Positions 1 to 62,177 of a stretch of DNA of 62,177 nucleotides are shown piece by piece (position 1 is the stretch's first letter; every line of letters starts with the position of its first letter). A program made the translations under genes and the position numbers. Source of the stretch: Flavobacteriales bacterium (GTDB lineage: Bacteria; Bacteroidota; Bacteroidia; Flavobacteriales_D; Sanyastnellaceae); contig JANQWV010000069.1 in the NCBI GenBank assembly GCA_030729695.1, positions 64,542 through 126,718 on the forward strand. Reading direction: 5' to 3'. The notes beneath the pieces were generated by a model. That model was not told where the DNA came from. It did no database searches and worked only from the letters and a program-made list of their open reading frames with translations.

Positions 1-710
1 CGTTGTTTGGTTATTTTCGGTTGATGAATAAACGAGAATCTTTGCGGGTTTACATCACCGTCTTGCACTTCCATTTTAGAGTAATCCAGTGATCTTCCGT
101 CAATTCTTGGTGGTGTTCCGGTTTTCATTCTTCCTGCTCTGAAACCCAATGAAACCAATTGTTCTGTGATTCCGTGCGAAGCTTTTTCACCGATTCTACC
201 ACCACCAAATTGCTTTTCACCAATGTGGATGACTCCGTTCAGAAACGTTCCACTGGTAATCACCACTGCATCGCACGTGAATTCTATGCCTAGCGCGGTT
301 TTCACGCCCTTCACGCGGTTATTTTTAATAATAATCTCGTTTACCGAGTCTTGCCAAAAATCAACGTTAGGTGTTTGCTCCAACGCGTTGCGCCACTCTT
401 CAGCAAAGAGCATACGATCGTTCTGTGTGCGTGGACTCCACATAGCTGGACCCTTACTTAAATTAAGCATGCGGTACTGTATTGCAGATAGGTCTGAGAC
501 TATCCCACTGTAACCACCGAGCGCATCTATCTCTCTGATTATTTGACCTTTAGCTACTCCACCCATGGCTGGATTACAGGACATTTGCCCTATTTTATTC
601 ATATCCATTGTGATGAGTAAAACGCTATTTTTTAGGTTAGCAGCAGCAGCAGCAGCTTCATTTCCCGCATGCCCAGCACCAACAACGACGACGTTATAAT
701 GTTTTTTCAT
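1..710 (-). CDS. mnmG: MnmG (GidA), tRNA uridine-5-carboxymethylaminomethyl synthesis enzyme, 5' part only
   Basis: The reading frame starts at an ATG at 708-710 and runs off the left edge, so only about the first 236 of roughly 620 residues are visible. The N-terminus has the FAD dinucleotide-binding motif GAGHAGNEAA near residues 11-20, then the family signature SCNPAMGGVAKG near residues 44-55. A later stretch reads MKTGTPPRIDGRS, also typical of MnmG. With MnmE the family modifies the wobble uridine of certain tRNAs in the cytoplasm, using FAD and methylene-tetrahydrofolate. ybeY lies upstream on the same strand with a 53-bp gap that contains a parS-like site. Identification is firm; truncation is only the window edge. 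Confidence 0.96.
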   Translation of the reverse strand, partial: MKKHYNVVVVGAGHAGNEAAAAAANLKNSVLLITMDMNKIGQMSCNPAMGGVAKGQIIREIDALGGYSGIVSDLSAIQYRMLNLSKGPAMWSPRTQNDRMLFAEEWRNALEQTPNVDFWQDSVNEIIIKNNRVKGVKTALGIEFTCDAVVITSGTFLNGVIHIGEKQFGGGRIGEKASHGITEQLVSLGFRAGRMKTGTPPRIDGRSLDYSKMEVQDGDVNPQRFSFIHQPKITKQ

Positions 711-719
711 TTTATCGAA

Positions 720-735
720 TGTTTCACGTGAAACG
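720..735. other. parS-like centromere site
   Basis: TGTTTCACGTGAAACG matches the widely conserved ParB-binding parS 16-mer (TGTTTCACGTGAAACA) at 15 of 16 positions and contains the perfect palindrome GTTTCACGTGAAAC. It lies in the 53-bp gap between ybeY and mnmG. In many bacteria parS sites cluster near the replication origin, and gidA/mnmG is a classic origin-proximal gene. No parA or parB gene is visible here. Confidence 0.85.
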
Positions 736-763
736 TATTTTATCACCTATTTGGCTTATTGAA

Positions 764-1198
764 TTATTGAGCGAATTTAGTTAAAAAGAGTGAGATACAC
801 AAATCTTCATTTTCAGTCATTTCCTTTTTCTTTTTTGGACTTTTATCTTGAAAACCAATGAGATGAAGAACACCGTGTGCAAGAATACGAAGAAGTTCTG
901 CATTGTATTCTACATTGTGATAAGTAGCGTTTTCCCCCACGCGTTCCACGCTTATGAAGATATCACCAGACACAATTTCACCTTCGCAATAATCGAACGT
1001 GATGATATCTGTGTAATAATCGTGCTGGAGGAAATTCTGGTTTACTTCTAATATTTTTTCATCGGAGCAGAAGATGAAAGCTAATTCACCGACTTTTTTG
1101 CCGTGACTTGAGACAAATTCTTTAATCCAGGCCTTTAAAAGACGTTTTGAAGGTGTTTTAGTGTTAACACCTTCGCTATGGAATGAAATGTTATTCAT
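764..1198 (-). CDS. ybeY: YbeY-like endoribonuclease (rRNA maturation)
   Basis: About 144 residues, the normal size for the YbeY/UPF0054 family, a metal-dependent single-strand endoribonuclease used in 16S rRNA 3'-end maturation and ribosome quality control. The signature is HGVLHLIGFQDKS: His108 and His112 are the first two metal ligands. The third ligand, His in Escherichia coli, is replaced by Asp118, which I recall as usual in Bacteroidota. I chose the ATG at 1198. A GTG two codons upstream (1204) is an alternative. It is probably cotranscribed with mnmG. Confidence 0.92.
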   Translation of the reverse strand: MNNISFHSEGVNTKTPSKRLLKAWIKEFVSSHGKKVGELAFIFCSDEKILEVNQNFLQHDYYTDIITFDYCEGEIVSGDIFISVERVGENATYHNVEYNAELLRILAHGVLHLIGFQDKSPKKKKEMTENEDLCISLFLTKFAQ

Positions 1199-1338
1199 GG
1201 CCACGAAAATGCCCTTGTTTTTTGATCACAATACATTGTTACACCAAACTTGACGAACAAGCGGTGGTTAACAATTCAAAAACTTAGAAATATTCAAGGT
1301 TGAATTGTGCTGCAATTTTGAAAGACATTAAACGAACT

Positions 1339-2334
1339 ATGAGAAAGATTCAAGTGATTTTATCCCTGGCGCTAATAGTAGCTATAGGATTTGTGGGCTG
1401 TGTGCCTCAAAGAAAATTTGTTGAAATGAAAACAGCGAAAGATGAGTCTGACGTTGAGAACAAAGAACTGCAAAAGCAACTCGACAATGTTAGCGCAACA
1501 ACGAAAGAGCAAGGTGCTACTATTGAAACTTTAACCAAGTCAGTTAGCAAGTTGAATGAAGACACCACGCTGTACGGTAAAGAATACCGTAGACTGCGTG
1601 TGATGTACGATAAAGTGAACGAGTTGAACAACGAACTTTTATCGAAAAACGAAAAGTTGTATAACAACTCATTAGAAGAAAACAAAAAATTGCTTCGCGA
1701 TTTGGAACGCGCAAAAGAGGCGCTTCAGGTGAAAGAAGACTCGCTTTACAAACTTGAGAAATCTGTTAAAGAAAAACAATTAGCGTTATCGAAGGCGCAG
1801 AAAGATTTGTTTGAAAGAGAGGTTAAGATTAAAGAACTTGATTCTTTGTTGCAAGCGCAGCGGAGTGCCAGTGAGTTGTTAAAAGCAAAGTTGGAAGCAG
1901 CATTGTTGAACTACAAGAACAAAGGAATTACGGTTCGTGAAGAGAACGGAAAAGTATACGTGAGCATGGAAGCGCAATTATTATTTCCTTCAGGAAAAAC
2001 AGACATCAATGCAGATGGAAAATCTGCAATCATACAACTCGCAAAAATTATTCAAGACGAAAAAGATTTGAATATTATTGTTGAAGGTCATACCGATACT
2101 GATAAGATTAGTTCCGGAGGGTCTATACCAAGAGACAACTGGGAGTTGAGTGTATTGCGTTCAACAGAGGTAATCAAATTAATTACTGCGAATAGCAGCA
2201 TTGATCCCTCACAATTATCTGCATCTGGAAGAAGTGAATATCACCCATTGGATGTGAACGATAAAGCAAGAAACAGAAGGATTGAAATTATCTTAGAGCC
2301 AAATCTAAAAGAGCTTTATAAAATCATCAAATAG
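1339..2334 (+). CDS. OmpA-family lipoprotein with long coiled coil
   Basis: 331 residues from the ATG at 1339 (a TTG further upstream is less likely). A lipoprotein signal ends in GFVGC with the lipidated Cys21. Residues about 30-210 are a Lys/Glu/Leu-rich coiled coil. Residues about 215-325 are an OmpA/MotB peptidoglycan-binding domain: FPSGKTDINADGK, then VEGHTDTDK, and a C-terminal ARNRRIEIIL. The layout suggests an outer-membrane lipoprotein holding peptidoglycan at a distance through the coiled coil. It has its own terminator 24 bp after the stop and looks monocistronic. The exact role is unknown. Confidence 0.88.
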   Translation: MRKIQVILSLALIVAIGFVGCVPQRKFVEMKTAKDESDVENKELQKQLDNVSATTKEQGATIETLTKSVSKLNEDTTLYGKEYRRLRVMYDKVNELNNELLSKNEKLYNNSLEENKKLLRDLERAKEALQVKEDSLYKLEKSVKEKQLALSKAQKDLFEREVKIKELDSLLQAQRSASELLKAKLEAALLNYKNKGITVREENGKVYVSMEAQLLFPSGKTDINADGKSAIIQLAKIIQDEKDLNIIVEGHTDTDKISSGGSIPRDNWELSVLRSTEVIKLITANSSIDPSQLSASGRSEYHPLDVNDKARNRRIEIILEPNLKELYKIIK

Positions 2335-2357
2335 ACTAAAAGGCAATTAAAAATATA

Positions 2358-2378
2358 GGGGGCTTCGGCCCCCTTTTT
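2358..2378 (+). terminator. Intrinsic terminator after the OmpA-family gene
   Basis: GGGGGC (2358-2363), loop TTCG, GCCCCC (2368-2373), then TTTTT. This is a perfect 6-bp GC stem with a stable UUCG loop. Confidence 0.95.
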
Positions 2379-2488
2379 AGTTCTCTGAATTTAACGTAAT
2401 CTATTGATTTTTCGAGAGTCGTGCGATTATGAACTGAATGTTGTTGAAATGTTAAATCAAATTGATTAGTATCAGTTCAACTTCCGCA

Positions 2489-2510
2489 TAAGTTTGACAA
2501 AATCAAACTT
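2489..2510 (+). promoter_or_regulatory. -7 element overlapped by a perfect palindrome (candidate operator)
   Basis: TAAGTTTG (2489-2496) fits the Bacteroidota -7 element TAnnTTTG. The arms AAGTTTGA (2490-2497) and TCAAACTT (2503-2510) form a perfect 8-bp inverted repeat around CAAAA and are followed by TTTT just before the ATG at 2518. The predicted transcription start falls inside the repeat, so a DNA-bound regulator would block transcription. A weak attenuator in RNA is the alternative. Confidence 0.55.
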
Positions 2511-2517
2511 TTTTATT

Positions 2518-3369
2518 ATGAAAAAAATCTTTTTGTTTTGCGCTTCTGTAGCGCTAGTGGGTACAATGAATGCTCAGTTAACAAATAAAAAAGGAGCTCA
2601 AATTCTTCCAGAAACCGGAGATTGGGCTATTTCAGTGAAAGCTGATCCTTTTATTAGCTTTGCTTCCAAACTTGTTACTGGTTTTACGAGCGGAGCTGAC
2701 GCCGGCTCTTTAACGTTCAATCAATACCAGGAAGATAACACGTTAGTGTTTAAGAAATTTACTTCTAACACTACGGCCGATCGTTTTATCGCAAACTTTG
2801 GACACACAAGCAACACATCAATTAATTCTGTTGCCGAATTGGATGAAAATGGAGCTGCAATAGCCGATGCGTTTGTAGACGACAAATCACGAGTTAGAAC
2901 AACTCATATTGGATTGGGCTACGGTAAAGAATTTAGAAAAGGCACAAGCAGACTGCAAGGGTATTATGGTGCCGACGCAATGATTTATCTCGAGGGTGGG
3001 TCAACAACCAAATCTTACGGGAACGATATTGTAAGAACTCAAGATGCAGCGCGCTTATTAAAATCGAAGCAAGGTCTTACACTTGGTGTAGGAGCGCGCG
3101 GATTTCTTGGTGCGGAGTATTTCTTTGCTCCAAAGATGTCAGTAGGAGCTGAGTTTGGATACGGCGCATGCATCTACACTCAAGGTGCAGGAAATTCTAA
3201 AAACGAAACTTGGAATTCCACAGATGGCCCAGGAGAGAGTGAAACAAATGGCACATCGAGAAGCTTAGGTTTTTCAATGGGATTTGATCAAGAGGTTGAT
3301 TCAAACACGCCATTTTCTCATGTGGTTGGAAGCGGCGTTGCTTCATTAAAGTTGAATTTGTTCTTTTAA
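2518..3369 (+). CDS. Predicted outer-membrane protein, unknown function
   Basis: 283 residues from the ATG at 2518. The Sec signal peptide MKKIFLFCASVALVGTMNAQ probably cleaves after NAQ. The remainder is rich in Gly, Ser, Thr and alternating aromatic residues, includes the stretch IGLGYGKEFRK, and ends in LKLNLFF, a hydrophobic-aromatic C-terminus as in outer-membrane beta-barrels. I do not recognise a specific family. The gene stands alone between two terminators with a palindrome over its promoter, so it is probably individually regulated. Confidence 0.7.
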   Translation: MKKIFLFCASVALVGTMNAQLTNKKGAQILPETGDWAISVKADPFISFASKLVTGFTSGADAGSLTFNQYQEDNTLVFKKFTSNTTADRFIANFGHTSNTSINSVAELDENGAAIADAFVDDKSRVRTTHIGLGYGKEFRKGTSRLQGYYGADAMIYLEGGSTTKSYGNDIVRTQDAARLLKSKQGLTLGVGARGFLGAEYFFAPKMSVGAEFGYGACIYTQGAGNSKNETWNSTDGPGESETNGTSRSLGFSMGFDQEVDSNTPFSHVVGSGVASLKLNLFF

Positions 3370-3392
3370 AAAAGGCAGTAGAATATTGAAAA

Positions 3393-3415
3393 GGGCCTCG
3401 AAAGAGGCCCTTTTT
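3393..3415. terminator. Bidirectional intrinsic terminator
   Basis: GGGCCTC (3393-3399), loop GAAA, GAGGCCC (3404-3410), then TTTTT. AAAA precedes the stem, so it can also stop the convergent glmS transcript. Confidence 0.93.
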
Positions 3416-3439
3416 AGTTTATTCGGAATAAGAGAAGCT

Positions 3440-5284
3440 TTACTCTACCGTAACACTCTTCGCCAAATTCCTTGGTTGGTCTACGTTACAGCCGCGCATG
3501 ATGGCAACGTGATACGAGAACAACTGCAATGGAATGACAGAAACAATAGGAACTAAACTATCGTCTGTACGAGGAATTTCAATCACGTGATCGGCCATGC
3601 CTTTCACAGTTTTATCTCCTTCGGTTACGATTGCTATGATTTGCCCTTTGCGCGCTTTTACTTCTTGAATGTTACTTACAACTTTCTCATAAGAGGCACC
3701 TTCAGTTGCAATGACAATCACAGGCATGTTTTCATCAATCAACGCAATAGGTCCATGCTTCATTTCAGCAGCCGGATATCCTTCAGCATGAATATAAGAA
3801 ATCTCTTTCAGCTTCAAAGCGCCCTCCAGAGCCACCGGGAAACTGTAACCTCTTCCAAGGTACAGTGCGTTCGCGCAATGCTGATATTTAGCCGCTATGG
3901 ACTCGGTAATGGCATTTGTCTTCAACACTTGTTCAACCTTTAACGGAAGAGATCCCAATTCAGCCATTAAACGAGTAGTTCTTTCGTTGGAAATAACGCC
4001 GCGCTTTTGTGCTACAGCCAAGGCTATTTGATAAAGAACAACAACCTGAGCCGTGAATGCTTTGGTTGAAGCAACACCGATTTCCGGTCCTGCGTGCGTA
4101 TAAGCGCCGCAATGCGTAGCACGAGAAATTGAACTTCCAACGACATTACATACCCCGAAAATTAATGCGCCACGCTCTTTCGCTAATTCAATAGCAGCAA
4201 GTGTATCTGCTGTTTCTCCTGATTGAGAAATTGCAATGACAATATCCGATGGATAGATAATCGGATTTCTATATCTGAACTCGCTTGCGTATTCTACTTC
4301 AACAGGAATACGCGCGAAGTCTTCGAATAAATATTCTGCAACAAGACCCGCGTGCCATGAGGTTCCGCAAGCCACAATTAAAATACGTTGTGCTGTTTTC
4401 CAACGCTCTTCGTGCTCATCTATTCCGCTCATCTTAATGAGTCCGGTTTTCAAATTCACACGTCCGCGAATAGAGTCCTCAATGCTGCGAGGCTGCTCGT
4501 GAATTTCCTTCAACATGAAAGAATCGTATCCGCCTTTTTCAATAGCCTCAAGCTTTAATTCTAACGCTTGAATGTATGGGACTTGACTTTGGTTTTCAAT
4601 GTTAACAATGGTCAAACCAGTAGTGCGATCCACACGCGCAACCTCTTCATCGTTTAAGTAAACAACATTCTTGGTGTACTCGATAATTGGCGTAGCATCA
4701 CTCGCAATGTAGAAGTCGTCGTTCGATCCAATACCAATAACCAATGGGCTTGATTTCTTCGCAACGATGAGTTGATCGGCATTTGTTTTATCCAATACAA
4801 CAATCGCGTATGCACCATGTACTTCCGAAAGAGCCATGCGAACCGCTTCAAATAGACTTACCTTTTCTGCGTTGCGAACGTCTTCAATTAAGTGAACCAA
4901 AACCTCAGTGTCGGTGTCGCTTAAAAACACGTGACCGCGGTTCATTAACTCTTGTTTAATGGACGCGTAATTTTCTATAATTCCGTTGTGAATAAGCGCA
5001 ATTGAACCGTCACCACTGCAATGAGGGTGAGCGTTTACGTCGTTCGGAACACCGTGTGTTGCCCAACGCGTATGACCAATTCCAATGTGTGAAAGTGGTT
5101 TAATTGGACCCACGACATTTTCTAAGTCAACAACTTTTCCCTTACATTTTTTAACAATAATCTCTCCGTTCTCAATGTAAGCCATACCGGCGCTGTCATA
5201 TCCACGATATTCTAAACGGCTAAGACCTTTAATTACCTTTTCGTAAACTGGTTCGTTACCTAAATAGCCAACAATTCCACACAT
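3440..5284 (-). CDS. glmS: Glutamine--fructose-6-phosphate aminotransferase (isomerizing)
   Basis: 614 residues, full length. It makes glucosamine-6-phosphate from fructose-6-phosphate and glutamine, the first step to UDP-GlcNAc for peptidoglycan and lipid A. The N-terminal class II amidotransferase domain starts MCGIVGYLG with nucleophile Cys2 and contains GHTRWATHG and HNGIIENY. Two SIS sugar-isomerase domains follow (about residues 290-600), with ACGTSWHAG, SQSGETADT and SSKAFTAQ-like STKAFTAQ. The C-terminus DQPRNLAKSVTVE is the usual conserved ending. It is the last gene of a run glgA-like/DUF4270/glmS, 11 bp after DUF4270. There is no room for a glmS ribozyme. Confidence 0.98.
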   Translation of the reverse strand: MCGIVGYLGNEPVYEKVIKGLSRLEYRGYDSAGMAYIENGEIIVKKCKGKVVDLENVVGPIKPLSHIGIGHTRWATHGVPNDVNAHPHCSGDGSIALIHNGIIENYASIKQELMNRGHVFLSDTDTEVLVHLIEDVRNAEKVSLFEAVRMALSEVHGAYAIVVLDKTNADQLIVAKKSSPLVIGIGSNDDFYIASDATPIIEYTKNVVYLNDEEVARVDRTTGLTIVNIENQSQVPYIQALELKLEAIEKGGYDSFMLKEIHEQPRSIEDSIRGRVNLKTGLIKMSGIDEHEERWKTAQRILIVACGTSWHAGLVAEYLFEDFARIPVEVEYASEFRYRNPIIYPSDIVIAISQSGETADTLAAIELAKERGALIFGVCNVVGSSISRATHCGAYTHAGPEIGVASTKAFTAQVVVLYQIALAVAQKRGVISNERTTRLMAELGSLPLKVEQVLKTNAITESIAAKYQHCANALYLGRGYSFPVALEGALKLKEISYIHAEGYPAAEMKHGPIALIDENMPVIVIATEGASYEKVVSNIQEVKARKGQIIAIVTEGDKTVKGMADHVIEIPRTDDSLVPIVSVIPLQLFSYHVAIMRGCNVDQPRNLAKSVTVE

Positions 5285-5295
5285 AAGAAATTTTT

Positions 5296-6597
5296 TTAGT
5301 TTGAATATGTAATGATCAAGCGCGTGTTTTCGCTTGAAATATTTGAAAAATCAGGACCGTGAAGAACGGTGCGGTTCACAGATACGCCAGCCGCTCCCGA
5401 AACAATAAATAGTGGAGCGTTCTCTAAATCTCCAGAAATTACTTTTTGAACATATTGCGTAATGTTCAGACGATATCTTTTGTTTGACTCTTCCACACCA
5501 CCGCCAATGTTTCCGCTGAACTGATCGGGAAGCGCAACTAAAGTTCCTTCGCTGTTCTGATAAAAGACGAAAATTTGTGAAGCAGGAGCATAGCGAGAAT
5601 CAGGCTCGTAAGGAATAACTAACTCTGCCTTATTAACGATTCTACCTTCACTCATTTGAAGATCTAAAAGATTAGGTAATACCAATTTCGTTTTTGTTCC
5701 TGCCCCAGCTTGCAAATACATCATGGCCTGATTCGCAATCGTGTCTGTTGTAACAAGTGCTTGTAATTCAGGCTGAGTGGCATATTGATAAAAGTGCTGA
5801 AGTTGCGAATATCTTCCGCAATCAGAGGTAACAGGAAATTCATAAAAAGTGGTGTCCGCCAATCCGCCATTGTCGAAGCGATAGTAAACCGTGATTTTAC
5901 TGTTGATGTTGGTTAGATCTAGCGCAACTACCCCCATTGGATAAGAACCCGCTTCAACTTTTAACCCTTTAAAATACGCTTGAAAATTTTCATCCGATTC
6001 CAAAACCGTTGGGTCTGCAGGCTGCATAAGCCTTGTTCCCAAAGCTGTTTTTAACGGAATGCGCAATTGAGGTGAAAGAGAATCTTCGGTTCCAAACAAG
6101 TATGTTTTTGGTTTGAATTGAAATGTTTGAAAAGGATTAGCTAATAAATTTTCGTTCAATACCGGTGCATTGTAAGAACTATTGAACCCTTCGCTTTTTG
6201 GTAAATCGTCGCTAAGTTCTCTCACCGATAAATAACCTTCGCCCAACGAACCGTATGAATACCCCGTGTAGGCAACAGAGAAAATAACAGAGTCGACTTC
6301 AAAGGTTTCTGGAAAAGTGGGATTAGCTCCTGATAGAACGAACTGCGTTGCAAAACTAGCAAGTGTTCTTCCGAAAGTTTCTTCGGTATATGAACCCAAC
6401 AAACAGGCTGAAAGCTCATCGGTAGAAAGCGTGTCTTCGCGAACGATGTAACTGAAAATACTAGCTGTATCTGTTTGATTGGCGTACAACACATCTTCTT
6501 GCGGAAGAAGTCCATCTGCCTGCAAATCCGTTGGTTTGTCACATGCGCTGAAACCAATCAATGAAACCGCGCAAAGCAAGAAGAGGGCTTTCCTCAT
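5296..6597 (-). CDS. DUF4270 family lipoprotein
   Basis: 433 residues from the ATG at 6597. The lipoprotein signal MRKALFLLCAVSLIGFSAC places the lipid on Cys19. The body resembles DUF4270, a Bacteroidota-specific surface lipoprotein family of unknown function: an early LLPQEDVLYANQTDT segment, then beta-rich sequence and a C-terminal NRTVLHGPDF...LIITYS region. It starts 4 bp after the glgA-like gene and ends 11 bp before glmS, a gene order I recall from other Bacteroidota. Linkage to glmS hints at an envelope role, but this is inference. Confidence 0.85.
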   Translation of the reverse strand: MRKALFLLCAVSLIGFSACDKPTDLQADGLLPQEDVLYANQTDTASIFSYIVREDTLSTDELSACLLGSYTEETFGRTLASFATQFVLSGANPTFPETFEVDSVIFSVAYTGYSYGSLGEGYLSVRELSDDLPKSEGFNSSYNAPVLNENLLANPFQTFQFKPKTYLFGTEDSLSPQLRIPLKTALGTRLMQPADPTVLESDENFQAYFKGLKVEAGSYPMGVVALDLTNINSKITVYYRFDNGGLADTTFYEFPVTSDCGRYSQLQHFYQYATQPELQALVTTDTIANQAMMYLQAGAGTKTKLVLPNLLDLQMSEGRIVNKAELVIPYEPDSRYAPASQIFVFYQNSEGTLVALPDQFSGNIGGGVEESNKRYRLNITQYVQKVISGDLENAPLFIVSGAAGVSVNRTVLHGPDFSNISSENTRLIITYSN

Positions 6598-6601
6598 GTG
6601 T

Positions 6602-7429
6602 TTAGTCAATCAAAATTGGTTTTGCCGCGTGAACAGTATCGAAAAACTCATCGATTGCTCCGTGGAAATCTTCACACTCATAAGCTTTAAGAACAGGAAC
6701 ACTCAAGGTGTTTACTTCTTCCATAAGCTTAGGATTAATGTCAGCATCATGAATAACCACACCGTCTGCATGAGCAAGTGCAACTTTCATAAGATTCACA
6801 TAATTCGAAGTAGAAAGGTCGCCAAGGTATTGTTGTCCCACTTGGTCGAACTGAACTTTTTTAGAAAGTCCTTTGTCGATAGATCCTGCGAAATCGTCTT
6901 TGTAAAGTGAGATGACGATTTTACTTTCTGCAAAGTGCGGATCTCCGGCAAATACATGCTTAACGTAAAGTGGCATTAAAGCAGAGAACCATCCGTGACA
7001 ATGCACGATATCAGGAGCCCAGCCTAATTTTTTAACAGTTTCAAGCACACCTTTCGAAAAGAAAATCATGCGCTCGCCATTGTCAGAAAATGGTTTTCCA
7101 GCCTCGTCATGCAAATATGCTTTACGATGGAAAAACTCTTCGTTATCGATGAAGTAAACCTGCAAACGAATTTGAGGAATGCTCGCAACTTTAATAATAA
7201 GTGGATGATCAGTGTCGTCTACAATTAAGTTCATTCCAGACAAACGAATAACCTCATGAAGTTGGTGTCTGCGCTCGTTAATCTTTCCAAACCGCGGCAT
7301 GAAAATGCGCGTTTCCTTGCCTCTTTCGTGCATGGCTTGTGGAATTTGACGAGCGTGATTCGCTATTGTAGATTCCGGAGTGAAGGGGAAAATTTCTTGA
7401 CTTACAAAAAGAACTTTTGTTTTTTGCAT
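6602..7429 (-). CDS. Glycogen/starch-synthase-like protein, N-terminal (GT5) domain only
   Basis: 275 residues. It resembles the N-terminal catalytic half of GlgA: VLFVSQEIFPF near the start, a GKETRIFMPRFGKINERRH region, then DIVHCHGWFSALMP matching the HCHDW segment of the family. The C-terminal nucleotide-sugar-binding half of canonical GlgA (about 480 residues) is absent, and the frame ends cleanly just before the next gene. I recall the short form as common in Bacteroidota, so this is probably not a fragment. Whether it still transfers glucose from ADP-glucose is unclear. It heads the operon with DUF4270 and glmS. Confidence 0.85.
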   Translation of the reverse strand: MQKTKVLFVSQEIFPFTPESTIANHARQIPQAMHERGKETRIFMPRFGKINERRHQLHEVIRLSGMNLIVDDTDHPLIIKVASIPQIRLQVYFIDNEEFFHRKAYLHDEAGKPFSDNGERMIFFSKGVLETVKKLGWAPDIVHCHGWFSALMPLYVKHVFAGDPHFAESKIVISLYKDDFAGSIDKGLSKKVQFDQVGQQYLGDLSTSNYVNLMKVALAHADGVVIHDADINPKLMEEVNTLSVPVLKAYECEDFHGAIDEFFDTVHAAKPILID

Positions 7430-7461
7430 AGAGATGTTTAGGTTTGCCTGAATTCAGTTTG

Positions 7462-7495
7462 CAAAGATATTATAAATCTTTTTTGAATTTTGCAA
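7462..7495 (-). promoter_or_regulatory. Promoter of the glgA-like/DUF4270/glmS operon
   Basis: On the minus strand, TTG (7493-7495), a 23-bp spacer and TATCTTTG (7469 down to 7462), fitting the Bacteroidota TTG...TAnnTTTG pattern. It implies a leader of about 29 nt. Confidence 0.65.
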
Positions 7496-7518
7496 CTTTT
7501 TGGCCTTAAAATACTGAA

Positions 7519-8385
7519 ATGAAGGGAACTTCGTGCGAAATAGCTGTTTTACAGCATGTTGATGAGATGATGGCGTTTAGCACGAAGTGCAGAAACGAAG
7601 GCCGAACAATAGGGTTTGTTCCCACAATGGGTGCCTTACACGAGGGTCATTTGTCTCTGATTGCTAAAGCCAAGGCTGAATGCGATGTCGTTATCTGTTC
7701 CATTTTTGTTAACCCTACGCAGTTTAACGACCCCAAGGACCTGCTCCTATATCCGAGAACCGAAGATGCTGATATTGAATTATTAAAAAGCGCCGGATGT
7801 GATTTGGTTTTTGTTCCGTCGGTCGCTGGCATGTATCCTGCAGGACAAGAAGTTCAAGATTATGATTTCGGAACCCTGACCTCGGAGTGGGAAGGACAGT
7901 ATAGACCCGGTCATTTCAATGGCGTAATTACGATAGTCAAGCGTTTATTCGAAATTGTTCTTCCACATAAATCATTTTTTGGGAAGAAGGATTTTCAACA
8001 GTTTTCCGTCATTCGAGAGTGGGTGAAGCGTTTTGAAGTTGATGTGGAAATTGTGGGTTGTGATACCGTAAGAGCTTCAAGCGGATTGGCATTAAGCTCA
8101 AGAAACAAAAGACTTTCAAACGAACAAGTAATCCTTGCTACAGCTTTTTCAAAAGCGCTTATATTTCTTCAAGAGAATAAACAAATCAACGATGTGAAGG
8201 CGCTGATCGAAGAGGCGTCGGAATTATTTATTGAAAAAGAACAAATTCAACTTCAATATTTCACCATAGCAAATTCTGAAACCTTGGAGCCGTTAGAAAA
8301 CATTAGTGATGTAAAACACCAGGTAGCCTTAATCGCCGGTTTTATAGGCGGTGTAAGATTAATAGATGAGTTGGAACTGAACTAA
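7519..8385 (+). CDS. panC: Pantothenate synthetase
   Basis: 288 residues, full length. It condenses pantoate and beta-alanine with ATP to make pantothenate, the coenzyme A precursor. PTMGALHEGH (residues 35-44) is the HIGH-type nucleotide-binding motif. NPTQFNDPKDL, FFGKKDFQQF and LALSSRNKRLS are the other family blocks. panD, often the neighbour of panC, is not here; the stop overlaps the convergent symporter gene by 4 bp. It is divergent from the glgA-like operon across 89 bp. Confidence 0.97.
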   Translation: MKGTSCEIAVLQHVDEMMAFSTKCRNEGRTIGFVPTMGALHEGHLSLIAKAKAECDVVICSIFVNPTQFNDPKDLLLYPRTEDADIELLKSAGCDLVFVPSVAGMYPAGQEVQDYDFGTLTSEWEGQYRPGHFNGVITIVKRLFEIVLPHKSFFGKKDFQQFSVIREWVKRFEVDVEIVGCDTVRASSGLALSSRNKRLSNEQVILATAFSKALIFLQENKQINDVKALIEEASELFIEKEQIQLQYFTIANSETLEPLENISDVKHQVALIAGFIGGVRLIDELELN

Positions 8386-9851
8386 GCATTCTCTTCTTCT
8401 GGATTGTAATTTTTTTCTTCCCAACGATTCACAGCTACCGCAGCCACGGCGTTTCCTATGACATTGGTAGCAGATCTTCCCATGTCGAGAACATGGTCTA
8501 CACCTAAGAGCAGAAGCAAACCAGCCTCGGGAATTCCGAAAGTGGCGAGGGTACCCGCAATAACGACGAGCGAAGCGCGAGGAACGCCAGCAATTCCCTT
8601 ACTGGTTATCATTAACGTGAGTAGCATCGCAGCCTGATCTCCCCAACTTAAATCAATGCCGTAACTCTGCGCAATGAATAAACTTGCGAAGGTCATGTAC
8701 ATCATGCTTCCATCTAAATTGAAACTATACCCGAGCGGTAGCACAAAACTGACAATTCGATTTCTACAGCCGAATCGCTCGAGTTCTTCTAACAATTTTG
8801 GGTAAGCGGCTTCGCTAGAAGCGGTTGAAAAAGCTAGAAGCAAAGGAGATTTTATGCGCGCAATCAACTGTTTCACGCGCTTTCCAACAATAAGAAAAGC
8901 GACAAACATTAAGATTATCCAGAGTAAAAATAACCCGCTGTAAAACTCGCCAATAAATAGCGCGTAGGATGAGAGAACTCCGATTCCCTTTTTCGCAACA
9001 ACGGAAGCCATTGCAGCAAATACCGCGAAGGGCGCGACATACATAACCATAGATGTTATTCGAAGCATGACGTGACCAAGGGCGTCCATGGCTTTCACAA
9101 TGATCTCCCCCTTCTTTCCAAGGGCAGCGGTTGCAGTTCCGAAGAACAATGCGAAGATGACAATCTGAAGAATTTCATTCGTTGCCATGGATTCAATAAC
9201 ACTTGAAGGGACAATGTGCACCACAAATCCTTTGAGTGTTAATGCCGCCTTATCAATTCCAGATTCCATGGCTTCCGGAGGAAGAGGAACTTGAAGAGAC
9301 TTACCAGGCTGATATAAATTCACCAAAAGTGCACCCAATAACAGAGAAATGAAAGAGGCTGAGACAAACCAAAGCATGGTTTTTCCACCAATACGCCCAA
9401 CCGTTTTCATATCTCCCAATTTCGCAACTCCCGCAACCAGCGTGGCAAGCACGAGCGGAGCAATGATCATTTTAATGAGGCGAAGAAAGATGTCTGTGAA
9501 GATGGAGAGTATCTCAAGAATTTTTTTGAGCGTTGCGTTCTGTGATTCAGAAACGTCGACACTTTTTTGATACTTCGAAATATCAGTAGATGCGCTTTTT
9601 GCCTTGTTGATACAGGCCAAGGCAGCGGCATATTTTTCATCTTCTGAAATTGAATCGTTGGCTAGAACAGAAGAAAGTTCAGAAGATGCAGGTATTTGCT
9701 CAGCAGAAAGGTCCTTAGCCAAAAGTTCTAATGCTTCTTTTTTTGTTTTTTGTGCTGGGGCGGGATAAGAAACATTTAGCGCATAACCGACACCAATTCC
9801 AATAAACAAAGCAATGAATATCCACGTGGAAAGACCTCCGAATTTTTTCAT
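8382..9851 (-). CDS. Dicarboxylate/amino acid:cation symporter (DAACS family)
   Basis: 489 residues, longer than the usual 400-440. It is an inner-membrane Na+- or H+-coupled carrier for acidic amino acids or C4-dicarboxylates. The re-entrant serine-rich loop appears as AFSTASSEAAYPKLLEEL, followed by GYSFNLDGSMMY and a late MGRSATNVIGNAVAAV, all hallmarks of the GltP/DctA family. After the first helix (residues 9-24) there is a hydrophilic, Ala/Lys/Ser-rich insert to about residue 110 before the second helix. That insert accounts for the extra length. The substrate cannot be read from sequence. Confidence 0.93.
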   Translation of the reverse strand: MKKFGGLSTWIFIALFIGIGVGYALNVSYPAPAQKTKKEALELLAKDLSAEQIPASSELSSVLANDSISEDEKYAAALACINKAKSASTDISKYQKSVDVSESQNATLKKILEILSIFTDIFLRLIKMIIAPLVLATLVAGVAKLGDMKTVGRIGGKTMLWFVSASFISLLLGALLVNLYQPGKSLQVPLPPEAMESGIDKAALTLKGFVVHIVPSSVIESMATNEILQIVIFALFFGTATAALGKKGEIIVKAMDALGHVMLRITSMVMYVAPFAVFAAMASVVAKKGIGVLSSYALFIGEFYSGLFLLWIILMFVAFLIVGKRVKQLIARIKSPLLLAFSTASSEAAYPKLLEELERFGCRNRIVSFVLPLGYSFNLDGSMMYMTFASLFIAQSYGIDLSWGDQAAMLLTLMITSKGIAGVPRASLVVIAGTLATFGIPEAGLLLLLGVDHVLDMGRSATNVIGNAVAAVAVNRWEEKNYNPEEENA

Positions 9852-9884
9852 ACAAGAAAATTTTTCCGAAGATAGCGCCTAAGC

Positions 9885-10178
9885 TTACAATTCTTCTTGG
9901 AGCTGATGAAGAATTTTTTTCTCAATTGAATTAGTCATACCAGGTAGACCAACTCCCAATTTGTTGTGACAACGAACCTCAACTTCAACATTATCCCCGA
10001 GCTCTGTGATACGAATAACACAAGTTCTCCCCAGCGCGAAAAAGCGTATACCCTGTTGAGCATAGATGAACCCCTTTCTATCGTTTATATCGCGAATGTA
10101 AAAACGCTCACGATGCAGAAGATCGGTGAGTGCATTTATTACCGCGTGTTTAGTGCAATGAAAATTTCCTTTATGCAA
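9885..10178 (-). CDS. Small uncharacterised protein
   Basis: 97 residues if it starts at the TTG at 10178. The frame is closed upstream by a stop at 10191-10193, so no ATG is available near the N-terminus. It has no signal peptide or membrane segment. It is mixed alpha/beta, with KGFIYAQQGIRFFALGRTC and VEVEVRCHNKLGVGLPGM as the most patterned parts, suggesting a small sheet-rich cytoplasmic domain. I do not recognise the family. A hairpin (10187-10230) sits immediately upstream in its leader. The non-ATG start lowers my certainty. Confidence 0.55.
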   Translation of the reverse strand: MHKGNFHCTKHAVINALTDLLHRERFYIRDINDRKGFIYAQQGIRFFALGRTCVIRITELGDNVEVEVRCHNKLGVGLPGMTNSIEKKILHQLQEEL

Positions 10179-10186
10179 AACAAAGG

Positions 10187-10230
10187 GGGGTTAGGTTAGG
10201 TTAGCATGCTAAAATTATGACCTAACTCCC
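10187..10230 (-). promoter_or_regulatory. Leader hairpin with TTAGG repeats
   Basis: GTTAGGT (10190-10196) pairs with ACCTAAC (10220-10226), extended by GGG/CCC after a one-base bulge. Inside the loop lies the perfect palindrome TTAGCATGCTAA (10201-10212). On the plus strand the left arm is part of three tandem GTTAG copies. It is 9 bp upstream of the TTG start of the small minus-strand gene, so it may be a leader structure or an operator. Confidence 0.4.
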
Positions 10231-10278
10231 TTCAAACCAAAAGGTTTAGAAAAAACAAAGATTTAATATGCTACGCAT

Positions 10279-10989
10279 TTACTTTTTTTCTCGAGCGGCG
10301 TCTCTGAATGACTTTGTATCAATGATTACATACCCTCCGGTGCTGTCGCCATACTTGGCTGGAACCCCTCCAGTGTATACTGTTATGTTATTTATTCCAC
10401 TTGAAGGAATATTCAACGGACTCCCATAGATCTTCACCCCGTCTATGTAGTAAACAATACTACCAGAGCGGCTTCCACGAAAATAAAGTTCTTCTCCGCG
10501 ATCGCTGGTTTTAATGTCACTAGACATAGAAGACAGAATAGCCTTCAAAGACCCGCCATTTGCAGCAGCGTTATCTTTCAGCTCCTTCGCGCCTAGAGAG
10601 ATTGCAGTGCCACCATTAATATCGATAAGTGGTTTTTCGGCACGAATGATAAGCGGTCCGCCTGTTCCATAGGTAGCTGTGGTTAATGTGTAATCAGATA
10701 GTTTTCGAATCTGATCTGACTTAACTTGAACATCATTCACCTGTAACTGGCCGTACCCAATAAGGTCGTAGAATAGCGTATATGTTCCTGGCTCAACACC
10801 GTTGATTCGGTAAACACCTCTTTCGTCGGTTGCTGCTCCCACAACAATACCGTTGTTCTCTGCACGTACAATTACGCCTGCAATAGGCCTGTTGTTTTCG
10901 TCGATGATTTTTCCGAAGATTTCACCGTGTGATTGAGCTGCCATTCCTAAGGAAAGAAGCAAGCTCGCGAGTAGTGTAATTGTTTTCAT
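10279..10989 (-). CDS. Barrel-less TonB-plug protein with carboxypeptidase-regulatory-like domain
   Basis: 236 residues. A signal peptide (MKTITLLASLLLSLGMAAQS) is followed by a CarboxypepD-regulatory-like beta-sandwich (residues about 22-105: GKIIDENNRPIAGVIV, GVYRINGVEPGTYTL). A TonB-receptor plug-like domain follows (about 112-232: LKAILSSMSSDI, LYFRGSRSGSIVYYIDGV, and ITVYTGGVPAKYGDSTGG). The 22-strand barrel that normally follows a plug is absent and the protein ends KSFRDAAREKK just after the plug. The reading frame is intact, so this is a complete short protein and not an obvious decayed receptor. It is likely periplasmic. Function unknown. Confidence 0.8.
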   Translation of the reverse strand: MKTITLLASLLLSLGMAAQSHGEIFGKIIDENNRPIAGVIVRAENNGIVVGAATDERGVYRINGVEPGTYTLFYDLIGYGQLQVNDVQVKSDQIRKLSDYTLTTATYGTGGPLIIRAEKPLIDINGGTAISLGAKELKDNAAANGGSLKAILSSMSSDIKTSDRGEELYFRGSRSGSIVYYIDGVKIYGSPLNIPSSGINNITVYTGGVPAKYGDSTGGYVIIDTKSFRDAAREKK

Positions 10990-11140
10990 ATTCGTTATTT
11001 TTCTCTAAGCTACTTTTTTTATTTCCTTGATTTTTTCAAAGAAATTCGAAAAATTACCATTCAAAACACAGAAATGATTTTAATTCTTTCCAACATTCGC
11101 GAAGCATAGACTATCTTCGCCGCAAATTATTTTTCACTCC

Positions 11141-13036
11141 ATGAGTGACGCTATCAAACACGAATGCGGAATCGCATTTTTAAGACTGAAGAAACCTCTT
11201 CAGCATTACACCGATAAATACGGAACTGCTTTTTACGGACTAAATAAAATGTATCTCCTCATGGAGAAAGAGCATAACCGAGGCCAAGATGGCGCTGGTT
11301 TAGCGAACATTAAGTTAGATCCAGAACCAGGCAAAAAGTACATTTCTCGTATTCGAAGTAACGATGCTCAGCCCGTTCGTGAAGTGTTCGCGAAAGTGAT
11401 GAATCGCTTTGCTGAAATGGCAAAGAAGAATCCAGATAAATTAAAAAATGCGCAACATCTAAAAAACAATTTTGCTTTTACCGGCGAAGTGTTTTTAGGT
11501 CACTTGAGATACGGAACATACGGCGGAAATAGCATTGAAAACTGTCACCCGTTTCTTCGTCAAAACAACTGGATGACCCGCAACCTCGTGCTTGCAGGGA
11601 ATTTCAACCTAACCAACGTAGACGAATTGTTTGGCTTGTTGGTTGAATTGGGACAGCATCCGAAAGAACGCACCGACACGGTAACAGTGATGGAAAAAAT
11701 TGGCCACTTCCTCGATGAAGAAAACCAAGTTCTTTTCAATCAGTATAATCAACAAGGGTATTCTAATCAACAGATTTCTGAGTTAATAGCGAAGAATATA
11801 GACATTCAGCGCGTGTTGCAACGCGCAAGCAAGGATTGGGACGGAGGATTTGCGATGGTGGGAATGTTGGGTCACGGCGATGCGTTTGTATACCGCGATC
11901 CAAACGGAATTCGTCCTGCATTTTATTACGAAGACGATGAGGTTTGTGTTGTTGCAAGCGAGCGTCCGCCGATTCAAAGTGCGTTTAACGTTCCGCTTGA
12001 TCAAATCAAAGAAATTCCTGCTGGTTGCGCATACGTTGTGAAGAAGGACGGAAGTTCTTCCATGAAGGAAATAAAGCCTTCTACTGCTTTGACACCCTGC
12101 TCGTTTGAGCGTATTTATTTTTCAAGAGGAAACGACGCGTCTATTTACCAAGAGCGTCAAGATCTTGGAAAGAATATCGTTCCGCGCGTTTTGCAAGAAG
12201 TGAATTATGACTTGGAAAACACGGTCTTTTCTTTCATTCCTAACACAGCGGAAACGGCGTTTTACGGAATGATTAAGGCGTTGGAAGATCATTTGAACGA
12301 TGTTAAGATTGAAAAACTAACATCGGGTTCATGGTCGAATGAAGAAATAGAAGCCATTGTTCGCAAGCGAGCTCGCATTGAAAAAATTGCGATCAAAGAT
12401 GTGAAAATGCGCACCTTTATTACACAAGATTCTGCACGTGATGAAATGGTTTCGCATGTGTATGATGTAACGCACGGCACTGTAAAACCTGGCGTTGACA
12501 CCCTTGTGGTTATAGACGATTCAATTGTTCGCGGAACAACGTTGAAGAAGTCTATCATTAAAATGTTAGACCGATTAGAGCCTAAAAGAATCATTATTGT
12601 TTCTTCGGCACCGCAAATTCGTTACCCCGATTGCTACGGTATTGATATGGCGAAAATGGGCGATTTCATTGCTTTTCAGGCAATAGTTGCTTTATTGAAG
12701 CGTGACGGTAAGGAGGGAATTCTTGATGTTGTTTACAAGAAGTGTAAAGACCAAGAAAGTGTTCCAAAAGAACAAGTAAGAAACTATGTGAAGGAAGTCT
12801 ACGAAGCGTATACGCAAGAGGAAATTTCTGAAATGGTAGCGAAGTTGGTTACTCCTGAAGGCACGAAAGCCAAGGTGAGTGTGCTTTTCCAAACCATAGA
12901 AGGACTTCACAATGCTTGTCCGAACAACCAAGGCGATTGGTATTTCTCTGGAAACTATCCAACACCTGGCGGAAATAAAGTGGTGAACAAAGCCTTCATC
13001 AATTACATGGAAGGCCGCACAGAGCGCGCTTACTAG
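11141..13036 (+). CDS. PurF-like class II glutamine amidotransferase/phosphoribosyltransferase, long form
   Basis: 631 residues, against about 470-510 for ordinary PurF. The N-terminus MSDAIKHECGIAFL puts the likely nucleophile at Cys9 after a short propeptide, with NRGQDGAGLA and GHLRYGTYGG as amidotransferase motifs. The second half has the PRPP loop VVIDDSIVRGTT (about residues 453-464) and APQIRYPDCYGIDMAK, as in amidophosphoribosyltransferase. This matches a long PurF-like family found in Bacteroidota, usually annotated amidophosphoribosyltransferase. It could be the main first enzyme of purine synthesis or a paralogue. A TATCTTCG box at 11112-11119 is a near-consensus -7 element. Confidence 0.88.
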   Translation: MSDAIKHECGIAFLRLKKPLQHYTDKYGTAFYGLNKMYLLMEKEHNRGQDGAGLANIKLDPEPGKKYISRIRSNDAQPVREVFAKVMNRFAEMAKKNPDKLKNAQHLKNNFAFTGEVFLGHLRYGTYGGNSIENCHPFLRQNNWMTRNLVLAGNFNLTNVDELFGLLVELGQHPKERTDTVTVMEKIGHFLDEENQVLFNQYNQQGYSNQQISELIAKNIDIQRVLQRASKDWDGGFAMVGMLGHGDAFVYRDPNGIRPAFYYEDDEVCVVASERPPIQSAFNVPLDQIKEIPAGCAYVVKKDGSSSMKEIKPSTALTPCSFERIYFSRGNDASIYQERQDLGKNIVPRVLQEVNYDLENTVFSFIPNTAETAFYGMIKALEDHLNDVKIEKLTSGSWSNEEIEAIVRKRARIEKIAIKDVKMRTFITQDSARDEMVSHVYDVTHGTVKPGVDTLVVIDDSIVRGTTLKKSIIKMLDRLEPKRIIIVSSAPQIRYPDCYGIDMAKMGDFIAFQAIVALLKRDGKEGILDVVYKKCKDQESVPKEQVRNYVKEVYEAYTQEEISEMVAKLVTPEGTKAKVSVLFQTIEGLHNACPNNQGDWYFSGNYPTPGGNKVVNKAFINYMEGRTERAY

Positions 13037-14163
13037 AGGGCTAACCCCATTCTGATATAAGAGAGCATATCTACGGGCATTTGGTTTATTCGCTCTTTCG
13101 ATTGTTGGTGACCAATGCGCACAACAACCATATTTTTCTCGGGAATAATCACAATGTATTGTCCGCGCATTCCGCGCGCAGACTTGAACTTCACGCCGTC
13201 TACTTCGCCCATCCACCAATGCAAACCGTACCAATGACAGACAGAATTTTTTCCGTCTTGAATGGTCCACGGTTCAAACGATTGTGCTAAGTAGGTAGAG
13301 TCGATGATTTCTTGTCCGTTAACCTTTCCATGATGTAGAATGCATTGACCAAGCATTCCAAAGTCTTTCGCTGTTGCGTAAATGCCAGTGAATGGCTTTT
13401 CGAAACCGTTCTCGGTGTCGAGGTTCCAATAGGTAGGAGACGCCGCACCAATTTTCGTCCAAATTTTCTCTTCGAAGTAGTTCGATATTTTCTTCTGTGT
13501 TGCTGCTTCAAGCGCCATTCCCAGCAAAACGGTATTTCCACCTTCGTAGGACCAATACGAGCCTGGTGTTTGCTCCACTTTGAAAGGTGTTGTGATGGCT
13601 TTTAAACCAGAATGGTAATAGGCCTTCGCCATGTAGCCAAAAGGGCTGCTATAGCTCTCTCCGAAAGGAATGCCACTGCTCATGTGAAGCAGTTGTTCCA
13701 AGGTGACATCGTTTCCGCTCCAAGGAATGTATTTTGAAATGGGATCTTGCAGCGATGAAATTTTTCCGTCTTCAAGGGCGCAGCCGATAAGCAGAGAAAT
13801 TACGCTTTTCGCCATGGAGAAAGAATTCCAATGTGTTGAATCTGCACCGTAGCTGCCGTACCATTCTGAAACAAGCGTATCGTTTTTAAAAACTAAAAAG
13901 GCTTCAGACTCTGTTGAGTTGAGAAACGCAACGTTTTCATTCGATAAGACTTTTAATTTGGCAGGAAGATTAATAGCCTCACCGCGGTTTATTTTTCTTG
14001 TGTCGAAGAAAGATTGGTCGTCAATGTCGGGTTTGATCTTCCCGTGCAAATAGGTGCAATAAATACCACGAGCTAAATAGCCATTACCCGTGAAGTAAAG
14101 TATTCCAATAAGAAGCCCAATTGAACCGAAAACAATGAGAACAATTTTTAGGGCTTTTTTCAT
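13033..14163 (-). CDS. Beta-lactamase-fold serine hydrolase
   Basis: 376 residues. An N-terminal membrane anchor or uncleaved signal (residues 4-25) is followed by a class C beta-lactamase/esterase fold. The SxxK catalytic pair is in SFSMAKS (Ser116, Lys119). SYEGGN (Tyr206) occupies the second motif, and a C-terminal GMRGQYIVIIPEKNMVVVR resembles the third. The pattern recalls 6-aminohexanoate-dimer hydrolase (NylB)-like proteins more than true beta-lactamases. The substrate is unknown. The stop overlaps that of the convergent PurF-like gene by 4 bp. The coiled-coil gene lies 5 bp upstream, so the two form an operon. Confidence 0.87.
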   Translation of the reverse strand: MKKALKIVLIVFGSIGLLIGILYFTGNGYLARGIYCTYLHGKIKPDIDDQSFFDTRKINRGEAINLPAKLKVLSNENVAFLNSTESEAFLVFKNDTLVSEWYGSYGADSTHWNSFSMAKSVISLLIGCALEDGKISSLQDPISKYIPWSGNDVTLEQLLHMSSGIPFGESYSSPFGYMAKAYYHSGLKAITTPFKVEQTPGSYWSYEGGNTVLLGMALEAATQKKISNYFEEKIWTKIGAASPTYWNLDTENGFEKPFTGIYATAKDFGMLGQCILHHGKVNGQEIIDSTYLAQSFEPWTIQDGKNSVCHWYGLHWWMGEVDGVKFKSARGMRGQYIVIIPEKNMVVVRIGHQQSKERINQMPVDMLSYIRMGLAL

Positions 14164-14168
14164 GGGGT

Positions 14169-15086
14169 TTATTTAAGTACAACCTCTGATTTTCCAATTA
14201 GATTTCCACCTTCATAAATCTCTAAACGGTAAGAACCTTTATCGAGAGTTGAAGTTGGAGTGAAGTAAATACTTACGTCGGTATCTTGACCTTGGTAATC
14301 GATTTCACGTGAAGCTCCAAACGTGTCGGTCTGACCGGTTGCCGTAAAGCTTCCGCCGCCTTTGCCTGTTAAGGTATTTCCGTTTGGCCCAATGACTTTA
14401 AGGTAAAGTGTTTTTCTACCTGGTTTTACAATTCTGTTTTCACGCAGGGTGAAAGACGTTTTGATCATTGAAGATTTTCTTGCTTGTTCGGTCACTGCTT
14501 CAGCGCCGCTGTTTCTTGCAAAAACCCCCGTTGAGTAGAATCCGCCGGTTGACAATATTGAACCCGCTTTCACGATTTCTTTGGTTGAATTCAAATCAGT
14601 CTCTAAGGTTTTGCTTCTATTTTCTGCAGCCGCAGCCTGTTGTTTAGCTTGTTGTCCTTCAGCAAACAGACGGTCATTGTCGCGTTGAAGCGAATCAATT
14701 TCATGCAAATATCCCTTCATGATGTTGCGTAAGGTTTGCGTTTCGGCGAGAAGTTTTTTGATGTCGTAGTCTTTGTTTTTCGCGCGCTTCAACAACCCTT
14801 CGATTTGCGTGCGTTGCGCTTCAATTTGCGCCATCATTTCTGTGTTGTCTGTTGTTAGCGTATCGTACATCATTTTCATGTTAGTCAATGAGTCTTCTGC
14901 TAATTTGTATAGCTCAATGATTTGCTCAGGCGTAGCGTTGGCCGCGTCCATAGCAAGTACGTTTAAAGCACCCATGCTATTTTCCAAAGTAACAATGCGG
15001 TCACGGCTTACTTTCACCCAGAAGGCAAGGCTTAGACATAGAGCGCCTAAAACGCTTATAACAATGATGGCAACTTTTTTATTCAT
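14169..15086 (-). CDS. Membrane-anchored coiled-coil protein, unknown function
   Basis: 305 residues from the ATG at 15086. One N-terminal transmembrane helix (KVAIIVISVLGALCLSLAFW) is followed by a coiled coil (about residues 25-165) rich in Glu, Gln and Leu. A beta-rich C-terminal domain (about 190-300) includes SSMIKTSFTLRENRIV, KTLYLKVIGPNG and GSYRLEIYEGGNLIGKSEV, resembling an Ig-like fold. The layout suggests an inner-membrane protein projecting a rod and globular head into the periplasm. It precedes the serine hydrolase in an operon. I know similar Bacteroidota hypothetical proteins but no function. Confidence 0.75.
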   Translation of the reverse strand: MNKKVAIIVISVLGALCLSLAFWVKVSRDRIVTLENSMGALNVLAMDAANATPEQIIELYKLAEDSLTNMKMMYDTLTTDNTEMMAQIEAQRTQIEGLLKRAKNKDYDIKKLLAETQTLRNIMKGYLHEIDSLQRDNDRLFAEGQQAKQQAAAAENRSKTLETDLNSTKEIVKAGSILSTGGFYSTGVFARNSGAEAVTEQARKSSMIKTSFTLRENRIVKPGRKTLYLKVIGPNGNTLTGKGGGSFTATGQTDTFGASREIDYQGQDTDVSIYFTPTSTLDKGSYRLEIYEGGNLIGKSEVVLK

Positions 15087-15163
15087 AAAACAGGTTTTCA
15101 GCGAAAATACAATTATTTGCAACGAAGAGTATTGAAAAGATTCGGATTATTGAATAAAGAATG

Positions 15164-15171
15164 TATATTTG
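15164..15171 (+). promoter_or_regulatory. -7 element of the tRNA-Cys gene
   Basis: TATATTTG fits TAnnTTTG and ends 11 bp before the mature tRNA 5' end. I see no well-spaced -33 TTG. Confidence 0.6.
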
Positions 15172-15182
15172 CCATCCGCAAG

Positions 15183-15253
15183 GGTCCTGTGGCCGAGCGG
15201 CTAGGCAGAGCTCTGCAAAAGCTCGTACAGCGGTTCGAATCCGCTCGGGACCT
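15183..15253 (+). tRNA. tRNA-Cys (anticodon GCA)
   Basis: The cloverleaf is complete. The acceptor GGTCCTG pairs with CGGGACC (one G-U), the D arm is GCC/GGC, the anticodon stem is GAGCT/AGCTC around loop CTGCAAA, and the T arm is AGCGG-TTCGAAT-CCGCT. The discriminator is T (U). CCA is not encoded. It is 71 nt, followed by a terminator, so it is a single-gene transcript. Confidence 0.97.
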
Positions 15254-15262
15254 CAAAAACAA

Positions 15263-15287
15263 AACACCTCTTCGGAGGTGTTTTTTT
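15263..15287. terminator. Terminator of tRNA-Cys
   Basis: AACACCTC (15263-15270), loop TTCG, GAGGTGTT (15275-15282), then a T run to 15287. It abuts the stop codon of the convergent holB gene. A-rich sequence on the left side may let it act in both directions. Confidence 0.94.
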
Positions 15288-16419
15288 ATGCCGTTTCTTT
15301 TCGATTCAACAATCGAAAAATTCGCATCGATAGTTCGAAGAAGAGAATTTTGTTGTTCACGTTTTGGCCAACACTGCGGTGCGCCGCTTCTAATTCGAGC
15401 ATGATGTCTTCAATGTTCAAGTGGTTGATGAAGGGCGAGAATTTTAGCGCGAAAGCTTTTTCACTTGAGGTGAAACGTGAAATGTTTTCAGAGGTATAAT
15501 TCAACACTAGATTTTGTCGCATTTGATCAAGCGCATACAAGAGGAAGTGCTTCAAGTCTTCACGCGTTAACTCGGCCATTTTCTCTGACCAGGCGTGCAA
15601 TGCAGGAATTTTCTTCGAATAACAATGACGCATCCATGTTTGGAATTGCATGGCCAAGAATTCGTTCGGATCGTTGTTGTCGCGAAGACGCAAAGCCACG
15701 TCCCAACTACCATCTGAATAGTGCGCAATGTCTGGAATTTTGTGATCGTCTACACCTAAATGCTTCAGTCCTGCAGAGATCGAAGCTTCGTCTATTTTCG
15801 GCACTTGAATCACTTGAACACGCGATAGAATTGTGTTCAATATATTTTCAGATGAATTGGCAACGAAGAAAAACAAGGTGTTTGCAGGAGGTTCTTCCAC
15901 GATTTTCAAAAGCTTGTTTGCAACCCCTTCACCAATCATTTCCGCCATCCAAATGACCATAACTTTATATCCACCTTCGAACGATTTCAAAGAAAGTTTT
16001 CTTACAATATTTGCCGCTTCATGAACGGTGTAAATGAGGTTTTTGTTATCCTTCGATAATTCTCTCATCCAATCCTCTAGGCCGAAATAAGGCGACTGTA
16101 ATAACCTATTTCTCCATTCCGTTCCATAGTCGTCCGAGTTAGTTTCTTTTGAATTTGGCTTAGTGAAATAAGGAAAACTGAAGTGAAGATCTGCAAATTG
16201 AAACGAACTGTTCTTTCTGCAAGTGGGACAAGTGCCGCATGAATCTTCGGGTGTAGCGTTAGGGCAATTTAAAAATTGCGCATAGGCTAGAGCAAGTGCG
16301 AGATTTCCTGAACCCTCCGGACCGAGAAACAGTTGGGCATGCGCAACACGGTCTTCCGATTTTGCTTTGCGCAAACGGTCAATCACGTCTTTCTGTCCAA
16401 TGATATCTGCGAACTTCAT
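15286..16419 (-). CDS. holB: DNA polymerase III clamp-loader delta' subunit
   Basis: 377 residues from the ATG at 16419 (MKFADIIGQKDVIDRL). It belongs to the AAA+ clamp-loader family. The phosphate-loop position reads GPEGSGNLAL, lacking the Lys of Walker A, as expected for non-ATPase delta'. A zinc-binding set Cys52, Cys61, Cys64, Cys67 (CPNATPEDSCGTCPTC) matches the delta'/gamma zinc module. The segment KLLKIVEEPPANTLFFFVA, with TILSRVQVIQV, matches the sensor region of the family. It loads the sliding clamp during replication. recO is 23 bp upstream and probably cotranscribed. Confidence 0.93.
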   Translation of the reverse strand: MKFADIIGQKDVIDRLRKAKSEDRVAHAQLFLGPEGSGNLALALAYAQFLNCPNATPEDSCGTCPTCRKNSSFQFADLHFSFPYFTKPNSKETNSDDYGTEWRNRLLQSPYFGLEDWMRELSKDNKNLIYTVHEAANIVRKLSLKSFEGGYKVMVIWMAEMIGEGVANKLLKIVEEPPANTLFFFVANSSENILNTILSRVQVIQVPKIDEASISAGLKHLGVDDHKIPDIAHYSDGSWDVALRLRDNNDPNEFLAMQFQTWMRHCYSKKIPALHAWSEKMAELTREDLKHFLLYALDQMRQNLVLNYTSENISRFTSSEKAFALKFSPFINHLNIEDIMLELEAAHRSVGQNVNNKILFFELSMRIFRLLNRKETA

Positions 16420-16442
16420 TTCATTGCGAAGATAACAGAAGT

Positions 16443-17105
16443 TTAATCGAAAATTTCGTGAAACATTTCCAACGAATTCAACCGAATGGAAGTGTCTAGA
16501 TGCGAGGAACAAAACCGGATAAGCTCTTCCAACAAGGACTTGCGCTGATCGCGATTTAATGGGCTTTGAACCTCATTTTCTATAGATGTTGAAATAAAAA
16601 GTTGAAGGGCCTTATGAAGCAGCGCTTCGTCGCTTCGCGTGTTCTCAAATGTTAGTTCGTATTCATCGCTCAAAAATCCCATTTCCATTGCGAATTGCGC
16701 AAGGAAGTGAATGGGAAGAGTGCCTGTTTTTTCAGATGAATCGAGTCGTTGAGTTGTTTTTTGAATAAGTTGATATACCTCTTCATTGACGTAGTGCTCG
16801 GGTAAACACCGGTAGAGAAATTCTGAAATGAAAAGAGCCACGGTAGATTTTTCAACTTGAAATGGAATGCTCGTATAGACTTCGCTCAGGCTCATGTCTT
16901 TCGCAATCTCTAGCTTTCCTTCTTGTTTTTTCCCAGAAAACTGAATGGCGTTCAGGGGTTGGAAGAAGGAGATGTTCTCGCCCTTCTTTCCTGTTCGAAA
17001 TAAAAAGGTTTGAACACCATATTCTAAAGTGAACACATGCGCCAAACGAAGTGAATCTTTGAATTTTCGGCTTGAAAGCACGTATGCGTTTACTCGTTCT
17101 GTCAT
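16443..17105 (-). CDS. recO: DNA repair protein RecO
   Basis: 220 residues from the ATG at 17105 (MTERVNAYVLSSRKFKDSLR). The N-terminal OB-fold of RecO is recognisable: YGVQTFLFRTGKKG, then SFFQPLNAIQF. The C-terminal helical part (LFISEFLYRCLPE, HFLAQFAMEMGFLSD) follows the Bacteroidota RecO pattern. The C-terminal zinc-finger cysteines of some RecO proteins are absent. RecO with RecR loads RecA on SSB-coated single-stranded DNA. It is followed by holB, making a replication/repair pair. Confidence 0.9.
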   Translation of the reverse strand: MTERVNAYVLSSRKFKDSLRLAHVFTLEYGVQTFLFRTGKKGENISFFQPLNAIQFSGKKQEGKLEIAKDMSLSEVYTSIPFQVEKSTVALFISEFLYRCLPEHYVNEEVYQLIQKTTQRLDSSEKTGTLPIHFLAQFAMEMGFLSDEYELTFENTRSDEALLHKALQLFISTSIENEVQSPLNRDQRKSLLEELIRFCSSHLDTSIRLNSLEMFHEIFD

Positions 17106-17169
17106 GTTTTTCCCCAATGAAATCGGGCCTTTCAAAAATAATTAAAAAAAACGTAACCTTTATTTAACA

Positions 17170-17349
17170 CCTGGGGTAAAAGACTATGAATGCTGTAGAG
17201 AACATTCAAAAGTTTTACTCTCCCTAAAAAACAAAGAGTAGATTTTTTCAAATAGGTAAGGTATAGTTATTCATTCTTCTTTCATCTAGCATGAAAAAGA
17301 GTGATTCTAAAAAGGGGTCGTTTTGGGAGAGGCGGCCTCTTTTTTTTTA
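17170..17349 (+). ncRNA. Candidate structured RNA or short transcript in a 241-bp gap
   Basis: No convincing gene occupies 17106-17346, yet the plus strand ends in an intrinsic terminator with no plus-strand gene before it. Upstream lies a nested hairpin: GTAAAA (17176-17181) pairs with TTTTAC (17213-17218) and GAATG (17188-17192) with CATTC (17203-17207). A second hairpin is TTTCAT (17280-17285) with ATGAAA (17291-17296). Only 13- and 20-codon reading frames exist here. I could not match it to a known RNA family and no consensus -7 box was found. Confidence 0.35.
17327..17348 (+). terminator. Orphan plus-strand intrinsic terminator
   Basis: GAGAGG (17327-17332), loop CGG, CCTCTT (17336-17341), then a T run to 17348. 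The T run exists only in the plus direction, while the genes on both sides are on the minus strand. Confidence 0.7.
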
Positions 17350-17745
17350 ACTCTTCAACGAAACGTCTACTAAGAATTTCTTCCCAATTGTTTTCCTTCC
17401 CAACAACACGGGATACCTCATTCCCGATCTATTCGTAAACGAAATTTCAGATTGAATCTTTTTCTTGTGAATGAGTATCAGTGTTCTTACGCAATAGCGC
17501 TCTTCCGTTTGTCCGAAAGAATTCTTAATCGTGCGCTTTTGAAATTTATCGAAGTGCAGCACAACGGGTTTGCCAGATTCCCACTGAATGGTCACTTCCA
17601 ATACTTCTTTTCCGTTAATTTCTTTCAAAGACCACGATTCGCAATGAACAGCGGTGCGAAAAGCACCCGTATCTATTTTGGCGCGCACATTAGCACCCCC
17701 CAATTGAGGAAGTTGAATAATGGTTTTACGACCAATGATGTCCAT
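17347..17745 (-). CDS. Retropepsin-like protein (RimK-associated 'ATP-dependent zinc protease' family)
   Basis: 132 residues, full length for the PF05618-type family. It opens IGRKTIIQLPQLGG and carries the aspartic-protease-like motif KIDTGAFRTAVH with Asp25. The later block ISFTNRSGMRYPVLLGRKTIG is the family's conserved end. The family was named ATP-dependent zinc protease but looks like a retropepsin fold, and it often occurs beside rimK-type ligases. No rimK is present here. The gene starts 2 bp after the yqeY stop, so they share an operon. Confidence 0.88.
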   Translation of the reverse strand: MDIIGRKTIIQLPQLGGANVRAKIDTGAFRTAVHCESWSLKEINGKEVLEVTIQWESGKPVVLHFDKFQKRTIKNSFGQTEERYCVRTLILIHKKKIQSEISFTNRSGMRYPVLLGRKTIGKKFLVDVSLKS

Positions 17746-17747
17746 GA

Positions 17748-18197
17748 CTAGCTTAAAAGTCTCTTCACTGTTTCAGAGATTGCTTTTCCGTCTGCCTTAC
17801 CTGTTAATGCCTTCGAAGCAACACCCATTACTTTACCAAGATCGCTTGGAGAACTGGCTCCAACTTGCGCAATGAAGTTTTTGATTTCAGCTTCTAACTC
17901 TTCCGGAGTTAATTGAGCGGGCAAGTAAGCAGCAATAACATTTGCTTGCAATTGCTCTTCTTCCAAAAGATCTGGACGATTTTGAGTTCTGTAGATTTCA
18001 ATAGACTCTTGACGTTGTTTGAAAAGCTTATTCAGAATTGCAACGGCTTTCGTATCGTCAACAGCGCCGTCTCCGCCGTCTTTAGTCATTTCAAGAAGAA
18101 GCTTGCTTTTAATATCTCTAAGAGCCATTAACTTATCCTTTTCTCCAGCTTTCATCGCTGTTTTTAAATCTTCGTTGATTCTTTCTTGTATTGACAT
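17748..18197 (-). CDS. yqeY: GatB/YqeY domain protein
   Basis: 149 residues from the ATG at 18197 (MSIQERINEDLKTAMKAGEK). The family motifs are MALRDIKSKLLLEMT, NKLFKQRQESIEIY, and the C-terminal DLGKVMGVASKALTGKADGK. The fold is shared with the tail of the GatB amidotransferase subunit and probably binds tRNA, but the role of the stand-alone protein is not established. It is divergent from tetR, with 120 bp between the starts, and leads an operon with the retropepsin-like gene. Confidence 0.94.
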   Translation of the reverse strand: MSIQERINEDLKTAMKAGEKDKLMALRDIKSKLLLEMTKDGGDGAVDDTKAVAILNKLFKQRQESIEIYRTQNRPDLLEEEQLQANVIAAYLPAQLTPEELEAEIKNFIAQVGASSPSDLGKVMGVASKALTGKADGKAISETVKRLLS

Positions 18198-18290
18198 GTG
18201 TTCAAATTTTAGTTCTGCAAGTTTAGTAATTTCTTCTTTATTAAAAGGCCGTTGGTGAAAAGTTTCAACTCCAGTGTTTAGAAAAGGAAA

Positions 18291-18316
18291 TATCTTTGAC
18301 CGAACGAACATTCGGT
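18291..18316 (+). promoter_or_regulatory. tetR promoter with overlapping operator
   Basis: TATCTTTG (18291-18298) is a perfect -7 element. It is followed by ACCGAACGAACATTCGGT (18299-18316), an inverted repeat with 6-bp arms ACCGAA/TTCGGT, ending 1 bp before the tetR start codon. The predicted transcription start lies inside the repeat, the expected layout for autorepression by the TetR protein. Confidence 0.75.
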
Positions 18317-18317
18317 T

Positions 18318-18881
18318 ATGGCAAAAGAAATTTCAAGAAGAGATAAGGTTGTAAATACGGCCTTAAAATTAATCTCAAACGGAGGCTTTCACGCTTCTCC
18401 AATGTCTGAATTAGCAAAGCTTTCAGGCGTTGCGGTAGGTACAATCTACCACCACTTTCCAAGCAAAGAAGACTTATTCGAAAGTCTTTATGTGGAAACA
18501 TGCACAGAAGCTGCGCGTGCATTGCATGAGTCGCTTTCGGTAAAAGGGAAAGAAGTTCAGCGTTTAACACAAGCTTGGCTAGCTCTTTACGGATATTTTT
18601 CTACTGCACCGCTGCGTTATTTGGCGGTTATTCAATACCGCAACTCGCCGCAGTACAGCAAGAATAAGGAAATGGAAGATGCTTTTTCAGCATTGACTGC
18701 TCTGTTGAAGGAAGGACAGAAGTCCGGTAAATTCAAAAAAATGAATGTTGCTTTTCAGTTTGAACACGTTCTTTCAAGTGTGTTTGCAGTTGTTAGATTG
18801 AAGGCTGTAGAGAAGAAGAAAATTACCGATAAGGAAGTACGCGAAATGGCAGATGCCATTATTCAATCAATTCGCAAATAA
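18318..18881 (+). CDS. TetR/AcrR family transcriptional regulator
   Basis: 187 residues. The N-terminal helix-turn-helix (residues about 8-55) reads KLISNGGFHASPMSEL then SGVAVGTIYHHFPSKEDLF, a textbook TetR DNA-binding domain. The C-terminal part (60-187) is an all-helical ligand and dimer domain with no recognisable ligand signature. An inverted repeat directly before the start codon is the likely operator, so it probably represses itself and might also influence the divergent yqeY operon. The next gene, lpxC/fabZ, has its own promoter; whether it is a target is unknown. Confidence 0.94.
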   Translation: MAKEISRRDKVVNTALKLISNGGFHASPMSELAKLSGVAVGTIYHHFPSKEDLFESLYVETCTEAARALHESLSVKGKEVQRLTQAWLALYGYFSTAPLRYLAVIQYRNSPQYSKNKEMEDAFSALTALLKEGQKSGKFKKMNVAFQFEHVLSSVFAVVRLKAVEKKKITDKEVREMADAIIQSIRK

Positions 18882-18931
18882 CAAAGAAAGAATCTATTCG
18901 AAAATCAAGTGAATTACCTATTAATTCACAC

Positions 18932-18939
18932 TAATTTTG
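18932..18939 (+). promoter_or_regulatory. -7 element of lpxC/fabZ (leaderless layout)
   Basis: TAATTTTG fits TAnnTTTG and ends only 4 nt before the ATG at 18944, placing the expected transcription start at or next to the start codon. Confidence 0.6.
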
Positions 18940-18943
18940 CAGC

Positions 18944-20365
18944 ATGTCTTCAAAACAGAGAACAGTTAAAGCGCCAATCGTATTCAACGGAGTTGGCTTA
19001 CATACCGGAGAACCAGTAAAACTTACTATTTGCCCGGCCCCGGAGAATCATGGGTACAAATTTCAACGTGTAGATTTAGAAGGCTCGCCAATTATTGACG
19101 CAGATTGCGATCGTGTAGTTGGAACCCAAAGAGGAACAACATTGGAGCAAAACGGTGCGCGTGTTCATACAACTGAACACGTTCTAGCAGCGCTTTATGG
19201 AAGTCGCGTTGACAATGCACTTCTTCAGATTACCGGTCCAGAAATTCCAATTATGGACGGAAGTGCGTGGCCTTTCGTAGAGGCGATAGAAGCAGGCGGT
19301 TATGAAGAGCAAAACGCAGATAGAAAGTACATAGTATTAGATGAGAACATAACATTTGAAGACGCTGAGAAAGGTGTTGAAATGCTGGCCGTTCCGACGA
19401 ATGGCGGAGAGTACAGAGTCACTGTAATGGTTGATTATAACTCGCCGATATTGGGAACGCAGCACGCTAACATGTATCATTTGGATCAATTCTCAAGCGA
19501 AATTTCAAAATGTAGAACCTTTGTTTTTTTGAGAGAACTGGAGCTTCTTGCGAAAAACGGTTTAATTAAAGGTGGAAGTCTCGACAACGCCATTGTAATG
19601 GTAGATAAAGATTACACCGAGCAACAAATCAAAGATATTTTGAAAGAGTTGGGCCGTGAAGAAATTGATGTGAAGGTGGAAGGAATTGGTGTGTTGAACA
19701 CGATTAAACTTCAGTATGAAAACGAGCCTGCTCGACACAAATTGCTCGACATTGTTGGTGATTTAGCATTAACAGGGAAGTTTTTGCGTGGACATATTTT
19801 GGCGGCACGCCCCGGTCACGCTGGGAATGTAGCGTTCGCAAAAGTGTTAAAAGCATGGGACAAAAAACGTCAGTCTACCGTCTCTTTTGATTTGACAAAG
19901 ACTGTTTTCGACATCAATCAAATTACCAAGATGCTTCCGCACCGCTATCCATTCTTGTTGGTAGATCGTGTGATAGCTATGGACAATGAGAGTATTGTTG
20001 GATTGAAGAACATCACGTTGAACGAGCCGTTTTTCCAGGGACATTTTCCAGGAAATCCAGTCATGCCAGGAGTTCTGCAAATTGAAGCCATGGCACAAGT
20101 GGGAGGAATATTTGCGCTAAGTCAAGTGGAAGAGCCGGAGTTATATAGCACCTACTTTATGAAGATCGATGGGGTGAAATTCAAACAAAAAGTATTACCT
20201 GGAGACACACTTATTTTCCATCTAAAACTTGAATCACCTATTCGCAGAGGCTTGGTGAATATGCGCGGTGTAGCTTATGTAAACGGAAAGGAAGTGGGTG
20301 AAGCCACGATGTTAGCACAAGTTGTGAAAGATAAAGTACCAGCACAAACAACAGAAAAGGCATGA
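18944..20365 (+). CDS. lpxC/fabZ: Bifunctional LpxC-FabZ: UDP-3-O-acyl-GlcNAc deacetylase / 3-hydroxyacyl-ACP dehydratase
   Basis: 473 residues, a fusion known in Bacteroidota. The LpxC part (about 1-305) has GVGLHTGEPV, the zinc ligand region HTTEHVLAAL (His79), GPEIPIMDGSA, and NEPARHKLLDIVGDL with the second His and Asp. The FabZ part (about 325-465) has MLPHRYPFLLVDRV with the catalytic His and GHFPGNPVMPGVLQIEAMAQ with the Glu. LpxC commits UDP-GlcNAc to lipid A, and FabZ supplies unsaturated acyl chains, so the fusion couples lipid A and fatty-acid synthesis. lpxA overlaps its end by 4 bp. Confidence 0.98.
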   Translation: MSSKQRTVKAPIVFNGVGLHTGEPVKLTICPAPENHGYKFQRVDLEGSPIIDADCDRVVGTQRGTTLEQNGARVHTTEHVLAALYGSRVDNALLQITGPEIPIMDGSAWPFVEAIEAGGYEEQNADRKYIVLDENITFEDAEKGVEMLAVPTNGGEYRVTVMVDYNSPILGTQHANMYHLDQFSSEISKCRTFVFLRELELLAKNGLIKGGSLDNAIVMVDKDYTEQQIKDILKELGREEIDVKVEGIGVLNTIKLQYENEPARHKLLDIVGDLALTGKFLRGHILAARPGHAGNVAFAKVLKAWDKKRQSTVSFDLTKTVFDINQITKMLPHRYPFLLVDRVIAMDNESIVGLKNITLNEPFFQGHFPGNPVMPGVLQIEAMAQVGGIFALSQVEEPELYSTYFMKIDGVKFKQKVLPGDTLIFHLKLESPIRRGLVNMRGVAYVNGKEVGEATMLAQVVKDKVPAQTTEKA

Positions 20366-21141
20366 GCAACTTAGCACAAATTCATCCGGATGCTAAAATT
20401 GGTGAGGGCGTTGAAATAGGTCCATTCACAACGATTTATGGCGATGTTGTTATTGGTGAAGGAACATGGATCGGACCGAACGTAACCATTATGGATGGTG
20501 CGCGCATTGGAAAGAATTGCCGCATTTTTCCCGGAGCAGTAATCTCAGCTATTCCTCAAGATTTGAAGTTTGCTGGCGAAAAGACTACTGTTGAAATTGG
20601 AGACAATACAACCATTAGAGAATGCTGCACGCTTAATCGCGGCACGAAAGACCGCATGACTACGAAAGTGGGAAGTAACTGTCTGCTTATGGCTTATGTG
20701 CATTTGGCGCACGATGCTTTTGTTGGTGACAATTGTGTTATTGCGAATTCAGCGAATATTGCGGGTCACGTAACCATTGGAAATTGGGTGGTTGTTGAGG
20801 GTGTTGTAGCCGTTCAACAGTTTATTGAAATCGGAGATCATGCATTTATTGCAGGAGGATCTTTGGTTAGAAAAAATGTACCTCCATTCATTAAGGTTGC
20901 TCGTGAACCCCTTAGTTTCATTGGTGTTAACAGCATTGGATTAAGAAGAAGAGGTTATTCAGACGAACAAGTATCTCGACTGGAAGATATTTACAGAGCT
21001 CTTTTTGTGCACAACAACAGCCTAGCTGCAGGTGTGAAGCAAATCGTTGAAACGCTTCCAGAATCAGAAGAAAAGCAAATCGTTCTCGAGTTCATTGAAC
21101 GTTCTGAAAAGGGCGTGGTACGCGGCGCACAGACTACATAA
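20362..21141 (+). CDS. lpxA: UDP-N-acetylglucosamine O-acyltransferase
   Basis: 259 residues. It consists of left-handed beta-helix hexapeptide repeats: GEGVEIGPFTTIYGDVVIGE, then HLAHDAFVGDNC with the catalytic His, IANSANIAGHVTIG and GGSLVRKNVPPF. The C-terminal helical domain begins IGLRRRGYSDEQ. LpxA adds 3-hydroxyacyl chains to UDP-GlcNAc, the step before LpxC, so both genes of one pathway share an operon through a 4-bp ATGA overlap. The next start is 1 bp after its stop. Confidence 0.97.
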   Translation: MSNLAQIHPDAKIGEGVEIGPFTTIYGDVVIGEGTWIGPNVTIMDGARIGKNCRIFPGAVISAIPQDLKFAGEKTTVEIGDNTTIRECCTLNRGTKDRMTTKVGSNCLLMAYVHLAHDAFVGDNCVIANSANIAGHVTIGNWVVVEGVVAVQQFIEIGDHAFIAGGSLVRKNVPPFIKVAREPLSFIGVNSIGLRRRGYSDEQVSRLEDIYRALFVHNNSLAAGVKQIVETLPESEEKQIVLEFIERSEKGVVRGAQTT

Positions 21142-21142
21142 G

Positions 21143-21742
21143 TTGCAGATAGAACTTCAAAATATTGGTAAGAAATTCGGCGGGAAATATATTTTCCGTC
21201 ACCTAAATCGAACCTTTCATTCAGGAGATCACATGGGTATTGTAGGTCAGAACGGATCTGGAAAATCGACTTTGGTTCAAATTATTTCAGGCTATCTATC
21301 TGCCTCAGAAGGAATGGTGACCTATGAAGGAATTCCTTCCGATCAAATCTGGAAAAACATTTCGCTGTGCTCACCGGCAATGGGGCTTTACGAAGACTTC
21401 ACGTTGTTGGAACACCTTCAGTTCACACACGGATTGAAGCCGTTTGAAGCATCTTATGCTGTGAATGAAATACCAGAAATTCTTCAACTTGAAAAACATG
21501 CAAACAAGCCATTGAAGTATTTTTCAAGCGGAATGAAGCAGCGCGTGAAATTGGGAACCGCTCTGTTATCAGATGTTTCTTGTGTTTTCTTAGACGAGCC
21601 CTGTGCTCACCTCGATAAAGATGCGGAAATGTGGTTTTCTGAATTTGTTGTTTCAAGCAAGAAAAATAAAACAGTTATCGTTGCGTCTAACGCCTCAGAG
21701 TCAGAATTGACGGGGTGTTCAGATATCTGGACGTTGAGTTAA
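21143..21742 (+). CDS. ABC transporter ATP-binding protein
   Basis: 199 residues from a TTG at 21143, two bases after the lpxA stop. An in-frame ATG at 21047 lies inside lpxA and would add an unrelated 32-residue tail. Walker A is GQNGSGKST, the signature is YFSSGMKQR and Walker B is CVFLDEPCAHLD. The switch-region His is replaced by Asn (VIVASNASE). No membrane subunit is encoded nearby. The size and signature resemble small CcmA/LolD-like ATPases. Position after lpxA suggests a role in envelope lipid export or assembly, but this is only context. Confidence 0.9.
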   Translation: MQIELQNIGKKFGGKYIFRHLNRTFHSGDHMGIVGQNGSGKSTLVQIISGYLSASEGMVTYEGIPSDQIWKNISLCSPAMGLYEDFTLLEHLQFTHGLKPFEASYAVNEIPEILQLEKHANKPLKYFSSGMKQRVKLGTALLSDVSCVFLDEPCAHLDKDAEMWFSEFVVSSKKNKTVIVASNASESELTGCSDIWTLS

Positions 21743-23145
21743 GCCTTCGGCTTGTGTCCACTTTTTAAAAGGTCATTCACGGTTTTCACGGGATGAAATA
21801 CGCGCGAAGGAATTTCAACAAAGACCGTATTCCAGTCCCACATACTTCCGTTCCAAAGTCCAGGAAGTTCAATTACACTTGTTCGTTTTCCCAACATGAG
21901 TTTCTCGGTAACAATGGCTGCTGTAGGGTTTCGGAAATCTTCCAGGTTGTATTTCTTTCCGTTGTGATCTAAAAAATGACAAACCAAATCAACCGGATTG
22001 AAGTGAGTAGACTTTTCGAAAACGCTCAATTGCTCCGCATCTTCTTTGTTGATTTGAGCTTTTTCAATGATTTGTTTCGATTCAATTCCAGAATCGTCTT
22101 TCACCCAAAACGGCCCACCACCGGGCTCTCCGGTGTTTTCAACCATTCCGCAAACGCGAAGGGGTCTATTTAATTGTTGAATTAATGATGAATTCTTATT
22201 AGATACGCCAAACCATTTTTCAAGGAACGCAAGTGCACGCTCTTGTGCATGTTCTTCATTGTTTTCAAGACCGCGAAGCAATGTGTTTCTCTCTTCAACG
22301 AGGCTTAAAAGCACGCCACCCATAAGCTTTCTGTAAGCCCCAACATCTGCGTGATGCGAAGCTTCTGTGATGTTATCTATGTTTTGAATGAAGACACACG
22401 CGCCTTTTAGTTCTTGCAAATTTTTAATCAGTGCACCGTGACCAGCGGGACGTAAGAACACTTCTCCATGTTCATTGAGAACTGGCATGTTATTCTTATC
22501 GAGTGCGGGAATGTGCGTATTTGGGTCTTGCGAACTGAATGAAATCTTTTTGATGCTGTTGAGCTGATTTTCAAAAAAAGAATGGAAGATATTTTCAACC
22601 AACAATTGGTGTTCAGCGGGAATGGTGAAATGAATCTCATGACTTCCGTTTTGCTGCATGTAATGCATACTTTCAACGCAGTGTTCAGCAAAAGCCGTGC
22701 GCTCTTCTTCATCATATGAATGAAAGGGAACGGCACCTTTCGGAAGGGTAGCGTAACCGTTGTTGAATAGAAAGTTTAATACACGAGAGTATCTGTCAAT
22801 TCCTGTTGTTTCATCGTAACTCAACGCTTCTTTTTCGAAGTTGAGTAGAATGGAATTGAAGAAAGGAAAGTGGCGTAAGTGAATAAAAAAGTATTCCGCT
22901 TCGTCGTTTGGATTCAATAAGTCTACACCGCTTAGTGGAGCGAACATACGTGTTGCTGCTCCGGATGCAGGAACAAATTTTTCAATTTTAATGTTAGCGT
23001 AATTCTTTTCAAAGATTTGAATGGCTTCCAAGAACAATGAGCCGTCTAATTGAACAATGCCATCTCCAACGCTGCAGTGCCGAATGAGCTGTGCTGGCTT
23101 ATTCGTCGACAAAAGGTTAAGTGCTCGTTCAATTTTATTTTTCAT
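21739..23145 (-). CDS. DUF4301 family protein
   Basis: 468 residues. The conserved block KFVPASGAATRMF (residues about 57-69) is the DUF4301 signature, together with LPKGAVPFHSYD and GRPLRVCGMVENTGEPGGGP-like GMVENTGEPGGGPFWV. The PxSGxxTRM pattern resembles the nucleotide-binding start of sugar nucleotidyltransferases, so a nucleotidyltransferase-like activity is possible. The function is not established. It is monocistronic on the minus strand, and its stop overlaps the ABC gene's stop by 4 bp. Confidence 0.88.
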   Translation of the reverse strand: MKNKIERALNLLSTNKPAQLIRHCSVGDGIVQLDGSLFLEAIQIFEKNYANIKIEKFVPASGAATRMFAPLSGVDLLNPNDEAEYFFIHLRHFPFFNSILLNFEKEALSYDETTGIDRYSRVLNFLFNNGYATLPKGAVPFHSYDEEERTAFAEHCVESMHYMQQNGSHEIHFTIPAEHQLLVENIFHSFFENQLNSIKKISFSSQDPNTHIPALDKNNMPVLNEHGEVFLRPAGHGALIKNLQELKGACVFIQNIDNITEASHHADVGAYRKLMGGVLLSLVEERNTLLRGLENNEEHAQERALAFLEKWFGVSNKNSSLIQQLNRPLRVCGMVENTGEPGGGPFWVKDDSGIESKQIIEKAQINKEDAEQLSVFEKSTHFNPVDLVCHFLDHNGKKYNLEDFRNPTAAIVTEKLMLGKRTSVIELPGLWNGSMWDWNTVFVEIPSRVFHPVKTVNDLLKSGHKPKA

Positions 23146-23205
23146 TTTGAAAAGAATGAACCAACAAACTTAAATAAAAAGAAAGGAAGTTTTTCGTAAT
23201 AAGAA

Positions 23206-23559
23206 TTAAACAGCCTCTTTCATGATTGAAATGCAGGAGAGGGCGGTATTGAACGCTTCGATGAATGTGATCTCAGCAAGTTTCATTTCACCGTTTCGAG
23301 CAGAAATTTCAATTTGATTAAAGGCTTGAGCAAGTTGATCTTCGCGAATCATGAGAAGAGCACTTTTAGCCCGAGTTGCGTAGGTTACTACTCCAAGTGA
23401 GTCATTGTTTTTTAGACCAGAATCTATTTCAGAAAGGCATTTAGGCAGGGTGTAGTAAATTTCATTGAGCACAACACCCATCATTTCGGTATTTCCATTT
23501 AACAATCGAAGAAGGTAGTTCTTGTCGAAGGATTTTGAAGGGAGAATTGACGGGTTCAT
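23206..23559 (-). CDS. Hpt-like four-helix protein lacking an obvious phospho-His
   Basis: 117 residues, all helical, with no signal. The layout resembles a histidine-phosphotransfer (Hpt) domain: FDKNYLLRLLNGNTEMMGVV (first helices), then LKNNDSLGVVTYATRAKSAL where Hpt proteins have the phosphorylated His, then LAQAFNQIEISARNGEM. There is no His at or near the expected position; the segment reads YATRAKSAL. It may be a degenerate Hpt or an unrelated helical bundle. It sits alone between DUF4301 and galE, and no histidine kinase is nearby. Assignment is tentative. Confidence 0.55.
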   Translation of the reverse strand: MNPSILPSKSFDKNYLLRLLNGNTEMMGVVLNEIYYTLPKCLSEIDSGLKNNDSLGVVTYATRAKSALLMIREDQLAQAFNQIEISARNGEMKLAEITFIEAFNTALSCISIMKEAV

Positions 23560-23626
23560 TTTTTACTTTTTCCTCTGTTACGCAGAGAGATGTTGAAAGG
23601 TTTCGAAACCTGAAATTTTATCTTTC

Positions 23627-23634
23627 TATCTTTG
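23627..23634 (+). promoter_or_regulatory. -7 element of galE (near-leaderless)
   Basis: TATCTTTG fits TAnnTTTG and ends 8 nt before the galE ATG at 23643, predicting a leader of only a few nucleotides. Confidence 0.6.
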
Positions 23635-23642
23635 CTTGAATT

Positions 23643-24650
23643 ATGGAGAACAAGACAGTTTTAGTTACAGGTGGCCTTGGTTATATTGGCTCGCATACCG
23701 TTGTAGAATTGATTGCAGCGGGATTCACTCCTGTTATTGTAGATAATTTAGCGAATTCAACAATTGGTCGTTTGGCCAGTTTGGAAGATTTAACGGGAGT
23801 TAAAATTGCTTTTGAAGAAGTAGATTGCACGAACGAGGCAGAGATGCGTCGTGTTTTTTCAACCTATGAAATAAATTCTGTTATTCATTTCGCTGCATTT
23901 AAATCGGTGGAAGAATCTCAGAAAATGCCAGAGGCATACATGCGCAACAACGTGGGTTCGACCAAGGTTTTGTTGCAATTGATGGAAGAGTTTTCGGTTG
24001 AACGCTTTGTTTTCTCTAGCTCTTGCACGGTTTACGGCACGCCGGAAATAAATCCGGTTAGCGAAAAAACTCCTCGATTGCCGGCGGCTTCCGTTTACGG
24101 CCAAACAAAACAAGATTGCGAAGATTTAATTTTTGAAGCGTCGAAGAGCGTGCCGTTTCAATCTGTTGTGTTGCGATATTTTAATCCGGTTGGTGCTCAT
24201 CCTTCCGCTAAAATTGGTGAGTCAACGAACGATGCCCCAACGAATTTAATTCCCTTGGTTTGTGAAGTAGCATCAGGAAAGCGCGCGAAATTGTTTGTTT
24301 TCGGTGAAGATTATGACACACCGGACGGCTCGTGCATTCGCGATTACATTCACGTAGTTGATCTTGCGAAAGCGCACGTCTTGGCACTGAATCTTTCGAG
24401 AGAAACGAAACTGGAAATTTTCAATTTGGGTGTCGGAAAGGGATACAGCGTGAAGGAAGTTGTGGATCGTTTTCAGAAAATAAATAACGTTACGCTTAAC
24501 GTAGAAATAACTGGAAGAAGATCAGGCGATGTTCCTGCGATTTGGGCTGTTCCAGATTACGCTGAAGAAAAGTTGGGATGGAAGTGTCAGATGACCATTG
24601 AAGATGCTTTAGCTCATGCCTGGAATTGGACGAAAACGCAGGTTAAATAA
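23643..24650 (+). CDS. galE: UDP-glucose 4-epimerase
   Basis: 335 residues, full length. It interconverts UDP-glucose and UDP-galactose (or the GlcNAc/GalNAc forms) using bound NAD+, feeding surface polysaccharides. The Rossmann motif is TGGLGYIGSH at the N-terminus. The catalytic SSSCTVYG and YGQTKQDCE (Tyr and Lys of the YxxxK pair near residues 149-153) are present. IRDYIHVVDLAKAHVLAL is another family block. The 3' end overlaps the convergent PAP2-like gene by 8 bp. Confidence 0.97.
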   Translation: MENKTVLVTGGLGYIGSHTVVELIAAGFTPVIVDNLANSTIGRLASLEDLTGVKIAFEEVDCTNEAEMRRVFSTYEINSVIHFAAFKSVEESQKMPEAYMRNNVGSTKVLLQLMEEFSVERFVFSSSCTVYGTPEINPVSEKTPRLPAASVYGQTKQDCEDLIFEASKSVPFQSVVLRYFNPVGAHPSAKIGESTNDAPTNLIPLVCEVASGKRAKLFVFGEDYDTPDGSCIRDYIHVVDLAKAHVLALNLSRETKLEIFNLGVGKGYSVKEVVDRFQKINNVTLNVEITGRRSGDVPAIWAVPDYAEEKLGWKCQMTIEDALAHAWNWTKTQVK

Positions 24651-25272
24651 ACCATTCTCCACAGAGAATAATTAGATTACAAACCATTCCAAGTGCGAAC
24701 CCAGCATACACTTGTTGGTGTGTGTGTGCGTTCAGACGCAGCCTCGAAAAACCAGTTAGCGCAGCCATGAAAAGGCATGCGATGATGATAATTGAAACAT
24801 CTGCACGGTGGAGAATACTTAAGCTTATTAGTGATCCAAAAACGCCACCTTGTCCGAGCATGTGAACGCTAATTTTCCAGAAGAAATTTATTCCTAACGA
24901 AAGTATTAGCGAAACAATTACGGAAAATATAAATGAGAATACTTCTGTAGGAAGTGTTGGGCCGAGGTATCTGAGCAGGCCGTATGACATAATGTAGTAG
25001 AGGATAACCAACAAATAAGGCGCCCATCTTTCTTTTCGATCATGCAAATCAATGGACGAAACCATTTTGAATTTGATCATGATGAGAATGCTCAATGCAG
25101 GAGCAACGATATTAATTCCAAGTAAAAGAAAAACGAAATAATCTGCTTCTGCTGGTGCAATGTAGTAAGGGTCTATCCAGCGGACCAAAAGGTAGATGAC
25201 CATTGGCATTCCCAGCGGATGGAAAATCAAAGAAAGGAATTTCGAAAACTGAATAATAAACTTTTCTCTCAT
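24643..25272 (-). CDS. PAP2-like integral membrane protein
   Basis: 209 residues with about six predicted membrane segments. The C-terminal half keeps part of the type 2 phosphatidic acid phosphatase pattern: KISVHMLGQGG, and SRLRLNAHTHQQVYAGFALG, where the SRxxxxxHxxxQVxxG arrangement is typical. The first KxxxxxxRP motif is weak (the segment DLHDRKERWAPYL may stand for it), so activity is uncertain. Such proteins dephosphorylate membrane lipids such as undecaprenyl diphosphate. Its ATG overlaps the rpoN stop (TAATG), so it is translationally coupled to rpoN. Confidence 0.78.
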   Translation of the reverse strand: MREKFIIQFSKFLSLIFHPLGMPMVIYLLVRWIDPYYIAPAEADYFVFLLLGINIVAPALSILIMIKFKMVSSIDLHDRKERWAPYLLVILYYIMSYGLLRYLGPTLPTEVFSFIFSVIVSLILSLGINFFWKISVHMLGQGGVFGSLISLSILHRADVSIIIIACLFMAALTGFSRLRLNAHTHQQVYAGFALGMVCNLIILCGEWFI

Positions 25273-26720
25273 TACATTTCTTTTCTTAATCGAGCTACTG
25301 GAATACCAAGCTGTTCGCGGTATTTTGCAACAGTTCTTCTTGCGATGTTGTATCCTTTTGAGTTAAGCAATTTACCTAATTTCTCGTCGGTGAGGGGTTT
25401 CTTTTTTTCTTCCGCGCCTATGGCATCTTTGAGTATTTGCTTCACTTCTCTTGAGCTCACTTCCTCTCCTTCGTCGGTTGAAAGGCTTTCTGCGAAGAAG
25501 TATTTCAATAAATAAGTTCCGTAAGGTGTTTGAATGTATTTGCTATTCGCCATGCGGCTAATGGTTGAAATGTCCATATTAACGCGATCGGCAATGTCTT
25601 TCAAGATCATGGGTTTCAATTTCGTTTCATCTCCTGAAAGGAAGAATTCGCGCTGCATGGTAAGTATAGCTTCCATGCAAATCATGAGTGTTTGATTTCT
25701 TTGTTGAATAGCGTCAATAAACCACTTCGCGCTTTCAATTTTTTGTTTTACGAATTGAAGGGCTTCTTTCGCCTTTGTATCTTTTGTTTTGAGTTTCGCG
25801 TAGTGATCGAGCATGCCTTTGTATTCGCGACTTATCTTCAATTCAGGAGCATTTCTTGAATTAAGTTGAAGGCGCAACTCGTCGTTTTCTACGACTAACA
25901 TAAAGTCGGGAGTAACGTGTTGAACGGTTCTATTCGACTCTTGCATACTGTTCCCAGGTTTTGGGTTGAGATGCAAAATAAGTTCGATAGAAGGCTTCAA
26001 CTCTTCATCTGAGATGCCGAGTTTTTTCGAAATTTTCTCGTAATGTTTTTTGGTGAATTCGTCGAAATATTTTTGAATAATGGTCTTCGCTAATTCAACC
26101 ACGGGTGTATTTCTCTCTTGGCGTTTCAGTTGAATATACAAGCATTCGCGCAGATCTCTTGCACCAACACCAGCAGGATCAAGTTCCTGAATTTCCTTGA
26201 GAACCTCCTCTAATTCAGGAACCGAAGTCATGATGTTCATGGAAAAAGAAAGGTCGTTAGCAACCGCTTGTAATTCTCGTCTTAAATAACCGTTATCGTC
26301 TAAATTACCAATGATGTATTCGGCGAGCTGCAATTGCTCTTCGTCCAAATCGCGAAGGCCAATTTGCGCATAGAGTAAATCGTGGAATGTTTTTCCTGCA
26401 CCTATTGGAATATCTCGATCTTCTTGGTCTGCCGAGTTGTTGTTTACGCTTAATTTATAATCGGGAACATCGTCGTCGGAAAGAAATTCAGAAAAGTCGA
26501 AATCAACTTCTTGGTTGTCGTTTTCTTCTTCGTTGCTGTCTTCGTCGCGTTCGCTTTCTTCCTTCTCTTCTTCTCCCTCCTCTAGGGCAGGGTTGCTCTC
26601 CATTTCTTCTTTGATGCGCTGCTCCAATTCCATCGTTGGAATTTGAAGCATCTTCATCAACTGAATTTGTTGAGGAGAAAGTCGCTGTTGTAATTTTAGT
26701 TGAAGACCTTGTTTTAACAT
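25272..26720 (-). CDS. rpoN: RNA polymerase sigma-54 factor
   Basis: 482 residues. The N-terminal activator-interacting region I is Gln/Leu rich (LKLQQRLSPQQIQLMKMLQI). It is followed by the acidic region II (about 50-100), the core-binding region, and the C-terminal helix-turn-helix with DISTISRMANSKY. The RpoN box is ARRTVAKYREQLGIP near the end. Sigma-54 needs AAA+ enhancer-binding proteins; none is in this window. The PAP2-like gene is coupled downstream. A -7 box 8 nt before the ATG suggests a nearly leaderless mRNA. Confidence 0.97.
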   Translation of the reverse strand: MLKQGLQLKLQQRLSPQQIQLMKMLQIPTMELEQRIKEEMESNPALEEGEEEKEESERDEDSNEEENDNQEVDFDFSEFLSDDDVPDYKLSVNNNSADQEDRDIPIGAGKTFHDLLYAQIGLRDLDEEQLQLAEYIIGNLDDNGYLRRELQAVANDLSFSMNIMTSVPELEEVLKEIQELDPAGVGARDLRECLYIQLKRQERNTPVVELAKTIIQKYFDEFTKKHYEKISKKLGISDEELKPSIELILHLNPKPGNSMQESNRTVQHVTPDFMLVVENDELRLQLNSRNAPELKISREYKGMLDHYAKLKTKDTKAKEALQFVKQKIESAKWFIDAIQQRNQTLMICMEAILTMQREFFLSGDETKLKPMILKDIADRVNMDISTISRMANSKYIQTPYGTYLLKYFFAESLSTDEGEEVSSREVKQILKDAIGAEEKKKPLTDEKLGKLLNSKGYNIARRTVAKYREQLGIPVARLRKEM

Positions 26721-26727
26721 AACTCTC

Positions 26728-26735
26728 CAAAATTA
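26728..26735 (-). promoter_or_regulatory. -7 element of rpoN
   Basis: On the minus strand TAATTTTG (26735 down to 26728) fits TAnnTTTG and ends 7 nt before the ATG whose A is at 26720. Confidence 0.55.
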
Positions 26736-26780
26736 GTGGGAATGCTCCTTAAATTTGAAAAAAACGAAACGAGAACTTGT

Positions 26781-27758
26781 ATGCATAAAATTTTATTGAA
26801 GCAAGGTGGGGTAGTATTGATTGTTCTGACTTCCATTTTAATCTTGTTTAGTTCATTAGTTAGTTGTCGTGAGAATGGCCCCGTTTGCTTGTCGGCACCA
26901 GATTGTAAAGGAGATTCAGCTATTCGATTTGCAGTTATAGGCGATTGGGGAGTTTGGGGACAACCGGATCAAATGAAGGTCGCGGCGGCAATGGAGAAAG
27001 TTGGGGCTGACTGCGCATATGATTTTATTGTTAGTACGGGAGATAATTTTTATGATAATGGCGTTGACTCTGTTCAAGATGTATTGTGGAATATGTCTTA
27101 CGAGTATGTTTATACAGGAGCCCATTTGCAATGTCCGTGGTATGTTGTTCTAGGAAATCATGATTATCGTGGAGCGCCGTCTGCAGAGATGGCCTATTCC
27201 GCGCTAAGTCCTCGTTGGAAATTGCCTGCAAAATATTACAAGGAGATATTTTCTTTTGGAAATGGCGAAACGCTTGACATGTTTTTTATGGACTCGAATC
27301 CATACCAAAAGGACTTGCTATCTGCAGGGAATTCATATCCGGAATTGAATTCCCTTGATACGGTTTATCAGAATGATTGGATTGAATCTGGCTTGAGGAA
27401 CTCAAGTGCAAATTGGAAATTAGTGATTGGACATCATCCTTTGTATACCTGTGGTGTTCGAAAAAATCAGCCTCAATACATGCGCAAATTCGAGGGGTTA
27501 TTCAATGAAACCCACGTCGATGCTTATTTTTGTGGTCACGAACATGATTTGCAGGTTCATAAGCCTACCGGCACAGTGACTTACTTTGTTTCGGGGGGAG
27601 GTGGAAGTAAGCGGGCTATTCAGTCGCCATTTGAGTTTACTCATTTTGCACAGTCAACTCTTGGGTTTATGGTTGTGGAAATCATGAACAGCAAAATGAC
27701 GGTCACGAGTTACAATGAAAACGGCCAAGTTTTATACGTCGAAACCATTGTTCATTAG
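26781..27758 (+). CDS. Purple-acid-phosphatase-like metallophosphoesterase lipoprotein
   Basis: 325 residues from the ATG at 26781; starts at 26742 (ATG) or 26736 (GTG) are possible. The signal ends SSLVSC with Cys near residue 29 as the lipid site. The metallophosphatase motifs are in order: AVIGDWGVWG, STGDNFYDNG, VLGNHDYRG, VIGHHPLY, GHEHDLQ. The GDWG and GDNFYDNG forms match the type-5 (tartrate-resistant) acid phosphatase family with a two-metal centre. It probably works at the outer membrane or periplasm to release phosphate. It is divergent from rpoN. Confidence 0.93.
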   Translation: MHKILLKQGGVVLIVLTSILILFSSLVSCRENGPVCLSAPDCKGDSAIRFAVIGDWGVWGQPDQMKVAAAMEKVGADCAYDFIVSTGDNFYDNGVDSVQDVLWNMSYEYVYTGAHLQCPWYVVLGNHDYRGAPSAEMAYSALSPRWKLPAKYYKEIFSFGNGETLDMFFMDSNPYQKDLLSAGNSYPELNSLDTVYQNDWIESGLRNSSANWKLVIGHHPLYTCGVRKNQPQYMRKFEGLFNETHVDAYFCGHEHDLQVHKPTGTVTYFVSGGGGSKRAIQSPFEFTHFAQSTLGFMVVEIMNSKMTVTSYNENGQVLYVETIVH

Positions 27759-27778
27759 GTGTTTATAAATTACATTTG
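27748..27778 (+). promoter_or_regulatory. Promoter of the 2039-residue adhesin
   Basis: TTG (27748-27750), a 20-bp spacer and TACATTTG (27771-27778). It overlaps the end of the phosphatase gene and gives a leader of about 75 nt, long for this window. Confidence 0.75.
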
Positions 27779-27857
27779 CCACTAGGCCAAAGACCGGGAG
27801 CAACCCTAAGTGGTTTTCAAACGTCTTGAACTAACACCTTAATAAAAGCCGTTCATT

Positions 27858-30800
27858 TTGAAAAAGCATATAGTATTTTTTGTCGCACTATTTTTTAGTT
27901 TGGTGACTCTTCAATCTTTTGGACAAGGAGCCAATTGTTTAGGTGCGACGCCGATTTGCTCAGGTGCTCCAACAACTTTTCCGGCAGTAGTGGGAGGATC
28001 TGTTCCTGGGGGGAACAACTACGGCTGCTTGGGGGCTCAGCCGAATCCTTCTTGGTTTACACTAACTGTAGGCTCTACTGGTCCCATAACTATAAATCAG
28101 ACGTCGCCATGTGACCAAGATTATGCGGTTTGGGGTCCATTCAATTCATTGTCTGCGGCATGCGCGGGCTTAACAGCAGCTCCTGTAAGTTGCAGCTTCT
28201 CAGTGGCGTCGGGAAACACATTTACTTTACCTACTGCGACCCCTGGACAAATTTTTATCATGTTGTTTACCAATTTTGGAGGCTGTACGGGTAATGTGAA
28301 TATAACTGAAAGTGCCGGAGGTGGTACGCTAACTTGTGTTCCTGTTTGTGCGGTAACTGCATCCAATCTTGGACCGTACTGCACGGGAACTACGATTACT
28401 CTGAACGCCACTGCTGCAACAGGTGCTACCGGATATTCTTGGACAGGTCCGAATGGATTTACAGCAACTGGACAAAACGTTACTATTCCGAATTGCAATG
28501 CTTCAATGGCCGGTGTATATACAGTTACAGCTACTGGTGCTGCAACTTGCACGGGCTCTACAACGGTTGTAGTAAACGCAACGCCAACGATGAATCCATC
28601 GGTTAACAGCCCTGTGTGTATAGGTAGTCCGATCAACTTTACTTCAGGCGCACCTGTTGGAGCCTTGGTAGCATGGACAGGACCTGCGTTTGCGGCGTTG
28701 AATCCGAACCCTACAATTGCAAGTGCGACATTGGCAAATTCGGGGAATTATACAGTTACGGTTCTTCAAAACGGTTGTCAAGCGCAGCAAATAATTCCCG
28801 TGGTAGTAACAGCCGGCCCGACTGTTACGGCTACTCCAAGTGCGACTTATTGTTCCGGATCTTCTGTCCCAGCTGTTTCATTTACTGGAACACCCGCTAA
28901 CGCAACTTTCGCGTGGACAAATAATCAACCCACCATCGGATTAGCCGCATCAGGAACTGGAGGAGTGCCAACATTTACAGCAACGAATACCACAGCAAAT
29001 CCTATTGTAGCAACAGTTTCAGTCATTCCTCAATTGGGAACTTGTAACGGTACGGCAAGTAATTTTACAATTACTGTTAATCCAGTTCCGGCTTTAACAG
29101 CACCTGCCTCAAATGTGTATTGCGAAGGAGCCCAATTCCCGGGTGTTACTTGGGGAGCAAGCGCAGGATCGACAATTAGTTGGACCAACTCTAATCCTGC
29201 TATAGGGTTGCCAGCATCGGGAACAGGAAATATTCCCGCGTTTACGACCAGTCAGGTTACCAATCAAACTATTGCAACGATTACGGCCACGCCTTCGCAA
29301 GGCTCTTGCACAGGGACGCCGATAACATTTAACATTACCGTGAATAACGCGCCAAGCGCAACGATCACCGATATTGGACCTCTTTGTTCGAACGCTGGTT
29401 TCCAAACCTTTGTTGCTGCAACTCCTGGCGGAGTTTGGAGTGGACCGGGAATTATTAATACTACAAGTGGTTTGTTTAATCCATTGACGGCTGGCGCCGC
29501 AACGCACACCATTACTTACACATTGAATCTTCCAAACCAGTGTCCTGCTTCTGATGTGACACAGGTTCAGGTTATCAGTGTTCCACTGGCTAACGCAGGT
29601 TTAAACCAGAGTGTTTGTCAGGGACAAATCGTAAACCTTAATGGATCCTTCACCAATTCGAATACAGGTGCTGAGACATTTGCTTGGACGCCAGCAACGA
29701 ATCTAACAAACACAACTACGCTCACGCCAACATACACTGCCAATAGCACCCAAACGTATACTTTAACGGTTACTTCAGGTATTTGTAGTTCAACAGACAA
29801 TGTGGTTATCACCATGTTGCCTCAAAGCAACGCGACTATCACGGCCGCTGGCCCATATTGTGCCGACGTGGCTCCGGTAGTTCTCGCCGCAGCACAGACC
29901 GGTGGAACATGGAGTGGTCCTGGAATTACTAACGCAACAACAGGCGCGTTCAACCCCGCCCTTGCTAACGTTGGAAACAACACAATTACATATTCTATAG
30001 GTGGTTCATGTCCGAGTACAGACACTCAGGTAATCGTAATTTACGCAGTTCCAAATGGAGCCATAACCCCTTCGGGCCCTTACTGTCAATCTGCTCTACC
30101 GGTAACGCTTACAGCAGCAACAGCGGGAGGAACCTGGAGTGGCACTGGAATCAACAATCCCGCTACGGGTAGTTTTGGTTCCACTACGTTAGCGGCAGGA
30201 ACGTATGCGATAACCTATACTACTTCAGGAAACTGTCCAAGAACGTTCAATCAAAACATTGTTGTGAATGCAAGTACTAATGCGACAATCATTGCCGCAG
30301 GTCCTTATTGTGCAGACGTTGCCCCTGTGGTTTTAGCAGCCGCTCAAACAGGAGGAACATGGAGTGGCCCCGGAATTACTAACGCTACTACAGGTGCTTT
30401 CAATCCTGCACTTGCGAATGTTGGAAACAACACAATTACCTATTCAATTGGTGGCCCTTGTCCAAGCACAGATACACAAGTTATCGTAATTTACGCAGTT
30501 CCAAGCGGAACCATAACCCCTTCTGGTCCATATTGTCAATCTGCATTGCCAGTTACACTTAATGCTGCAACTCCAGGAGGAACCTGGGGTGGAACGGGAA
30601 TTAACAATCCGGCTACGGGTAGTTTTGGTTCACCAACATTAGCAGCAAACACTTATGCCATAACTTATACCACTTCAGGAAACTGCCCGAGAACGTTTAA
30701 TCAAAATATTGTAGTAAACGCAAGTACGAATGCAACAATCACTGCAGCGGGCCCATTTTGTTCAGACGATGCGGCGGTAATTTTAACTGCTGCTCAAACT

Positions 30801-33800
30801 GGAGGAACTTGGACTGGTCCTGGAATAACGAATGCCGCTACCGGCGCGTTTAATCCGGCCAATGCGAACACGGGTAATAACACAATAACCTATTCCATCG
30901 GTGGTCCTTGTCCAAGTACAGACACGCAAATAATTGTAGTAAACTCTCTGCCAGACGGAACTATTACGCCTGCTGGCCCTTTTTGTCAATCTGATTTACC
31001 ATTCACCCTAACGGCTGCAAGTGCTGGCGGAACATGGAGTGGAACAGGAATTAACAACACTTCAACAGGTAGCTTTGGATCAACGACGCTTGCTGCTAAT
31101 AACTATACTGTAACTTACAATACAGGAGGAAACTGTCCTCAGATATTTACTGAAACCATTGTAGTTAATGCGAATACAAATGCTACAATTTCTGCAGCGG
31201 GGCCTTATTGCTCCGATGTTGCACCGGTAATTTTAACAGCAGCTCAAGCAGGCGGAACATGGAGTGGCACGGGAATAACAAGCGCTGCAACGGGGGCGTT
31301 CAATCCAGCAAGTGCAAATATTGGAAACAATGTCATCACATATTCTATCGCTGGCCCATGTCCAAGCACAGATACTCAGACAATTATAATTTATGATGTT
31401 CCAGACGGTACCATTACTCCAGTTGGACCATTTTGTCAATCAGATTTGCCAATAACATTAACAGCGGCTTCAGCAGGCGGAACTTGGAGTGGCGCAGGTA
31501 TAAATAACACCTCAACAGGAAATTTTGGTTCTACTACGCTTGCTGCGAACACGTATACTGTAACCTACAATACAGGTGGAAACTGTCCGAACAACTTTAC
31601 CGAAACAGTTATTGTGAATGCTAACGTCGATGCAACGATTACACCTCAAGCGAATATTTGTGCTGATGCTGCTTCAATAAATTTTGTTGCTGCTGATTTG
31701 GGAGGTGTTTGGACTGGAAACGGGATAACTGACGGAACGTTAGGAACATTTGATCCGGCAGCAGTTATACCTGGTCTTCAAACAATAACATACACTATTT
31801 CAGGGGCTTGTCCGGATTCAGATATTCAGACTATTGAGGTTTATGAGGTTTTTGACGGAACTATTACTCCAGCTGGACCGTTTTGTCAAGCCGAATTACC
31901 CTTTACACTCGCTGCGGCAAGTGTCGGAGGAACTTGGACAGGAACTGGAATTAACGATGCTTCAACAGGAAGTTTTGGATCGACCTCGTTAGCCGGAAAC
32001 TCATATGTTATAACCTATACTACTGCAGGAAATTGTCCACGTGTATTCAATGAAACAATCGTTGTGAACGCGAACGTGGATGCGACCATATCGAACGTGG
32101 CGCCTTTGTGCGCTGATGTTGCTCCGTTTAATTTGACTTCTGTAGACCCGGGAGGAACTTGGAGTGGGACAGGAATTACTGACCCAATAAACGGAACCTT
32201 TGACCCGAGTGCGGCAACAACAGGACCTCAAACTATAACCTATACCATTCCGGGCTCTTGCCCAAGTTCAGATACTCAAGAAATTACAGTTTATGCTGTT
32301 TATGACGGAACTATTACCCCTGCCGGACCGTTTTGTCAAGCAGATCTTCCTATTACGTTAGCTGCGGCTAGCACCGGAGGAACATGGAGTGGAAGTGGAA
32401 TAAATGATCCTGCTTCTGGGTCATTCGGATCAAATACCCTTGCAGCTAATTCCTACACCATTACCTACACAACTCAAGGGAACTGCTCTGAAGTAAATAC
32501 GACTACAATTGTAGTGAACGAGAATGTGGATGCTACAATCTCTGCTGTTGCTGATGTATGTAATGACGCGCCAGCATTTAACATGACTGCTGCGGATGCT
32601 GGCGGAACGTGGAGCGGACAAGGAGTGAGCGGAACGGGTACTTTCGCACCGAATTCAGTTACTCCTAGCACATACACAATTACCTATTCGATTGGCGGAG
32701 CTTGTCCAGATTCAGATACTCAGGATGTTGTTGTGTTGCCTGTTCCTGACGGAACAATAACACCCGCTGGACCTTTTTGTCAAGACGCATTGCCGCAAAC
32801 ACTTGTAGCAGCAAGTGCAGGCGGTGTTTGGAGTGGAACAGGAATCACCAGCGCAGCGAATGGAACATTCGGAGCTGCAAATACCCCTGCGGGTAATTAT
32901 TCAATTACATACACGACTCCAGGACAATGCTCAATTGCCTTCAATCAAGTCATTCAGGTTATAGAAAATTTAGACGCTACAATTGCTTCGGCCGGACCGT
33001 TTTGTGAAGACGACGCGCCCTATATTCTTACCTCTGCAAGTCCAGGTGGGGTATGGAGTGGAACAGGCACTATTGCAACGAATGGGCAGATTTCTCCGAG
33101 CGTTTTAAGTTCAGGAACGTTTACATTCAATTACAATATTGATAATAACGGATGTCTTAGCAGTGATAATGTTCAGATTACGGTAAATGCTCTTCCACAG
33201 CCAAGTTTCACGGCTAGTGCGACAGAGGGATGTTCGCCTTTATCTGTGACATTTACAAACACATCGAATCCATTAGGTAGCAATTGTGTTTGGTATGTAG
33301 ATGGCGCACCTGCAGGAAACGGCAATTCATTCAGTGAGATATTTACAGGAAGCAGTTGTTCTGATATCGGAATAATGGTTACTGATGCGGTAGGCTGCAG
33401 TCAAACTATGACAATGACCGATTATGTTTGCGCCTATCCGAATCCGTCGGCTTCATTTACTTGGTCTCCTCTTCAGCCCATGTTAGGCGGAACTGTTTCC
33501 TTTGAAAACACCTCTATCGGTGGATTAATTTACGACTGGGATATTAATGGCCAAGGGGCTTCGGGTGAAAACGTAACCTACAATGTTCCTTCTGGAATAG
33601 ACGGTGAGTTTCAGGCTTGTTTGCAAATTGAGGGTCAGGGAGGATGCATGGATTCACAATGCTATACAATTGTTGTTAGTAGCGAATCGATGATTTTTGT
33701 TCCCAATTCTTTTACACCAGATGCAGATGGAACCAATGATGTTTTTGCACCAGTTATAGCAGGCTTAACAAGTGATTACAAATACTCGTTCAGAGTATAT

Positions 33801-33977
33801 GACCGTTGGGGAGAAGTAATTTTTGAAACCAATGATCCAAGTGATGTGTGGACGGGTAATGTTCGCGGTGGAGATTATTACGCCCAACCAGATGCTTACA
33901 TCTACGAAATTACACTTCAGTTAAGAGCAGGTGAGCCGCCATTTCGCAAGGTTGGAACAATAATTTTGATTCGCTAA
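27858..33977 (+). CDS. Giant repeat adhesin with type-B T9SS (gliding-motility) C-terminal domain
   Basis: 2039 residues, starting at a TTG (MKKHIVFFVALFF signal peptide). An N-terminal cysteine-rich beta domain (about 24-155: LGATPICSGA, PSWFTLTVG) is followed by Ig-like segments (YSWTGPNGFTATG). Seven tandem 150-residue units come next, each two 75-residue modules with Cys at positions 11 and 61 (29829-32972). Then come an eighth half-unit, two PKD-like domains (about 1780-1940), and the C-terminal gliding-type sorting domain (FVPNSFTPDADGTNDVF, YDRWGEVIFE). It is likely secreted by the T9SS and displayed on the surface, in the manner of SprB-like adhesins. Its paralogue follows directly. 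Confidence 0.93.
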   Translation: MKKHIVFFVALFFSLVTLQSFGQGANCLGATPICSGAPTTFPAVVGGSVPGGNNYGCLGAQPNPSWFTLTVGSTGPITINQTSPCDQDYAVWGPFNSLSAACAGLTAAPVSCSFSVASGNTFTLPTATPGQIFIMLFTNFGGCTGNVNITESAGGGTLTCVPVCAVTASNLGPYCTGTTITLNATAATGATGYSWTGPNGFTATGQNVTIPNCNASMAGVYTVTATGAATCTGSTTVVVNATPTMNPSVNSPVCIGSPINFTSGAPVGALVAWTGPAFAALNPNPTIASATLANSGNYTVTVLQNGCQAQQIIPVVVTAGPTVTATPSATYCSGSSVPAVSFTGTPANATFAWTNNQPTIGLAASGTGGVPTFTATNTTANPIVATVSVIPQLGTCNGTASNFTITVNPVPALTAPASNVYCEGAQFPGVTWGASAGSTISWTNSNPAIGLPASGTGNIPAFTTSQVTNQTIATITATPSQGSCTGTPITFNITVNNAPSATITDIGPLCSNAGFQTFVAATPGGVWSGPGIINTTSGLFNPLTAGAATHTITYTLNLPNQCPASDVTQVQVISVPLANAGLNQSVCQGQIVNLNGSFTNSNTGAETFAWTPATNLTNTTTLTPTYTANSTQTYTLTVTSGICSSTDNVVITMLPQSNATITAAGPYCADVAPVVLAAAQTGGTWSGPGITNATTGAFNPALANVGNNTITYSIGGSCPSTDTQVIVIYAVPNGAITPSGPYCQSALPVTLTAATAGGTWSGTGINNPATGSFGSTTLAAGTYAITYTTSGNCPRTFNQNIVVNASTNATIIAAGPYCADVAPVVLAAAQTGGTWSGPGITNATTGAFNPALANVGNNTITYSIGGPCPSTDTQVIVIYAVPSGTITPSGPYCQSALPVTLNAATPGGTWGGTGINNPATGSFGSPTLAANTYAITYTTSGNCPRTFNQNIVVNASTNATITAAGPFCSDDAAVILTAAQTGGTWTGPGITNAATGAFNPANANTGNNTITYSIGGPCPSTDTQIIVVNSLPDGTITPAGPFCQSDLPFTLTAASAGGTWSGTGINNTSTGSFGSTTLAANNYTVTYNTGGNCPQIFTETIVVNANTNATISAAGPYCSDVAPVILTAAQAGGTWSGTGITSAATGAFNPASANIGNNVITYSIAGPCPSTDTQTIIIYDVPDGTITPVGPFCQSDLPITLTAASAGGTWSGAGINNTSTGNFGSTTLAANTYTVTYNTGGNCPNNFTETVIVNANVDATITPQANICADAASINFVAADLGGVWTGNGITDGTLGTFDPAAVIPGLQTITYTISGACPDSDIQTIEVYEVFDGTITPAGPFCQAELPFTLAAASVGGTWTGTGINDASTGSFGSTSLAGNSYVITYTTAGNCPRVFNETIVVNANVDATISNVAPLCADVAPFNLTSVDPGGTWSGTGITDPINGTFDPSAATTGPQTITYTIPGSCPSSDTQEITVYAVYDGTITPAGPFCQADLPITLAAASTGGTWSGSGINDPASGSFGSNTLAANSYTITYTTQGNCSEVNTTTIVVNENVDATISAVADVCNDAPAFNMTAADAGGTWSGQGVSGTGTFAPNSVTPSTYTITYSIGGACPDSDTQDVVVLPVPDGTITPAGPFCQDALPQTLVAASAGGVWSGTGITSAANGTFGAANTPAGNYSITYTTPGQCSIAFNQVIQVIENLDATIASAGPFCEDDAPYILTSASPGGVWSGTGTIATNGQISPSVLSSGTFTFNYNIDNNGCLSSDNVQITVNALPQPSFTASATEGCSPLSVTFTNTSNPLGSNCVWYVDGAPAGNGNSFSEIFTGSSCSDIGIMVTDAVGCSQTMTMTDYVCAYPNPSASFTWSPLQPMLGGTVSFENTSIGGLIYDWDINGQGASGENVTYNVPSGIDGEFQACLQIEGQGGCMDSQCYTIVVSSESMIFVPNSFTPDADGTNDVFAPVIAGLTSDYKYSFRVYDRWGEVIFETNDPSDVWTGNVRGGDYYAQPDAYIYEITLQLRAGEPPFRKVGTIILIR
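29829..32972 (+). repeat. Seven tandem 450-bp coding repeats (14 modules of 75 residues)
   Basis: Units begin at 29829, 30279, 30729, 31179, 31629, 32079 and 32529, an exact 450-bp period. The last unit is 444 bp. Each is two 225-bp modules, with ATI...GP.C near the start, GGTWSG in the middle and C-P near residue 61. Units 1 and 2 are about 94% identical as protein but differ at many third codon positions. Confidence 0.95.
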
Positions 33978-34082
33978 AAATTTAGCTGTTAGAAATTTAA
34001 TTCCCCCGCAACTATTTTGTATTTTTGTTAGTCTGATGTTTATAAGGATGATTTCCTTACCATTTGACCTAACCTTACAGTT

Positions 34083-37000
34083 GTGAAAAAACATTTATTT
34101 ATCGTTCTAGCGGTTTTGTTATCTTCTATTGCAAAAGCGCAACCAGGACCTACGACCTATACTCTAAATCCTCAGCCAATCAATGGCCAGTATTCAACGG
34201 GTACAGTTGTAACCATGTGCTTTACTATGACCGGTTTTGGCGGTTGTGGAAGCGCCGAATGGTTCGAAGGATTTGATTTGAACTTAGGTCCCGGTTGGAC
34301 AAATGTCTCTCCCGTTACAGCCCCTGCCGATTGCGGCGGAGCAGCACCAGGTGGTCAGGGTTGGATCTGGTTAGTTACAAATAATACAGCAGTTGGTCCA
34401 GTTGGTCCGGGTTATTTTTATGAAGGTCCTACAGGTCCGATAGATGGTAACCCATCTAATGACTGGGGAGATGCGGGTAATTGCACGTGGAGTTTTTGTG
34501 TGAATTTAACTGTTGCGAATTCGCCAGCTGCCGGAAATCTTTCAGTATCTGTATCTGCAGCGTCAGATGGTTATTGGGGAAGTTGGGGTGGAAACGGCTG
34601 TGACTATGCAAACCCGATTACAGTTTTGCCACCGTCTACGAGTATCTCAGGAGTTCCTATTTGTGCTGTAACGGCCTCTGCAACGTCTACGAATGCGAAT
34701 AACTGTGCTGGAGCTACGGTTACATTAGCCGCTTCAAACGCTTTCGGCGCGACTAACTATGCTTGGACGGGACCAAACGGTTTTACAGCAACAGGACAAT
34801 CGGTAACAATTCCGAGCGCGCAAGTTGCTAATGCCGGTTTGTACACTGTTACAGCTACGGGTGCTGCGACATGTTCAGGATCAACTACAGTCGTTGTAAA
34901 TCCAGTTCCTCAATTAAACGCCACCTCAAACGGCCCGGTTTGCGTTTGCAACCCCCTAACATTGAGTTCTGGTTTAACCCCTACACCCGGGTTATTGGTT
35001 GCGTGGACAGGTCCAGGATACGCATCAATTAACGCAAATCCAACAATTCCTTGTCCGCAAGTAACAAACAGTGGAACCTATACCTGTACCGCTTTGCAAG
35101 CGGGTTGTCAAGCGCAACAAACAGTTCAGGTTCTTGTTAGCCCAACTCCAAGTGCAGTTGTTAGCCCAGGTGGAACCTACAGTGTTTGTGCTGGCGAAAC
35201 GATTCCTACTCAAACAATAACAGGAACTCCTGCAAATGCAGTTTTAGGATGGACGAGTACTCAAGCAGGAATAGGTATTCCAGCAACGGGAGTAGGAACC
35301 ATTCCTTCATTTACAGCGGTTAATAATACGCCCGCGTCAATCACATCAGTGATAACCGTTACTCCAACACTTGGAACGTGCACAGGAACACCAAGCACAA
35401 TAACCATCACTGTAGGGCCTAGCCCAACGATTATAGAGCCTGAATCGAATTTGTATTGCGACGGAGCAACGTTCGCGGGTGTTGATTGGGGAGCAACTCC
35501 TTCGAGCACTGTTGTAGACTGGACAAATGACAACACGGCTAGTGGACTTCCAGGATCCGGACAAGGGAATATTGGAAGTTTTCTTTTGAGTAATCCAACG
35601 CTTGGCCAAGCTCTTTCAACTTTTACCGCAACTCCTTCTGTAGGAACGTGTATTGGAACACCAGTAACCTTTACAGTAACCGTAGCGGGTAATGGTGATG
35701 CAACCATTACCGATATTGGACCGTTGTGTTCAGATGTAGGACCACAAACGATTATTGCTGCGGATCCAACAGGGACTTGGTCGGGAGATGGAATCGTTAG
35801 CTCATTCGGTAATACTTCAGTTTTTGACCCAACTCTTGTTGGTCCCGGTCAACACGATATTTATTACAGTATTCCTGGTCAATGCGGAGGTTCAGATGGA
35901 TTGCAAATTGAAGTGGTGAATGTTCCTGCAGCCTTTGCTGGACTTGACTTCAGTATTTGCGAGGGGGTTGATACGGTAATGGTTGGTTCATTCACCAATT
36001 CAACCACAGGTACTGAGGAATTTACTTGGTCTCCTGCTACGAATTTGAGCAGTGCGACCGTTTCGTCACCAACTTTAACAGCAACAACAACACAGACGTA
36101 CACACTAACCGTGAATTCTGGAATTTGCGCTTCAAGTGATGATATTGTTGTAACTGTTGTTCCTCAAAGTGACGCAACCATTATCGCTTCAGGGCCTTAC
36201 TGTGCAGACATTGCGCCCGTTCAGTTATCTTCTTTAGAACCCGGAGGAACATGGTCGGGAACGGGAATTACGAATGCTGCCAACGGAACTTTTGATCCTG
36301 CCGTTGCCACACCTTCTACTCATACAATTACTTATTCAATAGGTGGCTTCTGTCCTTCAACAGATACGGAAGACTTTGTTGTTTGGGATGTTCCAGATGG
36401 AACAATTACCCCAGCAGGACCGTTTTGTATTGCAGAACTTCCAGTTACTCTGACAGCAGCGAGTGCAGGTGGAACTTGGAGTGGAACTGGCATAAACAAT
36501 GCTGTTTCAGGAAGTTTCGGAAGTGCAGCAACAACAGCGAATTCATATTTGATTAACTACAATACAGGTGGAAACTGTCCGCATGATTTCACAACAACTG
36601 TTGTTGTAAATGCTAATTCCGACGCTACAATTAATGCCATTGCTGATATTTGTAACGATGCTCCCGCGGTAACTTTAACAGCTGTGGAGGCGGGTGGAAC
36701 CTGGTCGGGTCAGGGAGTTTCAGGATCAAGCTTTAATCCGGCTGGATTACTTCCAGCAACATATACCGTGACTTATAATATTGGCGGTGCTTGCCCAGAT
36801 TCAGATACGCAAGATGTAGTTGTTTTAGCTGTCCCAGACGGAACCATCACTCCTGCTGGTCCATTCTGTCAAGATGCTTTACCGCAAACACTTACTGCAG
36901 CATCTGCCGGTGGAACGTGGAGTGGAACAGGTATTACAAGTGCTGCAAATGGTACATTTGGTAGCACCACAACACCTGCCGGTAACTATACGATCACCTA

Positions 37001-38066
37001 CACCACTTCGGGTGTTTGTCCTCAGACGTTCACAGAAAGTGTTGAAGTTGTAGGAAATCTTGACGCAACCATTAACGCCGCGGGTCCTTTCTGTGAGAAC
37101 GCAAGTGCTCAAACACTTACTGCTGCTAATCCAGGTGGAACTTGGACAGGCACAGGAGCAATTACAGCAGGTGGACAAATCTCGCCGACAACTCTTGGAG
37201 CGGGGACTTACACGTTTACATACGACTTGAGTAATAGCGGATGCTTGAGTAGTGACAATGTTCAGGTTACAATCAATGCATTACCTGTACCGAGCTTCTC
37301 AACAAGTTCTACTACCGGTTGCTCCCCACTATCGGTGAGCTTTACCAATACATCTAATCCTCTTGGAAGTAACTGTGTTTGGTATCTCGATGGCAATCCG
37401 GTTGGAAGCGGAAATACATTCAGTAATTTGTTCGAAGGAAATTCATGTTCTGATATTGGAATCATGGTAACCGATGCTGCGGGATGTAGCGCAACCATTA
37501 CTCAGAACGATGTGGTTTGTGTTGTATCTAATCCATCTGCATCTTTCACCTGGTCGCCATCCGAGCCAAATTCAGGTAGTACTGTATTCTTCGACAACGC
37601 ATCGTTGGGAGGAGTAACTTACAACTGGACTATCGATGGTGTTTCATATACAAGCGAAGACGTTACTTTCCCGCTTCCAAGTGCAATTGGTGAAACGTTC
37701 GAGGCTTGCCTAGATGTTGTGGGTGTAGGGGGTTGCATGGACGCTCAGTGTTATACGGTTAGCGTTAGCACCAGTTCTTATGTATACGTTCCAAATTCGT
37801 TCACTCCAGATGGAGACGGTAAGAACGATGTGTTCGCGCCAGTAGTAACAGGTTTGTCGAGCACGTCTCGCTATAGCTTCAGCATTTACAATCGTTGGGG
37901 AGATTTAATTTTCGACACGAAAGATCCAAATGATGTTTGGGTTGGAGATGTTAACGGTGGTTCACACTTTGCAGAAGATGGAGCTTACGTTTATGAAATT
38001 AAGATTCAGTTCAGTTCTGGCGAAGAGCCATTCAAGAAAATGGGAACAGTAGTATTGGTTCGTTAA
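34083..38066 (+). CDS. Second repeat adhesin, paralogue with fewer modules, type-B T9SS C-terminal domain
   Basis: 1327 residues from a GTG start (MKKHLFIVLAVLLSSIAKAQ signal). The N-terminal domain (about 21-190: YTLNPQPINGQYSTGT, FCVNLTVANS) differs from its neighbour. The Ig-like part, the 75-residue modules (two pairs plus flanking single modules), the PKD-like region (GCSPLSVSFTNTSNPLGSNC) and the sorting domain (YVPNSFTPDGDGKNDVF, YNRWGDLIFD) are closely related. A TATTTTTG box at 34020-34027 is a plausible own promoter. It looks like a tandem duplicate with a replaced N-terminus and a shorter array. The stop overlaps the next convergent gene by 4 bp. Confidence 0.93.
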   Translation: MKKHLFIVLAVLLSSIAKAQPGPTTYTLNPQPINGQYSTGTVVTMCFTMTGFGGCGSAEWFEGFDLNLGPGWTNVSPVTAPADCGGAAPGGQGWIWLVTNNTAVGPVGPGYFYEGPTGPIDGNPSNDWGDAGNCTWSFCVNLTVANSPAAGNLSVSVSAASDGYWGSWGGNGCDYANPITVLPPSTSISGVPICAVTASATSTNANNCAGATVTLAASNAFGATNYAWTGPNGFTATGQSVTIPSAQVANAGLYTVTATGAATCSGSTTVVVNPVPQLNATSNGPVCVCNPLTLSSGLTPTPGLLVAWTGPGYASINANPTIPCPQVTNSGTYTCTALQAGCQAQQTVQVLVSPTPSAVVSPGGTYSVCAGETIPTQTITGTPANAVLGWTSTQAGIGIPATGVGTIPSFTAVNNTPASITSVITVTPTLGTCTGTPSTITITVGPSPTIIEPESNLYCDGATFAGVDWGATPSSTVVDWTNDNTASGLPGSGQGNIGSFLLSNPTLGQALSTFTATPSVGTCIGTPVTFTVTVAGNGDATITDIGPLCSDVGPQTIIAADPTGTWSGDGIVSSFGNTSVFDPTLVGPGQHDIYYSIPGQCGGSDGLQIEVVNVPAAFAGLDFSICEGVDTVMVGSFTNSTTGTEEFTWSPATNLSSATVSSPTLTATTTQTYTLTVNSGICASSDDIVVTVVPQSDATIIASGPYCADIAPVQLSSLEPGGTWSGTGITNAANGTFDPAVATPSTHTITYSIGGFCPSTDTEDFVVWDVPDGTITPAGPFCIAELPVTLTAASAGGTWSGTGINNAVSGSFGSAATTANSYLINYNTGGNCPHDFTTTVVVNANSDATINAIADICNDAPAVTLTAVEAGGTWSGQGVSGSSFNPAGLLPATYTVTYNIGGACPDSDTQDVVVLAVPDGTITPAGPFCQDALPQTLTAASAGGTWSGTGITSAANGTFGSTTTPAGNYTITYTTSGVCPQTFTESVEVVGNLDATINAAGPFCENASAQTLTAANPGGTWTGTGAITAGGQISPTTLGAGTYTFTYDLSNSGCLSSDNVQVTINALPVPSFSTSSTTGCSPLSVSFTNTSNPLGSNCVWYLDGNPVGSGNTFSNLFEGNSCSDIGIMVTDAAGCSATITQNDVVCVVSNPSASFTWSPSEPNSGSTVFFDNASLGGVTYNWTIDGVSYTSEDVTFPLPSAIGETFEACLDVVGVGGCMDAQCYTVSVSTSSYVYVPNSFTPDGDGKNDVFAPVVTGLSSTSRYSFSIYNRWGDLIFDTKDPNDVWVGDVNGGSHFAEDGAYVYEIKIQFSSGEEPFKKMGTVVLVR
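36171..37061 (+). repeat. Two module pairs homologous to the 450-bp repeats
   Basis: Modules start at 36171, 36396, 36621 and 36837, with a further one at 37062. Spacings are 225, 225, 216 and 225 bp. The consensus (DATI...GPxC, GGTWSG, CP) is the same as in the neighbouring adhesin. Confidence 0.92.
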
Positions 38067-40045
38067 CGAATAAGACATATAAAACCATTGAATTCACGAG
38101 CTTCACCGCTCGTGAATTTTGCTTTTATAACGTAGCTATAAACGCCTTCAGGGGCGAAATAACTTCCATTTCTTACTTCACCTATCCAAGGTAAATTCGG
38201 ATTTGTGCTAGAGAAAATAATTTCACCCCAACGATTAAAAACAAGTGTTTCTACTTCGGTCCATCCATTAATTTCCGGATACCAAACGTCGTTGATTCCA
38301 TCGCCATTCGGTGTGAAAGAATTCGGAACATGCACATAAATATTGCAATCGTCGAATTCCATATTCCAACTTCGAGAAACAGTTTCACAGGCATTTGAAA
38401 CGGTTACGGAATAATTCCCAGATTCGTAAAAAAGATGCGTTGAAAGTTCGGTCCCGTCGAACCACAAGAAATATTCTGCTGTAGGAGAAGATGCGGTTAG
38501 CGTTACGGTGTCGCCTTGGCAATAGGTGTAATTATTTCCAATAGGAATAACAATCGGATCTAAAATCGAAATGAAAATTGAATCTGAAACATTGCACACA
38601 CCGTCTGAATAGGAAGCGGTGACAAGCCCCTCAATGTTCGTCTGAAAAGATGAAGAAAGTGTGCTGCTGTTCCAAGTAAGTTGTTCATTGAATGAAAAAC
38701 TGAGGCTCTCGCCTGAACAGAGCGTTGTATCTGCCCCCAAATTAATTTCAGGAGGCGTTATTACCGTTACAAGCGCGCTGTCTGGCATGGGACAACCCTG
38801 ATAGAAGTATGTGCCGTAAATCATTCCTGAAGAAGAAATAGGCAAAGATGTGCCGGTGCTTCCATTTCCCCAAGTTACGCTTTGGCTCGTCGAATATGAA
38901 TAAGGCTGATCTGCACAGACCGTAACATCTGGACCTAAATTCCAATTCGGAAGAGTAATGACAGACACATTGACGACGTCTGTTACCGAACAACCGTTGA
39001 GCGTAGCAGTGACTTGGTAGTTCCCTGAATTCTGCACGTTGAAACTTGCGGTTGAAGGACCGTTAAGCCATTGCACAGAATTGAAATTTCCAGTTGCTAA
39101 AAGGCTTGCTGTTCCTGCCGGACAAATAACGGTATCTGCGCCTGCGAAAACGGAAACTTCTAATGGAGAAACAACAAAGTCGAATGAACCGGTTGCCGTA
39201 TTTCCGCATGCATCGTTCACGTAACCCGCAAGATCTGAAATGGCTAAGGTATAGTTTCCCGGAGGAAGATTACCTAACGTTGGAACAAGCGTTACAGAAG
39301 GATTTCCGGGAGAGTTAGGAGCGGGAAGCTGAATGGAATTTATAGTGACATTTCCAGACGGTCCGGTGAGTTGAAAGTCTACGGGTTGAATGGAAGAGGT
39401 TACAATGTTTTCATCGAACTCGACTATTACGCCGGGGTTGTTGCAGTCTGTGGTAACGTTTAGAATTGTTGGATTGATATCGTCAAACAGTGAAGCGGTT
39501 GAATTGGAAAAATCAATGGTGTAACCGCTGCTGCTGTTCGACCAATTCATAACAACTAAGGCATAGGTTTGTCCTGCTACAACATTCAGATCGGCGTTGA
39601 AGGCAGGGCCGTTGAGATCTCCAGGACCATTGCTATTGCCCGTTCCTCCGTCAACACTTGAAATACCAGTTGGACCAGAGCCAAAGAAGAGTCCGTATGA
39701 ATTGCAGCTTACTTCGGGCGAAGTGCCGTTCATTATTCCCGCGCAGCCGTTGTCTGTAATGTTGAACATACCCCAATCGTAGTCTGCGTCTATGTCGGAA
39801 GGGTCTAAGACAAACCCCATGTTTCCAGATTCAGTAACAGTAAACGTGTACCACATGGAACTGGTCTCGGTTCCGTTGTTACAAGCTCCTGTAGGCTCGA
39901 AAACATTTCCAAAAGTTGAAGTAGCGTTGGCTTCCGTATAGACATCTTCACATAACTGAATGGCCCCGTTGCAATCACTAACGCTTTGTCCAAACACGTT
40001 GGAAGCGAGCAGTGTGCACACGATAAGAGTGGACCAAAATTTCAT
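38063..40045 (-). CDS. Secreted protein with type-B T9SS C-terminal domain
   Basis: 660 residues with signal peptide MKFWSTLIVCTLLASNVFGQ. The N-terminal domain (about 21-185: CNGAIQLCEDVY, SSMWYTFTVTESG, YTIDFSNST) is of the CUB/pre-peptidase-like kind often seen in T9SS cargo. It is followed by Ig-like segments with ADTVICPAGTASLLAT and VTWGNGSTG. The C-terminus has HVPNSFTPNGDGINDVWYP and FNRWGEIIFSS, the gliding-motility sorting domain. Likely a surface or secreted protein of unknown ligand. It is the third type-B cargo in a row and is convergent with the second adhesin. Confidence 0.92.
   Translation of the reverse strand: MKFWSTLIVCTLLASNVFGQSVSDCNGAIQLCEDVYTEANATSTFGNVFEPTGACNNGTETSSMWYTFTVTESGNMGFVLDPSDIDADYDWGMFNITDNGCAGIMNGTSPEVSCNSYGLFFGSGPTGISSVDGGTGNSNGPGDLNGPAFNADLNVVAGQTYALVVMNWSNSSSGYTIDFSNSTASLFDDINPTILNVTTDCNNPGVIVEFDENIVTSSIQPVDFQLTGPSGNVTINSIQLPAPNSPGNPSVTLVPTLGNLPPGNYTLAISDLAGYVNDACGNTATGSFDFVVSPLEVSVFAGADTVICPAGTASLLATGNFNSVQWLNGPSTASFNVQNSGNYQVTATLNGCSVTDVVNVSVITLPNWNLGPDVTVCADQPYSYSTSQSVTWGNGSTGTSLPISSSGMIYGTYFYQGCPMPDSALVTVITPPEINLGADTTLCSGESLSFSFNEQLTWNSSTLSSSFQTNIEGLVTASYSDGVCNVSDSIFISILDPIVIPIGNNYTYCQGDTVTLTASSPTAEYFLWFDGTELSTHLFYESGNYSVTVSNACETVSRSWNMEFDDCNIYVHVPNSFTPNGDGINDVWYPEINGWTEVETLVFNRWGEIIFSSTNPNLPWIGEVRNGSYFAPEGVYSYVIKAKFTSGEAREFNGFICLIR
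38091..38118. terminator. Perfect 11-bp hairpin inside the 3' end of a coding region
   Basis: AATTCACGAGC (38091-38101), loop TTCACC, GCTCGTGAATT (38108-38118), followed by TTTGCTTTT on the plus strand. It lies 25 bp past the second adhesin's stop but inside the convergent gene, where it encodes part of SGEAREFNGF. It probably terminates the adhesin transcript and may work both ways. Confidence 0.65.
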
Positions 40046-40110
40046 TCAAAGCAGTTAAGGCGGTTGATGCAATTTACTGATTTTTTGAACGGTAGAACAG
40101 CGATGTGAAA

Positions 40111-41106
40111 TTAAAGCGGAACAAACTCTCCGATTTTTTTTATTTCAATTTGAACAAGTGGCTTATTCATTCGAGAGTGTTCAAGCAAATTTTCAATGGG
40201 TTCCATAACCGGTTCGTCTGAAAGATCGAAGCAACCGTAGTGCATAGGGATCATTTTTTTTGCACGCATCTCTTCCGCTGCGCGCAGCGCATCTTTCGGA
40301 GAAATGTGATTCTGTTTCATAAACCATTCGGGTTGGTAGGCGCCAATTCCGATAATGCAATAATCGACGTTGAAATAGTCTCCGACTTCTTTCAAATGCG
40401 AGTTGTAGCCGGTGTCTCCACTGAAATAAATCGTAGTGTTTTCAGACTGAATAACGAATGCGCCCCACAGGTGTTCGTTGTAGTCGAACAAACCGCGCTT
40501 CGCCCAATGCTGCGCGGGCATAAATGAAATGGTTAACTTGTTTTTCAAGGTTGAAAAAACCTGATACCAACCCGCTTCTTCGATGTCTTTATGTCCGGTT
40601 AAACTTCGAATGAGTGCACCCATTTTCAATCCAGTTAATACTTTCGCTTTCGTCGATTTTTTAAGGATGTTTTTTAACGACTTTCCACTGAGATGATCGC
40701 GGTGATTATGGCTCAGCAGGATGTAGTCAATTTCGGGCAATTCATTTATGTTGAAGGGAAGTGAGGTATAGCGTTTATGGAAGGGAGAGAGTTTTTCGAA
40801 TACCGGGTCAGTGATCAAATTCACCCCGTTTATTCGCATGAAAAAACAGGCATGCCCCAACCAGACTATACCGTCTTCATTTCCATTTAGCCAGTCGAAA
40901 TTTTCTGCAACTTCAGGCCCCTTCATTCCCATTTTTTTTTCGGCTTGAAAGGGATTTGTTGCACGTTTCCACTTCATCACATCTCTGAAATTCGGTTCGA
41001 ATTGTGTGTGAAAATTCATGAAACGCCCCGTATGATCTAAAGGTGTTTTTATTTCAACGAAGTTGGGATGAATATACTTCAGCGCGGGGTTCTCTGTCTT
41101 CTTCAT
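40111..41106 (-). CDS. Metallo-beta-lactamase-fold hydrolase (NAPE-PLD/UlaG-like)
   Basis: About 331 residues if it starts at the ATG at 41106; an ATG at 41142 would add 12. The upstream gene's terminator ends at 41146, which favours a start downstream of it. The metal site is LLSHNHRDHLSG, then AQHWAKRG, FSGDTGYNSH and IPMHYGCFDL, in the order of NAPE-phospholipase-D/UlaG relatives. VWLGHACFF near residue 80 matches the family's first strand. The likely substrate is a phosphodiester or cyclic ester, but nothing here fixes it. A near-consensus TTACTTTG lies about 10 bp upstream. Confidence 0.88.
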   Translation of the reverse strand: MKKTENPALKYIHPNFVEIKTPLDHTGRFMNFHTQFEPNFRDVMKWKRATNPFQAEKKMGMKGPEVAENFDWLNGNEDGIVWLGHACFFMRINGVNLITDPVFEKLSPFHKRYTSLPFNINELPEIDYILLSHNHRDHLSGKSLKNILKKSTKAKVLTGLKMGALIRSLTGHKDIEEAGWYQVFSTLKNKLTISFMPAQHWAKRGLFDYNEHLWGAFVIQSENTTIYFSGDTGYNSHLKEVGDYFNVDYCIIGIGAYQPEWFMKQNHISPKDALRAAEEMRAKKMIPMHYGCFDLSDEPVMEPIENLLEHSRMNKPLVQIEIKKIGEFVPL

Positions 41107-41145
41107 AAATGAAAAACAAAGTAACGGCAGAATAGTTTTCATCAA

Positions 41146-41170
41146 AAGAAAAGGGCCGACGAATCGGCCC
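41146..41170 (-). terminator. Terminator of the Asp-box T9SS gene
   Basis: On the minus strand GGGCCGA, loop TTCG, TCGGCCC, then TTTTCTTTT (41170 down to about 41146). It is 24 bp after the stop at 41195. Confidence 0.93.
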
Positions 41171-41194
41171 TCTTCCACATATAAAATTAAAATC

Positions 41195-43030
41195 TTATTG
41201 CTTCACGAAACGTTGGTTGCTTGTTCCGTTTGCGTTTTGGTATTGTACATCGTACACACCGTTAGCAAGATCAGAAACATCAACTCTAGTAGTTCCGTTA
41301 TTGAAGTTGTTGAAAGAACGAACCAATTGTCCGTTTGCATTAAAGATGCGGATTACTCCGTTTTCGTTTGCAGCAACTTGAATGTTTAATTCAGAAGTTG
41401 TTGGATTTGGGAAAACGTTGAAAGAAGTTTTTGTTAAAGAACCTTCTTCAACACCAACTAAATCAAGAGTTACACAAACATAAATTTGATCGTTGTCTGT
41501 TACAGGATCAGCAGCGTCTTCTGGTTGTACGTGAATACCCGGTTCGAAATCGCGTTGAACAATCAAGTGAATTTTATCTCCGTATGCGAACGGAGCCATA
41601 GAAGCATAAACGTACTCGTACCCGTCTTCTTCCAGGTCTGGAGTGATGTCGGAAGGGTCGGACCATGATGCGCCGCCGTCGTCTGATTTTACAGCGTAAA
41701 TATGTCTGAGGTATTCTGCACCGTTGAAGTAATTTTCATTAACGGCTTGATACGAACAGAAGATAGTTCCATCTGCGGCTTCTGCTAATTGTGGATGTGA
41801 AGCGATACCGCTGTTTCCGTATTGCCCAACTTCAGTAATTGAAGCAGGGATGGTTGCATCGTTATCTGGGGAAATACCAATTTCAAGAACTTCAGTTGCA
41901 GGATCAACCATGCTTTCGTTCCAATATGCGATACTACCCGCTAATGGGAAGTAACTGTATACTGAATCGACTACGCCAAGATCATCTGTGTAGAACATTG
42001 TCCCGAAAGCAGCGTGAGCTGTTCCGCTTGCATCGATGAACACTGCACCCGCGCCATCAGAAGAAAGAACAGTATCTTGAATTCCGTCTAATTCAACATC
42101 TGTTCCTAGGTCAATAACGTAGTTATCGATAGGGAAATCCCAAATAGTGCTGCGTGTCCATGTGCTTCCGTTGTCGTTAGAAATCCAGATGTAAGAATCT
42201 TGAAGATCTCCGAAGGTAGCAATCGCAATTTTATTTCCACGTGCATAAATAGCATAGGTGTCAGCAGAGAATCCGTCAACTAACGAAGTGTTTTCTTCAC
42301 CAGGAAGCAGAACCTCGGTTAGATCCCAAGTTGCCCCTCCGTCGGTGGAACGGTTGTATAAGAGAGCACCTGTCATTCCGTTGGTGTATGCGCCTGCGTT
42401 TGGATCTGCAAGGCAAACCATGTGAATGCTGTTTCCGTCTGCACCACCTGAAGCTGCGCGAGGCCAGAACATTCCGAAGCCTGATGCGTTTGGAACCATC
42501 GAATTTACCCAGTTTCCAGTGCCTACAGCAGCGCGAGTCCATACTTTAATTCCACCTGTTCCGCTATGGTTCATCATTAGTTCAGAACCATTTGCAGGGT
42601 GAATCAATGAAGTCCATCCTGTACGCATGCTCTCTGCGCGTTGTGTAATATCGTCTTGCCAAGCACCTGCTGTGCGGTAGTTGTAGCCTGTTCCACGGTC
42701 AGGATAAGTGTCTGAAGAGTTTGTTGCACTGAAAGTGAAACACGCAGCAACACCCGCGTCGTCTGCAATGATGCGGTTTTGAATACTGTTGTTTGTTTGT
42801 AAATCGTAAATTGTTGTTCCAAGGTACTCTTCCGATTGAATCATACTCTTCTCAGAAGAAACTGCGTAAGGAGCTTTTGATTGTTTCGAAGGAGTGTTAC
42901 CAACGGTGGCGTTGGTGTAAGGATTGAATTTAGCAGCCTTGTTTTGTGAGGCAGACAATTTGGTTGGAATTTGCTGAGCGCTTGCGCTGAAAGCAATTCC
43001 CATGGCTAGAGCAAAGTACAGTCTTTTCAT
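41195..43030 (-). CDS. Asp-box (sialidase-like) secreted protein with type-A T9SS sorting domain
   Basis: 611 residues with signal peptide MKRLYFALAMGIAFSASAQ. The middle has Asp-box motifs of beta-propellers: STDGGATWDL, SNDNGSTWTR and SDDGGASWSD, typical of sialidase/BNR repeats. The C-terminal about 75 residues (FNVFPNPTTSELNIQV, IFNANGQLVRSF, LANGVYDVQY, QRFVKQ) form a type-A sorting domain removed on export and replaced by lipid anchoring in well-studied T9SS species. No catalytic Arg triad is obvious, so enzyme activity is uncertain. It has its own terminator. Confidence 0.9.
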   Translation of the reverse strand: MKRLYFALAMGIAFSASAQQIPTKLSASQNKAAKFNPYTNATVGNTPSKQSKAPYAVSSEKSMIQSEEYLGTTIYDLQTNNSIQNRIIADDAGVAACFTFSATNSSDTYPDRGTGYNYRTAGAWQDDITQRAESMRTGWTSLIHPANGSELMMNHSGTGGIKVWTRAAVGTGNWVNSMVPNASGFGMFWPRAASGGADGNSIHMVCLADPNAGAYTNGMTGALLYNRSTDGGATWDLTEVLLPGEENTSLVDGFSADTYAIYARGNKIAIATFGDLQDSYIWISNDNGSTWTRSTIWDFPIDNYVIDLGTDVELDGIQDTVLSSDGAGAVFIDASGTAHAAFGTMFYTDDLGVVDSVYSYFPLAGSIAYWNESMVDPATEVLEIGISPDNDATIPASITEVGQYGNSGIASHPQLAEAADGTIFCSYQAVNENYFNGAEYLRHIYAVKSDDGGASWSDPSDITPDLEEDGYEYVYASMAPFAYGDKIHLIVQRDFEPGIHVQPEDAADPVTDNDQIYVCVTLDLVGVEEGSLTKTSFNVFPNPTTSELNIQVAANENGVIRIFNANGQLVRSFNNFNNGTTRVDVSDLANGVYDVQYQNANGTSNQRFVKQ

Positions 43031-43103
43031 AGTAGTGGTTTAGATTAGCGAACTAATTTAGCAAAAATTGGTTTCATTCAATGTAACTGAGAAAAAAAAT
43101 ACG

Positions 43104-44348
43104 ATGAAAGCGATAATTATCAATATTGGAGATGAGCTCTTGATTGGACAAACGATCAATACGAATGCTGCGTGGATGGGGCAATACCTCAATAGTTTCG
43201 GAATGGAGGTTGAATCGTCTCATTGTATTTCCGACAAAGGACCTATTATTTTCCAGGAGATAGACAAAGCTTTGAAAAAGGCTGAAGTGGTTGTTGTGAC
43301 AGGGGGACTAGGTCCGACGAAAGATGATATTACCAAGCATACACTTTGTGAATTGTTTCAAACGGAATTGGTCATGCACGAGCCAAGTTATTTGCGCGTA
43401 AAGGCTTTTTTCGAATCACGCGGATTGCCTTTTTTGAAAGTGAACGAACAACAGGCGCTTGTTCCTGCGTCGTGCACAGTGCTTGAAAATATGGTGGGCA
43501 CCGCGAACGGCATGTTGTTCGAGCGCGACGGACACATTTGTGTTTCACTTCCCGGTGTTCCTTTTGAGATGCAGTATTTAATGGAGCATGAAGTGGTTCC
43601 AAGAATTCAGCAAAAATTCGAGTTGCCGAAGATTGTTCACCGCACCATTTTAACGCAAGGTGTGGGCGAGAGTTTTATTGCTGATCTTTTAACAGACTGG
43701 GAGAACTCGTTAGCTTCAGAAGACATACGCTTGGCTTATTTGCCTTCACCCGGAATGGTGAAACTGCGCATGTCTATCTACGGCGGAGCAGAAGAGTCTG
43801 TTTTAAAAGAAAGAATTCAACGCAAAGAAGCAGAACTGCAGGCTATTATTGGCGAGTATATTTTCGGATATGAAAAAGAAACGCTACAAAGTGTGCTCGT
43901 ACAGAAATTAAAAGGAAAAGAAAAGTCTGTGAGTTTCGCGGAAAGTTGCACGGGAGGAATGATGGCGCAAAAGTTCACCGATGTATCTGGAGCGAGCGAA
44001 GTCTTTCAATCGGGTTGGGTGGTTTACCATGAATCATCAAAAACGAAGGAGTTGGGTGTTGACGAAACTTTGATTTCGAATTTCGGAGTCGTGAGTGAAG
44101 AAGTTGCCGCAGCTTTGGCTGAACGAGCGCGTTTAAAATCTGGAAGTGATTTTGCCTTGTCTTCAACAGGTTGGGCGGGACCAGATGGAGGCGATGAAAA
44201 GCACGGTGTGGGCACTATTTTCGTGGCACTTTCTTCTGAAAAAGGCACAATTGTTAAGAAGTTGAAGTTTGGAAAGAACCGCACACGCAACCGAGAAATG
44301 GCTACAGACGCGGCTTTCATGCTTTTGATCAAAGAAATTCAGAAGTAA
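43104..44348 (+). CDS. cinA: CinA-family nicotinamide-nucleotide amidohydrolase
   Basis: 414 residues from the ATG at 43104. The N-terminal molybdopterin-binding-like domain ([47 protein letters not shown]) and the C-terminal CinA amidase domain ([34 protein letters not shown]) are both complete. The family hydrolyses NMN to nicotinate mononucleotide and cleans ADP-ribose, recycling pyridine nucleotides. It precedes rpmB, which has its own promoter in the 62-bp gap. Confidence 0.96.
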
Positions 44349-44351
44349 AAA

Positions 44352-44381
44352 TTGGATTTATTAAAAAAGTGCATATATTTG
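44352..44381 (+). promoter_or_regulatory. rpmB promoter
   Basis: TTG (44352-44354), a 19-bp spacer and TATATTTG (44374-44381), a textbook Bacteroidota promoter, giving a leader of about 26 nt. Confidence 0.85.
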
Positions 44382-44410
44382 CACCCCTTTATTCACAAAA
44401 ACTCATTCTT

Positions 44411-44644
44411 ATGCCACGCATTTGTCAAATTACTGGAAAGAAGACTATAACTGGAAACCGCGTTTCCCACTCAAATATTAAAACTCGTAGAAAATTCTAT
44501 CCAAACTTGCAGTACAAGCGTTTTTGGTTGGCTGAAGAAAGCCGTTGGGTACAATTGCGTGTGACTCCGAAAGGAATGAAAACCATCAACAAAATTGGTT
44601 TGGCTGCTGCAATGAAAAGAGCAAAAGAAAACGGAATCGGATAA
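44411..44644 (+). CDS. rpmB: 50S ribosomal protein L28
   Basis: 77 residues from the ATG at 44411 ([21 protein letters not shown]). The conserved [13 protein letters not shown] and [16 protein letters not shown] are typical of bacterial L28. In many Bacteroidota rpmB is followed by rpmG (L33) and a small DUF4295 gene. Here a terminator follows immediately and the next gene is secDF, so rpmB is a single-gene unit. Confidence 0.98.
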
Positions 44645-44667
44645 TATTTTTATATTGAAATTGAAAT

Positions 44668-44693
44668 AAGGTTGAGTTCGCTCAACCTTTTTT
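44668..44693 (+). terminator. rpmB terminator
   Basis: AAGGTTGAG (44668-44676), loop TTCG, CTCAACCTT (44681-44689), then TTTT. Confidence 0.95.
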
Positions 44694-44725
44694 GTTGTGC
44701 ACTCGGGAAATTCTGCTAATTTTCC

Positions 44726-44733
44726 TATATTTG
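44726..44733 (+). promoter_or_regulatory. -7 element of secDF
   Basis: TATATTTG fits TAnnTTTG, 36 bp before the ATG at 44770. No well-spaced -33 TTG was found. Confidence 0.6.
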
Positions 44734-44769
44734 CAACCCTTAAATTGTTTTGACCAATATTGAATTTAC

Positions 44770-47700
44770 ATGCAAAATAGATCGCTACTCTGGATTTTCA
44801 TTATCCTATTAACCTTATCAGTTGCTTACTTATTGTCTTTCAGCTTTATCTCGAAAAGCTACGAGAGCGTAGTGTTTCAAGCTGTTGAAGAGACTATCAC
44901 CGATGATTTAGTAAAAGGCGAGTTGTTGAAGAACTACGGTGACACCATGGTTGTTGCTGATTCTCTTCGTGGCGCCGGATTCGAGGCGTACCGCGACAGC
45001 ATCATCACCATGCGTCACGGAAGTATTGATGCTTTTGTTAAGTCGAACTTTGATACGAAGCGTGAAGAATTATTCACTTCGAAATACAATAAAGCACTTC
45101 GCGACAGTGCCGATGCAGTGGCTTTCCCATTGATGGGTTACAGCTACAGCTATTTGAAATCTCATGAGTTGGCTTTAGGTCTTGACTTGAAAGGTGGTAT
45201 GAGCGTTACCCTTGAGGTAAGTATCCCTGACCTTCTTCTTTCCTTGAGCGACTACAGCACGGATCCAACATTCCTTGCAACGATTGAAAATGCCAAGAAG
45301 GCACAGTTGAATAGTACAGCAGATTTCTTGACTCTTTTCGATGAAGAGTGGAAAAAGTCTGGCGCGCAAGGACAGTTGTGGAGAAAGTTCAGCAATCAAA
45401 CCAATCAAGACAAGTTCAAAGCGAACATGTCTGATGAAGATGTAATTAAAGTTTTACGTAAAGAGGCGAGCGACGCGATTGACAATACTGAGAACATTAT
45501 TCGTAAGCGTATTGACCAATTTGGTGTGACTTCACCAAACGTTCAAAAGCAATCGTTGACGAGCCGTATTGTAGTTGAATTGCCGGGTGTTACAGATCAA
45601 GAGCGTGTTCGTAAGAACTTGAAGAGTACTGCAAACCTTGAGTTTTGGAATACTTACTTCAACGTAGAAATTGCACAAGCCATGATTGACTTGAATACTG
45701 CTTTAGGAAGAATTCAAGCTCCTGAGTTGTATGCACCTGTTCAAGACACGGCGAAGAAAGATTCTACTTCAACGGCTCCAGCGCCTAAGCCAGACGATCA
45801 ATTAACCGAAGACGAGAAGAAGCGTAAGTATCCATTATTCGCGATTTTCGGCCCGAATATTCCTACCGACAATCAAGCGGTTCCTTCTGCAATTGCTGGT
45901 ACTGCTAGGGTTTCCGATATGGAAGCTGTAGATCGCATCTTCAATTCAGACATGGCGAAGAGCATGTTCCCTAAAGACTTACGTCTAATGTGGGGTGCTA
46001 AACCAGAAAAAGGAATTGCAGTTCTTTATGCTATTAAAGCTGATGAATTAAACGGCCGTGCGCCATTAGAAGGAAAATCAATTGTTGACGCTCGTCAAGA
46101 TTTCGATCCTATCAAAGGTGGTGTTGTGGTTGAAATGACCATGAGTCCTGATGTTGGAGCTCCGAAGTGGAAAGAAATGACTGCTAAGAATGCAGCAGAC
46201 AACAACAGATCAGTAGCAGTAGTTATGGATAACTTGGTTTATTCTGCTCCTTCTGTTAACGAAGAAATTCCAAACGGAAAATCAGTAATCACATTTGGTT
46301 CTGGTGATAACCGTGACAAACAAATCCTTGAAGCGAAAGACTTAGCTGGTTTATTGAAAGCAGGTTCTTTACCGGCTCCAGCGAAGATTATCGATGAAGT
46401 AGTTGTTGGTCCAAGCCTTGGTGCAGAGAATATTAAAGCAGGAATCTGGTCGTTCATTGCGGCGTTCATAGTAATTCTTCTTTACATGATGTTCTACTAC
46501 GCTTGGGCGGGTTGGGCAGCAAACGTTGCATTGGTTGCGAACTTGTTCTTCTTGATTGGCGCACTTGTATCATTAGGTGGAACCTTAACACTTCCTGGTA
46601 TTGCGGGTATCGTGTTAACCATGGGTATGGCGGTAGATGCGAACGTATTGATTTACGAGCGTGTGAAAGAGGAATTACGCATGGGCAAGCCAGTATCTGT
46701 CGCTATGGTAGACGGATTCAAGAAGGCGATTAGCGCGATTCTGGATGGTAACATGACCACTTTAATTTCTGGTTTAGTCTTGTTGGTAGTTGGAACCGGT
46801 CCTATGAAAGGTTTCGCAACAACCTTGATCATTGGTATTTTCACAACGTTGTTTACTGCGATTGTTATTTCTCGTTTGATTCTTTACAAGCGTCTAGACA
46901 GCAAAAAAGAGATTACGTTCTATAGCAACATTACTAAGAACTGGTTCACTAAAATGAACTACGACTTCGTAACGAAGCGTTTCTTATACTACGGTATCTC
47001 TGCCACAATCTTGATTGCAGGTGCGGTTTCTTGGAGCACACGTGGATTCAACATGGGTGTTGACTTTGTTGGAGGAACTTCATTCAAAGTGAAGTATGAA
47101 GAGAAGGTAGATCCAGAAGCAGTTCGTAGCGCGCTTTCAACTGCTTTGGTTGAAAACGGAAATGCTGCAGCAAGCACTGTTCAGGCAATTGGTACTGCCG
47201 GAAACGAATTGAAAATCACAACGAACTACTTAATCAACGACAACTCTACCGATGTTGCGCAACGCGTGCAAACAGACGTTGACAATGCGTTGGAAAAAGT
47301 TGGAAAACATGAAATTACCACGTCGTACAAAGTAGATGCTTCTATGAGTGACGACTTTAGAGAAGAGGCTCTATGGGCTGCAATCCTCACCTTGCTTCTT
47401 GTAGGTATCTATGTGGTGTTCCGCTTCCGTAAGATTGACTTTGCTGTAGGTGCAACCGTGGCATTGTTCCACGATGCATTGATGGTAATCTGCGCGTTCA
47501 CCTTGTTGAATGGTTTGGTTCCATTTACATTGGAAGTGAATCAGAACTTCATTGCGGCAATCTTAACTGTAATCGGTTACTCGATCAACGATACCGTTGT
47601 AATCTTTGACCGTATTCGTGAATACTTCCGCGAGCGTCGCAACCCTGAATTGAAATCTACTATCAACGACGCCTTGAACAGTACGCTTGGACGTTCAATC

Positions 47701-47883
47701 AATACGTCTATGACGGTGTTATTGACCTTAGGTGTAATGTTCATCTTCGGTAGCGATGATATTCGCGGATTCGTATTTGCAATGATCATTGGGGTATTAA
47801 GCGGGGTATATTCTACCTTGTTCATTGCAACCCCGATCGTAGTGGATATGCGTAAATTGTTTGCTAAGAAAGAAGCGAAATAA
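44770..47883 (+). CDS. secDF: SecDF protein-export membrane fusion
   Basis: 1037 residues, fused SecD and SecF with about 12 membrane helices. The SecD half has LALGLDLKGGMSVTLEV, a long periplasmic P1 region with RKRIDQFGVTSPNVQKQ, and TMGMAVDANVLIYERVKEE. The SecF half begins near residue 755 with NMGVDFVGGTSFKVKYEE and contains VIGYSINDTVVIFDRIREY. It uses the proton (or sodium) gradient to pull translocating proteins out of SecYEG. The P1 region has an extra Asp/Ser/Lys-rich insert near residues 320-350 (DTAKKDSTSTAPAPKPDDQ). It sits between two terminators. Confidence 0.98.
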   Translation: MQNRSLLWIFIILLTLSVAYLLSFSFISKSYESVVFQAVEETITDDLVKGELLKNYGDTMVVADSLRGAGFEAYRDSIITMRHGSIDAFVKSNFDTKREELFTSKYNKALRDSADAVAFPLMGYSYSYLKSHELALGLDLKGGMSVTLEVSIPDLLLSLSDYSTDPTFLATIENAKKAQLNSTADFLTLFDEEWKKSGAQGQLWRKFSNQTNQDKFKANMSDEDVIKVLRKEASDAIDNTENIIRKRIDQFGVTSPNVQKQSLTSRIVVELPGVTDQERVRKNLKSTANLEFWNTYFNVEIAQAMIDLNTALGRIQAPELYAPVQDTAKKDSTSTAPAPKPDDQLTEDEKKRKYPLFAIFGPNIPTDNQAVPSAIAGTARVSDMEAVDRIFNSDMAKSMFPKDLRLMWGAKPEKGIAVLYAIKADELNGRAPLEGKSIVDARQDFDPIKGGVVVEMTMSPDVGAPKWKEMTAKNAADNNRSVAVVMDNLVYSAPSVNEEIPNGKSVITFGSGDNRDKQILEAKDLAGLLKAGSLPAPAKIIDEVVVGPSLGAENIKAGIWSFIAAFIVILLYMMFYYAWAGWAANVALVANLFFLIGALVSLGGTLTLPGIAGIVLTMGMAVDANVLIYERVKEELRMGKPVSVAMVDGFKKAISAILDGNMTTLISGLVLLVVGTGPMKGFATTLIIGIFTTLFTAIVISRLILYKRLDSKKEITFYSNITKNWFTKMNYDFVTKRFLYYGISATILIAGAVSWSTRGFNMGVDFVGGTSFKVKYEEKVDPEAVRSALSTALVENGNAAASTVQAIGTAGNELKITTNYLINDNSTDVAQRVQTDVDNALEKVGKHEITTSYKVDASMSDDFREEALWAAILTLLLVGIYVVFRFRKIDFAVGATVALFHDALMVICAFTLLNGLVPFTLEVNQNFIAAILTVIGYSINDTVVIFDRIREYFRERRNPELKSTINDALNSTLGRSINTSMTVLLTLGVMFIFGSDDIRGFVFAMIIGVLSGVYSTLFIATPIVVDMRKLFAKKEAK

Positions 47884-47908
47884 TTTCGCATTAAGAATAC
47901 TTTGAAAG

Positions 47909-47932
47909 TGCCGGGATTTTCCCGGCATTTTT
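47909..47932 (+). terminator. secDF terminator
   Basis: TGCCGGG (47909-47915), loop ATTTT, CCCGGCA (47921-47927), then TTTTT. Confidence 0.95.
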
Positions 47933-47933
47933 C

Positions 47934-47963
47934 TTTGAAAGACATTTAACAAGCTTACCTTTG
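47934..47963 (+). promoter_or_regulatory. tatA promoter (leaderless layout)
   Basis: TTTG (47934-47937), an 18-bp spacer and TACCTTTG (47956-47963), a full consensus match. The ATG is at 47968, 4 nt after the box, so transcription should start at or beside the start codon. The -33 box begins right after the secDF terminator. Confidence 0.8.
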
Positions 47964-47967
47964 CGAC

Positions 47968-48282
47968 ATGAGTACTGGCGAGATTCTTATGATATTGTTT
48001 ATCTACCTTTTGCTTTTCGGAGCGAAGGGGGTTCCGTCTATCGCTCGCACGTTAGGAAAGACCATGTATCAATTTCGCAACGCTGCGAAAGATGTTCAAG
48101 ATGAAATATTGAAGAGCGCAGACGATATGCGTAAGCAAGCTCGCGCAGAGGTTCCGTTAGATCAGTTAATGAACGAAGAAGAGCCAGCGCCAATACGACC
48201 AGCACCGCCTGTTGCGCCTCCTGTTCAAGAAGAAACGAAAACGATTCCTGCAGATGATGTTCAGTCAGGAGGAACTGTATAG
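47968..48282 (+). CDS. tatA: Twin-arginine translocase TatA/B-type subunit
   Basis: 104 residues. One N-terminal membrane helix (ILMILFIYLLLF) is followed by the hinge GAKGVPSIARTLGKTM and an amphipathic helix (FRNAAKDVQDEILKSADDM). A Pro/Ala-rich acidic tail (APIRPAPPVAPPVQEE) ends the protein. The FGxKxxPxxxRxxG pattern fits the TatA/TatB family; TatA and TatB cannot be separated with confidence. TatC is not in the window. It is adjacent to secDF, so two export systems are neighbours. alkB overlaps its 3' end. Confidence 0.9.
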   Translation: MSTGEILMILFIYLLLFGAKGVPSIARTLGKTMYQFRNAAKDVQDEILKSADDMRKQARAEVPLDQLMNEEEPAPIRPAPPVAPPVQEETKTIPADDVQSGGTV

Positions 48283-48814
48283 TTCAAACGGAGAAGAACT
48301 TATTCTTCATCGCGATATTTTCCAATCCTTTTCCATTCAAGATTTTCTTTCATTGCCTTGGCAACAGAATACCATTCGCGTATTTGGAAAGGAGCATTTG
48401 GAACCGCGCCTTACCTGCTATTTCGGTCAGGCCTATACTTACTCAACTATTCAGTGGGAAGCCAAAGAAATGCCAACGATTCTTTTCCAACTAAAACAAA
48501 AAATTGAAATTTTAGCGAAGGCTGAATTTAATGCCGTCCTCTGCAATTACTACAGAGACGGGCAAGACGGTATGGGGTGGCACAGCGACAATGAGAAGGA
48601 AATGGATTCTTCGGTTATTGCTTCAGTGTCTATTGGTGCAGAGCGGGTGCTTAAATTCAAATCGCGAAGTGATAAGAAAACATTATCTTTTTCATTGCCG
48701 CACGGCTCGTTGCTGTTGATGAATAATTTCCAAGAGAATTGGCAACACGCCATTGGAAAGGTGAAATCTGCTTCCCCTCGAATAAACTTTACATTTCGAA
48801 AGATGCGTTCTTAG
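48254..48814 (+). CDS. AlkB-like Fe(II)/2-oxoglutarate dioxygenase
   Basis: 186 residues from the ATG at 48254, overlapping tatA by 29 bp; the next codon is also ATG. The core matches DNA/RNA-repair AlkB homologues: LEPRLTCYFGQAYTYS, FNAVLCNYYRDGQDGMGWHS with the iron-binding HxD (HSD), and the second His in NWQHAIGK. The Arg pair in SPRINFTFRKM binds 2-oxoglutarate. The likely role is oxidative removal of alkyl groups from nucleic-acid bases. It is cotranscribed with tatA by overlap, an odd functional pairing that may only reflect compaction. Confidence 0.94.
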   Translation: MMFSQEELYSSNGEELILHRDIFQSFSIQDFLSLPWQQNTIRVFGKEHLEPRLTCYFGQAYTYSTIQWEAKEMPTILFQLKQKIEILAKAEFNAVLCNYYRDGQDGMGWHSDNEKEMDSSVIASVSIGAERVLKFKSRSDKKTLSFSLPHGSLLLMNNFQENWQHAIGKVKSASPRINFTFRKMRS

Positions 48815-48858
48815 ATGTAAGAGGACAATCGGCCTCACCATGTTTTTCAGTTTGTTCT

Positions 48859-48866
48859 TATCTTTG
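48859..48866 (+). promoter_or_regulatory. -7 element of the E1 gene (near-leaderless)
   Basis: TATCTTTG fits TAnnTTTG and ends 6 nt before the ATG at 48873. Confidence 0.6.
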
Positions 48867-48872
48867 CGGCCT

Positions 48873-51242
48873 ATGAGTTTGGCAGGCAAATCGGCGGTGA
48901 ATGATACCGCAAAGCAAATGTTACTTGACGACTATTTCTTGGCTTGCTTAAGCCGCGAAGCTTCGTTGTTGGGTAGAAAGGAAGTACTTACTGGAAAAGC
49001 CAAATTTGGTATTTTCGGTGATGGAAAGGAATTGGCGCAAATAGCCATGGCCAAACAATTTCAGAATGGAGATTGGAGATCGGGTTATTACCGCGATCAA
49101 ACGTTCATGATGGCCATTGGTCAGCTTACGGTTCAGCAATATTTCGCAGCATTATACGCGCACACGGACACAGAGAAGGAACCTTCTTCGGGTGGAAGAC
49201 AAATGGGCGGACACTTTTCTACGCGCGCATTAGATTCAAATGGAAATTGGAAGAATGTTATGGAGATGAAAAACTCTTCTTCAGATATTTCTCCGACAGG
49301 TGGACAAATGCCGCGTCTATTGGGTTTGGCGCAAGCTTCGAAATATTACAAAGCGAATACTGATCTTCATTCAAGAACTCAATTTTCGAATAAAGGAAAT
49401 GAGGTAGCCTTCGGAACCATAGGTGATTCAAGCACTTCAGAAGGATTGTTCTGGGAAACCATGAACGCATCTGCCGTATTAGGCGTGCCTATGTGCATGT
49501 GTGTTTGGGACAACGGATGGGGAATTTCAGTTCCGAAAAAATATCAGACAGCGAAAGAAAGTATCTCGGAATCGTTAAGCGGAATGCAAAGCGAGCCGGG
49601 TGAAGGAGGAATAAAAATCTTTAAGGCGAAGGGTTGGGATTATGCGGAATTGATGCTCAAGTTCGAGCAAGCGGTTAAGCATTCGCGCACACACCATCAG
49701 CCTGTTTTAATTCATGTTGAAGAACTAACGCAGCCGCAAGGCCACAGCACGAGCGGTTCTCACGAGCGTTACAAGACGAAAGAGTTGTTGGAGTGGTATG
49801 AAGAATTCGATTGTATTGTTCAGTTTGGAAAATTCTTGACAGACAAAAAAGTTGCGAAGCAAGAAGAGTTAGACGAGTTGCGCGCGAAAGCAAAAGCGCA
49901 AGCACGCGCCGAACAACGCACAGCATGGGACGAATTCCGCGCGCAAATTCAGGCCGACGTTAACGCGGCCATTGCTTTGCTTGAAGCAGCTGGACAATCA
50001 GAAGCAGCCGCTTCTTTGAAAAACAACGGCGAAGCCATTCGCAAGGATGTTTTCGAAGCCATTCGAAAAGTGTTGCGCTCGGTTCGTGGACAGCACTCAG
50101 TTGAAATTCAAAATATAAAAAATTGGTTAGCCGGCGCGCAAGAGCGCATGCACAAAGCATACAGCAGCGAGCTTTACAGCGAGCGTCATGATTTAGATCG
50201 CCCAGTTCCTGTTCAATATGCAGGAGACGCTGAGATGGTTGACGGACGCGTTGTCCTTCGCGATTTTTGGGATGCGAAGTTGGCTGAAATGCCTGAAGTT
50301 TTAATCTTCGGAGAAGACGTTGGAAAGATTGGTGGAGTAAACCAAACGTGTGAAGGACTTCAAGATAAATACGGAGAATTGCGCGTAACCGATACCGGTA
50401 TTCGCGAAGCAACAATTGTTGGACAAGCCATAGGTTTGGCCATGCGCGGACTTCGTCCGGTTGCGGAAATTCAATACTTAGATTACATCTATTACGCGCT
50501 TCAAATTATGCGCGACGACTTGGCTAGCGTGCGTTACAGATCTGCTGGCGGACAGATGGCTCCGGCAATTATTAGCACACGCGGTCACAGACTTGAAGGT
50601 ATTTGGCATAGCGGAAGCCCTATGGGTGCTATCATTAGCAGTGTTCGAGGAATGGTGGTGTGTGTTCCAAGAAATATGACACAGGCCGCGGGGATGTACA
50701 ATAATTTATTGAAAGGAAACGATCCAGCGTTGGTTGTTGAGTGCTTGAATGGTTACCGCAAGAAAGAAAAGATGCCGAGCAATCTTTCTGAAATGGTTGT
50801 TCCTATTGGTGTTGCAGAGGTTGTGAAAACAGGAAGCGATATTACTGTTGTTTCATACGGTAGCACGCTTCACTTGTGCTTGAATGCTGCCGACGAGTTA
50901 GCGAATATGGGAATTTCTGTTGAGGTGGTAGACGCGCAAACGCTTCTTCCTTTCGATACAACCGGCGTTTCAGCATCGAGTGTTCAGAAAACAAATCGCT
51001 TGGTTGTTGTAGATGAAGATGTGGAAGGTGGAGCTTCGGCTTACTTGTTAGATCAGATCATTAACAAACAAGGTGCTTTCAACTACTTAGACGCTCAGCC
51101 GATTACAATTACTTCAAAGCCGCATTTACCGGCCTATTCAACCGATGGCGATTACTTCAGTAAGCCTTCTGTTGACGATATCGTTGAAGCTATTTACGCG
51201 GTAATGTCAGAAGGAAATCCTGCTAGATTTCCGAGGATTTAG
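48873..51242 (+). CDS. 2-oxoacid (branched-chain type) dehydrogenase E1, alpha-beta fusion
   Basis: 789 residues from the ATG at 48873. The alpha part (about 1-330) has the thiamine-diphosphate motif GDSSTSEG...VWDNGWGISVP and RTHHQPVLIHVEELTQPQGH. An Ala/Arg/Glu-rich linker (about 330-435) joins it to the beta part (about 440-789), with FGEDVGKIGGVNQTCEGL, YYALQIMRDDLASVRYRS and the C-terminal VVDEDVEGGASAY. E1 decarboxylates a 2-oxoacid and acylates the E2 lipoyl group; the fused form with these motifs is usually assigned to 2-oxoisovalerate, feeding branched-chain fatty acids. Substrate is inferred from family. E2 and E3 are not in the window. Confidence 0.93.
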   Translation: MSLAGKSAVNDTAKQMLLDDYFLACLSREASLLGRKEVLTGKAKFGIFGDGKELAQIAMAKQFQNGDWRSGYYRDQTFMMAIGQLTVQQYFAALYAHTDTEKEPSSGGRQMGGHFSTRALDSNGNWKNVMEMKNSSSDISPTGGQMPRLLGLAQASKYYKANTDLHSRTQFSNKGNEVAFGTIGDSSTSEGLFWETMNASAVLGVPMCMCVWDNGWGISVPKKYQTAKESISESLSGMQSEPGEGGIKIFKAKGWDYAELMLKFEQAVKHSRTHHQPVLIHVEELTQPQGHSTSGSHERYKTKELLEWYEEFDCIVQFGKFLTDKKVAKQEELDELRAKAKAQARAEQRTAWDEFRAQIQADVNAAIALLEAAGQSEAAASLKNNGEAIRKDVFEAIRKVLRSVRGQHSVEIQNIKNWLAGAQERMHKAYSSELYSERHDLDRPVPVQYAGDAEMVDGRVVLRDFWDAKLAEMPEVLIFGEDVGKIGGVNQTCEGLQDKYGELRVTDTGIREATIVGQAIGLAMRGLRPVAEIQYLDYIYYALQIMRDDLASVRYRSAGGQMAPAIISTRGHRLEGIWHSGSPMGAIISSVRGMVVCVPRNMTQAAGMYNNLLKGNDPALVVECLNGYRKKEKMPSNLSEMVVPIGVAEVVKTGSDITVVSYGSTLHLCLNAADELANMGISVEVVDAQTLLPFDTTGVSASSVQKTNRLVVVDEDVEGGASAYLLDQIINKQGAFNYLDAQPITITSKPHLPAYSTDGDYFSKPSVDDIVEAIYAVMSEGNPARFPRI

Positions 51243-53659
51243 AAATCATAAATAATTCCAAAAGCAGGAATAATACTTCCATTCACATTCGGAATGAGAA
51301 TAGGAATTCCATTGCTGCCGTCTGCACGCAACGCTTGTCCGTCTGTGGTTGCGAAACCGCTGTTGTCGGCATTGCGCTGGAACGAATACAAGTCTTGGCT
51401 GTAGCTCTTCGCGTTCGTTACGTTTTGAATATCTAAAAAGAAGTCGAGTGATGATTTCTTGAAGTTAATCTTCTTGTCGATACGAATATCTAACTGGTTG
51501 AAGACCGGCAAGCGCTGACTGTTCAGCTGCGTAAAATCGAACGATCCCGTTCCAAGTGTTACATAATTCAATTGCGAAGAGGTCAGGTCGTAAGGCGTGT
51601 AAGGCGCGCCACCTGCGAGTCTGTACTTCACGCCAAGCTCATATCCGTTCTTGAATTTCTTTCCGAAAATAACAGAAAGCAAATGTCTGTTGTCCCATGC
51701 TGAAGGTGCGTAGCTACCATCCGCTCCGGTGAATTCACTTTTGAAGAAGGTGTACGATGCCGTTAAGAAATATGACTTCGTGAATTTTTGTTGAAGGAAC
51801 AATTCGAATCCATACGCACGTCCTTCACCACTAGAAGTTACTGCTTCATTTCCAATCGCACCGTAGACCGAACCTTGGTTCGCAAGCGAAACACCTGTGA
51901 TTACTGAAACCGGGTAGTTGCTGTATTGCTTGTAGAATCCTTCCGCTGTGATTCTTAGACTGTTCTTTGGAAGGTATTCGAATCCGTAAACGTAGTGATC
52001 GCACAAAATGTATTCGCTATCGCGATTCACAGAGGTTCCGTTTTGTTTGAATCCAAGAACAGTGTAAACAGGAAGCTTCGCATATCTTCCTATAGAAGCG
52101 TTCATGTTCCACTTCTCGTTAATAGCGAAAGATGCGGCCACGCGCGGAGAGAGCGCGTTTAACGGGTTGTTTCCTGTTGTGGTGAATGTATTCATGTCGG
52201 TGCGAATTCCGCCTGTTAATGAAAGCCTTTCACCGAACATCTTTTTGTTTATTGAAACGAATGCACCGTAACGCGCAAAGTCGATAGCATTATAGAATGA
52301 AAGATCAATTTGAGGAACAATAACAGCTCCTGTGCTATCTGAAATCGCTGGAGCTATTCTAGCGAAGAAGTCGTTGTTGTATTTCACATATTGTGCAGAC
52401 AATCCGTAAACGATTTTCCAATCTCCGAAGAACTGGTTTACTTCCCAACGCAATTTGTTTTCGATTTCTTGGCTCACACTTTTCAGTGTTCTACGCGATT
52501 CATTTTCCACGTCGTTGTCTTCGAAGCGGTCAAGTCTGTTCTCGAACATGTTTCGACTTAAACTTAAATTGTAATAACCGTTATCAAGTGTGTGTTTCAA
52601 CGTGAGACCAACGGTGTAGTTCCACTGGTTGATGTTAGGATTCGAACGAATGATGTATTCTTTCGACGCGTCAGATTCTTTGGGAACTGCAAATGAAAAC
52701 TCATCGATAGCACCCAAACCAATGGCAGTTAGCGTATTTTTCTTGTTGAGCTGTGTATTGATTTTGTATTGAAAATCCCAGTAGTTAGGACGAATGGGAA
52801 GATCGATTAAGGCGAAGAAGTATTGCAAATACGAACGTCTAACCGAAGCTAAGAATGTGGTGTTCTTTCCAATTGGACCTTCTAAAGTGCCCGCCACTTC
52901 TGTGCTTGAGACACGACCGTTTCCTTTCAGTTGTTGCGCGTTTCCGTTTCGTTGTTTGAATTGAAGGACGGAAGAAAGGGCGTTGTCGTATTTCGCGTTG
53001 AAGCTACTGCTGTTCAGTGTAGCGGTTTCAATGAAACTTACATTGATAATTCCTTGCGGTCCGCCGGAAGATCCTTGCGTGCTAAAGTGATTGATTTGTG
53101 GAACTTCAATTCCATCTAAATAATAAACGTTCTCACTTGGCGCTCCTCCACGAATGAGAAGATCGTTTCTTTCGCCTGCTCCTGAAAGTCCGCCTACACC
53201 CGGAAGTGCTTGAATTACTTTCGATATATCGAAGTTTCCACCCGGATTGCTTCGAATTTCTTCTGCGGTAAGGCTTTGCACGCTAAGTGGCGTCTCTGTT
53301 GCTTTTCCGTAGGTGTATCGTTTAATCTCGAGCGTGTTCATTTGCTCGCTGCTTCGCTCCAATTCAACCGTAAACGTATTTGTATTTCCGTTTGTAATAA
53401 CCACGTTGAACAAATCTGTTGAAAGAAAATTCAACAAAGAAATATTCACGTTGTAGGTTCCAGGTTGAATTCGTTCAATGAAAAATTTTCCATCTACATC
53501 TGAAATCGCACCCAATGGCGTGTTCTCTAACTTAACAGTGGCACCCACTAGCGGACTTTGGGTGTTTTTGTCAATGACTACACCAGAGATACTTCCGTTT
53601 TGTGCGGAAGCAATTGAACAGGCGATGAATGCAATGAAAATGAGAACAGAACGCAACAT
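51239..53659 (-). CDS. TonB-dependent outer-membrane receptor
   Basis: 806 residues. A signal peptide (MLRSVLIFIAFIACSIASAQ) is followed by a carboxypeptidase-regulatory-like domain (about 23-105: SGVVIDKNTQSPLVGATVKL). Next come a plug (about 125-235: SKVIQALPGVGGLSGAGERN, LLIRGGAPSENVYYLDGIEV) and a 22-strand barrel ending in NGSIIPAFGIIYDF. It takes up a ligand across the outer membrane using TonB-ExbBD energy. The ligand is unknown; no SusD-like partner is adjacent, so it is not a polysaccharide-utilisation pair. Its stop overlaps that of E1 by 4 bp. Confidence 0.95.
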   Translation of the reverse strand: MLRSVLIFIAFIACSIASAQNGSISGVVIDKNTQSPLVGATVKLENTPLGAISDVDGKFFIERIQPGTYNVNISLLNFLSTDLFNVVITNGNTNTFTVELERSSEQMNTLEIKRYTYGKATETPLSVQSLTAEEIRSNPGGNFDISKVIQALPGVGGLSGAGERNDLLIRGGAPSENVYYLDGIEVPQINHFSTQGSSGGPQGIINVSFIETATLNSSSFNAKYDNALSSVLQFKQRNGNAQQLKGNGRVSSTEVAGTLEGPIGKNTTFLASVRRSYLQYFFALIDLPIRPNYWDFQYKINTQLNKKNTLTAIGLGAIDEFSFAVPKESDASKEYIIRSNPNINQWNYTVGLTLKHTLDNGYYNLSLSRNMFENRLDRFEDNDVENESRRTLKSVSQEIENKLRWEVNQFFGDWKIVYGLSAQYVKYNNDFFARIAPAISDSTGAVIVPQIDLSFYNAIDFARYGAFVSINKKMFGERLSLTGGIRTDMNTFTTTGNNPLNALSPRVAASFAINEKWNMNASIGRYAKLPVYTVLGFKQNGTSVNRDSEYILCDHYVYGFEYLPKNSLRITAEGFYKQYSNYPVSVITGVSLANQGSVYGAIGNEAVTSSGEGRAYGFELFLQQKFTKSYFLTASYTFFKSEFTGADGSYAPSAWDNRHLLSVIFGKKFKNGYELGVKYRLAGGAPYTPYDLTSSQLNYVTLGTGSFDFTQLNSQRLPVFNQLDIRIDKKINFKKSSLDFFLDIQNVTNAKSYSQDLYSFQRNADNSGFATTDGQALRADGSNGIPILIPNVNGSIIPAFGIIYDF

Positions 53660-53704
53660 GATTTTCCTAGGTTTAGTTTCAAAACAAAGGAAATGCAGAA
53701 TTGT

Positions 53705-54451
53705 TTATCCGCGCACAAATAACCAACCAATGCCCTTTCCAATACCAACGAAGAGGTATCCGAGCGGACCAAGTTTTTGTTTTTGATTCACATTAACGGT
53801 AAGGGTTGAAAAGCGAACGTCGTGTTCCATCTTAATCACTTGTCCGCGTAACTGATCTATCTCTGTATTCAAGCGCTCCAGCTCTTTTTCCACCTTCAAT
53901 GCGGCTTCAACATTTTCTGCTTTCGCTAACAATTCGAGGTAACGTGTGCGTGCTTTTTCTGCATTGTCGAGACGAATTTTAATATCTGCGTAGTTGTCTG
54001 AAACGTCAGTGGTAGATACGCTTTTGCGGGTGAGTTTTCCCAATTTCGAAACTTGTGCAACGGTGCCGTCTAATTTTTCTGATTCAATGCGAATGGTAAT
54101 TTGGTAGTTGCTTTTGCTGACTACGTATCCTTTTTGTTCTGATGCAATGCGTGTGATTTGCGAAATGGTAGAGTCGGAATTTTTAACGGTTATTCCAATG
54201 TTCGCGTTGTACACCAACATTTTCGGACCGCTGTATGAAGTCTTCGAATTAAAATCGCTGTAGTTTTTTCTTTCTTCCTTATCGTAAGTGCCGTTAGCAT
54301 TGGCGTATAGAGCGTCAGCTTGGACTTCAAACGCTCCATTGGTATTGTTATCGTAATCATAAGCCGCTGATTTTTCGTAAGCGCAAGATGTGAGAAAAGT
54401 CGAAGCAAATAGAACGGTTGCAAACAGAAAGGGAATACTCGTTAAACGCAT
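53705..54451 (-). CDS. DUF4349 family lipoprotein
   Basis: 248 residues. The lipoprotein signal ends STFLTSC with Cys23. The DUF4349 core follows: MLVYNANIGITVKNSDSTIS, EQKGYVVSKSNYQ, then an Arg/Glu/Leu coiled coil (ARTRYLELLAKAENVEAAL, ERLNTEIDQLRGQ) and a C-terminal hydrophobic GYLFVGIGKGIGWLFV that may reinsert in the membrane. The function of the family is not established. It is divergent from the dehydrogenase operon, and the TonB receptor lies downstream, 45 bp away. Confidence 0.88.
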   Translation of the reverse strand: MRLTSIPFLFATVLFASTFLTSCAYEKSAAYDYDNNTNGAFEVQADALYANANGTYDKEERKNYSDFNSKTSYSGPKMLVYNANIGITVKNSDSTISQITRIASEQKGYVVSKSNYQITIRIESEKLDGTVAQVSKLGKLTRKSVSTTDVSDNYADIKIRLDNAEKARTRYLELLAKAENVEAALKVEKELERLNTEIDQLRGQVIKMEHDVRFSTLTVNVNQKQKLGPLGYLFVGIGKGIGWLFVRG

Positions 54452-54460
54452 GTTTTGTGT

Positions 54461-54468
54461 TAGTTTTG
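54461..54468 (+). promoter_or_regulatory. -7 element of the dehydrogenase-ExbBD-NhaD operon
   Basis: TAGTTTTG fits TAnnTTTG, 22 bp before the ATG at 54491. Confidence 0.5.
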
Positions 54469-54490
54469 TGAAGTCTAAATTAACAAGAGA

Positions 54491-55726
54491 ATGAAGGGTT
54501 TATTGTCGCAGTACGAAAATAAGAAACCAGAAGTAGTTTTTGAATGGAACGATCCATATACTGAAGCACAAGGTTGGGTAGTTATAAACTCATTACGCGG
54601 CGGAGCCGCAGGTGGTGGAACACGCATGAGAGCCGGGTTAGATAAGCACGAGGTTTTGTCTCTTGCAAAAACGATGGAAGTGAAATTCACGGTAAGCGGA
54701 CCACAAATTGGTGGCGCGAAGAGTGGGATCAATTTCAATCCGGCCGATCCTCGCAAGAAGGAAGTTTTGAAGCGTTGGTATGCTGCGGTTACCCCGTTGT
54801 TGAAACATTACTACGGAACTGGCGGTGATTTAAATGTAGACGAGATTCATGAAGTAATTCCAATGACGGAAGATTGCGGTGTTTGGCATCCGCAAGAAGG
54901 TGTGTTCAACGGACACTTCAAACCTACGGAAGCGCAGAAAGTAAAGCGTATTGGAAATTTGAGAGGAGGTGTTGTAAGCATCATTGAAGACGAAAAGTAT
55001 TCTCCAGATGTGAATATGAAATTCAAAGTAGCCGACATGATTACCGGTTACGGCGTTGCAGAAAGTGTTCGTCATTTTTTCGAAATATGGAAAAATGAGA
55101 AGAGCTTAGTGGGCAAGAAAGTGATTGTTCAAGGTTGGGGAAATGTAGGCGCTGCAGCTGCTTTTTATATGAGTCAAGCAGGCGCATCTGTTGTGGGAAT
55201 TATTGATAGAAACGGCGGATTGATTAATGAGAACGGATATTCATTTGAAGAAATCCGCACGTTGTTTTTGAATCGTGTGAACAACACGTTGGTTGCTGAA
55301 GGCATGCTTTCGTTCGAAGAAATCAATTCGAAAATTTGGGATCTTCAAGCCGATGTATTTCTTCCATGTGCGGCTTCACGCTTGGTGAGTCAAGAACAAG
55401 CAGAGCGCATGCACAAGGCAGGAGTTTCAGTCATTGCTTGTGGTGCGAATGTTCCGTTTGCTGATCAACAAATCTTTTACGGACCTATTTCGGAATGGTG
55501 CGATGCGCATTTCAGTGTTGTTCCAGACTTCATTGCAAACTGCGGAATGGCGAGAGTATTCGCTTATTTAATGAGCGACTCTGAAGTTGATTTATCTGAT
55601 GAAGGAATTTTCTCTGACACTTCTAAAATTATTGGTGACGCTTTGAAAAATGTTCATCAGCAAGGAAGTGAAGAGCAGTTCGTTTCGAAGCACGCGTTTG
55701 AAATTGCATTAAAAAAATTAGTTTAA
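54491..55726 (+). CDS. Glu/Leu/Phe/Val-type amino-acid dehydrogenase
   Basis: 411 residues. The N-terminal catalytic domain has RGGAAGGGTRMRAGL and GPQIGGAKSGINFNP with the catalytic Lys77, and YGTGGDLNVDE. The Rossmann domain carries VQGWGNVGAAAAFYM (about residues 214-228), and the C-terminal IANCGMARVFAYLMSD closes the fold. The family oxidatively deaminates an amino acid with NAD(P)+; the glutamate, leucine, phenylalanine and valine enzymes cannot be separated by eye. It is the first gene of a tight operon, with exbB starting 1 bp after its stop. Confidence 0.93.
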   Translation: MKGLLSQYENKKPEVVFEWNDPYTEAQGWVVINSLRGGAAGGGTRMRAGLDKHEVLSLAKTMEVKFTVSGPQIGGAKSGINFNPADPRKKEVLKRWYAAVTPLLKHYYGTGGDLNVDEIHEVIPMTEDCGVWHPQEGVFNGHFKPTEAQKVKRIGNLRGGVVSIIEDEKYSPDVNMKFKVADMITGYGVAESVRHFFEIWKNEKSLVGKKVIVQGWGNVGAAAAFYMSQAGASVVGIIDRNGGLINENGYSFEEIRTLFLNRVNNTLVAEGMLSFEEINSKIWDLQADVFLPCAASRLVSQEQAERMHKAGVSVIACGANVPFADQQIFYGPISEWCDAHFSVVPDFIANCGMARVFAYLMSDSEVDLSDEGIFSDTSKIIGDALKNVHQQGSEEQFVSKHAFEIALKKLV

Positions 55727-55727
55727 G

Positions 55728-56384
55728 ATGATCTATTTGCAAGCCGCACCGGAAGGAGCAACCTATGAGAAATCGCTGGATTTAATTGGACTTATCTTCA
55801 AGGGAGGATGGGTAATGATTCCGCTTTTGCTTCTCTCTATTTTAACCATTGTGATTGTTATTGAACGATACCTTTTTCTAGGGAAACAAGGTGTTGGAAA
55901 GAAGAACAATTTCGAAGGTTTTTTAGCGGCTTTGAAAGTTGGAAACAACAAAGAGGCGATGCGTTTGTGTGAAGAAGACAACGCCGCGTGGTCGCGTATT
56001 TTTCAATATGCGGCGCTAACCGAAATCTCTGGCGACGAGCAAGAGAAACTTATGGAGCAAGCGGCCAATGTTGAAGTGGCTTATTTGGAAAGAAGATTGA
56101 ACGTGTTATCTATTGTTGCCGGAGTAGCGCCACTGTTGGGTTTCATAGGAACCATTGCGGGAGTTATTACAATCTTCTTCGATATTTCAACCACAGCAGA
56201 CATTAGTATCGGAGTTATTTCGGAAGGTCTTTATCAGAAGATGGTTTCTTCTGCAGGCGGATTGGTGGTTGGAATTATTGCCTTCGTTTTTTATCAGTTG
56301 CTACAAAATTCAGTAGACAAGTTTGTGGCGCAAATGGAGGAATATTCTCTTCAACTTAAAACATTATTCCTTCAAGGAAAATGA
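55728..56384 (+). CDS. exbB: MotA/TolQ/ExbB proton-channel protein
   Basis: 218 residues. Three membrane segments lie around residues 22-48 (GWVMIPLLLLSILTIVIVIE), 118-145 (RRLNVLSIVAGVAPLLGFIG), and 165-195 (KMVSSAGGLVVGIIAFVFYQ). The conserved APLLGFIGTIAGVITIF is the ExbB/TolQ hallmark. With ExbD it forms the proton-driven motor for TonB or Tol. Overlap with exbD is 4 bp (ATGA). No tonB or tolA gene is present in the visible part of the operon. Confidence 0.95.
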   Translation: MIYLQAAPEGATYEKSLDLIGLIFKGGWVMIPLLLLSILTIVIVIERYLFLGKQGVGKKNNFEGFLAALKVGNNKEAMRLCEEDNAAWSRIFQYAALTEISGDEQEKLMEQAANVEVAYLERRLNVLSIVAGVAPLLGFIGTIAGVITIFFDISTTADISIGVISEGLYQKMVSSAGGLVVGIIAFVFYQLLQNSVDKFVAQMEEYSLQLKTLFLQGK

Positions 56385-56788
56385 ATATAAAAAGAAGAAA
56401 GAAAAGGGGTGCTGTTGTAAACACGCATGCGCTGAACGACATCATGTTCTTCTTGCTTTTGTTTTTTCTAATTCTTTCTACGTTGGCGAATCCGAATGTG
56501 ATTAAAGTGCTTTTGCCGGAAGCAGGCGAGACGCAGCAACGTGAACCGAAGAAGTCTTTGCAATTGGCCGTGGATGAATATCACGATTATTATCTCGATG
56601 GAGAAAAAATGAGCGTTGAGCAATTGGGACAGCGATTGGAGTACATTGGAAAAACTTTTCCAGAGAGTACCTGTTCCATTTCAATGGATCGAAACTTACC
56701 TGTTCAAGATTTAGTGGAAGTGATGCAGTTGGGCGCTAAGAGCGACATTCGTATGTATTTAAAAACAAGTAAAATAGAGGGACAATGA
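56381..56788 (+). CDS. exbD: ExbD/TolR-type biopolymer transport protein
   Basis: 135 residues. A basic N-terminus (MNIKRRKKRGAVVNTHALND) precedes one membrane helix (IMFFLLLFFLILSTLANP). In the usual ExbD pattern the helix begins with a key Asp, and here Asp20 in ALNDIMFF occupies that place. The periplasmic domain has LQLAVDEYHDYYLDGEKM and VQDLVEVMQLGAKSDI. It pairs with the upstream ExbB and couples its gene to nhaD through a further 4-bp overlap. Confidence 0.95.
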   Translation: MNIKRRKKRGAVVNTHALNDIMFFLLLFFLILSTLANPNVIKVLLPEAGETQQREPKKSLQLAVDEYHDYYLDGEKMSVEQLGQRLEYIGKTFPESTCSISMDRNLPVQDLVEVMQLGAKSDIRMYLKTSKIEGQ

Positions 56789-58089
56789 TTACAGCAATAC
56801 TAATAATTTTCGTTCTTGCTTATGTGCTCATAGCAGCGGAACATGCGGTGAGAATAGATAAAGCAGCCACAGCATTAATTGCAGGCGTTTTGTGCTGGAC
56901 GCTTTTAGTTCTTGCTCCAACCGGAATTTCACACGAAGTTTTGGAAGGAAGATTGGGTCATCACATTGAAGAGATTTCCGGAATTTTATTGTTCTTAATG
57001 GGCGCTATGACCATTGTTGAAATCATTGATGCGCACAACGGATTCTCAATTATTACGGATCGTATTTCAACAACCAATCAAGTTAAATTACTTTGGATTA
57101 TTTCAATGCTTTCGTTCTTCTTGTCTGCAGCGTTAGACAATTTAACAACGGCCATTGTTATGGTGAGTTTAGGACGAAAGTTGATTAGTGATCAAAAGTC
57201 GCGTTGGTTTTTTGCTGGTATAATTGTTATTGCGGCTAATGCCGGTGGTGCGTGGAGTCCTATTGGAGATGTAACAACTACGATGCTTTGGATAGGCGGA
57301 CAACTCACTACAGGCCCTGTAATTTCAGAACTTTTTCTTCCAAGTTTAGTGAGTCTGCTGGTCCCTCTAATTGTTTTGTCGTTTGTGTTGAAGGGAAACT
57401 TGGAACGTCCGGCCGTAATTCAAATAGAGTCAAGCGATTTAGCTAAATCGAAACAATTGATTGTTTTTTTACTGGGTGTTGGCGGATTGTTATTCGTGCC
57501 TGTTTTCAAAACGGCAACACATCTTCCTCCATTCATGGGCATGATGATCTCGGTTGGTGTTCTTTGGCTCGTTACAGACCTTATGAACGGAAGAAAAATG
57601 GATTCCGATAAAGCGAAGTATTCAGCGTTGAGTGCATTGCGAAAAATTGATATGCCTTCTGTTCTTTTCTTCTTGGGAATTTTACTTTCAGTGAGCGCAT
57701 TGCAAGAAGCAGGACATCTCACACAGCTTTCTTTTTGGTTGAAGGAACAACTCAACAACACTTATGCAATAAACATTGCGATTGGTATCCTTTCGGCTAT
57801 TGTAGACAACGTTCCTTTGGTTGCAGCAAGCATTGGAATGTATCCGGTTGAAGCAGCAGGCACTGCTGATGTATGGGCTTCGTACTTTGTGCAAGACGGA
57901 ACGTTCTGGCATTTCTTGGCCTACACTGCAGGCACCGGCGGCAGTATGCTAATCATAGGATCTGCCTCAGGTGTTGCTGCAATGGGGCTAGAGAAGATGT
58001 CGTTCACATGGTATTTGAAAAACATTTCTTTGTGGGCCCTACTGGGTTTCTTTAGTGGCGCTGGAGTTTATATTCTCATGCACCTCTAA
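56785..58089 (+). CDS. nhaD: NhaD-type Na+/H+ antiporter
   Basis: 434 residues with about 11-12 membrane helices. Family blocks include AAEHAVRIDKAATALI, LSAALDNLTTAIVMVSL with a buried Asp, IVIAANAGGAWSPIGDVTTT, and VDNVPLVAASIGMY with a second Asp. The family expels Na+ or Li+ in exchange for protons. It follows exbBD through a 4-bp overlap, so a proton-driven motor and an ion antiporter are produced together, which fits a role in balancing the proton and sodium gradients. Its stop abuts that of the convergent gene. Confidence 0.95.
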   Translation: MITAILIIFVLAYVLIAAEHAVRIDKAATALIAGVLCWTLLVLAPTGISHEVLEGRLGHHIEEISGILLFLMGAMTIVEIIDAHNGFSIITDRISTTNQVKLLWIISMLSFFLSAALDNLTTAIVMVSLGRKLISDQKSRWFFAGIIVIAANAGGAWSPIGDVTTTMLWIGGQLTTGPVISELFLPSLVSLLVPLIVLSFVLKGNLERPAVIQIESSDLAKSKQLIVFLLGVGGLLFVPVFKTATHLPPFMGMMISVGVLWLVTDLMNGRKMDSDKAKYSALSALRKIDMPSVLFFLGILLSVSALQEAGHLTQLSFWLKEQLNNTYAINIAIGILSAIVDNVPLVAASIGMYPVEAAGTADVWASYFVQDGTFWHFLAYTAGTGGSMLIIGSASGVAAMGLEKMSFTWYLKNISLWALLGFFSGAGVYILMHL

Positions 58090-61000
58090 TTAATTTTCAA
58101 TTACAAATTTTTCAGTCTTCGTCTTTCCATCTTCCAATACAAATTGTAAGAAGTAAATGCCGTTTGGAAAAAGTATATCGAATGAAATCTCAGAGCACTG
58201 CTGTTCCAATCCTTCTTCAATTACACTTCCTGAAGTCGAGAGTATTTTCCATTTTACAGATCTGTTTTTCCTGTCGAGTTTCAATTTGAATTCGCCATTG
58301 TTGATGGAAGGAATTATTTTTCCCGTATGAACATTCATTTGCTTATCATTGGAAAAGCAGGTGAAGAACAAGACTTCTTGCGGACCGAGAATTTCAATTC
58401 CGAATGGAAAATTTGAATTGCTTAAACTCGTGAAGATTGAATCGTTCACGGTCGAAGTTAACGCTGTTGTGTTGTTCAATTCATGCGCTGTGAGGGCTTT
58501 CCAATACAGCAGCTCCTCCAATTCCTCACCTTCGATGTTGCATGTGTTCAGTTGGTCTAGAATGGCGTGACACAAACTTGAATTTCCCAATGAGCGGAAG
58601 AGTTGTGCTTTAGAAAGTTCAATCCAGAATTGTGAATGGAAGGAAGAGTCACTCACGACGCTGTCTGTACAAGCGTTCAAGGCATTCACATATCGTTGCA
58701 CTGCAAGCTCAAACGACTCTGAATTGTTTTCAGGAATTATTTCTCCGCGAAGAACAAGTTCTTCAATCATCTTTTTCATCATACCTATTCCCCAGTTCGA
58801 CAATGAACGTATCTCGCTGTTGCCTCGATCCAATGGCGTTGTTAGAATTTCATGAAAGAGTTTGATGGAACGTTTTCCTTCAAACAAACTGTCGGTTGCG
58901 TAAGCCAATGTTGCTGCCAACGAGAGCGCAGAATCTAAAGGCATTTGTCCGTATTCTGTGGTTGAAATCAAAGGCAAATCGGAAAGTGTCTTTTGTTGCG
59001 TATTCGCTTGCGTCATTGATTTCGTTGGACTGAGAATTCCGATGACTGAAGGACATAGCGTAGAAACCGCGGCTGATGGACTAAGCAAGATTGCGCAAAG
59101 GTTTCCGTTAGCACAAGTGTTCGATGTGTAGAGTGCAATGCCTGAGCTACCCGATGCAATAGGAAGCCATTCGTTTTGTGCACTGGCTAATGCAATGGGC
59201 GCGCAATTCGCAGAGGTGATGGTTGCAATGTTTCCACACAGATTGCAATCGCTCGCACCACTGAAAGCGTTGAATCCTTTGTTCAATAAGGGTGTTGAGC
59301 TGTGGTAGAAATGAACGTGCTCGTCGTTCAATTCGAAAACATTGTATCCGCCCGCGCTGCTCGAAGACATGTTTAACACACATCCTTTTCCAATTTCCAG
59401 AGCCGTTCCGTTCTGTGAAAATTCAGAACAGCGAATGGTGAATACGCCCCCTTTCTTTTGTGCCGCGATTGCGTTGTTGTTGAAAGTGCACGAGGTCAAT
59501 CCGATTTCAATTAGACTGTAATCTGAAAGTGCAACAGCGTTGTTTGAGAAAACTGAATTTTTGATTTTACTCAATGATTTCAAATGTTCAGAGAACAGAT
59601 TAGAAGCATTGAATAGACATTCTTCGAAATTGAAGTTTCCATAACGAACGCTAATCGCGCTGCTGTTAGTGAAATCTGAATTCACTGCCGATAATTTTCC
59701 ATAGTTGCTTTTTATTTTGCAATTGTTGGAAGAAGAGTTTAAGAAGGAAAGGCTGTTGTAGTCGACTTGACACAATGCATTTTCAGCACCGATGATTTCT
59801 GTGTTGTTGAAGAACATTCTCTGGTAGGAAAGCAGCGTTGCGTTTTCTTCAAGTTCAATTTTTCCGTTTTCAAATCGGATATAATTGGTGGTGCCAGATT
59901 CGTTGAACATGGCGCCTTCATGAATACGCAATAGTGTGTTTTCGGAACCGACTCCTTCCACATGCATGCGGCTTCCCGACGCGAAGATCACGTCTGTTTC
60001 ATTCCACGAAGAATACACATCGAACCCTCCTTGAATAGCTTCAACATTTAAATCAGCTTGTGCGTTTAAGTGAAGCTGTCCGCCATGAAATTCAATGGAA
60101 GCGTCTGTGTTATTCAAGACTACTTCTCCTGAAGAGAAAACGATTTTCCCTCCTGGAAGAAGCACAACTTTCCCTTCCACTTGAAGCGTTCCTCCGAGTA
60201 GGTTTAAGGTTGAATTGTTTTCTAGAATCAGTTGTCCATTCGGATGAATGAATAACGTTCCATTATCTTGAAGATTAATGGTTGTTGTTTCTTGAACATG
60301 CAGTGAAGCGTTTACTGTGCCTGTTGCATCTCCAATTTGAAGACTTCCTCCTTCACGAATATCAACGCTTCCTTGTCCGCAGTCAACGCCTGTTTCAATG
60401 TTTACTTCATCGCCAGGAAAGACAAGGCTGTTCAAAGAAGAATGACTTTCGCCCAGTGCACCAATGCTTACTATGGAATTGTTTTCAATGGTTGTTGAAG
60501 GAAGAACTTGCAAACCTGAATTTCCAAAGTTGAAGTTCAATCCGTTTTCGACATTCATTCTAAAAACCGAATGTCCATTCGGTAGTTCATCGGCGAATAC
60601 TTCTTCAGCAATGAACGCGAGGTTTCCGTAGTTGATTCCAGAGTGTGGTTGATTGTTTCCGGAAGGGGCATACCAATTGTCGAAAGGAATTTCTTCTTCA
60701 TTTATGGCAGTGAATGGTTCATTAGCATTGCAATGGAGCGCACTTGTTGTCGGGACGAAGTTGTGATACAATTCGAATTGATCGGCGTTGATGGTGCCAC
60801 ACGCACTGTTGAACGCAGCGGTTTCGTTGATTGCGTCTACAAACTCTTTGATGGAAGAGGAGTATCCTCCGCACGAGTAGTCGAACGGAAGTGCGTTCAC
60901 CGAAACCATTGGTCTAGCGCTGTATTGCGAAATGGAGATGCTTAAAAAATCGAGGTCTACTTCAGTGAGTTTTAAGTCCGCAATAACCCTGTGCGTGCTT

Positions 61001-62177
61001 GTATTTTCAACATAGTCGTTCGAACCGGGTAGCGGAAAAAATTTCAATCTGAATTCATCTCCGTCTACGAAGTTCGATGCATTACATGATTCCGTAAGCA
61101 AAGGTTCAGTTGTGTTGGTTGAAAGTCCAATTCCATTTTTACTTCCATTCGCAACTGCAATGTTTCTGCAATTTTTGGGAAGTCCCATGTTGTGGAGTTC
61201 AGATTGAAAGTTCAGGAAGTTGGTTGGAAGAAGGGGATCGGGAACACCCCATTGGTAGAAGAGTAATTGTTGTGCTGCTGGACGTTGTAGCTTATCGTAT
61301 ACGAAGCTATGTGCAGCTGAGCTGTGCGGAGCCATAAAGTGTAATGTCGATTGAAGGCTCAGTGGAATGTAGGCACCTAAATGGGGCGCATCGAGGCTTA
61401 TGTAAAGACGTGCACAATGTTGTTTGTTTTGAAGTTCCATAGTTCGAAGGGCGTAGCGCGAAATAAGTCCCCCCATACTTGCGCCCGCAACGACAATGCT
61501 TTCATTGCTGTTCTTGTGCGCATTGCAGAGGCGAATGATTTTTTCAACCAGTGCTGCATTTTCTCGAATGTCGCGCGCTCCGTCGTAAAAATCGACAAGC
61601 ACTAAATCATATCCATGCTGTTGCAGCGTGTCTATCCAATAGGGCATCAATTGCAGCATAGCGTACTGCCCGGTTGAAGCACCAGAAGAGAATGCATCCC
61701 ATCCAAACGTTCCATTTCTTGTAGGAAGATGATCAGTCCCGAAGTCAATTCCTTCAACAAAAATAAAAGGCTTATCGAAGACTCCGTCTGTGCTCAGCAG
61801 GGTGTAGGCATTGCCTTTCACGAAATCGTTTCCAACAAGCGTGTCAATTTCGAAGGAACTGCTTACTTGCCACGGTGCAGTGTCTGGGTTAATCAAGCTC
61901 TTTGTTTCAACTTGAAATTTGATTCCTGTTTTTTTTACTGTACCGTTCACGGAATATTTTACAGCAACAGAAAACCAATTTATGTTGGAAGGAATAATGG
62001 TTGAAATGGAATTGTTGCCGAGCGAATTCCATGTCAATCCTTCATCGAAACTGATTGCTTGAATGGTCGTGTTTGAATAGTAGTTCGAGTGAATGAAGTT
62101 ACTTGTGTTGAACACATGAACTCCGGGAGTAAGTGTATGCGAATTACTCAGAATGAATTGGCTGGTATCGGCCGCAT
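58090..62177 (-). CDS. Secreted lipase-like/beta-helix protein with type-A T9SS domain, 5' truncated
   Basis: At least 1362 residues; the frame is open to the right edge, so the signal peptide is missing and a GTG at 62115 is not the true start. The visible N-terminal part includes an alpha/beta-hydrolase with the nucleophile elbow VAGASMGGLISR (GxSxG) near 61480, preceded by FIFVEGIDFG and followed by LYISLDAPHLGAYIP. The middle (about 60.5 to 59.1 kb) is a right-handed beta-helix-like repeat of Asn/Ser-rich turns. A helical region and a C-terminal type-A sorting domain (NGIYFLQFVLEDGKT, EKFVIEN) end it. Probable secreted hydrolase; substrate unknown. Confidence 0.88.
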   Translation of the reverse strand, partial: AADTSQFILSNSHTLTPGVHVFNTSNFIHSNYYSNTTIQAISFDEGLTWNSLGNNSISTIIPSNINWFSVAVKYSVNGTVKKTGIKFQVETKSLINPDTAPWQVSSSFEIDTLVGNDFVKGNAYTLLSTDGVFDKPFIFVEGIDFGTDHLPTRNGTFGWDAFSSGASTGQYAMLQLMPYWIDTLQQHGYDLVLVDFYDGARDIRENAALVEKIIRLCNAHKNSNESIVVAGASMGGLISRYALRTMELQNKQHCARLYISLDAPHLGAYIPLSLQSTLHFMAPHSSAAHSFVYDKLQRPAAQQLLFYQWGVPDPLLPTNFLNFQSELHNMGLPKNCRNIAVANGSKNGIGLSTNTTEPLLTESCNASNFVDGDEFRLKFFPLPGSNDYVENTSTHRVIADLKLTEVDLDFLSISISQYSARPMVSVNALPFDYSCGGYSSSIKEFVDAINETAAFNSACGTINADQFELYHNFVPTTSALHCNANEPFTAINEEEIPFDNWYAPSGNNQPHSGINYGNLAFIAEEVFADELPNGHSVFRMNVENGLNFNFGNSGLQVLPSTTIENNSIVSIGALGESHSSLNSLVFPGDEVNIETGVDCGQGSVDIREGGSLQIGDATGTVNASLHVQETTTINLQDNGTLFIHPNGQLILENNSTLNLLGGTLQVEGKVVLLPGGKIVFSSGEVVLNNTDASIEFHGGQLHLNAQADLNVEAIQGGFDVYSSWNETDVIFASGSRMHVEGVGSENTLLRIHEGAMFNESGTTNYIRFENGKIELEENATLLSYQRMFFNNTEIIGAENALCQVDYNSLSFLNSSSNNCKIKSNYGKLSAVNSDFTNSSAISVRYGNFNFEECLFNASNLFSEHLKSLSKIKNSVFSNNAVALSDYSLIEIGLTSCTFNNNAIAAQKKGGVFTIRCSEFSQNGTALEIGKGCVLNMSSSSAGGYNVFELNDEHVHFYHSSTPLLNKGFNAFSGASDCNLCGNIATITSANCAPIALASAQNEWLPIASGSSGIALYTSNTCANGNLCAILLSPSAAVSTLCPSVIGILSPTKSMTQANTQQKTLSDLPLISTTEYGQMPLDSALSLAATLAYATDSLFEGKRSIKLFHEILTTPLDRGNSEIRSLSNWGIGMMKKMIEELVLRGEIIPENNSESFELAVQRYVNALNACTDSVVSDSSFHSQFWIELSKAQLFRSLGNSSLCHAILDQLNTCNIEGEELEELLYWKALTAHELNNTTALTSTVNDSIFTSLSNSNFPFGIEILGPQEVLFFTCFSNDKQMNVHTGKIIPSINNGEFKLKLDRKNRSVKWKILSTSGSVIEEGLEQQCSEISFDILFPNGIYFLQFVLEDGKTKTEKFVIEN

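Follow-up and report, generated by a model that had tools for sequence, protein, structure and literature searches.

The analysis of the window, the whole stretch of 62,177 nucleotides under study, showed that two adjacent repeat units of one gene, designated gene a, encode nearly the same 150 residues with many differing codons. These units 1 and 2 are very probably old tandem duplicates that have been held under purifying selection in an array with a slow turnover of units. The coordinates of the gene, its units, and the neighboring paralog are given in Table 1.

Table 1. Positions of gene a, its repeat units, and gene b in the window.
Feature	Position	Strand	Remarks
Gene a	27858..33977	+	ORF, 2,039 aa; signal-like N-terminus, repeat array, T9SS type B C-terminal domain
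Unit 1 (modules 1A + 1B, 75 codons each)	29829..30278	+	GC3 0.365
Unit 2 (modules 2A + 2B)	30279..30728	+	Compared with unit 1: protein 94%, DNA 80.7% identical
Unit 3	30729..31178	+	75% aa identity with unit 1, codons fully scrambled
Unit 4	31179..31628	+	
Unit 5	31629..32078	+	
Unit 6	32079..32528	+	
Unit 7 (148 aa)	32529..32972	+	
CHU_C, T9SS type B sorting domain	33696..33920	+	PF13585; TIGR04131 just below cutoff
Gene b	34083..38066	+	Neighboring paralog that shares the modules and C-terminal domain of gene a; served as baseline

Units 1 and 2, of 450 bases each, lie in frame inside the ORF of gene a, the array of which consists of seven full units of two modules each and an extra half unit. 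The count of 14 modules given in the original prediction was therefore borne out. Identity between the units falls to as low as ~57%, and only units 1 and 2 have nearly the same protein sequence in the window genome (G000). The GC3 of unit 1 lies above that of units 2–7 (0.24–0.32). At the C-terminus, a CHU_C domain (PF13585, 45 bits against a cutoff of 27, aa 1947–2021) marks gene a as bearing the type B sorting signal of T9SS cargo; the score for TIGR04131 was 34.2 bits in gene a, just under the cutoff of 35, and 37 in gene b. The N-terminus, MKKHIVFFVALFFSLVTLQSFGQG, resembles a signal peptide when judged by eye. The product of gene a is thus predicted from its domains to be a type IX-secreted surface protein composed of a chain of ~75-residue Ig-like modules. 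The gene directly upstream (26736–27758) appeared phosphoesterase-like by eye and had no match in the corresponding locus of the related genome G004 (L029, around 5807–6012), where the repeat gene directly follows the ortholog of the gene that starts at 25272.

A profile of 29 units yielded an all-beta model of the unit with only short helical turns (pLDDT 93), and the same strands were repeated in a two-unit model (pLDDT 92). In the predicted model, each module is an all-beta sandwich of ~75 residues. The best matches in the fold comparison were cadherin domains and the tandem Ig-like repeats of GhpA and SraP, with TM values of 0.3–0.54. No curated Pfam Ig-like family scored above its cutoff with the units as queries, some of which gave weak matches (the best to Big_3, E 0.0035), and the Pfam Ig-like families gave no match when the whole gene a protein was the query. 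Each module has two invariant cysteines (unit columns 11 and 61, and 86 and 136), and these pairs could form disulphides. Judging by this architecture, the gene a product is likely an extracellular stalk or adhesin of Ig-like beads, which such bonds would stabilize. The module profile also matched the repeated domains of All3314 from Anabaena (PDB 7b5h; E 1.1e-11), a match that links a T9SS-exported module type to a cyanobacterial assembly protein.

The codon-by-codon comparison of units 1 and 2 reproduced exactly the hand counts from which the original prediction had been made. In module A (75 codons), 35 codons were identical, 38 differed synonymously, and 2 non-synonymously; the corresponding numbers in module B were 38, 30, and 7. 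The differences are therefore mostly synonymous, and the claim of a near-identical protein written in differing codons holds at a DNA identity of 80.7%. For the whole units, the NG86 method gave dN 0.039 and dS 1.35 (0.021 and 1.61 in module A, 0.057 and 1.16 in module B). Maximum likelihood under GY94 placed dS at ~2.3–2.5, with module A beyond reliable estimation, since in these fits a value above ~3 means only “saturated.” The resulting omega, 0.029 (NG86) or 0.013–0.015 (maximum likelihood), is of the low kind that characterizes a birth-and-death array under purifying selection. Codons were shared at 73 of the 141 conserved residues, and full scrambling, with random codons weighted by the usage of the genes themselves, predicts 52.5 (z 3.7). 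Full saturation of units 1 and 2 was rejected on the basis of this codon sharing. Thus, dN is low and the dS of 1.35 is near saturation, but saturation has not been reached. The pairwise codon test covered units 1–6 of the seven, and its remaining 14 pairs were indistinguishable from full scrambling.

The significance of these values depends on the divergence between species, for which the search covered eight further genomes of the genus. Full orthologs of gene a were found in G007 and G004, and partial ones in G002, G008, and G006. The neighboring gene at 25272–26720 had 97.5% amino acid identity between G000 and G007 with dS 1.64 and omega 0.011, and gene b had 88–91% amino acid identity between species with dS 1.3–1.5 and omega ~0.05. 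Overall, the dS of genes between sister species ranged from 0.6 to 2.1. The value for units 1 and 2 lies inside this range; therefore, the premise of the original prediction that the units are recent copies was wrong. When gene b was compared between species in windows of 150 codons, 30 windows reached an amino acid identity of 92% or more, and in 8 of these the codon sharing did not exceed that of units 1 and 2. A similar relation was seen in single modules: module 1B and module 0B of G002 had 94.7% amino acid identity with 48% shared codons, and module 2B and module 1B of G004 had 92% with 49%. Omega estimates from orthologous modules (vertical comparison) were just as low as the one from units 1 and 2 (horizontal comparison). 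Units 1 and 2 thus look like orthologs whose separation is about as old as that of the species in the genus, and they are not anomalous. The match with the between-species pattern favors the simpler of the two explanations that had been offered, namely purifying selection on the protein.

In the DNA tree, units 1 and 2 were joined within G000 (support 100/98), and the unit 3 types grouped across genomes (99/97). Since the tree joins units 1 and 2, it does not itself show a duplication before the species split, and support in trees built from single modules of 75 codons was too low to date the duplication. A family-search scan of 29 loci revealed close repeats (at least 75% identity over 60 aa) in only four, all of them in sister species of the genus. 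The sister genome CAMCVP010000007.1, a metagenome assembly labeled Chryseobacterium gleum, falls in the genus of the window genome, and this label looks wrong.

Comparison of the arrays demonstrated that the number of units changes among the sister genomes, from 4 to at least 7 full units, as is characteristic of a birth-and-death array: 7 units were counted in G000 and G007, 6 in G004, at least 7.5 in G002, and 4 in G008. In G007, units 1 and 2 had dS 0.55 and an identical run of 68 nt, with identity significantly clustered, and units 3 and 4 shared a 39-nt run; in G002, the unit pair 1–3 had dS 0.39 and a 50-nt run. Pair 1–2 of G007 and pair 1–3 of G002 are converted or recently duplicated. 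The differences in unit number together with the identical runs indicate that turnover by duplication, loss, or conversion occurs in the genus. Homogenization of DNA within a genome, the mark of concerted evolution, was absent from the window, where 80.7% is the best pair, and was partly seen in G007 and G002. In the window, units 1 and 2 gave only weak signs of a conversion tract (a longest same-codon run of 11, P 0.03; an unremarkable number of runs, P 0.26), and they have long escaped homogenization. The claim that gene conversion is lacking can therefore stand at most for units 1 and 2 of the window genome, but not for its relatives, where arrays are partly homogenized and vary in unit number.

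In the explanation that we propose, each module would be preserved by purifying selection (omega ~0.01–0.03 for units 1 and 2 and ~0.05 across much of gene a). Synonymous sites would meanwhile have drifted over roughly the time since the species of the genus separated, an age that we infer for the duplication as well. Units would occasionally be gained, lost, or converted, as in the sister genomes, with units 1 and 2 escaping homogenization. If so, protein identity is no date for a duplication, and repeats whose protein sequences suggest a recent copy can be of old date in their DNA.

An import of unit 1 or unit 2 by recombination with the array of another species, where the codons had diverged, appears unlikely. 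The locus is indeed mosaic: the fraction of codons shared with G004 is 0.67–0.77 over aa 1353–1652 and mostly 0.2–0.5 elsewhere, and the neighboring genes share 0.65–0.73 of their codons with this genome. In addition, unit 1A matches outgroup codons no better than codon usage alone predicts. However, no donor was found: in its codons, unit 2 is at least as close to unit 1 as any module in G002, G004, G007, or G008, and the DNA tree pairs the two units directly with each other. The stretch of high sharing with G004 corresponds to units 5B to 7A, and the mosaic pattern suggests an allelic replacement of much of gene a in one lineage.

Within module A, the outgroups matched the codons of unit 2 at 13–18 of ~33 positions and those of unit 1 at 6–10, and synonymous change in this module looks lopsided between the two units. 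The two amino acid differences observed compare with ~10 expected at dS 1.35 and omega 0.05 (P 0.0015) and with 6.2 expected at omega 0.03 (P 0.045), although units 1 and 2 were picked for being extreme and these P values are uncorrected for the selection of the case. It is quite improbable that the proteins of 1A and 2A are kept alike within the genome more tightly than orthologs are between species, through selection for the matching of neighboring units. If this were true, neighboring stalk units would be selected to match each other beyond the needs of each unit's own fold.

The other explanation in the original prediction was that differing synonymous codons are themselves selected, as long identical DNA allows an array to recombine and lose units. 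The unit pairs of the window do have few long identical runs (22 nt at most in units 1 and 2 and 9–17 nt in the other pairs), and the codons of unit 1A are less preferred than those of 2A (mean usage frequency 0.337 vs. 0.391). Nevertheless, units 1 and 2 share more codons than random. The ratio of observed to expected codon sharing among paralogous modules, pooled over all arrays, was 1.165 within a gene and 1.139 between genomes, where no such pressure acts, so that pairs within a gene are no more scrambled. Exact in-register runs were at least as long as those in controls made by shuffling synonymous codons inside each unit, and the sister genomes tolerate identical runs of 39–68 nt. Codon sharing above random that is at least as high within genes as between genomes gives no sign of selection for codon diversity; together with the run lengths, it led us to reject this explanation, which is now highly improbable.

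An assembly artifact, in which identical copies collapsed or units 1 and 2 came from different strains, has a very small probability. It is true that assemblies are known to collapse or break up tandem repeats (PMC6868369), that contigs of G002 end within unit 1, where they share an exact overlap of 99 nt, and that contig breaks also fall in or close to the array in G006 and G005. However, G007 has the same architecture at equal length, and units 1 and 2, with ~19% of their bases differing and exact in-register runs of 22 nt at most, are separable in assembly. Contig numbers and titles make these genomes look like short-read metagenome assemblies. As identical DNA copies collapse or break contigs, assembled arrays would tend to appear DNA-diverged, and short-read assembly probably over-represents such arrays. 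Some share of the divergence seen among assembled arrays may come from this ascertainment; accordingly, caution is needed with arrays taken from short-read metagenomes, which probably favor repeats that have diverged as DNA.

The reading of units 1 and 2 as old duplicates under purifying selection can be compared with several known systems. Among solved chains, the nearest by sequence to the gene a units is All3314 of Anabaena (PDB 7b5h), with a profile match over the repeated modules and the motif GGT...F.P; however, All3314 is a chain of a cyanobacterial assembly. Grappling hook protein A of Aureispira (PDB 9g8b, 9fls) likewise has tandem Ig-like modules (TM 0.54 and 0.49 between its fragments and the unit model), but identity over the alignment is only 14–15%, and nothing points to a hook or to prey capture in the case of gene a. 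The staphylococcal adhesin SraP also has Ig-like repeats that were among the best folds for the unit model. No bacterial adhesin case of the same kind was found in the literature searched.

For repeats within proteins generally, Persi, Wolf and Koonin (2016) reported an omega far above that between species (PMC5120217). Gene a resembles their pattern in the purifying selection on its repeats and in the highest similarity of adjacent ones (PMC5120217). It differs from their trend in that the omega of units 1 and 2 is no higher than that of orthologs, although this departure is not firm because the silent sites are near saturation. The closest parallel in pattern is polyubiquitin, the repeats of which are near-identical as protein and have many synonymous differences (PMC10457151). 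According to the discussion in PMC10457151, Nei et al. (2000) took this pattern for the outcome of birth-and-death evolution with purifying selection, and other authors saw slow concerted evolution in it. Gene a shares with it the head-to-tail units of ~75 residues, the near-identical protein with many synonymous differences, a repeat number that varies, as polyubiquitin's does by unequal crossing-over, and homogenized units in some lineages. Unlike polyubiquitin, gene a encodes an Ig-like array secreted by a bacterium, in which unit identity drops to ~57% and only one pair is near-identical. Units 1 and 2 thus offer a clean bacterial example of the pattern that has been debated for polyubiquitin.
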